Shown piece after piece: positions 1-44,019 of a stretch of 44,019 nucleotides of DNA. The stretch spans positions 1 through 44,019 of the forward strand of contig JAAZOM010000009.1 in assembly GCA_012797775.1 (NCBI GenBank). The letters run 5' to 3'. The position numbers and the translations under genes are program-made. This DNA is from Candidatus Kuenenbacteria bacterium (GTDB lineage: Bacteria > Patescibacteriota > Patescibacteriia > UBA2196 > GWA2-42-15). Under the pieces are notes generated by a model that searched no databases, had not been told where the DNA came from, and saw nothing but the letters and a program-made list of their open reading frames with translations. How positions within the stretch are numbered: the first letter of the stretch is position 1; the number at the start of each line of letters is the position of its first letter.

Positions 1-750
1 CCAGAATTGATTAGAAATAAGAAATTTATTTTGGTTAATTTAACAGCGGAAGAAGAAAAATTTACCAGAACACTACAAGAAGGACTTAAAGAATTTGAAA
101 AAGAAATAAAGAAGTTGGGGGATAAAGAAATTGAGGGAATGGTAGTTTTTAATTTATTTCAGTCATATGGTTTTCCTTTGGAATTGACCAGAGAGTTGGC
201 CAAAGAAAAAGGATTGGAAGTTGATGAGGCGGGGTTTGAAGAAGAATTCAAAAAACATCAAGAATTATCGCGGACGGCTGCCGCTGGTAAATTTAAGGGT
301 GGATTGGCAGACCATTCGGAAAAAGTCACCCAATATCATACGGCTACGCATTTATTGAATGCGGCTTTGCGAAAAGTTTTGGGTGACCATGTTTTTCAAA
401 AAGGTTCGAATATTACCGAAGAACGCTTGCGGTTTGATTTTTCTCATGGTGAAAAAATGACCGTAGAACAAATTAAACAAGTAGAAGATTTGGTCAATGA
501 AATAATTCAAAAAAATATTCCTGTGGAATGCGCAGAGATGACGGCTGAAGAAGCCAAAAACAAGGGAGCGATTGGCGTATTTGCTGATAAATATGGTGAG
601 AAAGTGAAGGTTTATAGCGTGGGTCAGTTTAGTAAAGAAATTTGTGGTGGGCCACATGTGAAAAGCACCAGAGAATTGGGGCACTTCCGAATTATAAAAG
701 AAGAGGCGAGTAGTGCTGGGGTTAGGCGTATTAAAGCTGTATTGGGCTAG
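1..750 (+). CDS. alaS: Alanyl-tRNA synthetase, C-terminal part (5' truncated by window)
   Basis: The frame is open from base 1, so the start lies outside the window. The visible part covers the end of the tRNA-recognition region and the whole editing (SAD/TAA) domain. The editing zinc site is seen as HTATHLL (about residue 117) and CGGPHV (about residue 218), where most AlaRS have CGGTHV. The protein stops directly after the editing domain, at SAGVRRIKAVLG. The linker and the C-Ala domain that normally follow (over 100 residues) are absent, and no frame remnant of them lies downstream. The role is charging tRNA-Ala and clearing Ser/Gly mischarges. A hairpin terminator follows. The identification is secure; the domain loss is seen directly. 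Confidence 0.95.
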   Translation, partial: PELIRNKKFILVNLTAEEEKFTRTLQEGLKEFEKEIKKLGDKEIEGMVVFNLFQSYGFPLELTRELAKEKGLEVDEAGFEEEFKKHQELSRTAAAGKFKGGLADHSEKVTQYHTATHLLNAALRKVLGDHVFQKGSNITEERLRFDFSHGEKMTVEQIKQVEDLVNEIIQKNIPVECAEMTAEEAKNKGAIGVFADKYGEKVKVYSVGQFSKEICGGPHVKSTRELGHFRIIKEEASSAGVRRIKAVLG

Positions 751-755
751 ACGCA

Positions 756-782
756 GGATCCCTTGGCTTCGCTCGGGATAAA
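756..782. repeat. Dispersed palindromic repeat, intergenic copy
   Basis: GGATCCCTT at 756-764 and TCGCTCGGGATAAA at 769-782 form a short imperfect palindrome (ATCCC/GGGAT) just after the alaS stop. The same 14-mer TCGCTCGGGATAAA recurs at 22115-22128 inside uvrC, again preceded by GGATCCCT. It is a REP-like element. Confidence 0.65.
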
Positions 783-796
783 GTGAGTGGAAATAC

Positions 797-822
797 AAAA
801 CAGGTTAAAGAGCCTGTTTTTT
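797..822 (+). terminator. Intrinsic terminator after alaS
   Basis: AAAACAGG (797-804) pairs with CCTGTTTT (813-820) around an 8-nt loop and runs into a T tract. It separates alaS from the promoter at 831. Confidence 0.7.
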
Positions 823-830
823 GGTTATTA

Positions 831-859
831 TTGACAAAATATTTAAAGTATTTTAAAGT
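831..859 (+). promoter_or_regulatory. Promoter candidate for the 46-aa membrane peptide
   Basis: A consensus TTGACA (831-836) is followed after 17 nt by TAAAGT (854-859), a 4/6 match to the -10 box. This predicts a leader of about 50 nt before the ATG at 919. Confidence 0.5.
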
Positions 860-918
860 TCAGGAGCCCATTAATAAAAGATAGTGCTGATCAAAATAAA
901 AATTCCAAGGAGGGATCA

Positions 919-1059
919 ATGAAGGAGACATTGAGAATAATCCTCACATTTTTTGTGACTATTATTTGGATTCCATTTATTATTTTGGGGCTGGTTGGTC
1001 TAGCCCTATTCGTGGTTTTTATTATTGTGCCCCTAGAGGCCCTATTCGGCCCCGAATAA
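919..1059 (+). CDS. 46-residue single-pass membrane peptide, unknown function
   Basis: I do not recognise this gene. It starts MKETLRII, then has a continuous hydrophobic stretch from about residue 7 to 38 (one long or two short membrane segments with an IP kink near residue 18), and ends in PLEALFGPE. Coding is supported by a near-perfect Shine-Dalgarno AAGGAGGG (907-914) four bases before the ATG, a promoter candidate upstream and a strong terminator just after the stop. It therefore looks like a monocistronic gene for a small membrane protein. A toxin-like or stress peptide role is possible but unsupported by any motif. Confidence 0.6.
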   Translation: MKETLRIILTFFVTIIWIPFIILGLVGLALFVVFIIVPLEALFGPE

Positions 1060-1070
1060 AAACATAGACC

Positions 1071-1112
1071 AAAGCCCGGCTTTGTATAAATTTAGAGCCG
1101 GGCTTTTGTTTT
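1071..1112 (+). terminator. Strong intrinsic terminator after the small membrane peptide
   Basis: AAAGCCCGGCT (1071-1081) pairs perfectly with AGCCGGGCTTT (1096-1106) around a 14-nt loop, followed by TTGTTTTT. The next promoter starts at once at 1112. Confidence 0.85.
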
Positions 1113-1140
1113 TGACAATAGATGTTTTGTGTTGTAAAAT
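1112..1140 (+). promoter_or_regulatory. Promoter of the baseplate-J-like membrane protein
   Basis: TTGACA (1112-1117), 17-nt spacer, TAAAAT (1135-1140). Transcription would begin near 1147, which fixes the ATG at 1166 as the start and rules out a start at 1082 inside the terminator. Confidence 0.75.
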
Positions 1141-1165
1141 AATAGCAAAACAGAGTAAAATTTTT

Positions 1166-2377
1166 ATGGTTTCCAAATACGATTATCACAAGAGAGAGTT
1201 GGGAGAAAATTATTTTAATCCTCGTCCAAAGAAAAGAAATAAATTGGCGAGGACTTTTGCTTTTTTGTTTTTTTTCTTGTTTTTGGTAGCGTTATTCGTT
1301 TATGTTTTTCCTGAGGTAGAGATCACTATTGTGCCCAAGACAGAAAAAATTGTTAATGATTTTGAGGTGAAGGTAGATGGTAATATTGGTGCACCGGATT
1401 TGACTAATAATAAATTGCCAGCAGTAACGATTGGCGCCGAAGATGCTTTAGAGAAAACCTTCCCAACTACGGGAGAAAAAAATATCGGGGAGAAAGCAGA
1501 GGGGACGGTTGTTTTTTATAACCAAACGGGCTTGGCGCAGACGCTGACAACAAATAGTAGTTTGTCGGCTGACGGGGGAAGGATTTTTTATTTGCAGAAT
1601 AATATAGAAATACCAAAAGCTGAGGTGTCGCCAGAGGGGACAATAGTTTATGGGACAATCAGCGCCAAAGTGGTGGCCAAAGAGGGCGGAGAGGATGGCA
1701 ATATCGGGCCGGGGAGAATAATACTGATCGATTTGCCTTTTAATAAACAGAGTAAAATATACGGTGAGATAAAGGAAAATTTTGTTGGTGGCTCGAATAA
1801 GAAAATAAAGGTGGTGTCAGAAGATGATATAAAAAATGCAGAAAAGTCATTGACAGATGAGCTGTACCCAAAGCTAAAAGAGCAACTATTGGCCAAGATT
1901 GATGAGGGGCAAAAGATTGATGATAAGCTGATCAAATATCAGATTTTATCAGTAGAAAAGGCGGTAGAGCTAGAAGAAGAGGTGGCGGAATTTACCATGA
2001 AAGCTAGGGGGTTGGCAGAGGCACTGACGTGGGACGAAACCCAAATAAACGATATGGTGAGTAAAAAACTAGAAGAAAAAGAGACAGATGGCAAAAAGGT
2101 GATTGCCAGTTCGCAGGATGTTTTGAGAATTGAGCCAAAAGAATTTGATATAGACAAAAAAACCGCTGAATTGTCTGTCCATGCAGAAAATCAGATATCT
2201 ATGCCAGTAGAAATAGAAAAACTAAAAGACCAATTGAAGGGGATGAGCGAGACAGAGGCGAGGAGATTTTTACTTAGTCATGGCAATATCAAGGATGTCA
2301 GATTTAAATTTAATTATAGTATTACAAACAAGGTGCCGAGTAACGGTAATAGAATTATAATAAATTTGAGTTTATAA
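1166..2377 (+). CDS. Membrane-anchored surface protein, baseplate-J-like family of CPR
   Basis: A 403-residue protein with a short basic cytoplasmic N-terminus (PRPKKRNKLAR), one membrane segment (about residues 28-48, ending VYVFPEVEI), and a large external part. The external part resembles a family common in CPR genomes and often labelled 'baseplate J/gp47-like': a KTFPTTGEKNIGEKAEGTV block followed by VVFYNQT, an Ig-like strand pattern, and GGEDGNIGPGRI. A charged helical stretch and further beta-rich segments fill the C-terminal half. It is likely a cell-surface structural protein; no enzymatic motif is visible. The start is chosen from the promoter at 1112-1140. A terminator follows. The family link comes from memory of the motif pattern. 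Confidence 0.7.
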   Translation: MVSKYDYHKRELGENYFNPRPKKRNKLARTFAFLFFFLFLVALFVYVFPEVEITIVPKTEKIVNDFEVKVDGNIGAPDLTNNKLPAVTIGAEDALEKTFPTTGEKNIGEKAEGTVVFYNQTGLAQTLTTNSSLSADGGRIFYLQNNIEIPKAEVSPEGTIVYGTISAKVVAKEGGEDGNIGPGRIILIDLPFNKQSKIYGEIKENFVGGSNKKIKVVSEDDIKNAEKSLTDELYPKLKEQLLAKIDEGQKIDDKLIKYQILSVEKAVELEEEVAEFTMKARGLAEALTWDETQINDMVSKKLEEKETDGKKVIASSQDVLRIEPKEFDIDKKTAELSVHAENQISMPVEIEKLKDQLKGMSETEARRFLLSHGNIKDVRFKFNYSITNKVPSNGNRIIINLSL

Positions 2378-2384
2378 AATAATT

Positions 2385-2410
2385 AACCCCGGCGCTGGCC
2401 GGGGTTTTTA
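2385..2410 (+). terminator. Intrinsic terminator between convergent genes
   Basis: AACCCCGGC (2385-2393) pairs with GCCGGGGTT (2398-2406) around a 4-nt loop, with T-rich sequence after it on the plus strand. It ends the 1166-2377 gene; the facing minus-strand gene ends at 2420. Confidence 0.85.
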
Positions 2411-2419
2411 AAAATAAGT

Positions 2420-3223
2420 TTAATTTTTCAGGATCATCTCTGCGGTCAGATAGCCGATGCCAAAAGGGTGCTCATAGGATAGAATTTGTGGTGTATAGGC
2501 AGTATGGTGGAGTGCCCCAAGTAAAATAGCAATTGGTTTTAGGCCGCACTCTTCAGCTTCTTTGGAAAGTGATTCATCAATGGATAGAATTTCGTTTATT
2601 TTTTTTCTTTTTAGTGATTTTATCAGGGTATGGTCAAATTCTTTGGCCCGGGGTGAGGTACCAGCAGGCGAGTCGCCAGATATTTTATGTGAAAGATCGC
2701 CAGAAGCCACGATGGCTATTTTTTTATCTGAGTTTTTGAATATTTTTTGTAGGTGTTTGCCAAAGTTGTAATTTTTTTGTGGGTCGTAGGAGATTGTAGG
2801 ATGGATGGCTAGAATTTTTAAGCCAATAATATCTTGGGTGAGATAAAAAAGAGGGATGGTGGCACCGTAATCTATTTTTTCTTCATTAATTAATTTGATA
2901 TCAAAATTTTCGGTGTTTTTTGTGGAGCCGGCGCCAATAATTTCAGCCAACTCAGTATCAGCCGCTAGTTCTAATTTGGTGGCTAGGTCGCCAAAGTTTT
3001 CTAATGAGCCAAAATATTTTGGAGATGCGTTTACGGAAAATTCAGTAGAGGGGCTTTGATTGTGGGGTGAGATAATAACAAGCGTATCTGGTTTTATAGA
3101 AATGAGTTCATCGTTGATTTTTTGGAGGGAATTTATAGTCGTTTCTAATTTGGTTATATTGTTTTGCCCAATGGCCGGTATAGCGAGCGGCGGGTGAGGG
3201 CAAAGAGCTGCAAATTTTATCAT
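2420..3223 (-). CDS. LigB/Memo-like protein (class III extradiol dioxygenase superfamily)
   Basis: 267 residues. The family's metal-site landmarks are seen: CPHPPLAIPAIG at the N-terminus (His10), ISPHNQSP (about residue 52) and SGDLSHKI (about residue 175), plus EECGLKPIAILLGAL near the C-terminus. This pattern is that of the LigB superfamily and the proteins associated with AMMECR1/Memo/radical-SAM sets. No AMMECR1 or radical-SAM gene is next to it here. The substrate is unknown, and a true ring-cleavage role is doubtful in a reduced genome. It lies 7 nt downstream of the secreted repeat protein and is probably co-transcribed with it. Confidence 0.75.
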   Translation of the reverse strand: MIKFAALCPHPPLAIPAIGQNNITKLETTINSLQKINDELISIKPDTLVIISPHNQSPSTEFSVNASPKYFGSLENFGDLATKLELAADTELAEIIGAGSTKNTENFDIKLINEEKIDYGATIPLFYLTQDIIGLKILAIHPTISYDPQKNYNFGKHLQKIFKNSDKKIAIVASGDLSHKISGDSPAGTSPRAKEFDHTLIKSLKRKKINEILSIDESLSKEAEECGLKPIAILLGALHHTAYTPQILSYEHPFGIGYLTAEMILKN

Positions 3224-3230
3224 AGGTGAT

Positions 3231-4595
3231 TTATTTTTGGGTGATAGTTGCTCCTATGGGGTGGAGCTCAAGAGTTTTTTGATCGACGTAAATTATATTT
3301 TCAGTTTTGAACCCCATTGATTTGAAAGTCTCCATAGAATCAAAGGGCCTTCTTTCGCCAGTGGAAATAAAATATACAGCCGGTGCGCCTTTGATGCCAA
3401 CCAATTCGCCATCGCGGAGTTTTAATGGCTTGGCGGTGTTGTACTGCTCCAGTTCACTTGTGCTGACTGGGGTTAATTTTTTATTTTTATAATAGACATT
3501 TAGAATATCTTTGGTAGGGACAGGGTGTTTTTCTCCTGATTGGACCAGATAGACCCCGCCGGTTTTTTTGTCCTGCATTAGGGTGCCGGTGGGGTGGAGA
3601 TCTTTTTTGGTGACAGGGTCGCCAAATTTATAGGGGAAAATATCTTTGTTGCCAACTTGGATTATTTCTTCCGGATTGAAGCCTAGGAGTTTAAATGTTT
3701 CCCTGGAATCTATAGGACGAAGGGTATCATCATCTAAAAGATAGATACCGCCGGTGGGGATTTGTAGTAGAGAATAATTTGGGTGTTCGATGGGGCTGCC
3801 GACTGGATATTTGTCCAATTCATTTGGTTTGACCGGGATGACTTTTTTAAAAGAAGAATAGCGGCTCAAAAAAGCAGATTTTGAATGGAAGGGGTGTTTC
3901 TCGCCGTCTTTTATGAGCCAGATGCCGCCGTCTTCGCTGTTTTGCAGCAGAGCACCGTCCATATAGCTGACGGCAAACCATTTTTCCCAGAGTTCTGATA
4001 AAAGTTCGTTGCCGTGTAAGTGGGGAGTATAGGTGTAGAGGGCGCGAGTAGCATCATTTTTGATGGTGACCTTGGTGTTGTCTATGGTGTATGTTTCTCC
4101 AACCTGAAATTTAAATTTGTCCGGGTTGTCATAATAAAAACGGGTACCACCAGCGCCCCAGTCAACTTGGCTGAAAAACCCTTTGTATTTTTGGACGCCA
4201 GGATCACCTTTGCTGCAGCTATCGCAGATGCCATAGCCAGTGGCCCAATCATATTGGTCTGTAGAGGGATTTTGATCAGTGACAAGGCTTTGTTCTTTTT
4301 GTAAGAGAGTCAGGATATAGCGAGGGCTTATTTTGTGGAGACGGGCGGTGTCATAGATGATTTGAGCGGCGGTTACTTTGATATTTGGGTCGATATATTT
4401 AGCCAGTGGACTATTTTTAACCTCTAGAAATTCTTGGATTTGGTCCATGCGCATGCTTTCATAGTTTGTCAGCTCTTGATCGGAAATAATGAATTGGGGA
4501 TTGAATTGTGCAGAAGCACAAAAGACGGGATAAAATGAGCTAACTAAAAAATAAAGTAAACTAAAAATAGGGGTTAATTTTTTTATTTTTACCAT
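3231..4595 (-). CDS. Secreted protein: lysozyme-like N-terminal region plus four surface repeats
   Basis: 454 residues with a signal peptide (MVKIKKLTPIFSLLYFLVSS...CASA). Residues about 75-190 (AAQIIYDTARLHKISPRY, LLQKEQSLV with a candidate catalytic Glu, DWATGYGICDSC, WGAGGTRFYYDN) resemble the lysozyme/lytic transglycosylase fold seen in CPR exported proteins. From about residue 210 to the end there are four copies of a roughly 57-residue unit with the pattern GGIYLV-x-GEKRP-x-S-x-F-x-GF...V-x-L-x-YP-x-G-x-PI. It probably binds or remodels cell wall or surface polymers. A minus-strand promoter lies at 4622-4651. No exact family name is assigned. Confidence 0.7.
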   Translation of the reverse strand: MVKIKKLTPIFSLLYFLVSSFYPVFCASAQFNPQFIISDQELTNYESMRMDQIQEFLEVKNSPLAKYIDPNIKVTAAQIIYDTARLHKISPRYILTLLQKEQSLVTDQNPSTDQYDWATGYGICDSCSKGDPGVQKYKGFFSQVDWGAGGTRFYYDNPDKFKFQVGETYTIDNTKVTIKNDATRALYTYTPHLHGNELLSELWEKWFAVSYMDGALLQNSEDGGIWLIKDGEKHPFHSKSAFLSRYSSFKKVIPVKPNELDKYPVGSPIEHPNYSLLQIPTGGIYLLDDDTLRPIDSRETFKLLGFNPEEIIQVGNKDIFPYKFGDPVTKKDLHPTGTLMQDKKTGGVYLVQSGEKHPVPTKDILNVYYKNKKLTPVSTSELEQYNTAKPLKLRDGELVGIKGAPAVYFISTGERRPFDSMETFKSMGFKTENIIYVDQKTLELHPIGATITQK

Positions 4596-4621
4596 AAAAA
4601 TTTTTTTGAATTGGTAGGGTT

Positions 4622-4651
4622 ATTATAACATTAATTAATGGTTTTTGGCAA
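4622..4651 (-). promoter_or_regulatory. Promoter for the 4595-2420 minus-strand pair
   Basis: Read on the minus strand: TTGCCA (4651-4646), 18-nt spacer, TATAAT (4627-4622) preceded by TGT, an extended -10. The predicted leader to the ATG at 4595 is about 20 nt. Confidence 0.65.
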
Positions 4652-4749
4652 CGATAAACGACAACTAGCAGAAACTACGCATTTATTAAATAAAGAATTA
4701 AATAACGGCGATTTTTAACTTTTTATATTATCGTTATTTATAATATTTA

Positions 4750-4766
4750 TGTTATAATAATATTAA
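4750..4766 (+). promoter_or_regulatory. Extended -10 promoter predicting a leaderless mRNA
   Basis: TGTTATAAT (4750-4758) is an extended -10. The ATG of the prepilin-like gene is at 4766, only 7 nt after the -10 box, which is where transcription should start. No Shine-Dalgarno fits in that space. Confidence 0.65.
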
Positions 4767-5395
4767 TGACCAGAGAAAAGATATTGCCAAATCAGTCTGG
4801 ACTGACGCTGATGGAGATTTTGGTATCTCTAGGGATTTTTTTATTGATCAATGTTTTGGTTTGGGTTTTCGTAAAGCAGAGCTATTTTTTTCAGAGTTTT
4901 GCTTTTGAGCAGGCGACTTCTATCAGTGAGGCGCAGAGAGGGGTGGAGACAATGGTCAAAGAAATACGCGAAGCAATGCCGGCTGATACTGGGGCTTATC
5001 CGATAGAAAAAGCTGATGAGTTTGAGTTGATATTTTTTAGCGATTATGACCGAGATATTTCAGTAGAGAGAGTCAGATATTATCTAAATGGCTCTGATTT
5101 TATCAAAGCTGTGACTGAGGGCTCGGGTACACCTCTGCAATATTTACCACAAAATGAGGTTTCAACTATTTTGTCGCGTTATGTAAGGAATGGTGAAGAT
5201 GAGCCAGTTTTTACATATTACAATGGTGACTACCCAAACGATTCAGAAAATAATCCTTTAGTCACGCCAGCTGATCCAATGGTCTTGAAGTTGATACATG
5301 TTCACTTGAAGATCAATGCTATACCGGACAGGGCACCAAAAGAATTTATTCTTGATTCAGATGTGCAGGTTAGAAACCTTAAAGATAATTTGTAA
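4766..5395 (+). CDS. Prepilin-like protein with type IV pilin N-terminal motif (PilW/PulJ-like)
   Basis: 209 residues. A short basic leader is followed by the prepilin peptidase motif G-LTLMEILVSLGIF: cleavage after Gly12, Glu at position +5 of the mature protein, then a hydrophobic helix to about residue 34. The rest is a soluble globular region with no motif I know. The pattern fits a minor pilin or pseudopilin of the PilW/PulJ size class, exported and assembled by a type IV pilus-like machine; no other pil gene is in this window. The start at 4766 is supported by the extended -10 directly upstream, suggesting leaderless translation. Confidence 0.8.
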   Translation: MTREKILPNQSGLTLMEILVSLGIFLLINVLVWVFVKQSYFFQSFAFEQATSISEAQRGVETMVKEIREAMPADTGAYPIEKADEFELIFFSDYDRDISVERVRYYLNGSDFIKAVTEGSGTPLQYLPQNEVSTILSRYVRNGEDEPVFTYYNGDYPNDSENNPLVTPADPMVLKLIHVHLKINAIPDRAPKEFILDSDVQVRNLKDNL

Positions 5396-5418
5396 TTTTA
5401 AATTTTTAAATATAAAAA
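5395..5418. repeat. Octamer array, weak copy
   Basis: Three 8-nt units ATTTTAAA, TTTTTAAA, TATAAAAA fill the gap between the pilin-like and glycosyltransferase genes. They resemble the clearer octamer arrays at 6766 and 36752. Confidence 0.4.
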
Positions 5419-5419
5419 T

Positions 5420-6763
5420 ATGAAAAGCGTAATAAAAAAAGTATGTTTGGTGACAGTGGATATGGGCTATGGACACCAAAGGGCGGCTTTTCCTTTGAGG
5501 TTTTTGGATCGGCACGAAGAGATGATTTTGGCCAATAATTATACGGGTATACCGGAAAAAGATCTAGAGGTTTGGAATCAGGGTCGTAAGCCATATGAAT
5601 TTATCTCCAGGGCCAAACATATTCCTATAATCGGTGACGCCTTGTTTTGGGGGATGGACCAAATGCAGAAGATCAATGATTTTTATCCGAGAAAGAAAGA
5701 GTGCCGTCCGAGCTGGCAACTCAAAACAAATATGGCAATAATCCGGAGCAAGCAGTGGGGCAAGGATTTGATAGACAAGCTGGACCGGGAAGAATTGCCA
5801 CTTTTGACCACCTTTTTTACAGTAGCTTATATGGCGGAAGAATTTAATTATCGCAATGATATTTATTTGGTAGTGTGCGATGCGGATGTATCTCGGGCTT
5901 GGGCGGCACCAAATCCGGCCACTAGCAAAATAAAGTATTTTGCTCCAACCAGAAGAGTATATGAGCGCCTGCAATTGTATGGTGTGAAAACAGAAAATAT
6001 TTATTTTACCGGTTTTCCTCTGCCAAAAGAAAATACCGGCGAGGAAAAATTGGATATTTTAAAGCAAGATCTAGCCAATAGACTCAGAAATCTCGACCCA
6101 AAAAATTTTTATATAAATAAATATAAAAAGACGATAGAAGAATGTCTTGGTGAATTTAGGGTGCCGGAAAAGTCGATGCACCCGCTGACTATCACTTTTG
6201 CGGTAGGTGGTGCCGGAGCCCAAAGAGAAATGGGCGCAAAATTATTGAAGAGCATGAAACACAATTTGGGCCGGGGAGAAGTACGTATAAATTTGATAGC
6301 TGGGACGCACAAGGATATTTATGAATATTTTATGGAGAAAATAAATGAATTTGGTTTGGTAGAAATTTTGAATAAAAATGTTTTTATTTTATATGAAGAG
6401 ACAAAAGAGGACTATTTGATGAGGTTTAATGAAATTCTACGGACAACAGATATCTTGTGGACCAAGCCATCGGAGTTGTCTTTTTATGTAGCTTTGGGTT
6501 TGCCGATAATTATTACAGAGCCGCTGGGTAGTCAGGAAGTTTTTAATCGCAAGTGGTTGGTTGGCATTGGGGCGGCCATGGATCAGGAAAATATAAATTA
6601 TGCTAACGAGTGGTTGTTTGATTGGTTGAATTCTGGTTGGTTGGCAGAGGCGGCAATGCAGGGATTTTTCGAGGCGCCGAAATATGGGACATTTAACATC
6701 GAAAAAGTAATAAAAGGTGAGTTGAAGGATATAAGAAAACCTGATACAATATTTCAGTATTAG
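5420..6763 (+). CDS. GT-B glycosyltransferase-like protein (MGDG synthase/MurG-like fold)
   Basis: 447 residues. The N-terminus reads VCLVTVDMGYGHQRAA, the GxGHxxAA loop of monogalactosyldiacylglycerol-synthase-like and MurG-like GT-B enzymes. A second nucleotide-sugar-binding half shows ITFAVGGAGAQ (about residue 258) and, near the C-terminus, TTDILWTKPSELSFYVALGLPIIITEPLGSQE, the equivalent of the 'sugar donor' loop of that fold. Likely role: transfer of a sugar to a lipid or surface acceptor at the inner membrane face. Donor and acceptor cannot be read from sequence. It sits between a pilin-like gene and a HIT gene, all plus strand. Confidence 0.65.
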   Translation: MKSVIKKVCLVTVDMGYGHQRAAFPLRFLDRHEEMILANNYTGIPEKDLEVWNQGRKPYEFISRAKHIPIIGDALFWGMDQMQKINDFYPRKKECRPSWQLKTNMAIIRSKQWGKDLIDKLDREELPLLTTFFTVAYMAEEFNYRNDIYLVVCDADVSRAWAAPNPATSKIKYFAPTRRVYERLQLYGVKTENIYFTGFPLPKENTGEEKLDILKQDLANRLRNLDPKNFYINKYKKTIEECLGEFRVPEKSMHPLTITFAVGGAGAQREMGAKLLKSMKHNLGRGEVRINLIAGTHKDIYEYFMEKINEFGLVEILNKNVFILYEETKEDYLMRFNEILRTTDILWTKPSELSFYVALGLPIIITEPLGSQEVFNRKWLVGIGAAMDQENINYANEWLFDWLNSGWLAEAAMQGFFEAPKYGTFNIEKVIKGELKDIRKPDTIFQY

Positions 6764-6765
6764 GA

Positions 6766-6797
6766 CATTTAAACATATAAATATTTAAGCATTTAAA
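6766..6797. repeat. Octamer array, four units
   Basis: CATTTAAA, CATATAAA, TATTTAAG, CATTTAAA occupy 6766-6797 exactly, in the gap between the glycosyltransferase stop and the HIT start. The same family recurs at 36752-36783. Confidence 0.7.
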
Positions 6798-6800
6798 ATT

Positions 6801-7214
6801 ATGCCAGAATGTATTTTTTGTAAAATTATCAAAGGTGAGATACCATCTGATAAAATATATGAAGATGACTTGGTTTTGGTTTTTTTAGATATTAGTCCGA
6901 TAAATAAGGGCCATGCTTTGGCGGTGCCCAAAGAACATTATGAAAATTTGTTGGAGACACCAGAGGAATTAGCCGGAAAAATGATGGCAGTCGTGAAAAA
7001 GGTGGCTAAGGCAATAAAAATTATCACGAACGCTGAGGGTATAAATATCGGTATAAATAATGGTTTGGCTGCTGGACAATCTGTATTTCATGCCCATATT
7101 CATGTGATACCTAGATATCTGAATGATGGTTATAAATTGTGGGGCAGCGATAAGATTTATGGTCCAGGTGAGAGCCAGATTTTGGCGGAAAAAATTAAAA
7201 GTGAAATAAATTAA
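6801..7214 (+). CDS. HIT family (histidine triad) nucleotide-binding protein
   Basis: 137 residues, the usual HIT length. It starts with CIFCKIIKGEIP, carries LDISPINKGHALAVPKEHYENL, and has the catalytic triad HAHIHVIPR at about residues 98-106. HIT/HINT proteins hydrolyse nucleoside phosphoramidates or dinucleotide polyphosphates through a nucleotidylated His. The upstream gap is filled by an octamer repeat array and holds no Shine-Dalgarno. The next gene has its own promoter. The identification is secure; the physiological substrate is unknown. Confidence 0.93.
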   Translation: MPECIFCKIIKGEIPSDKIYEDDLVLVFLDISPINKGHALAVPKEHYENLLETPEELAGKMMAVVKKVAKAIKIITNAEGINIGINNGLAAGQSVFHAHIHVIPRYLNDGYKLWGSDKIYGPGESQILAEKIKSEIN

Positions 7215-7228
7215 AAGAGATAATTGAG

Positions 7229-7257
7229 TTGACAATAATATTCTTTCGCTATAAAAT
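7229..7257 (+). promoter_or_regulatory. Promoter of the P-loop gene
   Basis: TTGACA (7229-7234), 17-nt spacer, TAAAAT (7252-7257). The TTG of the -35 box and the ATG at 7256 overlap promoter elements, so they cannot be translation starts of this transcript; the first usable ATG is at 7274. Confidence 0.75.
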
Positions 7258-7273
7258 GATAAAAACTAAATTT

Positions 7274-7885
7274 ATGAAGATAGTAGTTATAGGTTCTCAT
7301 GGAACAGGAAAAACAACATTAACAAGAGGTATTTATAATTATTTAAAGGAGGATAGCAAGATGAAGGTTTGTGTAACTGGTGCTCATGGAACTGGCAAGA
7401 CGACCCTATCAATGTTTTTGTCTGGTAGGATAAAATGGAGATATTTGCCAGAATCTCCAATGCAAGCGGTGGTGAGGGGATTCGATATAAACGAAAATAC
7501 ATCGCTTGCGACTGAGTGGTGGATTATTGCCAAACAACTGGAAATGGAACTTTTAACCCCAGAGCCTTGGGTATCTGATAAATGCTTGATTGATATATTG
7601 GCATACGCCAGATATCTATTTCGCAAAAACAAGGCTTTTCTCCGAGCAGTGGATTTATTGAAAGAACACATTAATTATGATTTGGTATTTTATCTGCCAA
7701 GTGGTGAGTTCCCCATTGCTGATGACGGCTTCCGGTCACTTGACCCGGCATTCCAGAGGGAGATTGACAGGATTATAATAAAAATAATGCGGGAGCTAAA
7801 TATAAAGTATCATCGATTAGTGGGTAACCCGGAGCAAAGATTTATGGAGGCAAAAAGAATAATTGATAAAAGACTCAGTGTTTAA
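7274..7885 (+). CDS. P-loop NTPase of the AAA_28/NadR-kinase-like type, with a doubled Walker A start
   Basis: The core protein from 7361 (175 residues) begins MKVCVTGAHGTGKTTLS and continues LPESPMQAV, WVSDKCLIDILAYARYLF and DLVFYLPSGEFP, the layout of AAA_28/NadR-like kinases (Walker A, DxxxxD-type lid region). In the same frame, 29 codons upstream, the ATG at 7274 starts MKIVVIGSHGTGKTTLT, a second complete Walker A with the same beta-strand lead-in. A strong Shine-Dalgarno AAAGGAGG (7345-7352), 8 nt before 7361, shows the inner start is used. The outer start at 7274 follows a good promoter but lacks a Shine-Dalgarno. Either two isoforms are made or the upstream piece is a translated leader or duplication relic. 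The substrate is unknown. Confidence 0.75.
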   Translation: MKIVVIGSHGTGKTTLTRGIYNYLKEDSKMKVCVTGAHGTGKTTLSMFLSGRIKWRYLPESPMQAVVRGFDINENTSLATEWWIIAKQLEMELLTPEPWVSDKCLIDILAYARYLFRKNKAFLRAVDLLKEHINYDLVFYLPSGEFPIADDGFRSLDPAFQREIDRIIIKIMRELNIKYHRLVGNPEQRFMEAKRIIDKRLSV

Positions 7886-7890
7886 ATCAT

Positions 7891-7931
7891 AAAATAGGCT
7901 GGTTTTTAATAAAGACTGGCCTATTTTTTAA
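7891..7931 (+). terminator. Intrinsic terminator after the P-loop gene
   Basis: AAAATAGGC (7891-7899) pairs with GCCTATTTT (7919-7927), followed by further T. A second GC-rich hairpin with a T tail lies at about 7948-7970. Confidence 0.75.
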
Positions 7932-8003
7932 TAATATTATAAATAGCGGGTTGCGCCCCCGTTTTTATTTTTGGCCAAAATAGAGATAATTTATTAATTA
8001 GCA

Positions 8004-8032
8004 TTGACAGATATATTTAAATATGTTAAGGT
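8004..8032 (+). promoter_or_regulatory. Promoter candidate for the large secreted protein
   Basis: TTGACA (8004-8009) and, 17 nt on, TAAGGT (8027-8032) preceded by TGT as an extended -10. A second -10-like TATAAT lies at 8042-8047 without a clear -35. Either gives a leader of about 300 nt. Confidence 0.5.
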
Positions 8033-8049
8033 ATAGACTCTTATAATGG

Positions 8050-8345
8050 GATTTTTTGCTGGTATTTTTGGGCAAATGGAGTTATAATAATAGGACCCAA
8101 AAATGCAAGTAAAAAATTCCAAAAACAAAAAAATATTCCAGCCCCTGCAATCGCCGGAGATTTTTGGTTAAACGAAATTTTCTGCAGTTGTGGGGGTCTG
8201 GAGTAGAAGAATACCCCTTTAAAAATTACATAACAAAATAGAAGGAGGTAAAAGGAAAAGAAAATCGTCCCCTTTAACCAGTCGGCCCTTGGGAAGGGCC
8301 TTAATTCACATGTGTAAGAAGAAAGTTTATGTGGAGGTATTGAAA
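8050..8345 (+). other. Long structured 5' leader, no gene
   Basis: About 300 nt without a convincing reading frame. It holds an interrupted long-range stem (CCAGCCCCTGCA near 8139 against TGCAG...GGGG...CTGG near 8183-8202), an orphan Shine-Dalgarno-like GAAGGAGGT near 8241 with no start codon after it, and a perfect hairpin GGCCCTT-GGG-AAGGGCC at 8284-8300 about 45 nt before the ATG. I match it to no known riboswitch. A cis-regulatory role is an inference. Confidence 0.4.
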
Positions 8346-11135
8346 ATGAAGAAAGCGATGTTTTTGATGTTTATGTTGGCCGTCTTTTTGGCCAATGTTT
8401 TCGCAGGCAATGAGCCAACCTATGGAGTGGCCAATGTTGACGGCAATGCCAGTGAATGGAACCTGACCAACGATTTTTTTGCCGACATGTATCGGGCAGC
8501 CAAGCCCGATAAACCAGTGGAGTCCAAACTCTACCTGCGTTACGACTGCCAGACCAAAACCCTGTATGCCTTGGTGCTGGTTGTGCCGGACGTGCAGGCC
8601 CTGGTCTTGCCCGACGATGCTTTCATAAAACTGGGCAACAGTACCAAACTGGTTGACGGCAATTATGGTGATGACGGTGTCGTGCCAGATTTTGCCTGGG
8701 TCGGTTTGAGCCAAAGTGGCCAGGTGGCTACGGGTTGGGAGGCCTCGGTTCATCTCGAGCCCGGCTATTACCCAGACCTTAATGTCCACATACAAGTGAT
8801 CCACGACGGCCAACAAACTTCGGCTGTCAAAGATCGCGCGATCCCACTGCTTATTGATTGCCCACCCCCGACTGGTGAGTTCAAAGTGGGCATCAAGGAT
8901 GATATTTTCCTTGGACAAAAAACGCTTGCCTGGACTGGTTTTAAAACCGGCAATCAGGATGGCGGTTGTCCTGGTACTTATCAAGCCAAAGGCAAGGTGT
9001 CGATCGATACCACGGCTGGACAAAGCGTGTTGAATTACAGCGTCAGTGGGCTGGTTGTCGTGACGTATGAATGCGACGGCCAGTACCCGCCCATGGCATT
9101 CAGTGTCGTCAAAGACAGTCTGTTCGCCAAAGTAAAAGGCATCTGGCAGCTTTTGGGCCAGAAATCTTTTGCTGGCATGACCCTTGCCTGCGGTCAGACA
9201 TGGACTGGTAATTTTGCTTACAATTTTACTTATCAGCCCGGTATGACCAAACTGAAAAAGGTGGACGTGGCATATTACGGTGAGGGACAGTCTGTTCGTT
9301 TTGAAGAGGAATATAATCTGCCCGCGCCAGTCATGCAAAACGGCTGTATCCTGGTGTATCATCGCTGGGACGGCCAGCCGGAGAAATTTTTGGGCCAGGT
9401 TTGTTATACTGATCAACTGCCCAAAGTTTTCAATGTTGATTCCACCGTCACCTACAGCGAGCCGGGCGATTATAGCTTCAAAAACTATTTTCGCACCAGC
9501 GACGGTCAGAGCGGCGAGGCCACGCACTCTTTTCTGATCAAAGAATGTCCGCCTGAAAAAGAGCTGGAGCTTTTTAAAGTCTGGCTTTACAACGGACAGG
9601 AGGGTGTGCCGCCCGATGTATTGGAAAATTTTCGGGTAGTGGCCACGAGCGATATCGACAAACTGGTTTATGCAAAAATTGGTGGCGTGCTCGCCTGGCG
9701 TGATACTCAAGGCAATCTTCGTAATAAGCTCAAATACATTCTTGCTTCGAGCATTAATGTGGTTGAGGAAAACCCGCCTTTCGGTTGGGTAAACACCGGC
9801 GGCCTTGGCCAGATCACGCCGTTGAACAGCAAGCATTATGTGTATAACTCGAAAGAGTTTACCGAGTGCGATCCGGACGATTTCAATGTGATGATCATTG
9901 TGCAGAAGGATGGCCAGCCCGTGGCCGGAGTGACTATGAACGTCTACATTCCGGTGATTCTCGGGGGGGACGGCGATCATCTGCTTACCTTCAACTCGGA
10001 CGGATCGGTCACGGCCAAATATGTGGGTAAAGGGAATGGCGATTATGTCACTGGGCAATGCCATTCTTTCGACTACTGGTATTATCGTTGGGGTGGCAAG
10101 GGCAATCTGTTGGAAAACAGCTTACTTTGCTGGGATAACAAAACCCTTCCTACACGGCCTGTGGTATTTGAGTTGTTTGCACCGCAGGGTCAGGTTTTTG
10201 CCATTAATGGCCAGCCCAAATATACCCGCTCTATTCGGTTTGATTTGAAGACCCCTGGCATGGATGCCGAGGGTCATGTCAATATCATCCCCAATTTCCC
10301 GGAATGGTATACCGATTGGGTGTTTGAGTTGGTCGGCGCGGCACAATTTGCTGCCAATCCAATCACTTTTGCGGGGGCACCAGAACGTCTTGTTTTTGAA
10401 CAAGGTACGCCAGCTTTTCCTGGTGAGGATTGGAACAATGCCGTTGATTTGGATCATGACGGCTGGGATGGAACGGTTACTGCCAAGGGGCCGGCCAATA
10501 ATCCCGCTGGACCGGCTTGGGCCACCTTCAGTTTTGCCGATGGTAAACCCCGGGGTATTACCGGCATTTATATGCAAACGGCTGGACCCGGTCTCAGTAA
10601 CGAGAGACAAGCTGCCAAGTTTGATATTTACGGCAGCTTGGATGGTGTTAATTACACTCGGCTGCTGAGGCAAACACGTGAGTGGGGTGGCGCATTGCGC
10701 AATTTTAATGTTGCCCCTATGAACGTGCGCTATGTGAAGCTGGTGCTTAATACGCCGCAATATACCAGCGGCAACTGGCGCCAGCTCGTGGAATTTGGTG
10801 TGGTTTTTGGACAGGTGCCTTCTTATGCCAGGACCACTGGAGAAGACGAGTTGGAAATCGCAGCGGCCCCAGCCGAATTTCAACTGGAACAAAACTATCC
10901 CAATCCGTTTAATCCAGTCACTTCGTTGCGTTATCAGTTGTCGCAGGATGTACACGTGACGCTGGCGATATTCGATATCTCCGGTCAGCAAGTGGCGCGG
11001 CTGGTGGATGGAAATCAGGCGGCGGGATGGCATAACGTCAGATGGGATGCCGCGGGCATGCCAAGCGGCGTATATTTTGCCCGCATCGTCGCCGGCGAGT
11101 TCTCCGACGTGAAACGGATGATGCTACTCAAATAA
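8346..11135 (+). CDS. Large secreted protein with F5/8-type-C-like domain and type IX-like C-terminal sorting domain
   Basis: 929 residues from the ATG at 8346, chosen because GGAGGT (8333-8338) precedes it and the signal peptide MKKAMFLMFMLAVFLANVFA follows. Residues about 25-170 (VDGNASEWNLTNDFF, LYLRYDCQTKTLYALVL) look like a CBM9/DOMON-type beta-sandwich. About 720-840 (AKFDIYGSLDGVNYTRLL, VRYVKLVLNTP) fit a discoidin/F5-8C carbohydrate-binding fold. The C-terminus FQLEQNYPNPFNPVTSL...FDISGQQV...GVYFARIVAGEF...KRMMLLK is the classic T9SS type A (Por secretion tail) signal of the FCB group. GC is visibly higher (about 50% in lines I counted, against roughly 40% nearby), and codon use differs. 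Probably horizontally acquired, or from a chimeric join; no T9SS gene is visible here. Confidence 0.85.
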   Translation: MKKAMFLMFMLAVFLANVFAGNEPTYGVANVDGNASEWNLTNDFFADMYRAAKPDKPVESKLYLRYDCQTKTLYALVLVVPDVQALVLPDDAFIKLGNSTKLVDGNYGDDGVVPDFAWVGLSQSGQVATGWEASVHLEPGYYPDLNVHIQVIHDGQQTSAVKDRAIPLLIDCPPPTGEFKVGIKDDIFLGQKTLAWTGFKTGNQDGGCPGTYQAKGKVSIDTTAGQSVLNYSVSGLVVVTYECDGQYPPMAFSVVKDSLFAKVKGIWQLLGQKSFAGMTLACGQTWTGNFAYNFTYQPGMTKLKKVDVAYYGEGQSVRFEEEYNLPAPVMQNGCILVYHRWDGQPEKFLGQVCYTDQLPKVFNVDSTVTYSEPGDYSFKNYFRTSDGQSGEATHSFLIKECPPEKELELFKVWLYNGQEGVPPDVLENFRVVATSDIDKLVYAKIGGVLAWRDTQGNLRNKLKYILASSINVVEENPPFGWVNTGGLGQITPLNSKHYVYNSKEFTECDPDDFNVMIIVQKDGQPVAGVTMNVYIPVILGGDGDHLLTFNSDGSVTAKYVGKGNGDYVTGQCHSFDYWYYRWGGKGNLLENSLLCWDNKTLPTRPVVFELFAPQGQVFAINGQPKYTRSIRFDLKTPGMDAEGHVNIIPNFPEWYTDWVFELVGAAQFAANPITFAGAPERLVFEQGTPAFPGEDWNNAVDLDHDGWDGTVTAKGPANNPAGPAWATFSFADGKPRGITGIYMQTAGPGLSNERQAAKFDIYGSLDGVNYTRLLRQTREWGGALRNFNVAPMNVRYVKLVLNTPQYTSGNWRQLVEFGVVFGQVPSYARTTGEDELEIAAAPAEFQLEQNYPNPFNPVTSLRYQLSQDVHVTLAIFDISGQQVARLVDGNQAAGWHNVRWDAAGMPSGVYFARIVAGEFSDVKRMMLLK

Positions 11136-11179
11136 AACAAAGGAAAAACAAAGGCCATAAAATAGGACTTGGCCAGTCC

Positions 11180-11212
11180 AGCCCTCGAGGTGAAAAACTT
11201 CGAGGGCTTTTA
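11180..11212 (+). terminator. Intrinsic terminator after the large secreted protein
   Basis: AGCCCTCGA (11180-11188) pairs perfectly with TCGAGGGCT (11200-11208) around an 11-nt loop, followed by TTTATTTT. Confidence 0.85.
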
Positions 11213-11224
11213 TTTTGGTGATTT

Positions 11225-11253
11225 TTGTTCTTTGGAGGCTATTATGATATAAT
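11225..11253 (+). promoter_or_regulatory. Promoter of the wHTH-like gene
   Basis: TTGTTC (11225-11230), 17-nt spacer, TATAAT (11248-11253). A purine-rich GGGGGAG ribosome site follows at about 11269, before the ATG at 11288. Confidence 0.7.
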
Positions 11254-11287
11254 AAAATAGCGAAAAAGGGGGAGAAAGGGTGAAATT

Positions 11288-11608
11288 ATGCAATTATCTG
11301 GTTTGCAGAAATACATACTTTTAGAATGTTTAAATGCCAAAAATGGCAGGATTTTTCGGGGCAGTTTGGCTAATTTTTATAGTCGAGCGAAAATGCCGCC
11401 CAAAAAAGAATTAATGGTGAAAATTATTACTCAAAGTATAGAGCGGTTGATAAAAAGAGATTTGGTGGTGGGGTTTGGAGAGATCACGAGTGAGAAGCAA
11501 TTTATCAAAGAAATCAAAATAACTAGCGTGGGCAGGAGGGTGGCGAAAAAGCTATTAGGGGAGCAGATGAGAATACCACTGAAGGCGGGTAGGAAAGTAG
11601 GGAAGTAG
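11288..11608 (+). CDS. Small basic protein, probable winged helix-turn-helix
   Basis: 106 residues, basic. The segment LSGLQKYILLECL, then IERLIKRDLVVGFGEI and KEIKITSVGRRVAKKLL, has the rhythm of a winged-helix DNA-binding domain: helix, recognition helix, then a wing ending in 'T-x-x-G-R'. It could be a transcription regulator, but I cannot name the family and no cofactor domain is present. Its last codons and stop fall inside an octamer repeat array (11589-11620), so the C-terminal RKVGK may be repeat-derived. It has its own promoter. The next gene starts about 100 nt on. Confidence 0.6.
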   Translation: MQLSGLQKYILLECLNAKNGRIFRGSLANFYSRAKMPPKKELMVKIITQSIERLIKRDLVVGFGEITSEKQFIKEIKITSVGRRVAKKLLGEQMRIPLKAGRKVGK

Positions 11609-11620
11609 GGTGGTAGGTAA
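11589..11620. repeat. Octamer array overlapping a gene end
   Basis: Four 8-nt units: GTAGGAAA, GTAGGGAA, GTAGGGTG, GTAGGTAA. The first two and part of the third lie in the coding end and stop codon of the wHTH-like gene. Confidence 0.65.
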
Positions 11621-11642
11621 ATTCAAAATCTAAAATTCTCGT

Positions 11643-11657
11643 CTCGCCGATGGCGAG
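11643..11657. repeat. Intergenic REP-like hairpin
   Basis: CTCGCC (11643-11648), loop GAT, GGCGAG (11652-11657), followed by GCCGAGGCGGG. A GC-rich palindrome in an AT-rich spacer and without a T tail, so not a terminator. Confidence 0.5.
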
Positions 11658-11707
11658 CCGAGGCGGGCAAAATCCAAAATAAATTACAAATTAAATTATT
11701 TATTGCT

Positions 11708-12310
11708 ATGAACAAAAAGTTGATCAAATACTTGGATGACAACAAGATTAAGTATGAATTGATGGAGCACAGGGTGGTTTATACGGCTTATGATGTGGCG
11801 GCGACAATGCATGTGAAGCTGGGGGAGATCGCCAAAAGTTTGCTCATAAAGTTTAATAAGCCCTTTGAAGATGGGAAAAAACCTTATGCCTTGGCGGTGG
11901 TGGGAGCCGATAAAAATATTGATTTGAAAAAGCTGGCTAAAGTGGTGAGCGACTGGGCAGTGAAATTGAATAAAGAGCTAAGAATGAAGAAGCCCGAGAA
12001 GGGCAAAAAGCCGGTGGTGGATATTTATAATAAGGTGGCCAAAGTTGATTTGCCCAAAGAAAAAGACATGAAGGACAAATTTAAAGTTCCGGCTGGAGCA
12101 ATGTCGGCTTTTGGCTCGTTTTATAAATTGCCGGTGTTTGTTGATAAAGGTTTTGCTAAAAAGGAAAAAGCGATTTTTGCGGCGGGGAGCTTTACGGAGA
12201 GCGTGAAGATGCCAGTCGGTAGTTTTGTAAAAATGGAAAAAGCAATGTCAGGGGTGTTTGCTGTGCCAAAGAAGGCGAAGAAAAATATCAAAAAAAACAA
12301 GAAGAAATAA
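11708..12310 (+). CDS. YbaK/EbsC-family aminoacyl-tRNA deacylase-like protein
   Basis: 200 residues. It starts LIKYLDDNKIKYELMEHRVVYTAYDVAATM, the usual opening of the YbaK/ProX fold, then GEIAKSLLIKF, YALAVVGADKNIDLKKLAKV, and near the C-terminus VPAGAMSAFGSF...LPVFVDKGF. The conserved Lys of the active site fits AKSLLIKF. These proteins hydrolyse mischarged aminoacyl-tRNAs in trans. The tail after about residue 185 is a run of Lys-rich residues (KKAKKNIKKNKKK), common in this genome type and perhaps aiding tRNA binding. tRNA specificity cannot be read. It is followed at 23 nt by the DUF2330 gene. Confidence 0.8.
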   Translation: MNKKLIKYLDDNKIKYELMEHRVVYTAYDVAATMHVKLGEIAKSLLIKFNKPFEDGKKPYALAVVGADKNIDLKKLAKVVSDWAVKLNKELRMKKPEKGKKPVVDIYNKVAKVDLPKEKDMKDKFKVPAGAMSAFGSFYKLPVFVDKGFAKKEKAIFAAGSFTESVKMPVGSFVKMEKAMSGVFAVPKKAKKNIKKNKKK

Positions 12311-12332
12311 AATAGAAATTTATTGCAAAAAT

Positions 12333-13394
12333 ATGATAAAGAAGACAAGTGTTTTGTTTTTACTTCTAGCCTTTTTTTTGCCGTTGGTAGGAGTGAGGGC
12401 CGATGGCATGATCATACCAGAGCCAAATTATCATGCTTGGGAGACTGATCAAAAGGCAGTAATATTTTATGAGGGTGGCCAAGAGACATTGGTAGTTTCA
12501 ACGTCGTTTCAGGGAGATGCCAAGAGTTTTGCCTGGATAATTCCAACCCCGAGTCAACCAAAGGTTAGTAAGGGTTCAGACGAATTGTTCACGTCTTTGG
12601 CGGAGCTGACGAACGTTTATAAAGGTGTCCAGCGGAACACGATGGATGTTGGTTATGGGGTGACGCAGGCGATAGAAGAGGACGTCAGGGTGATAGAAAC
12701 AAAAAAGATAGATTATTATGATGTGACTGTTCTCGAGGCAAACGAGGCGACATCTTTGAGCCGGTGGTTGAATGATAATGGTTATAATTACCCTGAGTCC
12801 GGTAGGTATATTTTAGAAGATTATATAAAAAATGGTTGGTATTTTACAGCCGTGAAAATTAATGATGAATATTGGTCAGAGGCTCTAAAGGGGCAATTGA
12901 GAACCGGACATGCTACGCCTCTAAAATTTCAATTTAAAACCGATAAGATTGTTTACCCAATGAGAATTTCTTCAATAGTTGATTATGCGATTGACGGTCA
13001 GAATAATCCCTATGGGTATTATTATAATAGGAATGTCGGGGTGTTGCTCTATGTAATCGCCGACAATAAACAGACATTGCCAGGTTTTAATATTGATTAT
13101 GCCGGGTATATAAAAAAAGAGACAATAGAAAAATTGGCTTATAATGACCAAGGTAGCCCATGGCTAAAAACAGAAAATAATAAGTATTTTTTAACAAAAT
13201 TATATCGTTCAATGGGCAGAGCGGAGATGACCAGCGATTTGTATTTTCGTCAGGCAGACGATAACAAAACAGTAAATGCCCCAGAGGAGCAAATTAATAA
13301 ATATGCTGGTTTTATTATTGTTGCTTCTGTGGGTGGTTTTATTTTTTTGGTTTTGTTGATTTTGTTATTTATTCAGGGTAGAAGGAAGGAATAA
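12333..13394 (+). CDS. DUF2330 membrane-anchored exported protein
   Basis: 353 residues from the ATG at 12333, which opens directly into the signal sequence MIKKTSVLFLLLAFFLPLVGVRA. The mature protein begins DGMIIPEPNYHAWETDQKAVIFYEGGQETLVVST, and SFAWIIPTPSQPKV follows, the hallmark of DUF2330. A C-terminal membrane helix (about 325-348, FIIVASVGGFIFLVLLIL) and a short basic tail anchor it. An in-frame upstream start at 12258 would place a Lys/Arg-rich extension before the signal peptide and overlap the YbaK gene, so I reject it. The function of DUF2330 is unknown. The two membrane genes that follow are probably in the same transcript. Confidence 0.85.
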   Translation: MIKKTSVLFLLLAFFLPLVGVRADGMIIPEPNYHAWETDQKAVIFYEGGQETLVVSTSFQGDAKSFAWIIPTPSQPKVSKGSDELFTSLAELTNVYKGVQRNTMDVGYGVTQAIEEDVRVIETKKIDYYDVTVLEANEATSLSRWLNDNGYNYPESGRYILEDYIKNGWYFTAVKINDEYWSEALKGQLRTGHATPLKFQFKTDKIVYPMRISSIVDYAIDGQNNPYGYYYNRNVGVLLYVIADNKQTLPGFNIDYAGYIKKETIEKLAYNDQGSPWLKTENNKYFLTKLYRSMGRAEMTSDLYFRQADDNKTVNAPEEQINKYAGFIIVASVGGFIFLVLLILLFIQGRRKE

Positions 13395-13433
13395 TAAAAA
13401 ATGAAAATTATAAAATAATTAATTATAAAATAT

Positions 13434-14036
13434 ATGCCTAATGTTTTACCTCAAGGGCAGACGTCAACGCCCGAGAGCACGCCCAAAAAGCACAGGGTTT
13501 CTTTTCTGGCAGTAGTTTTAACGATGATTTTGGCGGTTGTTATTATTCTTTTGGGGGAAAGGATAATGTTCGATCTAAATAGAGCCGCCAACCCATTAGT
13601 GAAAGATAATGTGGTTTATAACAATTATGACTATACATCGGGTTATATGGGTGGGGGCATGAGCGCTGGTTTGGTAATGGAAAAATCTTCTCTCTCTGGT
13701 GCGAGGGTTTATTATTATGGTAGCCAGTCTGGCCAGTATAAGTTATATAAAATTTTGATTCACGCCGCTTTTGTTTTGCCAATTTTCCTTTTGTTTTTTT
13801 TGGTTTATTATTGGGTGAATATAAGGAACCGCGGTTCTTATTTGAAAGTCGTAGTCTGGGGTTATATGGTGGGGGCTATTTGGTTTTTGCTGCACCTGAT
13901 TGGTGAAACGGCAGGTTATGTGATTGATCAATATAAAAATTCAGCGGTTTATATTATTTTAGTATTTATAGCTGTAGTTTTGACATCATTAGCTGTTTTT
14001 TTACAGAAGAAGAGTAATATTAATAACGAAAATTAA
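13434..14036 (+). CDS. Multi-pass membrane protein, unknown
   Basis: 200 residues. A Pro/Ser/Thr-rich N-terminus is followed by a membrane helix (about 24-42), an external loop rich in Tyr, Gly and Met (NNYDYTSGYMGGGMSAG), then three more helices (about 107-127, 137-157, 167-190) and a short tail. I do not recognise a family. Its position between a DUF2330 exported protein and another small membrane protein, all closely spaced on the plus strand, suggests an envelope-related group. Confidence 0.6.
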   Translation: MPNVLPQGQTSTPESTPKKHRVSFLAVVLTMILAVVIILLGERIMFDLNRAANPLVKDNVVYNNYDYTSGYMGGGMSAGLVMEKSSLSGARVYYYGSQSGQYKLYKILIHAAFVLPIFLLFFLVYYWVNIRNRGSYLKVVVWGYMVGAIWFLLHLIGETAGYVIDQYKNSAVYIILVFIAVVLTSLAVFLQKKSNINNEN

Positions 14037-14041
14037 TATTT

Positions 14042-14326
14042 ATGCATTACGAGATAAAAAAGATAGATATTTGGACGCTAGCTAGATATTCTGGGGTATT
14101 TTTCTTTTTGCCAGCGTTGATTCCCATGGTCGTTGGTTTGTTGACCATGGCCTTGTATAGATATGGCAGGTTTGACTTTCAGCAGCTTTTTTTTATTATC
14201 TTGCCGTTGTTGGTTTATGTGGTGGGATTTTTGGTGGGTTTGATTTTTGGTTTAATTTATAATGTTTTAGCAGGTCGGATAGGTGGGATTAGGCTGGAGA
14301 TTGATTATAGCGAGGAACAAAAATAG
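14042..14326 (+). CDS. Small two-helix membrane protein, DUF3566-like
   Basis: 94 residues. MHYEIKKIDIWTLARYSGVFFFLPALIPMVVG leads into a first membrane helix, and a second follows (about 50-75). It ends VLAGRIGGIRLEIDY. The 'x-I-D-x-W-S/T-x-A-R/K-x-S' opening resembles DUF3566 membrane proteins, but the match is from memory and short. It begins 5 nt after the preceding membrane gene and 8 nt before scpA, so it is likely part of one operon. Confidence 0.6.
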   Translation: MHYEIKKIDIWTLARYSGVFFFLPALIPMVVGLLTMALYRYGRFDFQQLFFIILPLLVYVVGFLVGLIFGLIYNVLAGRIGGIRLEIDYSEEQK

Positions 14327-14334
14327 TTTTATTT

Positions 14335-15042
14335 ATGCAAATAAAGGTGGACAACTTTGAGGGCCCGCTTGATTTGTTGCTACACTTAATAGAGAGTGAG
14401 GAATTGGATATTACGACAGTTTCTTTGGCTCAAGTAGCGGATCAGTATATTGGGTACATTGAATCTTTGCCGGAAAAGCAGCCGGATTTGTTGGCTGATT
14501 TTTTGTTGATTGCCGCCAAACTTTTGTTGATAAAATCAAGGGCTTTATTGCCAGAAATATTTCAAGACGAAGACGGTTCTTTGTACGATCTGGAGAGGCA
14601 GCTCAAGATGTATAAGAAGTATTTGGAGGCAAGCAAGGAAATAGAAAAATTGGTGGCCCAAAAAAGGTTTGCCTTTGGGCGACCAGAATATATCAGGCCG
14701 GCTGGGGCAAAATTTGTGCCGCCAAAACAACTTAACAAAAACAAATTACATCAGACAATGAAGACAATAGTGGGTGAGCTCAGTGCTTTGGCGCGCTTAC
14801 CAAAAAAATCTTTGGAGCGAGTGATCTCAATAAAAGAAAAAATAGAAGAAATCAGGCAATTATTAAAACAGAGAGATTTTATACATTGGCACGAGCTGAT
14901 AGAAAAAGCCAAAGACAAGACAGAAATTATTGTGAGTTTTTTGGGGATATTGGAGCTCAATAAGCAAAAAAATCTCGAGATAGAGCAGGCCGAGGTTTTT
15001 GGAGAGATAAAAATAAAAAATATAAATAATATTGTTTTATGA
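14335..15042 (+). CDS. scpA: Segregation and condensation protein A
   Basis: 235 residues, the usual ScpA length. The N-terminus IKVDNFEGPLDLLLHLIESEELDITTVSLAQVADQYIGYI is the ScpA kleisin signature, followed by LLADFLLIAAKLLLIKSRALLP. The C-terminal helix-turn region (VSFLGILELNKQKNLEIEQAEVFGEIKI) is the winged helix that binds the SMC head. ScpA bridges the SMC heads and with ScpB forms the bacterial condensin. No smc gene is in the window. It overlaps scpB by 4 nt (ATGA), consistent with coupled translation. Confidence 0.95.
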   Translation: MQIKVDNFEGPLDLLLHLIESEELDITTVSLAQVADQYIGYIESLPEKQPDLLADFLLIAAKLLLIKSRALLPEIFQDEDGSLYDLERQLKMYKKYLEASKEIEKLVAQKRFAFGRPEYIRPAGAKFVPPKQLNKNKLHQTMKTIVGELSALARLPKKSLERVISIKEKIEEIRQLLKQRDFIHWHELIEKAKDKTEIIVSFLGILELNKQKNLEIEQAEVFGEIKIKNINNIVL

Positions 15043-15578
15043 TTAGTTCAAAAGTAGAGTCAATTTTATTTGTTTTAAATAAGCCAATTGGAATAAAGGA
15101 TTTGGCCAAAATATGCGAACGGTCGGTCGAGGAGATCGAGGTGGTATTGGAAAATTTGAAAAATAAATATAATCACAAAGAAAGTGGCATTAATGTTTTG
15201 GTTACCGGCAAAGAGGTGCAGATGGTTAGCAACCCAGAAAATAGAAAGCTGATAGAGGGTTTGGTCAAGGAAGACATAGAGGGGGAGCTCACCAGACCGC
15301 AGTTGGAAGCGTTGACGGTGATAGCTTATCGAGGGCCGATCACAAAGATGGAGCTGGAGCAGATACGCGGGGTTAATTGTACTTTAATCTTGAGGAATTT
15401 GATGATAAAAGGGTTGGTAGAGGTAGAGGAGGATAAAATAATAGACAATAATAAATATAGAATAACGGTAGATTTTATGAGACACCTTGGTATAATGGAA
15501 CAGGGTGAGTTGCCAGACTATGAGGAATTATCAAAATCAGAAACAATAGAGGAGGTAATGCGAGGTAATATTAATTAG
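15039..15578 (+). CDS. scpB: Segregation and condensation protein B
   Basis: 179 residues. SSKVESILFVLNKPIGIKDLAKI opens the first winged helix, and LTRPQLEALTVIAYRGPITKMELEQIRGVN is the conserved second winged-helix signature of ScpB, followed by LMIKGLVEV. ScpB dimers bind ScpA in the condensin complex. The ATG overlaps the scpA TGA. The next gene starts 1 nt after its stop. Confidence 0.95.
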   Translation: MISSKVESILFVLNKPIGIKDLAKICERSVEEIEVVLENLKNKYNHKESGINVLVTGKEVQMVSNPENRKLIEGLVKEDIEGELTRPQLEALTVIAYRGPITKMELEQIRGVNCTLILRNLMIKGLVEVEEDKIIDNNKYRITVDFMRHLGIMEQGELPDYEELSKSETIEEVMRGNIN

Positions 15579-15579
15579 T

Positions 15580-16452
15580 ATGTTTAATTTTTTAGTAAGT
15601 ATATTGATAGCCAGTCAGTTGGTAGTGCCGCTGACAGAAATAGCTAATATTGTCGACCAAAAGGAGACATACCCGAGGAGGATAGATAATGGTAGCTTTG
15701 GTCCGGTGATTGAAGCCGGGAGCGCGCTTGTGATGGACGCAGAGTCGGGCAAGGTTTTATATCAAAAGAATGGTTTCGAGCCGAGGCCAATAGCGAGTAT
15801 AACCAAACTAATGACAGCTTTGGTTTTTTTGGAAAATAATTTGGAGTGGGACAGGGAGGTAGTAATAACAAAAGATGATAAAGAAAGTGGTGGGAAGGTG
15901 GTGGTGTCTCCGGGTGAAAAACTGAAACTAAGAGATTTGTTTAATGTGGCATTGGTCGCCTCGGTTAATAGTGCAGCCTATGAACTGGCCAGAGTGACTG
16001 ATTTGAGCTATGATGATTTTATAAAGAGAATGAATAGTAAGGCCAAAGAAATTGGCATGATGAATGCCAATTTCGTGGAGCCAACCGGGATTGACGAACA
16101 TGACAGGGCGACGGCGATGGATGTGGCGAAGTTGATCCAAAGCGCCATCAAGGAGGATGATATAAAAGAAGCCTTGACTACGACAAGCTATACATTTTTT
16201 TCAGTGGAAGGGTCGAAATATACAATAAAAAATACCAACAAGCTGCTCAAAAGCTATTTAGATATTTGGGGTGGCAAAACTGGGTATACAGAAGAAGCCG
16301 GATATTGTTTGGCTAATTTGGTCCACAACAAAGAGAGTGGCAAGAACATTATAGTGGTAATTTTGGGAGCTGGTTCTGAAGAAGAAAGATTCCAACAAAA
16401 TAAATTTTTATCCCAATGGGTTTTTGACAATTGGGAGTGGAAAAAACAATAA
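15580..16452 (+). CDS. D-alanyl-D-alanine carboxypeptidase (peptidase S11)
   Basis: 290 residues with a short hydrophobic export signal at the N-terminus. All three penicillin-binding motifs are present: SITK (about residue 70; nucleophile Ser and Lys), SVN (about 128) and KTG in WGGKTGYTEEAGYCL (about 228). The preceding SALVMDAESGKVLYQKN is typical of DacA-type enzymes. It trims the terminal D-Ala from peptidoglycan stem peptides outside the membrane. The C-terminal beta domain of DacA is missing, as in many shorter S11 proteins. Its stop shares one base with the next ATG. It fits the wall-synthesis genes at 36.9-40.5 kb. Confidence 0.92.
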   Translation: MFNFLVSILIASQLVVPLTEIANIVDQKETYPRRIDNGSFGPVIEAGSALVMDAESGKVLYQKNGFEPRPIASITKLMTALVFLENNLEWDREVVITKDDKESGGKVVVSPGEKLKLRDLFNVALVASVNSAAYELARVTDLSYDDFIKRMNSKAKEIGMMNANFVEPTGIDEHDRATAMDVAKLIQSAIKEDDIKEALTTTSYTFFSVEGSKYTIKNTNKLLKSYLDIWGGKTGYTEEAGYCLANLVHNKESGKNIIVVILGAGSEEERFQQNKFLSQWVFDNWEWKKQ

Positions 16453-16928
16453 TGCCTCAAGAATTAACAGTTTTTTTGACAGCTATGACCCCTCTCGGAG
16501 AGCTAAGGGCGGCTTTGCCATTGGCGCTCCTAGGTTTTAAAATGAGTTTGTTTGGTGCTTATATAATTTCTGTTTTGGGCAATATGGTGCCGGTGTTTTT
16601 TTTGCTTTTATTTTATCGTTATTTGGCAGAATATTTAATGAAGAAATTTGTTTGGGCCAAGCGTTTTTTTGGTTGGCTGTTTGAAAGGACTAGAAAAAAT
16701 TTTAAGGGTGATTATGAGAAATGGGGCAAGTTAGCCCTTATGATATTCGTGGCAATACCTTTCCCAATGACGGGGGCCTGGAGTGGGGCCCTGGTTGCTT
16801 GGTTGTTTGGTTTTAGATATTGGGAGAGCATTTTTTTTATTTTTATGGGCGTGTGCCTGGCCGGAGCAATAGTTGGGGCGGTGGTTGTTGGCGGGTCGGA
16901 GTTTTTTAAAATTTTATTTGTCAGCTAA
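16452..16928 (+). CDS. COG2426 'small multidrug export' family membrane protein
   Basis: 158 residues from the ATG that overlaps the preceding TAA by one base (TAATG). The conserved pattern TAMTPLGELRAALPLAL at the start and AIPFPMTGAWSGALVAWLFG in the second half identify the family known as putative small multi-drug export proteins. Four or so membrane helices are seen. The proposed export role is weakly supported in the literature and substrates are unknown. An upstream in-frame GTG/TTG start would lie inside the carboxypeptidase gene and is not needed. Confidence 0.8.
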   Translation: MPQELTVFLTAMTPLGELRAALPLALLGFKMSLFGAYIISVLGNMVPVFFLLLFYRYLAEYLMKKFVWAKRFFGWLFERTRKNFKGDYEKWGKLALMIFVAIPFPMTGAWSGALVAWLFGFRYWESIFFIFMGVCLAGAIVGAVVVGGSEFFKILFVS

Positions 16929-16938
16929 ATTTAATAAT

Positions 16939-17697
16939 ATGGAAGCACATAAAAAGATATATTTAATAGCCAATTGGAAGATGAAACTTGGCCATGAGGC
17001 GAGTATGGAGGTAGCAAAAGAGATAAAAAAGAGATATAAAGGCGAAGAGGGGCTGGAGCTGGTTGTTTGCCCGGCAGCCACAGATCTGGCAGAGGTGGGC
17101 AGGGTTTTTAGGGGAACAGACATAAAACTGGGGGCACAAAATATTTTTTATCATGACTTTGGATCTTATACGGGGCAGGTATCGCCCGCCGTTGCCAGGG
17201 AGTTGGGTTGCGAATATACCATAGTTGGACATTCAGAAATGAGAAAATTGGGTGAAACCGATGACGATGTCAACAGAAAAGTGGGGGCGGCTCTCAAAAA
17301 TGGTCTAACCCCAATAGTCTGTGTGGGCGAGACATTTGAAGAATATCAAGAGAAGAAAACCGAGGTGGTGATAATAAATCAAGTGACAAAAGCCTTAGAG
17401 GATATAAAATTTGAAAAGGATCAAAAAGTTATTATTGCCTATGAGCCGGTGTGGGTGATAGGCAGTGGGCAGGCGGTAGAACATGGCGTTTTTCAGCACA
17501 TCGTTCAGATTATTGTGCATACGGCGGTGGAGCTGGGCGCGGATGTCGTCGACAAATTTGAGGTTATTTATGGCGGCAGTGTTGATGAAGAAAATGTGCG
17601 AGATTTTATTATGGGTAATATTTCTACGGGGGTGATAGTGGGTAATAACAGTTTGACAGCGGAAAAATTTTTGGCTATTGTGAACGAGGTAAAATAA
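16939..17697 (+). CDS. tpiA: Triosephosphate isomerase
   Basis: 252 residues from the ATG at 16939. Catalytic residues are in place: Asn/Lys in ANWKM, His in VGHSEMR, Glu in YEPVWVIGSG (loop 6), and the phosphate-binding YGGSVDEENV near the C-terminus. It interconverts dihydroxyacetone phosphate and glyceraldehyde-3-phosphate in glycolysis. Two positions differ from the most common forms: GHSEMR instead of GHSERR, and VWVIGSG instead of VWAIGTG; both occur in divergent TIMs and need not harm activity. A longer start at 16873 would run inside the previous gene. Confidence 0.95.
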   Translation: MEAHKKIYLIANWKMKLGHEASMEVAKEIKKRYKGEEGLELVVCPAATDLAEVGRVFRGTDIKLGAQNIFYHDFGSYTGQVSPAVARELGCEYTIVGHSEMRKLGETDDDVNRKVGAALKNGLTPIVCVGETFEEYQEKKTEVVIINQVTKALEDIKFEKDQKVIIAYEPVWVIGSGQAVEHGVFQHIVQIIVHTAVELGADVVDKFEVIYGGSVDEENVRDFIMGNISTGVIVGNNSLTAEKFLAIVNEVK

Positions 17698-17698
17698 T

Positions 17699-18589
17699 AT
17701 GGTTTATTTTATTTTAGTTTTCATAATTATTTTTTGTTTGGCGGTTATTTTTTATTTAGTTGGCAACAAAGTGCGTAAATTAAAATTGATTGCCGTAGAA
17801 GAAATACCCCAAGAAAGACAAACAGAAGTCAAGAAAAGGCTTTTGGAGATTAAATTACAGAAAAAACTTTCTTCTTTCGTGAGAAAGATTTTTGGGTCAG
17901 TGTTGAATTTTTTTAAAAGCGCTGTTTCTAAAATGAAGCGAATCTTTGTTTTTTTTGTTAATTTTAAGAAAGTAAAATTGTTTAAAAAAGAAAAAGAAAC
18001 CGGGGTGATAAAAAGGGAGATAAAAACTGGTATTTTGGCAAAAGACAAATTGGCTGAAGCCGAAGTTTTGATGAAAAAGAGGAAATGGGACGAGGCTGAG
18101 GAAAAATATATTGATATTTTAAAGGATGATCCAAAGAATGTGGGTGTTTTTATGGCTTTGGGTGATATTTATACAGCTAGAAAAGAATGGCAGTCGGCCG
18201 AGGAAACCTATCGACACATAATGAGAATAGACCCAAGTTTTTTACCGGCGCAAAAAGAACTTGGTGATGTTCTGGAGAGTGTTAAGAGCTGGGAAGACTT
18301 GAAAAAATTAACCCAATATATTTTAAAGAATGGTCATGAGGAGTTGTGGGTTTTTTTGAAGTTGGGTTTGAGTTATAAGAAGACAGGCTACCCGGATATT
18401 GCTGAAGAGTATTTTGAGAGAGCGGTGGAGCTGGAACCCAAGAACGAGTCGGCGCTTGACTATTTGATTGAGACGGCTATAATAAACAAAAATAAACCAT
18501 TGGCGCTTAAAGCTTTTAACACGTTACTTGGTGTGAGCGCAGATTTATTAAAAATTCAGAGTTATAAAGATAAGATCGATATTCTTTAG
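17699..18589 (+). CDS. Membrane-anchored TPR protein
   Basis: 296 residues. One N-terminal membrane helix (about 2-22) is followed by a strongly basic linker and then tetratricopeptide repeats from about residue 115: AEVLMKKRKWDEAEEKYIDILKDDP, GDIYTARKEWQSAEETYRHIMRIDP, LGLSYKKTGYPDIAEEYFERAVELEP. TPR arrays bind partner proteins; here the array would face the cytoplasm if the N-terminus is outside. It is 1 nt after tpiA. No partner can be named. Confidence 0.8.
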   Translation: MVYFILVFIIIFCLAVIFYLVGNKVRKLKLIAVEEIPQERQTEVKKRLLEIKLQKKLSSFVRKIFGSVLNFFKSAVSKMKRIFVFFVNFKKVKLFKKEKETGVIKREIKTGILAKDKLAEAEVLMKKRKWDEAEEKYIDILKDDPKNVGVFMALGDIYTARKEWQSAEETYRHIMRIDPSFLPAQKELGDVLESVKSWEDLKKLTQYILKNGHEELWVFLKLGLSYKKTGYPDIAEEYFERAVELEPKNESALDYLIETAIINKNKPLALKAFNTLLGVSADLLKIQSYKDKIDIL

Positions 18590-18608
18590 TCAATAAAATA
18601 CATTATCC

Positions 18609-18684
18609 GCCGTCTTAGCTCAGTTGGTAGAGCAACTCCATGGTAAGGAGTAGGTCCGCGGTTCAAATCCGCGAGACGGCTCCA
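18609..18684 (+). tRNA. tRNA-Thr (anticodon GGT), CCA encoded
   Basis: 76 nt. Acceptor GCCGTCT (18609-18615) pairs with AGACGGC (18674-18680); discriminator T, then CCA at 18682-18684. D-arm GCTC/GAGC. Anticodon stem ACTCC/GGAGT with loop ATGGTAA gives anticodon GGT (reads ACC/ACU). T-arm CGCGG-TTCAAAT-CCGCG. All stems are fully paired. The discriminator U follows bacterial tRNA-Thr variation. Confidence 0.95.
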
Positions 18685-18696
18685 GTAAATATTTTT

Positions 18697-18728
18697 AAAT
18701 CGCCCCGATGTAGATCGGGGCGATTTTA
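18697..18728 (+). terminator. Intrinsic terminator after tRNA-Thr
   Basis: A perfect 13-bp stem (AAATCGCCCCGAT at 18697-18709 with its complement at 18714-18726) closed by a GTAG loop, followed by TATAATTTG; the stem itself ends in T. Confidence 0.85.
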
Positions 18729-18779
18729 TAATTTGTAGTTTTTTGGTATGATTAAATTATAAACTAAGATTATAAAAAT

Positions 18780-19118
18780 ATGAAAATTATTATAAATTGG
18801 TTGATAAATACCGTGGCGGTGACAATTGCCGCTTATGTGATACCGGGGGTGAGGCTGGAAGGATTCTGGTCGGCGTTTTTTGCGGCCGTGGTTTTGGGAT
18901 TGGTTAATGCCATAATAAAGCCAATATTTATTATTTTGACTTTGCCTATTAATATTTTGACTCTTGGTCTTTTCACTTTGGTGATAAATGCGCTGATGGT
19001 ACTTTTGGTGGGTAAATTGGTACCCGGGTTTGAGATTGTCGGTTTGTGGCGGGCGATGCTATTTAGTATTATTTTGACGATTATCAACGCTATTCTAAAT
19101 TCAGTAGTTAAAGAATAA
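18780..19118 (+). CDS. Phage holin family 4-type membrane protein
   Basis: 112 residues with four membrane helices. IIINWLINTVAVTIAAYVIPGV at the start and AVVLGLVNAIIKPIFIILTLPINILTLGLF in the middle are the signature of the PF04020 'mycobacterial 4 TMS phage holin' family. Despite the name it is a widespread chromosomal membrane protein of unknown role, and nothing here suggests a prophage. It is 5 nt upstream of the DUF2207 gene, probably one operon. Confidence 0.88.
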   Translation: MKIIINWLINTVAVTIAAYVIPGVRLEGFWSAFFAAVVLGLVNAIIKPIFIILTLPINILTLGLFTLVINALMVLLVGKLVPGFEIVGLWRAMLFSIILTIINAILNSVVKE

Positions 19119-19123
19119 ATTTT

Positions 19124-20842
19124 ATGAAGCAAATAAAATTAGTAATTTTGTTTTTAGCGCTGGGAATTTTGTTTGTTTTGCCAAAAATCGTTTGGGCAGA
19201 GCAGATTGATAATTATAAAGTGAATATTGTCGTCAACGCCGACAGTACTATATTGGTGGAGGAAAGAATTGATTATAATTTTGGCACAGAACAAAGACAT
19301 GGTATTTATCGCGATATCCCTTATAAATATCAGGCGCGTGGTGGAAATTATAAACTAGAGATAGATAGCATATCAGTGACCGATGAGACGGGCGGAGCGA
19401 TAAATTTTGAAACCAGTAAGAGTGGTGGAAAGTTAAAAATAAAAATTGGTGACGTGGACATTTATGTGACTGGGCAAAAGATTTATACCATAAGATATAG
19501 AGTCAAGGGCGCGATAAATTATTTTGCGGACCACGATGAGCTGTATTGGAATGCGACAGGCAATGATTGGCCGATGAATATTATTAATACTGAAGTGGTA
19601 GTAAAATTGAATTTTTTGAATACTAGTTCCCAGGAAATAACAGCGGTTTGTTACGCTGGTGGATTGGGTGTCCAAGATAGTAGTAATTGTCATTTTGCTT
19701 TTGGTGGTAATGGTGTCGGGTTTAAGAGCGGGTCATTGTACTCACGTGAAGGGCTGACAGTTGTGGTCGGTTGGCCAAAGGGATTTACCAAAGAACCAGG
19801 ATTTTTGGATAAGGTTATCAAGAGGCTCAAAGATAATGGGGTTGTGTTAATGCCGATTTTAGTTTTGATTTTTTTATTTTGGTATTGGAAAAAATATGGT
19901 AAAGATCCTGCAGGCAGGGGGACAATCATCGCTGAATATGAGCCGCCAGTCGGAATTTTGCCGGGAGAAGCCGGAGTGGTTTATGATGAGAAATACCAGA
20001 CCAAAGATTTGACAGCAACAATTATTGATCTGGCAAGGAAGGGATATTTGAGAATTGAGGAGATAAAAAAAGATTTCTTGGGGATTAAAACTGGCAAAGA
20101 TTGGAAAATTACCAAGATTAAAGAGTGGGATGGCGAGCGTAATTTTGAATATAGTGTGTATGATTCTTTTTTGCAAAATGAAGTGATTATTTCAAAATTG
20201 CGTAGCGATGTGACTTTTGCGAAAAAAGCCAAAGAGGTAAAGAAGGAAATTTATGAGGCCGTGCGGAGTAAAGCTTGGTTTACAAAGGATCCGGAGAAAC
20301 AAAGAGCAACTTTTGTTGCTATCGGTTGGTTATTTTTGGGGTTGTTATATTTTTTGGGAGGAATAGTTTTGGATTTTGGCGGTGGAATAGCGATTGGGTC
20401 ACTGGTGATTTCTGGGGTGTTGTTTCTTGTTTTTTCTGGTATGATGCCCAAAAGAACCAAAGAGGGGGTTTTGATGAAAGAAAAGCTCGAAGGATTTAAA
20501 TTGTTTTTATCAGTAACTGAAAAAGATAGAGTGAGTTTTCATTTTTCACCCTCAGCTCATCCGGAAAAATTTGCCGAGTATTTGCCTTGGGCGATTATTT
20601 TTGGAGTAGAGAAGGAGTGGGCAAAAGTGTTTGAGGGGATAGACTTGCCGCAGCCAGATTGGTATGTGGGGACATGGGCCGGAAATTATACAGCTTTGGC
20701 CTTGGCTGATTCGATGGGGTCATTTAATAATTCTTTTAGTAAAACCGCTGTTGGGTCAGCGGCGGCGGGTGGTAGGTCTGGTTTGGGCGGTGGTGGATTT
20801 TCTGGTGGCGGCTTTGGCGGCGGCGGAGGGGGTAGTTGGTAG
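19124..20842 (+). CDS. DUF2207 exported membrane protein
   Basis: 572 residues. Signal peptide (to about residue 24, KIVWA), then the DUF2207 domain: DNYKVNIVVNADSTILVEERIDYNF, HGIYRDIPYKY, ELYWNATGNDWPM. A membrane helix at about 235-250 precedes a cytoplasmic part (GTIIAEYEPPVGILPGE, TATIIDLARKGYLRIEE). Two further helices lie around 395-435. The tail ends in a Gly/Ser-rich, Trp-terminated stretch (GGFSGGGFGGGGGGSW), typical of the family. Function unknown; common in Firmicutes and CPR. Confidence 0.9.
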   Translation: MKQIKLVILFLALGILFVLPKIVWAEQIDNYKVNIVVNADSTILVEERIDYNFGTEQRHGIYRDIPYKYQARGGNYKLEIDSISVTDETGGAINFETSKSGGKLKIKIGDVDIYVTGQKIYTIRYRVKGAINYFADHDELYWNATGNDWPMNIINTEVVVKLNFLNTSSQEITAVCYAGGLGVQDSSNCHFAFGGNGVGFKSGSLYSREGLTVVVGWPKGFTKEPGFLDKVIKRLKDNGVVLMPILVLIFLFWYWKKYGKDPAGRGTIIAEYEPPVGILPGEAGVVYDEKYQTKDLTATIIDLARKGYLRIEEIKKDFLGIKTGKDWKITKIKEWDGERNFEYSVYDSFLQNEVIISKLRSDVTFAKKAKEVKKEIYEAVRSKAWFTKDPEKQRATFVAIGWLFLGLLYFLGGIVLDFGGGIAIGSLVISGVLFLVFSGMMPKRTKEGVLMKEKLEGFKLFLSVTEKDRVSFHFSPSAHPEKFAEYLPWAIIFGVEKEWAKVFEGIDLPQPDWYVGTWAGNYTALALADSMGSFNNSFSKTAVGSAAAGGRSGLGGGGFSGGGFGGGGGGSW

Positions 20843-20902
20843 GAAAATTTATAAAGTATTATCTATGATGTATTTTGAAAAAATAATTTTTTGAATTTAC
20901 AT

Positions 20903-21154
20903 ATGTTAGAAAAAGTAGAGATCACACAAGAGGAAATGGAAAGAGCCAGATTTAGAAATTTACAGGTTTGTATATTGCAAGCCGCTGAACGGCGAGGAGT
21001 GTTAGAACATCAAGAAATTGCTGGTTTTTTAGAGGAAAATGCTGCAGAGTTGAGGGGGTTTATAGAAGATTTGGTTGATAGAGGCTTTATTAATGACGAA
21101 ATAATAGAGGCGGGAGTTATTTATATAAAAACGCATATGCCAGCCGAGCCATAA
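20903..21154 (+). CDS. Small acidic helical protein, unknown
   Basis: 83 residues from the ATG at 20903. It is helical, with LQVCILQAAERRGVLEHQEIAGFLEEN and LRGFIEDLVDRGFINDEIIEAGVIYI. The alternation of helix and a short strand suggests a small winged-helix-like or bundle domain, but I recognise no family. No Shine-Dalgarno is evident. The gene ends convergently with uvrC, 14 nt away, with no clear terminator between them. Confidence 0.5.
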   Translation: MLEKVEITQEEMERARFRNLQVCILQAAERRGVLEHQEIAGFLEENAAELRGFIEDLVDRGFINDEIIEAGVIYIKTHMPAEP

Positions 21155-21167
21155 AGGTATTTTAATT

Positions 21168-22499
21168 TTAATTAATTTTCCTCAAATTTTTTTGATAAGA
21201 AATAGCAAAGCGGTGGGCTTCGTCGCGGGCGCGGATAAGCAAATTTTCGTTGGCTTGAATAAAGTCAGCGATTTTTTGATTGTCTTTATCAAAAATAAAT
21301 TCGTTTTTTTTGCGGGTTGGGCCTTTGGCAATACCAATAACGCCAAGAGTTAAGAATATAGATTTAAGATTTAAGATTTTTAAAACAGCATTTCTTTGAG
21401 GCACGCCACCATCGACAATGATTAAGTCTGGTATGGGCCAGCTGTTTTTTAATCTTCGCTCAATAATTTCTTTGAGACAATCAACATCGCTTTGGCCGGA
21501 CACGGTTTTAATTTTAAATTTGCGGTATTCCGATTTAACTGGGCCATTATTATTAAAGACAACCATGCTACCGACCTTGCCAGTGGAGCCGAGATTAGAA
21601 ATGTCATAAGCTTCAATTCGGCTAGGGCGGTAGGTTGGTGGGGCGGTAGGTTGGTGGAAATTATTGAATAAATCTTTGTTTAATAGTGTCACATCTTGGA
21701 TATGTTGAAGGGATTTAATCTGGTTGCGGAGGCGAGCGGCTTCTTCAAAATTTTGCTGCTTAGAAGATAAAAGCATTTGTTTTTTAAGATTAGAGAGTAA
21801 TCTTTTTTTGTTGCCTTTTAAAAATTCGATTAGGGGTTTAATAACTTTTTGTTTATATACTTGCGGAGTCATTTCGCCAGTGCAAACTCCAAGGCATTGG
21901 CCGAGCTGGTAATCAAAACAGGGTTTGGGTTGGTTGGGTGCGCATCGGGAAATATAGAATAGTTTGTGTAAAAGCTTGAGAGTTTCACGGGTGTTTAAAC
22001 TTGGGAATGGCCCAAAGAGTTTTTTCTTTTTTATAAGTTTATCTTGAGCGGAGTGAAAGATCCTGTGGCTAGTGTTTTTCAAAACGGGATCCCTCGACTC
22101 GTCACTGGCGTTTCTCGCTCGGGATAAATTTGATACAATTTCATGTTGTCTAATGGTTTTTAGTTTGGGAAATTTTTCATTAGTTAAATATAAATAATTC
22201 CAACTTTTGTCGTCTTTCCAATCAATATTATATTTGGGCCGATATTTTTTGATATATTGACCTTCTAAAATGATAGCTTCTAAAACCGAATCTGTTTTAA
22301 GGGTTTTAATTTTTTTTACTTCTTCAATCATGGATTCTATGGGTCGAGAATTTTTTTGTTTGCCGGCGAAGTAGCTTCTCACCCTGTTTTTTAAAGAAGT
22401 GGCCTTACCAACATAAATCAGCTCATTATTGAAATTATAAAAGAGGTAGATACCGGGAGAGGCGGGGAGAGATTTGAGTTGGGATTGAAGAATTAACAT
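21168..22499 (-). CDS. uvrC: Excinuclease ABC subunit C, short form without HhH domain
   Basis: 443 residues, against about 600 usually. Seen in order: GIY-YIG nuclease (GIYLFYNFNNELIYVGKAT, about 15-33); a repeat-derived insertion (about 120-157); the KLFGPFPS motif; Cys-rich CAPNQPKPCFDYQLGQCLGVC; UVR motif (NFEEAARLRNQIKSL, about 255); RNase H-like 5' nuclease with YDISNLGSTGKVGSMVVF, DLIIVDGG and RDEAHRFA. The protein stops right after RDEAHRFAISYQKNLRKIN, so the (HhH)2 DNA-binding domain is absent. It lies 13 nt downstream of uvrA. Two more repeat-derived stretches are seen at about residues 281-292 and 373-380. Confidence 0.95.
   Translation of the reverse strand: MLILQSQLKSLPASPGIYLFYNFNNELIYVGKATSLKNRVRSYFAGKQKNSRPIESMIEEVKKIKTLKTDSVLEAIILEGQYIKKYRPKYNIDWKDDKSWNYLYLTNEKFPKLKTIRQHEIVSNLSRARNASDESRDPVLKNTSHRIFHSAQDKLIKKKKLFGPFPSLNTRETLKLLHKLFYISRCAPNQPKPCFDYQLGQCLGVCTGEMTPQVYKQKVIKPLIEFLKGNKKRLLSNLKKQMLLSSKQQNFEEAARLRNQIKSLQHIQDVTLLNKDLFNNFHQPTAPPTYRPSRIEAYDISNLGSTGKVGSMVVFNNNGPVKSEYRKFKIKTVSGQSDVDCLKEIIERRLKNSWPIPDLIIVDGGVPQRNAVLKILNLKSIFLTLGVIGIAKGPTRKKNEFIFDKDNQKIADFIQANENLLIRARDEAHRFAISYQKNLRKIN
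21361..21381. repeat. Heptamer array inside uvrC
   Basis: GATTTAA, GATTTAA, GATTTTT: three 7-nt units (21 nt, in frame), translated on the minus strand as part of VLKILNLKSIF, just after the VDGGVPQRN motif. Confidence 0.5.
21625..21656. repeat. Two 16-nt direct repeats inside uvrC
   Basis: GGGCGGTAGGTTGGTG occurs twice in tandem (21625-21640 and 21641-21656). On the minus strand it is translated as the Pro-rich HQPTAPPTYRPS between the UVR and RNase H-like domains. Confidence 0.8.
22041..22128. repeat. Composite palindromic repeat inserted in frame in uvrC
   Basis: Two REP-like palindromes back to back: ATCTT...AAGAT (22041-22061) and GGATCCCT...TCGCTCGGGATAAA (22087-22128). The latter shares a 14-mer with the intergenic element at 769-782. 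Translated on the minus strand it gives LSRARNASDESRDPVL...HSAQDK, which has no place in the UvrC family between KLKTIRQ and KLFGPFPS. Confidence 0.8.
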
Positions 22500-22512
22500 T
22501 ATATATTATTTA

Positions 22513-25269
22513 TTATTTTAAAATTTTTCGTAAATACTCGCCGGTGTAGGAAAATTTATATTGGGCGACTTGTTCGGGGGTGCCGGCAAAGACTAGTTCG
22601 CCGCCAAGGTCGCCGCCTTCGGGACCGAGATCAACAATCCAATCAGCGCATTTGATGACGTCAAGGTTGTGTTCAATTACAAGTACAGTATTGCCCTGAT
22701 CAACTAGGCGCTGCAAAACAGCGATTAATTTTCTAACGTCATCATAATGCAAGCCGGTGGTAGGTTCGTCTAGCAAATATAAAGTTTTAGTAGTATTTCT
22801 TTTGGCCAGCTCGCGAGAAAGTTTTATTCTTTGGGCTTCACCGCCGGAAAGCGTGGTGGCTGATTGGCCAAGCGTCAGATAGTCTAGGCCGACTTCGTTC
22901 AAGACTTTTAGCTTATCATAAATAAAAGGAATATCTTTGAAAAATTTTTCTGCTTCGGCAATAGTCATATTGAGAATATCAGAGATATTTTTATTTTTAT
23001 AATGAATCGCCAAAGTTTCCTTATTAAACCTTTGGCCACGGCAGGCGTCGCAAATGATTTCCACACTGGGCAAAAAATGCATTTCAATTTGAAGGGTCCC
23101 CCGACCTTCACATTTTTCACACCGACCGCCGATAGAGCGGTTTGAACCTTCCCGTGGCGGGATACTTGGCACATTAAAGCTAAAACGGCCTGGACCATAG
23201 CCTTTCATCCGAGCTTCCGGCGTCATGGCAAAAAGATTTCTGATTTCATCAAAAGCCTTGGTATAAGTTGCAGGATTAGAGCGAGGAGTGCGGCCGATGG
23301 GGCTTTGGTCGATTTCAATAATTTTATCAATATACTCGGTGCCGGAAACTGATTTATGTTTACCGACATGATATTTGGTATGATTGAGATGATTGCTGAT
23401 AGTGCGGTAAATAATTGAATCCATGAGGGTGGATTTACCAGAGCCAGAAACACCAGTGAGACAAACAAAGCGACGGAGCGGAATTTCCACATTGATATTT
23501 TTTAAATTATTTTCACTGGCGCCAGTGATTTTTATTTTGGGCGTAGCAGGGTCGACTTTGCGGCGTTTGGCTGACAAGGGGATAGTCAGTTCGCGGCGGA
23601 GGTATTGGCCGGTAAGAGATTTTTTGGGGTCACCAATAATTTTGACATCTGGTAACTCGTAACTCGTAGATTGTAACTCGCGATTGGATTTTTTATTTAT
23701 TGATTTTAAAATATCAACCGTGGGGCCGGAAAAAATAATTTCGCCACCGTTGACGCCAGCACCGGGGCCAATATCCACAATCCAATCACTCATGAGAATA
23801 GTATCTTCATCGTGCTCAACAACTATAATGGTGTTGCCAATATCAGCCAGGTTTCGGAGGGTATTGACGAGTTTTTCATTATCGCGTTGATGTAAACCAA
23901 TGGTTGGTTCATCCAAAACATAAAGCGCGCCAACCAGCCGAGTGCCAACTTGCGAGGCTAGCCGGATTCTCTGGGCTTCACCGCCAGAAAGCGTGCCGGC
24001 TTTTCTATTCAAACTAATATAGTGCAAGCCGACATCCAGCATAAATTGCAGGCGATTGCGAATTTCATTTAAAACCACGCCAGCGATTTCTTTTTCACGA
24101 TCAGATATTTTTTCTTCAATTTTATCCAATAATTTATAGGCTTCGCCGATGGTTTCATTGGTAAAATCCCAAATATTTTTATTGTTGATTTTGACAGCGA
24201 GGGCATTATTATTCAATCTTTTGCCGTGGCATTTGGGACAAGGAGTTTCGGAAAAAAGTCCGTCAGTGCCGAGCCCGGTGCAATATTCGCAATAACCATA
24301 AGGAGAGTTGAAAGAAAAAAGGCGCGGTTCAATTTCGGGGAATGAATAGCCATCCTTGGGACAAGAAAATTCAGTACTAAATATTTGTTCATTAGTATCT
24401 GGATAAATTACAGTGCATAGACCATTGGATAAATCTATGGCAGTTTCAATGGCTTCGTTTAGACGACGGTGAAATTCATCTTTTTGTAACGAGTAATGTG
24501 TAACGGGTAATGTGTAATTAGGATTATTTTTATCTTTCTGAGTTTTGTTAATTGTGTTTTGGGTATTGATAAGTGGAATACGATCCACGATGACCTCAAT
24601 GGTGTGTTTGAAATTTTTTTGTAAAATAATCCGGTTACGCAGAGATTTTATTTTGCCGTCAACTCGGACTTCCAGAAAGCCAGAATTGTAAAAATCATAA
24701 AGCATCTGATAATATTCGCCTTTGCGGCCGCGGACAACAGGGGAGAGAATAAGAATTTCATTATCCATTTGGGTTTTTGATGATACCCCCTCCCTCCGCT
24801 TCACGGAGTGCTCCCCCTTAGTAAGGGGGAGACTTTTAAGGTGCTTGTGGATTTGGACAGCCATTTCATCGGCAGTCATTTTGGAAAGCTTGGTGTGGCA
24901 AAGCGGGCAATGTGGTTCGCCAATGCGGGCATAAAGGACGCGCAGATAATCATAGATTTCGGTGATAGTGGCGACAGTGGAGCGGGGATTGGCGCTATGT
25001 GCTTTTTGGTCAATAGAAATGGCTGGCGAGAGGCCGTCGATTTCATCGACATCTGGTTTTTGCATACCGCCCAAAAATTGACGGGCATAGGCAGAGAGTG
25101 ATTCAATATAGCGGCGCTGACCTTCAGCAAAAATGGTATCAAAAGCCAGACTGGATTTGCCAGAGCCAGAGAGACCAGTGAAAACAATCATTTTGTTGCG
25201 CGGGAGCTCCAGAGAAATATTTTTGAGATTATGTTCGCGGGCGCCCTTGATTATTATTTTTTCTTGCAT
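22513..25269 (-). CDS. uvrA: Excinuclease ABC subunit A, lacking the insertion domain and carrying repeat-derived inserts
   Basis: 918 residues from the ATG at 25269 ([17 protein letters not shown]). Both ABC ATPase halves are complete: Walker [10 protein letters not shown] and GVSGSGKST, signatures [12 protein letters not shown] and [12 protein letters not shown], Walker [11 protein letters not shown] and [10 protein letters not shown]. The UvrB-binding region is present. The zinc module 2 cysteines (CEYC and CPKC) are only about 15 residues apart: the insertion domain of roughly 100 residues normally between them is gone. Three extra stretches come from repeats: about residues 147-162, 236-262 and 530-541. 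One expected Cys of zinc module 1 is Asp (CPKDG). uvrC follows at 13 nt. Confidence 0.96.
23652..23679. repeat. Heptamer array inside uvrA (inter-ATPase linker)
   Basis: Four 7-nt units: GTAACTC, GTAACTC, GTAGATT, GTAACTC. On the minus strand it is translated as [10 protein letters not shown] just before the SLTGQYL motif. Confidence 0.75.
24486..24520. repeat. Heptamer array inside uvrA (UvrB-binding region)
   Basis: Five 7-nt units: GTAACGA, GTAATGT, GTAACGG, GTAATGT, GTAATTA. On the minus strand it is translated as [11 protein letters not shown]. Confidence 0.75.
24546..24564. repeat. 19-mer shared with secA
   Basis: The complement reads ACCCAAAACACAATTAACA, identical to 43784-43802 in secA. 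Both genes translate it in the same frame: TQNTIN here and TQNTIN in SecA. Confidence 0.8.
24794..24831. repeat. Double hairpin inserted in frame in uvrA
   Basis: CTCCG-CTTCA-CGGAG (24794-24808) and CTCCCCCTTA-G-TAAGGGGGAG (24811-24831), the latter a perfect 10-bp palindrome. On the minus strand it is translated as [16 protein letters not shown], between IHKHLK and [10 protein letters not shown], where UvrA families have a short loop. Confidence 0.8.
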
Positions 25270-25371
25270 AAGTTTGATAATACGCAAATACCACCCTGGA
25301 TTGGATATACAGGGGGTAGATGAAAGGTTTAATTGGAGTTAATTATAAAATCAAAAGGAGAAGATGTCAAT

Positions 25372-25399
25372 TTGACGGGATTTTTGAGGGTGGTAAAAT
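25372..25399 (+). promoter_or_regulatory. Promoter of purF
   Basis: TTGACG (25372-25377), 16-nt spacer, TAAAAT (25394-25399) preceded by TGG, an extended -10. Leader about 65 nt to the ATG at 25470. Confidence 0.7.
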
Positions 25400-25469
25400 A
25401 AGGTTTTCTAGAGGATAAAAAAATAACAAAAATACAATCAATTAAAAAATAGGAAGAAGGAGGTCATAT

Positions 25470-26873
25470 ATGTGTACTATCGCAGGCGCGGTTGCCAGGA
25501 AGCCCAAAAAGAACCTCATAAGTTTGGTGGTAAAAATGCTGGGTATATTGCAGTCAAGGGGCCACGAGAGCACAGGGGTGGCTTATACTAATGGGGTTAG
25601 GATGTGGGCAGAAAAAGGGATGGGCGAGGTTAGTGGGTTTTTTACAAGATTTCTTTTAAGAAAGATCGAGATAGATAGCCCAAAAGCGATTATTGGTCAT
25701 AATCGTTATTCAACAGAAGGGGGGAGCAGTTTATTAAATGCTCATCCTTTTTGGCTACACATTAGTAGCGGAAAAGTTGCTTTGGCGATTAATGGCAATA
25801 CCCCCAATTTGGCGGCTAAAAAGCAGCTGATGGAAAAAAACGGAAGTATCTTCGAAAGTGGTAGCGATACGGAGTATATTTTGAAATATATATTCGAGGC
25901 GTCCAACAGGCGCTTGCATCGTTTGCTTGATGGCATAAAATATTTTATGCGGCATATTAATGCCACTTATTCGGCGAGTCTATTAATAAGGGATAAACTT
26001 TTTTTGTTTCGTGATCCTTTTAGTAATAGGCCAATACATTATGGCTGGATAGGGCAAGACACCCTTGTTTATGCTTCAGAAAATTGTGCTTTGGAGAAAA
26101 TAGGGGCAAAGCGGATAAAAGAGCTGGAGCCGGGAACAATACTTGAAGTTGACATGGAATGCAATTTGATTTTGCATCGAGTTTTTTCAAAAAAACATTG
26201 CAATCAACGTTGCCAGCAATGTGTTTTTGAATTAATTTACTTTGGTCGGCCGGACAGCAAAATTTTTGGGGTACAAGTGGCTTTGTTCCGCAAGGCCATT
26301 GGTAGGATGCTTTTTGAAGAGTGCCGGGTTCACCCCGAAGTGATTGATGGCGTGCCTGATTCTGGTGTGGAAGGAGCAATTGGTTACGCGCATGCTAGCG
26401 GAATAAAACAGGATCGTTTAATTCTACGTGATGCAAAAATACCAAGAACTTTTATTACGCCTGGCCAAAAGAATAGGAGTTTGGCTGCCAGAATAAAATA
26501 TACAATAGTAAAGGCTGTTGTCCGTCTTTATTCTCTCATCATGGTTGTGGATGATAGTTTGGTCCGGAGCACAACGATGAAGGAATTAATAAAGATGATC
26601 CGCAAGGCTGGGAGAAAAATCTTGAGGATTATCGTGGGGATTGTGAGTCCCAAGATAAAATTTCCCTGTTATTACGGGATTGATATGCCCACCAAGGGAG
26701 AATTAATAGCAGCTAGTAAATCAGTGGATCAAATAAGGGAAGAGATTGACGCTGATGAACTATATTATCTTTCTTTGGACGGGCTGAAACAAGTTTTAAT
26801 TGACTTCGGTGCAGACCCAAAGAATTTTTGTTTTGCCTGTTTTGACGGCAATTACAAAATACCTTTAAATTAA
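25470..26873 (+). CDS. purF: Amidophosphoribosyltransferase-like protein (PurF family)
   Basis: 467 residues. Begins MCTIAGAV, giving the N-terminal nucleophile Cys of Ntn amidotransferases; also RGHESTGVA, GHNRYSTEG, NGN and GSDTEYIL of the glutaminase half. The four Fe-S cluster cysteines are present (CVFELIYFGRPDS, PCYYGIDMP, CFACFDG). The phosphoribosyltransferase half has the PRPP loop VVDDSLVRSTT, where PurF normally has VDDSIVRGTT. It would make 5-phosphoribosylamine in purine synthesis, but no other pur gene is in the window. A strong Shine-Dalgarno AAGGAGGT (25457-25464) and its own promoter suggest good expression. It is a lone plus-strand gene between uvrA and uvrB. Confidence 0.88.
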   Translation: MCTIAGAVARKPKKNLISLVVKMLGILQSRGHESTGVAYTNGVRMWAEKGMGEVSGFFTRFLLRKIEIDSPKAIIGHNRYSTEGGSSLLNAHPFWLHISSGKVALAINGNTPNLAAKKQLMEKNGSIFESGSDTEYILKYIFEASNRRLHRLLDGIKYFMRHINATYSASLLIRDKLFLFRDPFSNRPIHYGWIGQDTLVYASENCALEKIGAKRIKELEPGTILEVDMECNLILHRVFSKKHCNQRCQQCVFELIYFGRPDSKIFGVQVALFRKAIGRMLFEECRVHPEVIDGVPDSGVEGAIGYAHASGIKQDRLILRDAKIPRTFITPGQKNRSLAARIKYTIVKAVVRLYSLIMVVDDSLVRSTTMKELIKMIRKAGRKILRIIVGIVSPKIKFPCYYGIDMPTKGELIAASKSVDQIREEIDADELYYLSLDGLKQVLIDFGADPKNFCFACFDGNYKIPLN

Positions 26874-26880
26874 AAACAAA

Positions 26881-26912
26881 AGCCGGTAGCGTGGAGAACT
26901 ACCGGTTTTATT
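26881..26912. terminator. Terminator between convergent purF and uvrB
   Basis: CCGGTAG (26883-26889) pairs with CTACCGG (26899-26905), extended by A/T pairs, with a T tract on the plus strand. It overlaps the end of uvrB (26911) and may serve both directions. Confidence 0.75.
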
Positions 26913-28938
26913 ATTGTTTTTTTAATTCCCTAATTTCATCGCGTAAGATGGCCGCCAGCTCGAATTCCAAACTTTTGGCAGCCATCTTCATCTGTTGCTC
27001 TTTGTCTTTAATAATTTCAGCGATGGGGCGTTTGTCGCCCTTGAGATCTAAGGAAAGAATGGCCTCGGTTTTGGAATGAGATTTTATTTTTTTAGCAGTG
27101 TGAGAGTTGCCTTTGGCAGTAATTCCAAATTCTTCTAAAATATTTTTAATATTTTTTTCAATGGTTTTTGGAGTAATGCTATATTTTTTATTATATTTTA
27201 ACTGGATTTTTCTGCGGCGATCAGTTTCTTTAAGGGCTTCTTTGATAGAGTTGGTGATGTTGTCAGCGTAAAGAATAACCTGGCCATTAATGTTTCTAGC
27301 TGCCCGACCAATTGTTTGAATTAAGGAGGTTTCGTTGCGCAGAAATCCTTCTTTGTCAGCATCAAGGATGGCCACGAGAGAAACTTCGGGGATATCTAAA
27401 CCTTCGCGCAGTAGATTGACCCCGACGATCACATCTATCTTTCCTTGGCGCAGTTCGGTGATGGTTTGGATTCTTTCCAGAGTTTCTACATCACTATGTA
27501 AATATTTTACTTTTATTTTTTTTCTTTCCAGATATTCAGTCAGATCCTCGGCCATGCGCTTGGTCAGGGTGGTGACTAGGGCACGCTCGTGTTTTTTGAT
27601 GCGGTCATCAATGCGGATGAGGAGGTCTTCGATTTGAGATTTATTTTTAGTTGAAGAGACAATCGGCCGAATAATAACTTCTGGATCTACGAGACCAGTG
27701 GGGCGAACAATTTGTTCGACAATTTGCTCGCTTTCGCGGATTTCATCTTCAGCTGGAGTGGCAGACATATAAATTATTTGATTGATTTTTTGGGCAAATT
27801 CATAGGCTTTGAGTGGACGATTGTCACGAGCTGATGGCAATCTAAAACCATGTTCTATTAGGACATCTTTGCGGGATTTGTCGCCATTATACATACCGCG
27901 GATTTGTGGCAGGGTGACGTGCGACTCATCGATAACAGTCAGGAATTTTTTGGAGCAATTTTGGAAGTAATCCAGTAAAGTAAAAGGCGGTTCGCCTTCT
28001 TGGCGATTTTCAAAATGGCGGGAATAATTTTCAATACCATTGCAATAGCCGATGTTTTTTATCATTTCCAGGTCATAACGAGTGCGGCGTTTTAGTCTCT
28101 CGTATTCCAAAATTTTATTTTTTTTAATAAAATATTGGAGACGTTCTTTGAGTTCGGCGTTGATCGACTTAAAGGCGCTTTCGCGCGCTTCTGGGTTGGC
28201 CACATAATGTTTGGCTGGAAAAATCCAGACATCTTTTAATTCATTTTTTATTTTTCTACTAATAGAATCTATGGCTTCGATTATTTCAATTTTATTATTA
28301 ATAACAAAACGATAAATAATTTCTTCATTGACTGGCATGACTTCTAGGGTCTGGCCACGCAGGCGAAATTGGCCGCGGCGCAAGTCAGAGTTGGTGCGTT
28401 CAAATTGCATAGTGATTAATTGTTTTACCAATTTTTCACGGTCTAGGTTTTGACTTTGTTCGAGGTGTAAAACAATGCTTTCGTATTCTTCGGGCGAACC
28501 CAGACCATAAATGGCCGAGACGGAAGCCACGATAATAACATCTTGGCGGGTTAAAAGGGCTTGAGTGCAGGCATGGCGCAGGCGGTCTATTTCTTCATTG
28601 ATCTGAGCTTCTTTTTCAATATAGGTATCGGTGTGGGGCAAATAAGCTTCAGGCTGATAATAATCATAATAACTGACAAAATATTCAACAGCGTTATTTG
28701 GAAAGAATTCGCGAAATTCTTGGCAAAGCTGGGCAGCCAGAGTTTTATTGTGAGAGATAACCAAAGTGGGCAATTGGACTTTTTCAATCACATTGGCTAC
28801 GGTAAAAGTCTTGCCCGAGCCAGTGACGCCCAAAAGTGTTTGTTTTTTGAGGCCACGCTCAAGACCGGCGACTAATTTTTTAATCGCTTGCGGCTGGTCG
28901 CCCGAAGGTTCAAATTTTGATTGAAGTTTAAATTTCAT
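26911..28938 (-). CDS. uvrB: Excinuclease ABC subunit B
   Basis: 675 residues, full length. Walker A in LLGVTGSGKTFTVANV, the beta-hairpin YYDYYQPEAYLPHTDTYIEK, DEEAD-type box VIDESHVTLPQIRGMYNGD, helicase motifs QTIGRAARN and GVNLLREGLDIPEVSLV, and the C-terminal UVR motif (about 640-672, MKMAAKSLEFELAAILRDEIRELKK). It is the damage-verification helicase that receives DNA from UvrA and recruits UvrC. Unlike UvrA and UvrC here it carries no repeat-derived insert and no domain loss. It is on the same strand as uvrC-uvrA but separated from them by the opposing purF. Confidence 0.97.
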   Translation of the reverse strand: MKFKLQSKFEPSGDQPQAIKKLVAGLERGLKKQTLLGVTGSGKTFTVANVIEKVQLPTLVISHNKTLAAQLCQEFREFFPNNAVEYFVSYYDYYQPEAYLPHTDTYIEKEAQINEEIDRLRHACTQALLTRQDVIIVASVSAIYGLGSPEEYESIVLHLEQSQNLDREKLVKQLITMQFERTNSDLRRGQFRLRGQTLEVMPVNEEIIYRFVINNKIEIIEAIDSISRKIKNELKDVWIFPAKHYVANPEARESAFKSINAELKERLQYFIKKNKILEYERLKRRTRYDLEMIKNIGYCNGIENYSRHFENRQEGEPPFTLLDYFQNCSKKFLTVIDESHVTLPQIRGMYNGDKSRKDVLIEHGFRLPSARDNRPLKAYEFAQKINQIIYMSATPAEDEIRESEQIVEQIVRPTGLVDPEVIIRPIVSSTKNKSQIEDLLIRIDDRIKKHERALVTTLTKRMAEDLTEYLERKKIKVKYLHSDVETLERIQTITELRQGKIDVIVGVNLLREGLDIPEVSLVAILDADKEGFLRNETSLIQTIGRAARNINGQVILYADNITNSIKEALKETDRRRKIQLKYNKKYSITPKTIEKNIKNILEEFGITAKGNSHTAKKIKSHSKTEAILSLDLKGDKRPIAEIIKDKEQQMKMAAKSLEFELAAILRDEIRELKKQ

Positions 28939-28987
28939 AAGCCCTATAAGTATAACCTTAAGAGTTTATTTTTTCAAGAGTAATAAT

Positions 28988-29019
28988 GTCCACTTTCTTT
29001 TTTAAAAAAGAAAGTGGAC
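28988..29019. repeat. Perfect 32-nt palindrome
   Basis: GTCCACTTTCTTTTTT followed directly by its exact complement AAAAAAGAAAGTGGAC, with no loop. It is the left end of the structured intergenic element up to 29169. Confidence 0.85.
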
Positions 29020-29042
29020 GGAAAGAAAAATTGCCGCTTAAT

Positions 29043-29169
29043 AAAAAGGCAGTAAATTCGGCGCTGCGCCAAGCTGTCCGCCCAAAACTCATCCCGCCGA
29101 ACCCAAGGCGGGATTCAAACAGTTGAGCGGACGGTCGCTTGTCTTTGCTTGAATTTAATCTGCCTTTTT
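29043..29169. repeat. Nested inverted-repeat element (MITE-like or ncRNA candidate)
   Basis: Outer arms AAAAAGGCAGTAAATTC (29043-29059) and GAATTTA-AT-CTGCCTTTTT (29151-29169) enclose a second pairing GTCCG (29076-29080)/CGGAC (29128-29132) plus CTCA/TGAG, and an inner perfect hairpin ATCCCGCC (29091-29098)/GGCGGGAT (29107-29114). A small palindrome GGCGC-T-GCGCC sits at 29060-29070. With the palindrome at 28988 it fills most of a 404-nt gap (28939-29342) that holds no gene. The remainder (29170-29342) is AT-rich and holds only weak promoter-like boxes. Confidence 0.65.
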
Positions 29170-29342
29170 ATAATGCGGCCTTATTCAAATATTTAACGTT
29201 GACTCAAAAGTGTAATTGATAGTTGGGCTGGGGAGAGGTTTTTGACTAAAATCCCCAAAAAACATATACTTAAGATATAAATAAGCGAACTAATTAATTA
29301 AAATTCAGCCGTTTTTTAATGTGCTGGATAAAAAAGGTATAT

Positions 29343-30110
29343 ATGGAAATATCAAATCAAGATCATAGCCACAAAACAATGTGGTGGTACAAAGTTTTGG
29401 TGGTACTATGCGTGACAGCTATCGTGATAGTTTCGGTGGTTCTGGCTCTGCGCCGCAATGATTTTAATAACCAATTTTCAGTTTCGGCTACCGGTCGCGT
29501 TTTTGCCAAACCAGATATTGCCAACCTGACTGTGGGGCTCAAAACCGAAGCTAAACAGACGGCAGCTTTGGCAGTAAAGGAAAATACGACCAAGATGAAT
29601 GAGATTATAAAGGTTTTAAAGGATTTGGCGATTGAAGAGAAGGATATCAAGACTACCAATTATAGTTTGAATCCGGTTTATGATTGGACAGAAAAGTCAG
29701 GACAAACACTGCGGGGTTATGAAGTTTATCAAAATGTAGAGATAAAGATTCGTGATTTGGATAAGATCGGTGATGCTATCGCCAAGACCGCAGAGAAGGG
29801 CGCCAATCAGGTGGGTAATGTCTCTTTTACTATTGATGACGAGTTTGAGTTGCGTAATCAGGCAAGGGAGGAAGCTATAAAGAAAGCCAAAGAAAAAGCA
29901 GAGAGTATCGTCGGGGCAACGGGTATTAAACTCGGTAAGATTATCAATGTTTATGAGAGTCAGGTTTATAATCAGCCATATGTTAATTATTCTAAAGACA
30001 TGGCCTATGGTTTGGGCGGTGGTGGTGCTATGTCTATACCAGCACCGGAGATACAGACCGGACAAAATGAGGTGGTGGTGGAAGCGACGGTGGTGTGGGA
30101 GGTGAAATAG
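29343..30110 (+). CDS. SIMPL domain protein (DUF541), membrane-anchored
   Basis: 255 residues from the ATG at 29343. One N-terminal membrane helix (about 17-35, WYKVLVVLCVTAIVIVSVVLA) is followed by a periplasm-side or external SIMPL domain: FSVSATGRVFAKPDIANLTVGL, TKMNEIIKVLKDLAIEEKDIKTTNYSLNPVYDW, GYEVYQNVEIKIRDLDKIG and, at the end, EVVVEATVVWEV. SIMPL proteins are widespread; function is mostly unknown (BP26-type proteins form channel-like oligomers). It stands alone before asnS, separated by a short AT-rich repeat-like spacer. Confidence 0.9.
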   Translation: MEISNQDHSHKTMWWYKVLVVLCVTAIVIVSVVLALRRNDFNNQFSVSATGRVFAKPDIANLTVGLKTEAKQTAALAVKENTTKMNEIIKVLKDLAIEEKDIKTTNYSLNPVYDWTEKSGQTLRGYEVYQNVEIKIRDLDKIGDAIAKTAEKGANQVGNVSFTIDDEFELRNQAREEAIKKAKEKAESIVGATGIKLGKIINVYESQVYNQPYVNYSKDMAYGLGGGGAMSIPAPEIQTGQNEVVVEATVVWEVK

Positions 30111-30139
30111 CCAGAATTAAGGATTATGAAGAATGAATT

Positions 30140-31435
30140 ATGAATATTTTTATTAAAGAGTTGGCACAGCATAAAGACCAGGAAGTCACATTGCGTGGCT
30201 GGATTTATAATTTTCGCTCTTCGGGGTCAATAATGTTTTTGCAGTTGCGCGATGGCACCGGCTTTGTACAGGGAATTTTGAATAAGGCGGATGTGAGCGA
30301 GGAGAAATGGAATGAAGCGCAGAAAATTGTTTTAGAAACGTCTATTGAATTGATCGGCATAGTAACAGAACATCCAAAACATGTTGGAGAGTTTGAATTG
30401 CAAGTGAAGGACTTCAAGATTTATCAAATTCCAGTGGAAGAATACCCGATTGCCAAAAAAGAACATGGGCCGGAATTTTTGTTGGACAACCGGCATTTGT
30501 GGCTGCGGTCTTCTCATCAATGGGCGATTCAAAGAGTGAGAGATACCCTGATTCGCGGCTGCTACGAATGGATGAATGAGCATAATTTTATAAAATTTGA
30601 TTCGCCGATTTTAACACCCTCAGCCTGCGAAGGCACGACCACGCTTTTTGGCGTGGATTATTTTGATTTGGGTAAGGCTTATTTATCCCAGTCAGGTCAA
30701 TTATATTTGGAAGCGGCCATTGGATCTTTGGGGCGAGTTTTTGATTTTGGGCCAGTGTTTCGGGCGGAAAAATCCAAAACTAGAAGGCATTTGACAGAAT
30801 TCTGGATGATGGATGCCGAAGCGGCCTTTGTGGAACATGAAGAAAATTTAAAAATTCAGGAAGAGTTAATTAGTTTTATGGTTCAAAAAATTTTGATGGA
30901 GAACAAGCTGGAATTAAAAATTTTGGAAAGAGATTTGACGCCACTGGAAAATGTGAAATCGCCATTTTATCGCATTACCCATGCGGAGGCAGTAAAAAAA
31001 TTACGTGAATTGGGGAGTGACATTGGCGAGATGGATGATCTCGGGGCTGATGATGAAACCATTTTGACCAAGCAATATGATAAGCCGATTTTCGTGGAAA
31101 AATATCCGGCGGAAGTCAAAGCCTTTTATATGAAACGCGATCCACAAAATCCAAAATATTGTTTAAATGCAGATTTACTCGCGCCAGAAGGTTATGGGGA
31201 AATTATTGGTGGCAGTCAGAGGGAAGATGATTATGAAGAATTAATTAAAAGAATCAAAGAACACAATTTGCCTATGGAAGCTTTTCAATGGTATGTGGAT
31301 CTTAGAAAATTTGGCAGTGTGCCACATAGTGGGTTTGGTTTTGGTCTGGAGCGCATTGTGGCTTGGGTTTGCGGACTGCAGCACATTAGAGAGACGATTC
31401 CTTTCCCGAGGATGATAAATCGGATTACTCCGTAG
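30140..31435 (+). CDS. asnS: Asparaginyl-tRNA synthetase
   Basis: 431 residues, normal length. The N-terminal OB fold has VTLRGWIYNFRSSGSIMFLQLRDG. Class II motif 2 is FRAEKSKTRRHLTEFWMMDAE, with the Asn-type 'HLTEFWMMDAE' that separates AsnRS from AspRS. Motif 3 is GFGFGLERIVAWVCG. It charges tRNA-Asn directly. Together with aspS 1 kb downstream it implies the cell can make Asn-tRNA without the amidotransferase route. The upstream spacer (30111-30139) is a degenerate short repeat. Confidence 0.95.
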   Translation: MNIFIKELAQHKDQEVTLRGWIYNFRSSGSIMFLQLRDGTGFVQGILNKADVSEEKWNEAQKIVLETSIELIGIVTEHPKHVGEFELQVKDFKIYQIPVEEYPIAKKEHGPEFLLDNRHLWLRSSHQWAIQRVRDTLIRGCYEWMNEHNFIKFDSPILTPSACEGTTTLFGVDYFDLGKAYLSQSGQLYLEAAIGSLGRVFDFGPVFRAEKSKTRRHLTEFWMMDAEAAFVEHEENLKIQEELISFMVQKILMENKLELKILERDLTPLENVKSPFYRITHAEAVKKLRELGSDIGEMDDLGADDETILTKQYDKPIFVEKYPAEVKAFYMKRDPQNPKYCLNADLLAPEGYGEIIGGSQREDDYEELIKRIKEHNLPMEAFQWYVDLRKFGSVPHSGFGFGLERIVAWVCGLQHIRETIPFPRMINRITP

Positions 31436-31504
31436 ACGGCGAGTTGCGAATAATAAATAATGAATTATGGCCAATTTTTTAATTTAGAAATTAATTGAAA
31501 AAAT

Positions 31505-32017
31505 ATGGATAACCAAAATCCAAACAACCAAGTGCCGCCAGCTCCTATGCCGCCGGTCGGTGATAATGCCAGTGGCCCGACCCAAGCTCCGCCCAAGGGC
31601 TTGATGGAAACCCTAGAATATTATCTTGTGACCAAGGCGCCTTTCCAGATTCCAGTCAAGATCAGAGAGGGGATCGTCAAAATAATGCCTTGGCTGAATG
31701 CGATTTTTTTGTTAACGATTATTCCTTTGGCCTTGGCAGTGATTGGTCTCGGTTCCATTTTTACATTTTATGCTGGTTCTTATTTTTATCATGCCGGTTG
31801 GGGGATTTATAATATTATAACTTTGGTTACTTTGGTTTTGGGCGTTATGGCTTTGCCGGGTTTGTTCAAAAGAGCAAAAAGCGGTTGGAATTTGACTTTT
31901 TATGAGATAGTTCTTTCATTTGTAGGAAACATTTTTTACGGCAGCATCTTCGGTGGGTTATTTAGTCTGGTCGTTGGTTGTTATGTTTTGTTTCAAATAA
32001 AGTCTTATTATAAATAA
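31505..32017 (+). CDS. Membrane protein with Pro-rich N-terminus, unknown
   Basis: 170 residues. A Pro/Asn/Gln-rich soluble head (NPNNQVPPAPMPPVGDN) is followed by four membrane helices (about 60-82, 88-100, 104-117, 135-162). LMETLEYYLVTKAPFQIPVKIREGIVKIMPWL just before the first helix looks conserved and amphipathic. I have seen similar proteins in CPR genomes without a defined role; I do not assign one. It lies between asnS and the superoxide reductase gene on the same strand. Confidence 0.6.
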   Translation: MDNQNPNNQVPPAPMPPVGDNASGPTQAPPKGLMETLEYYLVTKAPFQIPVKIREGIVKIMPWLNAIFLLTIIPLALAVIGLGSIFTFYAGSYFYHAGWGIYNIITLVTLVLGVMALPGLFKRAKSGWNLTFYEIVLSFVGNIFYGSIFGGLFSLVVGCYVLFQIKSYYK

Positions 32018-32040
32018 TTTGGTAGAAATTAATAAATTTT

Positions 32041-32412
32041 ATGCAAAAAAATAGCGTTTATAAATGTAATGTCTGTGGTAATATAGTAGAATTAATTCAT
32101 GTGGGTGGTGGACCTTTGGTGTGTTGCGGACAGCCGATGGAGCTTTTAGCAGAGAAAACTGCCGATCAGGGCATGGAAAAACACGTGCCAGTGATTGAAA
32201 AAATTGATGGCGGGTATAAGGTAAAAGTGGGCTCGGTCGCTCATCCGATGGAAGAAGGGCATTATATTCAGTGGATTGAATTAATTGTTGGCGAAAAAGC
32301 ATATCGAGAATATTTGAATCCGGGTCAAGCGCCAGAAGTAGTGTTTATGGTTGAGGCAGAAAATGTGTCAGCGCGAGAGTATTGTAATTTGCATGGACTG
32401 TGGAGGGCATAA
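32041..32412 (+). CDS. Desulfoferrodoxin (superoxide reductase, two-iron type)
   Basis: 123 residues, standard length. The N-terminal desulforedoxin site (center I) is YKCNVCGN with [10 protein letters not shown], four Cys ligands. Center II ligands are seen in [29 protein letters not shown] and, at the C-terminus, EYCNLHGLW. The glutamate and lysine near HVPVIEK are also present. The enzyme reduces superoxide to peroxide without making O2, typical of anaerobes facing oxygen. The reductant partner (rubredoxin or similar) is not in this window. Confidence 0.95.
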
Positions 32413-32445
32413 CGGGAAATTTTAAATTAATAGATTGATAATTAT

Positions 32446-33843
32446 ATGAATAGAAACATTTCTAAAGACACAGTAAATAAAATCAATGAAAAAATAAAAC
32501 TCAATGGTTGGGTGAATAATCGCCGCAATATGGGCAAGATTGTGTTTTTGGATGTGCGCGATAGGTGGGGAGTAGTGCAGGTGGTGTGCGTGCCGGCAGA
32601 ATTAGATGAGGCGTCGCAAAATGCCCTGAATGAAGTCCGGCCGGAGTTTGTTTTGGAAATCGAAGGTGTGGTGCAGGCCCGCGGGGAGAAACAGATTAAT
32701 CAAAATTCACCAACTGGCATGGTAGAAATTTTGGCCAAGAAAATTTTAATTTTATCGGCAGCAGAGACGCCGCCTTTTGAAATTGATAATGAAGAGCGGC
32801 AGGCCAATGAAGAATTGCGTCTCAAATATCGCTATCTGGATCTGCGGCACGAGAGGATGAAAAAGAATATTGATTTGAGGCACAAAATAGCTAAAGCAAT
32901 AAGAGAATTTTTTTATGGCCAAGATTTTTTGGAGATAGAAACTCCCTATGTTTCAAAATCTACACCAGAAGGGGCAAGGGATTTCTTGATACCCTCGCGT
33001 CATTATCCCGGTAAGTTTTTTGCTTTACCCCAGAGCCCCCAACAGTATAAGCAGTTATTGATGGTATCGGGGTTAGAAAAATATTTTCAGCTGGCCAGAT
33101 GTTTTCGAGATGAAGATTCGCGTGGCGATCGTCAGCCAGAATTTACCCAGCTGGATATGGAGATGTCTTTTGTAGAAAGAGAAGACGTGATGGCAATAAA
33201 TGAGGCCGCGCTGATCGAAGTAATAAAGAAAGCGGCGCCAGAAAAGAAAATTCAGGAAATTCCTTTTCCGAGATTGAGCTATAAAGAAGCGATGGAAAAA
33301 TATGGCACAGACAGGCCAGATTTGCGTCAAGATAAAAATGATCCAAATTTGTTAGCCCTGTGCTGGATCATTGATTTTCCGTTTTTTGAGAAGACTGACG
33401 ACGGGGGGTGGACATTTACGCATAATCCGTTTTCTATGCCCAAGCCAGAATATTTGGATGATATGATGAGCGGCGAAAATGTTGGCGAGATATTAACAAC
33501 GCAATATGACGTGGTAATGAATGGTTATGAAATCGGTGGGGGTAGTATTCGGGCGCATAGGCCAGAGGTTTTGAAAAAAACTTTTGAAATTATGGGCTAT
33601 AACAACAAGGAAATCGAATCGCAGTTTGGGCACATGCTCCAATCTTTCAAATACGGTACGCCGCCCCACGGTGGGATTGCCTGGGGTTTTGATCGATTGG
33701 TAATGCTTTTGGCGGGCGAACCAAATATTCGTGAAGTAATTGCTTTCCCGAAGACGGCCGACAATCGTGATCCTCTGATGGACGGCCCAAGCGAGGTAAG
33801 TGGAAAACAGTTAAGTGAATTGGGCATACAAATAAAGAAATGA
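32446..33843 (+). CDS. aspS: Aspartyl-tRNA synthetase lacking the GAD domain
   Basis: 465 residues, against about 590 for bacterial AspRS. It has the anticodon-binding OB fold (KLNGWVNNRRNMGKIVFLDVRDR), bacterial motif 1/2 features (LPQSPQQYKQLLMVSGLEKYFQLARCFRDEDSRGDRQPEFTQLDMEMSF), and motif 3 HGGIAWGFDRLVMLL. Between the conserved GTDRPDLR and WIIDFPFFE only about 13 residues remain, where bacterial enzymes hold the GAD insertion of over 100 residues. The rest of the catalytic core is intact (HNPFSMP, SIRAHRPEV). It overlaps the next gene by 4 nt (ATGA). Confidence 0.95.
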   Translation: MNRNISKDTVNKINEKIKLNGWVNNRRNMGKIVFLDVRDRWGVVQVVCVPAELDEASQNALNEVRPEFVLEIEGVVQARGEKQINQNSPTGMVEILAKKILILSAAETPPFEIDNEERQANEELRLKYRYLDLRHERMKKNIDLRHKIAKAIREFFYGQDFLEIETPYVSKSTPEGARDFLIPSRHYPGKFFALPQSPQQYKQLLMVSGLEKYFQLARCFRDEDSRGDRQPEFTQLDMEMSFVEREDVMAINEAALIEVIKKAAPEKKIQEIPFPRLSYKEAMEKYGTDRPDLRQDKNDPNLLALCWIIDFPFFEKTDDGGWTFTHNPFSMPKPEYLDDMMSGENVGEILTTQYDVVMNGYEIGGGSIRAHRPEVLKKTFEIMGYNNKEIESQFGHMLQSFKYGTPPHGGIAWGFDRLVMLLAGEPNIREVIAFPKTADNRDPLMDGPSEVSGKQLSELGIQIKK

Positions 33844-34283
33844 TACCAAATTTTTTTAATAAAAGACCAATGCCGGAAAAGTTGCCGGAAGAAATGGAAA
33901 GTGTTATTGAGGAATTGAGGGGTGTAATTGGTAAGGAAGAATGTTTGCGGCGGGCGTATGAAACAATGATTCAGAGATATCGAGGTTATAGATTTAGGAC
34001 CTATTGGCGTTTTGGGGAGGCCTTTGAGACAGATGTGGAGAAGCTTTGGCAAAAGACGGGATTTTTACATTGCCACAATATGAATTATTTATTCAGGATT
34101 TTGTTGGTGAAAAGTGGTTGGTTTGGTGATGATGATATTAAATTAAAATATTCTTTGGTGTGGTATATATCACCTCATCAGTATTTGCAGATAAAATTGG
34201 ATGATAATAGTTTTATAAATGTGGATATTTGGAATCATAATTATGGCAAGAAGTTTGGCGATTACGCGCGTGGGTTTCACTAG
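33840..34283 (+). CDS. Transglutaminase-like Cys/His/Asp protein
   Basis: 147 residues. A candidate catalytic triad is spaced as in transglutaminase-like (papain-fold) proteins: Cys in TGFLHCHNMNYLFRILLV (about residue 78), His in YISPHQYLQIKL (about 107), Asp in NVDIWNHNYG (about 122). Enzymatic activity and substrate are not known. The ATG overlaps the aspS stop, so it is translationally coupled to aspS. The next small gene starts 6 nt on. The assignment is by motif spacing only. Confidence 0.55.
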   Translation: MIPNFFNKRPMPEKLPEEMESVIEELRGVIGKEECLRRAYETMIQRYRGYRFRTYWRFGEAFETDVEKLWQKTGFLHCHNMNYLFRILLVKSGWFGDDDIKLKYSLVWYISPHQYLQIKLDDNSFINVDIWNHNYGKKFGDYARGFH

Positions 34284-34289
34284 GGGATT

Positions 34290-34658
34290 ATGCAAATTAC
34301 TTTGGTAAAAAATAAAATTTATTGGACAGAGCACGTTAAAGAAAAGATGCGCTATTATGGCTTGAGTGAGAATCGGGTGCTTCGAGTTTTGCGTAATCCA
34401 AAAAGGGTGGAGGAGGGTGTGGCGGAAAACACCACCGCGGCGATGCAAAGAGCCGGGTCAGTAAAACATCCTTACGAGATTTGGATGATGTTTCAAGAAA
34501 AACACAAAACTCAATTAGCAAAAATCAAGGGCCAAGAAGATGGAAAGCAAATTGTAATAATTTCGGCGTGGAAGTACCCGGGAATAACCAAGCCGGGAGC
34601 AGAGATACCAATACCGGATGACGTGAGGGCAGAATTGAGAATTATGAACAATGAATAA
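34290..34658 (+). CDS. Small BrnT/DUF4258-like protein
   Basis: 122 residues. The opening WTEHVKEKMRYYGLSENRVLRVLRNPKRVEEG matches the 'H-x-x-x-R/K-M-x-x-x-G-L/I-S-x-x-x-V' pattern of DUF4258/BrnT-like (RelE-fold) small proteins, followed by KHPYEIWMMFQ and VIISAWKYPG. These folds include ribonuclease toxins, but no antitoxin-like gene is directly beside it, so I do not call it a toxin. The last residues (LRIMNNE) run into a short repeat-like AT-rich sequence, as at other gene ends here. AGGGGA lies 3 nt upstream as a ribosome site. Confidence 0.5.
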   Translation: MQITLVKNKIYWTEHVKEKMRYYGLSENRVLRVLRNPKRVEEGVAENTTAAMQRAGSVKHPYEIWMMFQEKHKTQLAKIKGQEDGKQIVIISAWKYPGITKPGAEIPIPDDVRAELRIMNNE

Positions 34659-34684
34659 TGTTTTTAGAATTTATTAATAATTAA

Positions 34685-34710
34685 AATCCTGATTTACAGA
34701 CATCAGGATT
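34685..34710. other. Perfect hairpin in the 5' leader of the 34726 gene
   Basis: AATCCTGAT (34685-34693) and ATCAGGATT (34702-34710) form a 9-bp stem around an 8-nt loop, 15 nt before the ATG. The plus strand continues in A/G, not T, so it is a poor terminator in that direction; a T-rich tail follows on the minus strand. Confidence 0.5.
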
Positions 34711-34725
34711 AAAAAGAGAAAAGAT

Positions 34726-35127
34726 ATGGCAATAGATTCACTGGAGTCAGATATGGGGCAAGCTGAATTGGGGAAATATGACCCCAAAAGATTTACAACT
34801 GCTCGTGATCTTCGTAAGGCCTATCATGATTTTAGGCGTGAAAAGGAATGGTATCCAGCGGGGACGATATTTATTGAGGGGGGTAGAAGTGGCGGTTTTT
34901 CCGTTGACTATCCAAAGGACCCAGAAGTAATTAATAATCGCTTGACTCAATTGCAGGCATGGTTGGAACGGGCACGCGAATTAAACGAGCATGATGGAAT
35001 ATTGGATGATGAAATTAGAGAGATAGAGTCTATCGTCGCAGATTTAACTGAAAAATTGAGAAGAGCGGAGAATGATGCCCTAATTGGCCAGCCGCCGATT
35101 GAGAAGCTGCCGCCCAACGTTTTTTGA
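34726..35127 (+). CDS. Small acidic coiled-coil protein, unknown
   Basis: 133 residues. The N-terminal half (YDPKRFTTARDLRKAYHDFRREKEW, AGTIFIEGGRSGG) is followed by a long charged helix (about 70-118) likely to form a coiled coil, and a short Pro-rich tail (GQPPIEKLPPNVF). I recognise no family. The GRSGG loop is Gly-rich but not a nucleotide-binding motif. It sits between two other small soluble unknowns. Confidence 0.5.
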   Translation: MAIDSLESDMGQAELGKYDPKRFTTARDLRKAYHDFRREKEWYPAGTIFIEGGRSGGFSVDYPKDPEVINNRLTQLQAWLERARELNEHDGILDDEIREIESIVADLTEKLRRAENDALIGQPPIEKLPPNVF

Positions 35128-35138
35128 CTAGGATGTTT

Positions 35139-35167
35139 TTGACAATATCGATTATATTTGATATAAT
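35139..35167 (+). promoter_or_regulatory. Full-consensus promoter
   Basis: TTGACA (35139-35144), 17-nt spacer, TATAAT (35162-35167): both boxes and the spacing are exact consensus. Leader about 38 nt to the ATG at 35212. Confidence 0.9.
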
Positions 35168-35211
35168 TATTATGGCTTTAAATTAAATACTTAATAATTA
35201 ATTTAAAAATT

Positions 35212-35664
35212 ATGAATAGACATGAAAACCCAACATTAGAAAAAGCTACTGGAGTAATTGAGGCAGAAGAAAATAATAGTCCTGATAATTTGGCGCGCCA
35301 GCTAAGTGAAATTAGAAGAAAGCAAATTGAGCTTTTGGAAAAAATTGACAATACTGAAACTCTTGATGGCCAACCAAATCAAGAAAGTATTGAAATGATG
35401 GAAGAGTTGAATCGCGCGGCTGAAGAAATAATGCGTAAACCAGGGGTAGCAGAAATAATAATGGCTGAAGCAAGTGGTGAAAAAGCATATCGAGATCACG
35501 CAGAAGCGTGGAACAAAGCACATCCTCAATCAAAGTTAGGCAGATTATTTAATTTTGCAAGTTATATTAATCCAAATGATGAAGGTTTAATTAATTCATG
35601 GAGCGAGAGTGCCCGTAAAGAATATATTGATGAACAAAAAGAAAAAAATACAAGAACTGAATAA
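35212..35664 (+). CDS. Small charged helical protein, unknown, strongly promoted
   Basis: 150 residues, rich in Glu, Lys, Asn and Gln. Helices about 25-50 and 58-90 (ARQLSEIRRKQIELLEKI, EMMEELNRAAEEIMRK), then GEKAYRDHAEAWNKAHPQSKLGRLFNFASYINP. No family recognised. Unusually for so plain a protein it has the best promoter in the window and a perfect terminator, so it is a highly transcribed single gene. Abundance suggests a structural, chaperone-like or nucleoid-associated role, but the sequence does not show which. Confidence 0.6.
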   Translation: MNRHENPTLEKATGVIEAEENNSPDNLARQLSEIRRKQIELLEKIDNTETLDGQPNQESIEMMEELNRAAEEIMRKPGVAEIIMAEASGEKAYRDHAEAWNKAHPQSKLGRLFNFASYINPNDEGLINSWSESARKEYIDEQKEKNTRTE

Positions 35665-35666
35665 TT

Positions 35667-35727
35667 TTATTTCCCAGCAACAATAATCTGATTAATCCAA
35701 ACATCCTTGTCTTTGACAAGGATGTTT
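35667..35727 (-). pseudogene. Duplicated 3' tail of a methyltransferase gene
   Basis: On the minus strand it reads NILVKDKDVWINQIIVAGK-stop, against NILIKDKDVWINQIIIAEK-stop at the end of the methyltransferase (36141-36201). 53 of 61 bases match. It sits directly after the stop of the 35728-36138 gene, in the same frame. Confidence 0.75.
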
Positions 35728-35729
35728 TT
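35699..35729 (+). terminator. Terminator formed by the duplicated methyltransferase tail
   Basis: AAACATCCTTGTC (35699-35711), loop TTT, GACAAGGATGTTT (35715-35727), then T: a perfect 13-bp stem ending the 35212-35664 gene. The parental copy at 36173-36201 has mismatches in the same stem. Confidence 0.85.
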
Positions 35730-36138
35730 ATATTAGAGATTTTATATTGTAAAATATACTCCATTTTTTGAACCAGGAAAAATTTTTATGGTAGCGATAA
35801 TGCTCGAGCGAATCGAGCATTATGTGTATAAGACAGGCCAATAAAAAGACCAAAATTGTTTTATTAAAGAAACTTAAAATAAATAAGATAATATTAAATT
35901 CTGGGGAGTGGAAGATATAAAGACCCGGCGTCATGGTCTGTCGCATTTGCCGGCCGACTTTTAACCAAACGGTGGGGTCGAAGCTTTTTTCTTTGAATAT
36001 AAAAAATAAAATATGATCTAGGTCTAAGAGAACGGAGAGGGAAATAAAAATAAAAATTGTTGGCCAATCCAAATGGAGGTAGTGTTTTAGGGGCATAGAA
36101 GTGAGGATATTTGCCGATAAGTGGCTAGGCAAGTTCAT
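35728..36138 (-). CDS. YdjM/DUF457-like membrane protein (putative metal-dependent hydrolase)
   Basis: 136 residues. MNLPSHLSANIL at the start, SVLLDLDHILFFIF in a membrane helix and HIMLDSLEHYRYHKN near the C-terminus recall the His/Asp-containing YdjM/DUF457 inner-membrane family, usually called metal-dependent hydrolases without proof of activity. About four membrane helices are seen. It begins 2 nt after the methyltransferase stop and is co-transcribed with it. It is bracketed by two copies of the methyltransferase 3' end, suggesting it came in with a duplication. Confidence 0.6.
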   Translation of the reverse strand: MNLPSHLSANILTSMPLKHYLHLDWPTIFIFISLSVLLDLDHILFFIFKEKSFDPTVWLKVGRQMRQTMTPGLYIFHSPEFNIILFILSFFNKTILVFLLACLIHIMLDSLEHYRYHKNFSWFKKWSIFYNIKSLI

Positions 36139-36140
36139 AA

Positions 36141-36746
36141 TTATTTTTCTGCAATAATAATTTGGTTAATCCAAACATCCTTGTCTTTGATGAGGATGTT
36201 TTTGGTTATGGTAAAAAGATTATTTTTCAAATCTTCTAGCACTTGCTCTGGCCGATGGTAGTAAGATTCAATAATTATTTTACCTTTTCCGGTTTCCAGC
36301 TCGGGTGGGCGTTTTTGATTGATATTGGTGATGGCCAAGATGCCGCCGGGTTTGAGGACGCGATAGCTCTCAGTAAAAAAATATTTTGGGTCTTTGAGAT
36401 GAACAATTAAAAAGGCGGCGACAATAATATCAAAAGAGTTGTCCGGAAAAGGCAGACTTTCTGCGTCGGCGACCATGGTCTTAATTTTATTATTTTTCTT
36501 TTTTAATATTTTTAGAATCTCCGGCGAGATATCTATAGCGGTAACATCAGCGCCCTTTTCTGCCAGTCTCAAGGTTAGCCGGCCAGTGCCAGCGCCGACA
36601 TCTAAAATCGTTTTACCTTTAATGTCTTTCAGATTGGGCAAAAGGTGAAATTGTTCAAAAGAATCTAAATAAGCCAACTTTTTGTCATAGAAAGGGGCAT
36701 AGAGGTCATAGCCAGATTTTGGGTTGAGGAGTTTTGTCTTTTTCAT
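36141..36746 (-). CDS. Class I SAM-dependent methyltransferase
   Basis: 201 residues. Motif I ILDVGAGTGRLTLRLAEKG (about 46-64), acidic motif II VTAIDISPEIL, motif III MVADAESLPFPDNSFDIIVAAFLIVHL and post-motif SYRVLKPGGILAITN are those of Methyltransf_11. SAM binding is certain; the substrate is unknown. The start is next to an octamer array at 36752. The 3' end (36141-36201) is duplicated at 35667-35727. Confidence 0.88.
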   Translation of the reverse strand: MKKTKLLNPKSGYDLYAPFYDKKLAYLDSFEQFHLLPNLKDIKGKTILDVGAGTGRLTLRLAEKGADVTAIDISPEILKILKKKNNKIKTMVADAESLPFPDNSFDIIVAAFLIVHLKDPKYFFTESYRVLKPGGILAITNINQKRPPELETGKGKIIIESYYHRPEQVLEDLKNNLFTITKNILIKDKDVWINQIIIAEK

Positions 36747-36751
36747 ATTAG

Positions 36752-36783
36752 CATTTTAGCATATAAACATTTAAACATATAAA
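36752..36783. repeat. Octamer array, four units
   Basis: CATTTTAG, CATATAAA, CATTTAAA, CATATAAA. The same units build the array at 6766-6797, 30 kb away. It lies between the divergent methyltransferase and ftsW starts. Confidence 0.7.
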
Positions 36784-36824
36784 CAATGGGAAAGTGTTAT
36801 TGTTTTGTGGGAAGCAATAACGTT

Positions 36825-36853
36825 TTGCCAGAGATGGCTTTTTGCGGTAAAAT
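36825..36853 (+). promoter_or_regulatory. ftsW promoter predicting a leaderless mRNA
   Basis: TTGCCA (36825-36830), 17-nt spacer, TAAAAT (36848-36853); the ATG of ftsW is at 36860, 6 nt after the -10 box. Confidence 0.75.
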
Positions 36854-36859
36854 TGAAGT

Positions 36860-38002
36860 ATGCAAAAGTTGGCACACAAGCCAGATTATGTTTTGATTAC
36901 ACTATTTTGGATAATAGTTGTTTTTGGGTTGATAATGTTGTCCTCAGCTTCTTCTGTTTTGGGTTATTATACCAAAGGTCAGGATAGCTATTGGTATGTT
37001 AAGCACCAGCTTCTTTTTGGTTTTTTGCCGGGTGCGTTTTTTTTCTATGTGATGAGCAGGATTGATTATCGTTTTTGGAAGAGGATCGCACCATTATTGT
37101 TTTTGTTTTCTATCGGGCTTTTGGGGTTGGTTTTTATACCGGGTATTGGCTCCACTTCCGGCACGAACGCTAAATCATGGATTAATATTTTTGGTTTTTC
37201 GCTTCAGCCGGCAGAAATAGTAAAGTTGACTTTTTTGTTGTATTTATCCGCTTGGCTGGAAAGAAGAAGGGAAAAGGTAAAAGATTTTGCTTATGGGTTT
37301 TTGCAATTTTTGATTTATTTGGGTTTGATAGCTACGCTGGTTATTTTGCAACCAGACATTGGTACAGTTTCGATTATTATTTTTACTAGTATTGTTGTTT
37401 ATTATGCGGCTGGTGCTCAAATATCCCATCTTTTTTTGATATTAATAGGTGCAGTAGCTGGTTTTTTTGCTTTAATAAAGATTGCTCCATATAGGCTGGC
37501 TAGATTGACAGCATTTTTGGACCCCAGTGCCGATCCGCAGGGCGTCGGATACCATATAAAGCAAGCTCTCTTGGCTGTTGGCTCTGGCGGGCTTTTGGGT
37601 TTGGGCTTGGGTCAGTCAAAGCAAAAATTTCAATATTTGCCAGAGGTGGCAGGAGATTCAATTTTTGCCATTATGGCCGAAGAGCTTGGTTTTATAATTA
37701 TTACTATTTTTATTGTTTTGTTTTTGGCCCTTTTTTTGAGAATAATAAAGGTAGCCTCAAAAACCGATGATTTGTTTGGCCATTTAGTGGCAGTGGGTGT
37801 GGCGGTCTGGATTTTGGGTCAATTTTTTGTTAATGTAGGGGCAATGCTTGGGATTCTGCCTTTGACTGGTTTGCCATTGCCTCTGGTGAGTTATGGAGGA
37901 ACAGCCATGATGGTCACCATGGCTGCGGTTGGCATTGTGGTCAACATATCAAGGCAGACGCAGGAGGGCATCGTGACAAAGAATATAAAAAATTGGAAAT
38001 AA
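36860..38002 (+). CDS. ftsW: FtsW/RodA family peptidoglycan polymerase (lipid II glycosyltransferase)
   Basis: 380 residues, about ten membrane helices. Conserved SEDS landmarks are present: LMLSSASS in the first helix, NAKSWINIFGFSLQPAEIVKLTFLLYLSAWL, QPDIGT, YHIKQALLAVGSGGLLGLGLGQSKQKFQYLPEVAGDSIFAIMAEELGF and, near the end, LPLTGLPLPLVSYGGTAM. The neighbours murG and murC favour FtsW over RodA. It polymerises glycan strands at the septum from lipid II. The ATG is 6 nt after a good -10 box, so the mRNA is probably leaderless. Confidence 0.92.
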   Translation: MQKLAHKPDYVLITLFWIIVVFGLIMLSSASSVLGYYTKGQDSYWYVKHQLLFGFLPGAFFFYVMSRIDYRFWKRIAPLLFLFSIGLLGLVFIPGIGSTSGTNAKSWINIFGFSLQPAEIVKLTFLLYLSAWLERRREKVKDFAYGFLQFLIYLGLIATLVILQPDIGTVSIIIFTSIVVYYAAGAQISHLFLILIGAVAGFFALIKIAPYRLARLTAFLDPSADPQGVGYHIKQALLAVGSGGLLGLGLGQSKQKFQYLPEVAGDSIFAIMAEELGFIIITIFIVLFLALFLRIIKVASKTDDLFGHLVAVGVAVWILGQFFVNVGAMLGILPLTGLPLPLVSYGGTAMMVTMAAVGIVVNISRQTQEGIVTKNIKNWK

Positions 38003-38007
38003 TTTTT

Positions 38008-39075
38008 ATGAAAATACTGTTTACCGGCGGAGGCACTATGGGCTCAGTAACACCACTGATTGCTGTAGCGGAAGTATTGAAAAGCAAAAATCCGGGGAGT
38101 GACTTGTTTTGGATTGGTACCAGAAAGGGCCCAGAAGAGAAAATGGTGAGACATTATAATATAGAATTCAAGAAAATTTATTCAGGTAAGCTGAGGCGTT
38201 ATTTCAGTTGGCAAAATTTTTTGGATATTTTTAGGATTTTAATTGGCTTTATCCAGTCTATAATTTTATTATTAAAGATAAGGCCGCGAGTTATTGTTTC
38301 GGCTGGGGGATTTGTGGCCGTGCCGGTGGTGTGGGCTGGCTGGCTACTCAATATACCGACAATTATCCACCAGCAGGATGTGCAGTTGGGCTTGGCCAAT
38401 AAATTGTGCAGTTTATTCGCCAAAAAGATAACCGTTTGTTTTCCGGAATCAGAAAAATATTTTAATAGAAGAAAAACAGAGATTGTTGGAAATCCAGTCA
38501 GGATGAATCTCAAGAATGGCGACAAGACAAAGAGAGATTATTTATTTGAGAAATTAGGGCTGGATAAGGATAGACCATTGGTCCTCATCACAACTGGTGG
38601 CACGGGCTCTCTGATGGTCAATAGTTTGGTTTATGATGGTTTGAAGCAATTGGTTGAGTTTTGCCAGGTGATACATGTGACTGGTAAAAACAAACCCAAA
38701 GATTTTTTTGAGAGTGAAAATTATATCAGTTACGAATTTTTGGTAAACATTGTCCCTTTTTTGTTATCAGCCGATCTGATTGTCTCTCGAGCGGGTATGG
38801 CGACATTAACAGAAATAAGCTATTTATCCAAACCGGCAATAATAATACCAATACCACGATCTCATCAGGTTTATAATGCTAGTTATTTTTATAAAAAGGG
38901 GGCAATAGAATTATTGGAACAGGAGGGAGCGGACGGAGATGATTTAATCCGCAAGATAAAAGAATTATTAAATGATAAAAATAGATTAAAAGAGTTGGGT
39001 TATAATATCCACCAGGCGATAAAATGGGGTGCAGAGGGCAGGTTGGCGGATATTATAGAGGAGTTAGCTGGTTAG
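38008..39075 (+). CDS. murG: MurG, lipid II-forming GlcNAc transferase
   Basis: 355 residues from the ATG at 38008, directly before KILFTGGGTMGSVTPLIAVAEVL. GT28 fold: N-terminal acceptor half with VSAGGFVAVPVVWAGWLLNIPTIIHQQDVQLGLANKL, C-terminal donor half with LITTGGTGSLMVNSLV and LIVSRAGMATLTEISYLSKPAIIIPIPRSHQVYNA. It adds GlcNAc to lipid I at the inner face of the membrane. The first Gly-rich loop is GGGTMGS, where MurG usually reads GGGTGGH: the His is Ser. CPR MurG often share this. The gene follows ftsW by 5 nt and is probably in its operon. Confidence 0.93.
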   Translation: MKILFTGGGTMGSVTPLIAVAEVLKSKNPGSDLFWIGTRKGPEEKMVRHYNIEFKKIYSGKLRRYFSWQNFLDIFRILIGFIQSIILLLKIRPRVIVSAGGFVAVPVVWAGWLLNIPTIIHQQDVQLGLANKLCSLFAKKITVCFPESEKYFNRRKTEIVGNPVRMNLKNGDKTKRDYLFEKLGLDKDRPLVLITTGGTGSLMVNSLVYDGLKQLVEFCQVIHVTGKNKPKDFFESENYISYEFLVNIVPFLLSADLIVSRAGMATLTEISYLSKPAIIIPIPRSHQVYNASYFYKKGAIELLEQEGADGDDLIRKIKELLNDKNRLKELGYNIHQAIKWGAEGRLADIIEELAG

Positions 39076-39090
39076 CCACTAATGTTTTTT

Positions 39091-40491
39091 ATGCAAATCG
39101 ATTTACAAAAAATAAATAAGGTATATTTTATTGGCATTGGGGGCATAATGATGTCAGCTGCGGCGCGATATTTTTTGGGGCAGGATAAGGTCGTCTGTGG
39201 CTCTGACCGGGAGAAAAACCCGATCACTTCTGATTTAGAGAGGTTGGGGGCCAAGATTTTTATTGGGCAAAGGGCCAGTAATATTGACAAAGGCTTTGAT
39301 TTAATAATATATACACAGGCAATTGATAGCAGCAACCCAGAGTTGGCAAGGGCCAAAAAGCTGGCCATAAAGACCCTGACTATTTTTGAGCTACTGGGAA
39401 TTTTATCAAAAGAAAAATTTACGGTTACTGTTTCTGGTATGCATGGCAAAAGCACCACGGCCTCAATGGTTGCTTTAATAATGGAAAAGGCGAAACTTGA
39501 TCCGACAGTTTTTGTCGGCACAAAGCTAAAGGAGTGGCAGGGAAACTTTCGGCTTGGCAGATCTGATTATTTTTTATCAGAAGCTTGTGAGTACAAAGAT
39601 AATTTTTTGAATTATCATCCCGATATGGCAGTTATAACAAATATCGAACCAGAACATCTGGACTATTTTAAAAATTTGGCTGGGGTGATGAAAAGTTTTG
39701 GCCGGTTTGCCAGTCAGACAAAAGAAGGAGGGAGCTTGATAGTTAATTCTGATGATAGGAATTGCAGAGAATTGGCCAGTGGGGTAGAGGGCAAAGTAAT
39801 TACTTTTGGAATAAGAAATAAGGCTGATTTTCAGGCGGCGGGGATAAAAACAGGGAAAGGAATTACGAGGTTTCAGGTGTTATCAAAAAATAGGAAATAT
39901 AATGGAAGGGTTTTCCAATTAAGAATACCGGGTGAGTTTAATGTTTATAATGCTTTGGCGGCTATAGCAGTAGCGGCAAAAATAGGGATCGAGCCAGAGA
40001 TTGTGAGTAAGGTTTTAAATAATTTTATTGGAGTATGGCGTAGATTTGAGTTCCGAGGCAAGGCGAGGGAAATAGAATTTTATGATGATTATGGCCACCA
40101 CCCAACAGAGATAAGAGCGACTTTGTCGGCGGCCATAGACAGATTCAAAAACAAGAATTTGTGGGTTGTTTTTCAGCCCCATTTGTATTCGAGGACACAT
40201 GATTTTTTGGAAGGTTTTGCCGAGGCGCTGAATTTATCACCCAATTTAATTTTGGCGGATATTTACGCTGCAAGGGAAAAGAATATTTATAAAATTACCA
40301 GCCGTGATTTGGTCGATTTGATTAATAAAAAATATAGGCGAGAAAACCCGGCTTTATATTTGGGGGAGTTCCAGAAAATTATTACTCATTTAAAGAAAAA
40401 TTTGAAAAGAAATGATATTCTTCTCACTATGGGAGCAGGAGAGGCATATAAGATAGGTGATGAGATTCTTTCTTATTTAAAAAAAATTTGA
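39091..40491 (+). CDS. murC: UDP-N-acetylmuramate-alanine ligase
   Basis: 466 residues from the ATG at 39091 (MQIDLQKINKVYFIGIGGIMMSAAARYFL); a start 9 nt upstream is equally open and cannot be excluded. Seen: nucleotide-binding VYFIGIGGIMMS, ATP loop VTVSGMHGKSTT (usually GTHGKTTT), SEACEYKDNFLNYHPDMAVITNIEPEHLDYF, and FYDDYGHHPTEIRATLSA near the C-terminus. It adds L-Ala to UDP-MurNAc in the cytoplasm. The run ftsW-murG-murC is the usual order in the division/cell-wall cluster. Confidence 0.95.
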   Translation: MQIDLQKINKVYFIGIGGIMMSAAARYFLGQDKVVCGSDREKNPITSDLERLGAKIFIGQRASNIDKGFDLIIYTQAIDSSNPELARAKKLAIKTLTIFELLGILSKEKFTVTVSGMHGKSTTASMVALIMEKAKLDPTVFVGTKLKEWQGNFRLGRSDYFLSEACEYKDNFLNYHPDMAVITNIEPEHLDYFKNLAGVMKSFGRFASQTKEGGSLIVNSDDRNCRELASGVEGKVITFGIRNKADFQAAGIKTGKGITRFQVLSKNRKYNGRVFQLRIPGEFNVYNALAAIAVAAKIGIEPEIVSKVLNNFIGVWRRFEFRGKAREIEFYDDYGHHPTEIRATLSAAIDRFKNKNLWVVFQPHLYSRTHDFLEGFAEALNLSPNLILADIYAAREKNIYKITSRDLVDLINKKYRRENPALYLGEFQKIITHLKKNLKRNDILLTMGAGEAYKIGDEILSYLKKI

Positions 40492-40504
40492 TAAAATAAA
40501 GACA
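40489..40504 (+). promoter_or_regulatory. Extended -10 promoter predicting a leaderless mRNA
   Basis: TGATAAAAT (40489-40497) is an extended -10; the ATG follows 6 nt later at 40504. The -10 box lies at the murC stop (40491) or just after it. Confidence 0.6.
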
Positions 40505-41100
40505 TGCATCAAGTTTACTATCATCAAAGGCAACATAAGGGCACCATTTTTAATGGCCCACTTCGGATCATGCTCATTGTGAGTGGCTTATTTACGTTTG
40601 CTTTCGGGATGTTTAGTCCGATTTATGCACTTTTTGTAGAAGAATTGGGTGGCGACGTGACGGTGGCTTCTAATGCTTGGGCAGTGCTTTCTCTGGCAGC
40701 CGGTCTCTTTTCTTTTGTAACTGGTAAGTGGGAAAATAAAATAAAAGAAACAGAACTGGGGATTGCCTGGTCACAGTTTATTATCGGGTTTGCTTATCTA
40801 ATTTATTTTATGGCTGATGGGGTTTTGGCTTTGTACGCGGCGCAGGCATTACTTGGCATAGGTTTGGCTTTTTATTGGCCAGCCTTTCATGCGGTTTATG
40901 GCAAGCACACCACAAAAGCTGAGGCGCCTTGGCAGTGGAGTGTTTATGACGGCTTGGGTTATTTGCTGCCGGCGATAGCGGCAGTGCTCGGGGGGGAGCT
41001 GGTAAAAGAGTATGGTTTTGAAACAATTTTTATTATTATGGCGGGTTTATCTTTTTTGTGCGGATTGTTTATAATGATATTGCCGAGAAAGGTATTATAG
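40504..41100 (+). CDS. Half-length MFS-type membrane protein
   Basis: 198 residues with six membrane helices, half the usual twelve of a major facilitator. A polar head (HQVYYHQRQHKGTIFNGP) precedes VSGLFTFAFGMFSPIYALFVEELGGDVTVASNAWAVLSLAAGLFSF, then MADGVLALYAAQALLGIGLAFYWPAFHAVYGKHTT, an MFS-like arrangement of helices 1-6. There is no second half in either frame before the terminator, so it is not an obvious truncation in progress. It may work as a dimer. Substrate unknown. Confidence 0.65.
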   Translation: MHQVYYHQRQHKGTIFNGPLRIMLIVSGLFTFAFGMFSPIYALFVEELGGDVTVASNAWAVLSLAAGLFSFVTGKWENKIKETELGIAWSQFIIGFAYLIYFMADGVLALYAAQALLGIGLAFYWPAFHAVYGKHTTKAEAPWQWSVYDGLGYLLPAIAAVLGGELVKEYGFETIFIIMAGLSFLCGLFIMILPRKVL

Positions 41101-41123
41101 GTTAAAAATACCATAAATTTATC

Positions 41124-41146
41124 AAGGGGCCGATAAGGCCTTTTTT
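41124..41146 (+). terminator. Intrinsic terminator before secA
   Basis: AAGGGGCC (41124-41131) pairs, with two G-T wobbles, with GGCCTTTT (41137-41144), followed by more T. Confidence 0.7.
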
Positions 41147-41200
41147 ATTTGATTTTTGGGGGCCAAAATGTTAAGATAAAATTACTTTAAACAATAAATT

Positions 41201-44019
41201 ATGTCTTTAATCACTAAAATTTTTGGCGATCCTAATGCAAAATACGTAAAAATTTTGGCGCCACTAGTAGAACAAATTCGCCAATTGGAGAAAAAATATG
41301 AAGAAATGAGCGATAATGAGCTCCGCGGTTTGGCAGAAACTTGGCGCAAAGAATCGAATAATGGCAAGGCGCTAAATGATTTATTGCCAGATGTTTTTGC
41401 GGCAACGAGAGAGGCGGCTAAAAGGCGGATGGGTTCAGGCCATTTTGATGTGCAGATGATCGGCGCTTATGCTTTACACGACGGCAAGATAGCAGAAATG
41501 AAAACTGGAGAAGGAAAAACTTCTTATGCTGTATCGCCCTCGGCGACTCTCAATGCTTTGACTGGCAGGGGTGTACATGTGGTGACAGTTAATGATTATT
41601 TATCCAAAAGAGATACAGGCTGGATCGGAGGAGTGTATGATGCTCTGGGCTTGAAGGTCGGGGCGATTATTCATGAACAGGCTTTTGTCTATGATTTTGA
41701 TTTTGATAATGCAGAGATGAATGATCCAAAGTTGAAGCACCTGAAACCTTGTTCCAGAAAAGAAGCTTACGAGTGTGATATTACTTATGGTACCAATAAT
41801 GAATTTGGTTTTGATTACTTGCGTGACAATATGGCGCCGACAAGAGAAGATAAGGTTCAACGCGGTTTTTATTACGCGATTATTGATGAGGTTGATTCTA
41901 TTTTGATTGACGAGGCGCGAACACCTTTGATTATTTCAGCGCCAGCCGAAGAAGCAACAGATAAATATCGTCGGTTTGCCCAGCTTATTCCTCAGTTGAA
42001 AGAGGGCGAGGATTATAATATTGATGAAAAAATGCGGGCAGCCAGCTTGACAGATGAGGGAATAAAGAAAATGGAACAATGGCTGGGAGTAGAAAATATT
42101 TATACTGAGAGTGGTATTGGCGAGGTGCATCATATTGAGCAGGCGCTTCGGGCACATACTTTATTTAAACGCGATCGTGACTATGTGGTGAAAGAAGGGG
42201 AGATTATTATTGTGGATGAGTTTACTGGCCGGATGATGTACGGCCGGCGTTATTCCGAAGGGTTGCACCAGGCAATTGAAGCCAAGGAAGGAGTAGAGAT
42301 AAAGAAGGAGTCAGTCACCATGGCGACGGTGACTTTTCAGAATTATTTTCGTATGTATGAGAAGTTGGCTGGTATGACCGGTACAGCTGCGACCGAGGCA
42401 GAAGAATTTTCCAAGATTTATAATCTGGATGTTATTGTTATTCCGACCAACAAGCCGATAGCGAGGAGCGATAGACAGGATTTGATTTATAAAAACGAAG
42501 AGGCAAAATTTAGAGCAGTGATTGAGGATATTAAAGAAAGAAACGAGAAGGGTCAACCAATTTTGGTGGGTACAATTTCTATTCATAAAAATGAAATTTT
42601 GTCTTATTTATTGCAGCAAGAGGGGATTGCTCATAATATTTTGAATGCCAAAAACCATGAGCGAGAAGCCCAAATTATCGCCGAAGCCGGGAAAAGAGGG
42701 GCGGTAACTTTGGCGACCAACATGGCCGGTCGTGGCGTCGACATCGTGCTCGGCGGGGCAGAAGGGACATTGGAAGAAAAAGAGGAAATAAAGAATTTGG
42801 GCGGATTGTATGTGATTGGTACAGAAAGGCATGAGTCTAGGCGTATTGATAACCAGCTCCGTGGTCGCAGTGGTCGTCAGGGCGATCCGGGAGAATCAAG
42901 GTTTTATGTGTCTCTCGAGGACGATCTGATGAGAATTTTTGGATCAAATCGAATCCAATCAATAATGGAGAGATTGGGCTTGCCAGATGATGTGCCAATA
43001 GAAAATTCAATGGTGTCAAAATCTTTGGAAGCAGCTCAGAAAAAAGTAGAGGGACACAATTTTGATATTCGCAAACACTTGCTAGATTATGACGATGTGA
43101 TAAACAAGCACCGTGAGGTTATTTATCGGAAACGCGATAGGATATTGGAGATTTACGAGACGTTAAAGGAAAAAGGCAATCCACCAGCTGATGGACAAAA
43201 GGCAGAAGAAGGGGGTGTAATTGATGGTCCTGGGGCATTGCGGGAGATGATTTTTGAAATGGTGGAAGCGGAGATCGAACAGGTGGTTTCTTTCCATACT
43301 ATGTCAGAGGATGAAAAGGAGTGGAATATTGAGGAGGTTTATGAAGTGGTGGATACGATTGTACCTTTGCCGATAAATGTCAGATTGAAGATGGATGATA
43401 TCCAGAAAACAGCCGGTGACAAAAAAGCTGATGTAAAGGCGAGGGACACCCTGATCAATTATTTGATCGATTTGGCGCGTCGGGCCTATGATGAGCTGGA
43501 AGAGAGAATAAATAGGTTATCATTTGGCGAAGGCATGGAAGCCACACCAATGTTGCAAGTGGAAAAGATGGTGCTACTCCGAGCGATTGATATGCTCTGG
43601 GTAGAACACATTGATGCTATGGATCATTTACGGACCGGGATAGGACTACAGGGTTATGGCCAGAAAGATCCTCTGGTGGAATACAAGCGTGAGGCGTATC
43701 AGATGTTTATTGCCTTGCAGAATAATATTCAAAAGCAAGTAGCGTATTCGATTTTTAAGATCGGACTCTCTCCGGAGACAAAAACCCAAAACACAATTAA
43801 CAGAACACAGAATTTAAAATTTCAGGGGGCAGAGAAAGAGAGTAATCAGCAATCAGCAATCAGTAATCAGCAATCAGCAGATAAAAACCCAATAAATATT
43901 ACCAAACCGATGAAAGTGGCTGGACTGTCGGGGGGTGATTTGCAATCAGCGCCGGTGGAGAAAAAAGAAAAAATTGGACGCAATGATCCATGCCCGTGCG
44001 GGAGTGGGAAAAAATATAA
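41201..44019 (+). CDS. secA: Preprotein translocase ATPase SecA (3' end beyond the window)
   Basis: 939 codons visible; the frame is still open at the last base, so the stop lies outside the window. N-terminus MSLITKIFGDPNAKYVK; Walker A MKTGEGKTSYAV; DEVDSILIDEARTPLIIS; helicase part with TNMAGRGVDIVLGG and RIDNQLRGRSGRQGDPGESRFYVSL; preprotein-binding and scaffold regions; C-terminal zinc motif GRNDPCPCGSGKKY, which would continue KxCH/CG. Between about residues 860 and 895 is a repeat-derived stretch (TQNTINRTQN, then NQQSAISNQQSA) in the flexible C-terminal linker. A -10 TAAAAT lies at 41177-41182, after the terminator. Confidence 0.97.
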   Translation, partial: MSLITKIFGDPNAKYVKILAPLVEQIRQLEKKYEEMSDNELRGLAETWRKESNNGKALNDLLPDVFAATREAAKRRMGSGHFDVQMIGAYALHDGKIAEMKTGEGKTSYAVSPSATLNALTGRGVHVVTVNDYLSKRDTGWIGGVYDALGLKVGAIIHEQAFVYDFDFDNAEMNDPKLKHLKPCSRKEAYECDITYGTNNEFGFDYLRDNMAPTREDKVQRGFYYAIIDEVDSILIDEARTPLIISAPAEEATDKYRRFAQLIPQLKEGEDYNIDEKMRAASLTDEGIKKMEQWLGVENIYTESGIGEVHHIEQALRAHTLFKRDRDYVVKEGEIIIVDEFTGRMMYGRRYSEGLHQAIEAKEGVEIKKESVTMATVTFQNYFRMYEKLAGMTGTAATEAEEFSKIYNLDVIVIPTNKPIARSDRQDLIYKNEEAKFRAVIEDIKERNEKGQPILVGTISIHKNEILSYLLQQEGIAHNILNAKNHEREAQIIAEAGKRGAVTLATNMAGRGVDIVLGGAEGTLEEKEEIKNLGGLYVIGTERHESRRIDNQLRGRSGRQGDPGESRFYVSLEDDLMRIFGSNRIQSIMERLGLPDDVPIENSMVSKSLEAAQKKVEGHNFDIRKHLLDYDDVINKHREVIYRKRDRILEIYETLKEKGNPPADGQKAEEGGVIDGPGALREMIFEMVEAEIEQVVSFHTMSEDEKEWNIEEVYEVVDTIVPLPINVRLKMDDIQKTAGDKKADVKARDTLINYLIDLARRAYDELEERINRLSFGEGMEATPMLQVEKMVLLRAIDMLWVEHIDAMDHLRTGIGLQGYGQKDPLVEYKREAYQMFIALQNNIQKQVAYSIFKIGLSPETKTQNTINRTQNLKFQGAEKESNQQSAISNQQSADKNPINITKPMKVAGLSGGDLQSAPVEKKEKIGRNDPCPCGSGKKY
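43784..43802. repeat. 19-mer shared with uvrA
   Basis: ACCCAAAACACAATTAACA is identical to the complement of 24546-24564 in uvrA; similarity continues as AAC-x-CAGAA after one mismatch. Translated TQNTIN in both genes. Confidence 0.8.
43844..43878. repeat. Heptamer array inside secA
   Basis: Five 7-nt units: AATCAGC, AATCAGC, AATCAGT, AATCAGC, AATCAGC. Translated NQQSAISNQQSA. Three units (21 nt) restore the frame. Confidence 0.85.

Follow-up and report, generated by a model that had tools for sequence, protein, structure and literature searches.

The window analysed here, 44,019 nt in length, is the whole of the 44-kb contig C9 of its source genome (G000: 930 kb in 31 contigs, rated 100% complete and 0.37% contaminated), and it carries a forward-strand gene for a multidomain protein whose last domain belongs to the type A C-terminal domains of type IX secretion (T9SS; Table 1). 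An earlier sequence-only reading had called this tail a textbook case, and the description is borne out by both curated profiles, TIGR04183 at 39.2 bits (cut-off 23) over residues 851–926 of 929 and PF18962 at 29.6 bits (cut-off 27). With an F5/8 type C domain ahead of the tail, the protein is best read as a putative ligand- or glycan-binding surface protein. The same reading had credited the gene with a promoter and a terminator of its own; the terminator is clear, whereas the promoter is unsupported, since promoter-like sites (6) are no more numerous than in shuffled sequence (5.0 ± 2.3). The 5′ leader gave no riboswitch or known RNA family above gathering score in an Rfam search, and its hairpin found no convincing match among the other tail-gene loci compared. 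Two open frames lie antisense to the gene, at 8301–10064 (−; 587 aa) and 10122–11033 (−; 303 aa), and are probably shadows of its higher GC.

Table 1. Features of the tail gene and its immediate surroundings (window coordinates)
Feature	Position	Strand	Description and basis
Inverted repeat, ~37 nt	7891..7927	.	3′ of the preceding gene; self-match; probably that gene's terminator
Long hairpin in 5′ leader	8134..8205	+	leader of 301 nt scored, fold z −4.55
Ribosome-binding site GGAGGT	8333..8338	+	7 nt upstream of the ATG; from sequence
CDS, 929 aa	8346..11135	+	Sec-exported (predicted) multidomain protein with T9SS type A C-terminal domain; frame open, ATG at 8346
Predicted signal peptide, residues 1–20	8346..8405	+	MKKAMFLMFMLAVFLANVFA|GNEP, without lipobox; heuristic scan
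N-terminal module, residues 21–175	8406..8870	+	sequence relatives in other phyla
Mid-body, residues 176–697	8871..10436	+	matches no Pfam family
F5/8 type C domain, residues 708–816	10467..10793	+	discoidin-like, ligand-binding; PF00754 36.1 bits, cut-off 28.2
Type A T9SS C-terminal domain, residues 851–929	10896..11132	+	NYPNPFNP..., GVYFARI, ...KRMMLLK; profiles; predicted Ig-like beta-sandwich
Intrinsic terminator	11180..11208	+	12-bp stem, then TTTATTTT; clear

A GC content some 10 points above that of the neighbouring genes, estimated earlier from part of the sequence, holds against the 25 other genes of the window, with GC of 0.511 and GC3 of 0.561 vs 0.401 ± 0.020 and 0.408 ± 0.041, respectively (z 5.4 and 3.8). 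This excess is partly general to tail genes of the class, which average about 5 points above their own flanks, vs about 11.6 points for the window gene; across the class, tail-gene GC tracks genome GC (r 0.72).

Tails above cut-off were found in all nine genomes searched within the order and in 97 of 380 genomes of the class, with up to 7 per genome and about three quarters of the sampled class genomes having none; a phylum-wide sample yielded tails in 10 of 379 genomes, 8 of these outside the class. Given its recurrence throughout the order and in 97 class genomes, the tail is a resident trait, not a one-off acquisition: multi-copy in the order, frequent in the class and patchy across it. Tail-bearing class genomes include assemblies of one to three large contigs, and tails lie on contigs of 1.116 Mb (G463:C2), 947 kb (G496:C1) and 651 kb (G487:C1), with housekeeping genes adjoining those inside very large contigs. 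The source genome itself holds four tails on three contigs: the window has one, C21 has two, and C25 has one at its start, in a gene that appears to continue the one truncated where C21 begins, because both contig ends share the same peptide. The tail genes of C21 and C25 adjoin lgt, a dsbA-like gene, rpsU (a weak S21 match) and yqeY.

The body of the window protein has a different distribution, with no relative among the 380 class genomes; a search with the full protein matched 73 of them, the best matches, same genus included, spanning approximately residues 750–929 and mostly 829–929. Its N-terminal module shares 53–64% identity with modules of Chloroflexota, Acetothermia and Saprospiraceae MAGs, where the relatives carry other C-termini, and no relatives of the module were found on viral contigs. 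These features fit a mobile extracellular module, with the window body assembled or imported late, and the lack of body relatives among the class genomes makes a later import of the body probable. The transfer proposed in the sequence-only reading is thus likely for the body (no class relative, foreign-looking GC3) and does not stand as a one-off import of the tail; similarly, the many CPR (Candidate Phyla Radiation) relatives that it had named as the mark of a native gene exist for the tail and are lacking for the body. In a Chloroflexota MAG (L031 7827–9269, +), the same N-terminal module is joined to what by eye is a PEP-CTERM-like tail, so that one module is found with more than one kind of surface-sorting tail. 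An Acetothermia relative (L032 7905–10196, +) ends, also by eye, in a FlgD/T9SS-like Ig tail, and its genome (G388) gave two TIGR04183 matches and one weak partial SprA match.

A Pfam survey of 70 class tail proteins identified M23 peptidases (5), C25 peptidases (5), BNR repeats, dockerins, and carbohydrate-binding and adhesive domains, a domain content by which these proteins are predicted exoenzymes and binders. A C25 (gingipain/PorU family) domain is combined with a type A tail in, for example, L133 3318–7154 (+; genome G655), L139 637–3573 (+; genome G462) and L161 527–3499 (−; genome G436); the G436 and G462 layouts measure about 980 aa, and that of G655 adds a gingipain-type propeptide domain.

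In a set of 84 full-length class tails, the tail forms the exact protein C-terminus in 77, the last residue is K or R in 79, and PNP and GxY are each present in 82; in an alignment of 52 CPR tails, P3, P5, G31, G59 and Y61 are invariant. A heuristic scan predicted a signal peptide in 57 of the 65 tail ORFs having a 5′ end, and a lipobox in none. The B, D and E motifs of the C-terminal domain have been mapped to PorV contacts (PMC10202324), and the residues at its C-terminus are important for translocation in P. gingivalis (PMC11285876). An AlphaFold2 model of the window tail (pLDDT 91.4) is an all-beta Ig-like sandwich with 6 strands by DSSP (the family being seven-stranded), and the tail profile matches the solved C-terminal domains 8glk, 8glj and 5hfs, latent PorU (6za2) and FlgD Ig domains; a phmmer search of the window protein against the PDB gave nothing useful, the tail profile doing better. 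Fold comparison of the model retrieved 8glk, 8qb1, 5m11 and 6za2 but matched many other Ig folds equally well, and VIA-align was not discriminating, because its rows were tied at about Z 8 among many Ig folds.

The CPR tail resembles type A domains of Bacteroidota cargo (TIGR04183/PF18962) in scoring above the curated cut-offs, in its position at the very C-terminus, in PNP, GxY and terminal K/R, in a predicted Ig-like sandwich and in the Sec signal peptide of the protein that bears it, but it is found in a CPR class and in an order without SprA or Omp85. The Saprospiraceae tails compared differ from the CPR tails, nearly all of which end in K/R and carry NPFNP. The Ig-like domain of the flagellar hook cap protein FlgD (PF13860) is similar in sequence core and fold (7eh9, 7bhq, 3osv), although the window protein falls below the cut-offs of the FlgD models (PF13860 25.4 vs 27; NF005176 12.6 vs 230) and has no FlgD N-terminus, and the tails sit at the C-termini of unrelated exoproteins. 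Being one short module placed C-terminally on many exported proteins whose bodies are unrelated, the tail also follows the logic of the signals of the PEP-CTERM/exosortase and LPXTG/sortase systems, unlike which it is a folded domain without a transmembrane helix or cleavage motif.

Tails of proteins with non-homologous bodies resemble each other more when they come from one genome (0.453; 66 pairs) than when they come from different genomes (0.374), and none of 1000 permutations of the genome labels gave a within-genome likeness as high. A tail tree built on 80 columns, in which many forks are unresolved, contains genome-specific clades (4/4 tails of G203, 4/4 of G496, four of G655 and three of G462), also clusters the C21/C25 pair of the source genome, and places the window tail beside tails of the same order (G386) and the same class (G521). 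In the sister genomes G379 and G380, orthologous tail proteins are 70% identical in the body and 43% in the tail, a divergence that fits tail swapping and also relaxed constraint. Together, the within-genome likeness, the tail clades and the G379/G380 pair suggest that tails are duplicated and exchanged within CPR genomes. The window tail is up to 54% identical to class tails, up to 39% to plasmid-borne Rhodothermus/Salinibacter tails and up to 31% to Saprospiraceae tails, in a comparison whose FCB side is mainly one Saprospiraceae genome, so a closer FCB source of the window tail may lie among the broader FCB phyla (Ignavibacteriota, KSB1 and others).

A further link to FCB bacteria lies in the residue following the signal peptide. 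Most signal-peptidase I substrates of Bacteroidota start with Q (PMC5837995), and Q is at +1 in 22 of 51 CPR tail proteins vs 2 of 26 non-tail ORFs of the same loci (Fisher P 0.0015; cleavage sites from a simple heuristic predictor). This excess points to FCB ancestry of many tail proteins. The class lies outside Bacteroidota, and the window protein departs from the Q-rule with G at +1 (VFA|GNEP).

Bacteroidota use the T9SS C-terminal domain to pass proteins through the outer membrane. According to reviews, such domains are restricted to Bacteroidota and track the T9SS core genes (PMC10202324), T9SS genes being absent outside the FCB phyla (PMC11285876), and in the literature searched no paper connected T9SS with the Candidate Phyla Radiation. 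Searches of the nine order genomes, one subset of the tail-bearing class genomes, found neither Omp85/BamA (PF01103; 0/9, with 7 of 14 control genomes positive) nor SprA (TIGR04189; 0/9, with a Saprospiraceae positive control at 2347 bits, the same control genome holding 116 tail matches), in agreement with the initial view of the host as a CPR-like cell lacking an outer membrane and Por machinery. The assignment of the lineage to CPR is based on genome size and on kinship among the genomes sampled. T9SS export needs both, Omp85/BamA serving to insert SprA and PorV in the outer membrane; with both absent from the nine genomes, export of the order's tail proteins by this route is very unlikely, which points to another role for the domain there. 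A profile search of the source genome for C25 (PorU family) gave no match, though the controls gave none either.

That a divergent or incomplete T9SS, together with an outer membrane, is present in the order and was missed is barely credible: four of the order MAGs are 84–91% complete and SprA is one long model, which leaves some room for an oversight, but both markers were absent from every order genome with controls positive, and the source genome is rated complete. Similarly improbable in the extreme is an assembly chimera, which the sequence-only reading had offered as the alternative to transfer, or contamination of the bin by FCB DNA. The change in GC at 8346 and 11135 speaks for either, but tails occur in all order genomes and in 97 of the class, some on near-complete contigs and inside very large ones next to housekeeping genes, and those of the source genome adjoin lgt, dsbA-like, rpsU and yqeY genes of their own. 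Chimera and contamination were rejected on this recurrence.

The reading we prefer, at a probability of about one half, is that of a resident CPR gene, one of a group of FCB-derived secreted enzymes and adhesins domesticated in the class, with the tail reused after Sec export as an Ig-like module for surface docking or stabilisation, a function in CPR cells that we infer. The class would have acquired the module from FCB bacteria by transfer, after which the module would have spread to different bodies within genomes, the window gene gaining its body later; the protein would leave the cell by Sec alone with its tail kept, and in a single-membrane cell the tail may serve as a small docking or stabilising domain holding secreted enzymes and adhesins on the surface, probably via the same exposed motifs (PNP, GxY and C-terminal K) with which the Bacteroidota domains bind PorV. 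Against this reading stand the equally good match of the fold to many Ig-like domains, the diverged tails of G379/G380, the roughly three quarters of class genomes without tails, and the chance that tail paralogues of one genome arose by plain duplication with no receptor in common. An unlikely alternative is that the whole protein (signal peptide, body and tail) arrived recently from FCB bacteria as a vestigial passenger, its tail only a folded cap, as the GC3 of 0.56 vs 0.41, the body without class relatives, the relatives of the N-terminal module in distant phyla and the Bacteroidota hallmark of +1 Q in the class tail proteins as a group might suggest; however, tails throughout the class retain the motifs and their place at the very C-terminus, the window tail clusters with those of CPR, the +1 residue of its protein is G and not Q, and the genome-specific clades, which unite tails of unrelated bodies, indicate that tails have spread and are used within genomes.

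Dedicated sorting, in which an envelope enzyme or receptor of the class reads the tail and perhaps cuts it in a PorU-like manner as a single-membrane analogue of type IX secretion, would explain why tails are homogeneous within a genome, as expected with one receptor reading them all, and would give a role to the C25 domain, of the PorU/gingipain family by Pfam match, in 5 of 70 tail proteins. Against it, the source genome gave no C25 match, albeit in a search with silent controls; sorting of this kind is doubtful, as is the wider proposal that in the CPR class as a whole the C-terminal domain no longer depends on SprA, PorV and an outer membrane, and that some envelope receptor or enzyme particular to the lineage recognises it and fixes exoenzymes and adhesins on the surface, a process in which a C25 peptidase would perhaps take part in some class members. 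The rule used in annotation that the tail implies T9SS is broken, the domain being common in a CPR class and the order examined being without the machine. The tail provides a marker for proteins that CPR cells secrete or carry on the surface, among them M23 and C25 peptidases and proteins with lectin-like and adhesive domains, a set that speaks to the open question of CPR contact with hosts, and its distribution suggests gene flow from FCB to CPR bacteria. Adjoining tail genes at another locus is a small secreted protein of 224 aa (L010 367–1041, −) with a predicted +1 Q, which ends in F and matches no Pfam family.

Follow-up and report, generated by a model that had tools for sequence, protein, structure and literature searches.

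The uvrC gene of a Candidatus Kuenenbacteria bacterium (21168-22499 on the minus strand; 443 aa with GIY-YIG, UVR and RNase H domains according to the ORF list and Pfam) contains a complete 91-bp palindromic doublet at 22038-22128, delimited by pattern search on both halves and by folding, which belongs to a multi-copy, otherwise mostly intergenic repeat family and is read through in frame. All positions refer to the window, the whole 44,019-nt stretch of DNA that was analysed. The minus-strand translation of the element, NLSRARNASDESRDPVLKNTSHRIFHSAQDKL, is stop-free and flanked by KLKTIRQ and KLFGPFPS. This agrees with the original prediction of a palindrome translated as an insert of about 30 residues in UvrC, which had located the element correctly but had assigned it to 22041-22128, three bases short of its exact extent. 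We consider it highly probable that the insert arose by unspecific insertion of a non-autonomous, REPIN-like doublet, followed by survival in a tolerant loop and an open frame.

The element is a tail-to-tail doublet with the layout TTTATC..GGATCC-spacer-GGATCC..GGATAAA, its order being TTTATCTTGAGCGGAGTGAAAGATCC, 23 bp, GGATCCCTCGACTCGTCACTGGCGTTTCTCGCTCGGGATAAA, together 91 bp. Pattern search placed half-element 1 at 22038-22063 (GGATCTTTCACTCCGCTCAAGATAAA on the minus strand) and half-element 2 at 22087-22128 on the plus strand (GGATCCCTCGACTCGTCACTGGCGTTTCTCGCTCGGGATAAA), separated by the 23-bp spacer at 22064-22086, which is also supported by copy context. A single half-element, recognised by sequence and pattern search, lies in the gap after alaS (756-782, plus strand). 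As predicted, it has a 14-mer in common with the uvrC element, TCGCTCGGGATAAA, which is found at 22115-22128 and 769-782.

Copies were counted by searching the 930-kb genome with the half-element pattern GGATYYYTYN{4,30}TYRRRATAAA, with the reversed pattern as control. The pattern gave 25 matches (16 forward, 9 reverse), of which one or two (C29:15919, perhaps C6:13095) are probably due to chance, compared to none for the control; the family is therefore no chance resemblance. Reading of their sequences showed that the pattern copies have TTTATC/GATAAA as outer and GGATC as inner ends. The occurrence of several matches as divergent pairs, 23 or about 50 bp apart, at C6, C9 (uvrC), C13 and C22 (two pairs) identifies the doublet as the complete unit. 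ORF context showed that the pattern copies outside uvrC are intergenic or touch one of the two ends of a gene, some of them immediately preceding what are likely the starts of genes resembling mnmA and rfbD (names from translation only). The doublet at C22:16229 (L303) provides the TGA stop of the upstream gene, which ends in ..YSNLS. BLAST added two in-gene copies, one a half-element within tgt, the other a doublet within the gene of a DUF2079 protein, so that three in-gene copies were found in the genome including the one in uvrC. Similarity between copies is only about 75-95%, and single-half BLAST searches gave modest E-values, 1.5e-4 at best.

Pattern counts were 15 in the same-genus genome G001, 6 in the family member G005 and 0-2 in the other class genomes tested. 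The family is thus restricted to this lineage, being frequent in the sister G001 and in G005 and almost missing outside the order. The element very probably spread within the genus or family as a non-autonomous, REPIN-like palindromic doublet, presumably by transposition. With regard to MITEs, the elements show inverted termini. No target-site duplication was identified when copies with their flanks were inspected by eye, reading of the pattern copies by eye revealed no GTAG or CGTC tag on the element, and an Rfam search of 21900-22300 returned no family match. The term REP-like in the original prediction is appropriate for the architecture, while membership in RAYT-driven REP/REPIN families is not borne out, the own genome having no match to the Y1 transposase (PF01797). 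A RAYT as the present mover was rejected, because the own genome has no such gene and the element flanks neither of the two Y1 loci inspected among the three PF01797 matches of G001. Y1 transposase scored above the cut-off in 109 of 191 genomes of the class.

Folded singly, the two uvrC halves were no better than chance, with z-scores of -0.56 and -0.2 relative to shuffles, and the whole element reached z of about -2 as DNA and -2.7 as RNA. Pairing occurs mainly between the halves, so that the original description as two back-to-back palindromes lacks precision. Among seven other doublets or stretches of doublet size, five gave z-scores of -4 to -8 and two did not fold in this way; the strongly folding doublets, as wholes, show internal hairpins, whereas the uvrC halves form none of their own. 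The uvrC copy folds much more weakly than most other doublets and has thus probably lost pairing by decay. It would persist as a passenger whose pairing is slowly lost and whose peptide is presumably neutral.

The uvrC doublet is open in only one of its six frames, which is the frame actually used; of four intergenic doublets tested, three lack any open frame. Open frames per doublet (0 or 1 of 6) do not exceed those of shuffles, and no peptide is conserved across copies. As openness is not above that of shuffled sequences and most intergenic doublets are closed, the uvrC copy is a permissive survivor and not a specialised coding element. The possibility that the element is specially open to translation was rejected, half-elements being open in 64% of frames compared to 61% in shuffles.

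UvrC looks intact and is under purifying selection. The domains PF01541, PF02151 and PF08459 all scored above the Pfam cut-off, alignment-invariant UvrC columns are retained, and comparison with uvrC of G001 over 404 codons gave dN 0.17, dS 1.38 and dN/dS about 0.13; the protein is presumably made. Its nearest named relatives, from which the host is placed in Patescibacteria, share only about 41-47% identity. AlphaFold positioned the insert between beta strands 113-117 and 161-165 with a pLDDT of about 57, compared to 86.7 overall, and it is thus modelled as a floppy loop of 30 residues after the GIY-YIG domain. A PDB sequence search retrieved no solved chain spanning the UvrC middle with the insert. 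Neither G001, of the same genus, nor the order member G006 has the element in uvrC; their joins are different and shorter, and both contain a common AT-rich tandem repeat (NWKLEIGNWKF) at the join site. The proposed conversion of an intergenic-type repeat into coding sequence is hence supported by a repeat that is multi-copy between genes, missing from these two related genes and stop-free within a gene under purifying selection. The copy would have entered uvrC on the branch of the own species, in the sole frame left open, adding about 30 residues at the tip between two beta strands after the GIY-YIG domain. UvrC would still work, and the copy would have survived, because this tip tolerates changes in length.

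The variable join with the insert comprises UvrC codons R117 to G163 (22011-22151, minus strand), as defined by join comparison and insert DNA. This R...FG join measures 45 aa here, while the modes among 233 UvrC are 10, 16 and 28 aa, in line with the prediction that the join is short in other UvrC. Inspection of the long joins detected a homologous peptide in 0 of the 233 UvrC, so that the original interpretation was not refuted by a peptide shared among UvrC of many phyla. Long-join outliers from different families have the appearance of translated repeats and all differ from one another: SPNPSLLRRGG..LPLTKGETEG in G031, PPSKGGDSGGDYPPLSKGR in G007, PPQPSLTLREGDRSFFPLRVRG in G072, SVIASEAKSRDAANG..RGSPRNDK in G385 and SSSARASLGMTKNG..HLTLALPSGRG in G321. 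The insert of G379, a congener of G321, combines several repeat families. By inspection, the DNA of several such inserts is a palindromic doublet. Matches to the inserts were present in the respective own genomes at 35 (G321), 28 (G379) and 15 (G385) places, and the G072 insert had 8 matching places within its own 19 kb, which shows these inserts to be repeats.

Furthermore, 121 UvrC of the class were scanned against a uvrC-masked database. The scan yielded repeat-matching segments, some of which (L226, L257) are weak or of low complexity and not all of which are proven to be mobile; 12 of them, from 10 genes, lie at model positions 123-124, so that besides the own uvrC nine of the 121 have a differing repeat-matching segment at the join. 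The remaining segments are for the most part confined to a small number of further loops (50, 159, 251-256 and 318-321), matches at 394-398 representing the conserved RDEAHRF sequence and not being counted. The UvrC loop is a recurrent landing site for unrelated repeats.

All three in-gene copies found sit where a relative has a different repeat or repeat-like insert. Tgt of the own genome (L002) reads KVYPERSEG.. at the loop where its congener G001 (L329) has RSTVIPDLIGNPEKSKSKKELDPRVSLAELNSRSPEDDS, and the DUF2079 protein (L009) contains the doublet at the site where G004 (L336) has CHCEEEQSDDVAISLREATLTGSRRPPQSRGPRDDS, both of these relatives' inserts being called repeat-like by sequence appearance alone. 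At the DUF2079 site, G001, G003 and G005 have no insert. Because hairpins are about 15 times rarer inside genes (0.057 per kb) than between them (0.85 per kb), unspecific insertion combined with selection on loop and frame accounts for these observations. Different repeat families would share the UvrC tip because selection purges insertions nearly everywhere else in genes.

Recurrence could alternatively result from insertion bias instead of tolerance if the elements or a transposase favoured this DNA site or earlier repeats within it. The composite nature of the G379 insert, the different repeat-like inserts of the own genome and G001 at one tgt site, and the AT-rich tandem repeat that G001 and G006 have at this position of uvrC are consistent with such targeting. 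However, the site is common to families of unrelated sequence and other UvrC loops take up repeats too, which fits protein tolerance and makes a targeted hotspot rather improbable. It is similarly improbable that the UvrC tip, the Tgt loop and the DUF2079 loop serve in this class as genuine common hotspots of integration, at which elements of unrelated families recognise earlier repeats or local DNA; if they did, intergenic repeats would continually add new peptide loops to housekeeping enzymes.

A still less probable explanation, to which we give very little credence, is that repeats in DNA-repair proteins are selected because they change repair and raise mutability, as has been speculated for intragenic REPs in a study that names UvrABCD and RecBCD as proteins tagged by REPs (PMC3733652). 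Within the window uvrA and uvrC both have translated repeats, of different families, the one in uvrA being a different palindromic repeat (CTCCCCCTTA/TAAGGGGGAG...GGGGGT; 24785-24831, minus strand) that is read in frame as a 17-residue peptide. Nevertheless, uvrC was not detectably hit more often than length-matched neighbouring genes (3/119 compared to 5/279, P = 0.70) or, for long hairpins, than genes of any length (8/119 compared to 63/1570, P = 0.15), both comparisons being of low power, and Tgt and the DUF2079 membrane protein also carry copies. A preference for uvrC over other genes is thus not supported by these low-power tests. The uvrA repeat lies on the margin of the match to the UvrA interaction domain and, by inspection, resembles the UvrC repeat of G031 (L180 insert). 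An assembly artefact or a pseudogene is hardly credible, since, although palindromes are prone to misassembly and the genome exists as a draft in 31 contigs, the frame is open through insert and flanks, dN/dS is low, invariant residues are kept and analogous inserts occur in many independent genomes.

Insertion of a doublet into a tolerant loop relates to several described systems; the phenomenon of in-frame palindromes is known, and new here, as far as our literature search goes, are the host group and the unusually clear same-site recurrence. Rickettsia palindromic elements (RPE; Ogata 2000, 2002, reviewed in PMC10969869) are, as far as the account in the review goes, found in frame in unrelated genes and predicted to be compatible with function. 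The family described here resembles them as a dispersed palindromic repeat in frame in unrelated genes (uvrC, tgt with half an element, DUF2079). However, the RPE of that account encode a peptide that is conserved, and genes harbour about half of the RPE first described (PMC10969869), whereas the present copies are mostly intergenic and have no conserved peptide. GTAG/CGTC REP dimers have opposite orientation, spacers of 20-100 bp and in-frame inserts of 20-30 residues; excinuclease ABC genes are among the targets of intragenic REPs, with one same-site case, recB of two Xanthomonas (PMC3733652). Opposed halves, a short spacer, an in-frame insert of similar size and an excinuclease gene are features in common with these dimers, while the host group and the presence of many unrelated families at the same site of one gene differ. 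As in REPIN-RAYT systems (PMC3116915), where they make up a single mobile unit, two palindromic halves are present in inverted orientation, here with a short spacer and in many copies between genes, but the own genome is without Y1 transposase and the inspected Y1 genes of G001 are without a flanking element. Coxiella QMITEs (PMC5896051) are likewise MITE-type elements adding in-frame residues, with different sequences and a different host. Our literature search found no paper on palindromes translated in CPR proteins. Protein-coding palindromes, best known from Rickettsia, are hereby extended to small Patescibacteria-like genomes, and one enzyme's loop filled by many unrelated repeats provides a natural map of insertion tolerance. 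It also lets preferential decoration of repair genes be tested, which is unsupported in this sample of low power, and annotators should expect such peptides and avoid calling them domains.

Further repeats were observed in uvrC of relatives. An AT-rich tandem repeat encoding the peptide (I)GNWKLEIGNW is present in uvrC of three genomes (L030, L031 and L287), in two different UvrC loops. The N-terminal extension RRTPSPGLRPPSPLGRGEGEG of the uvrC product L041 / G037 resembles a further translated repeat.
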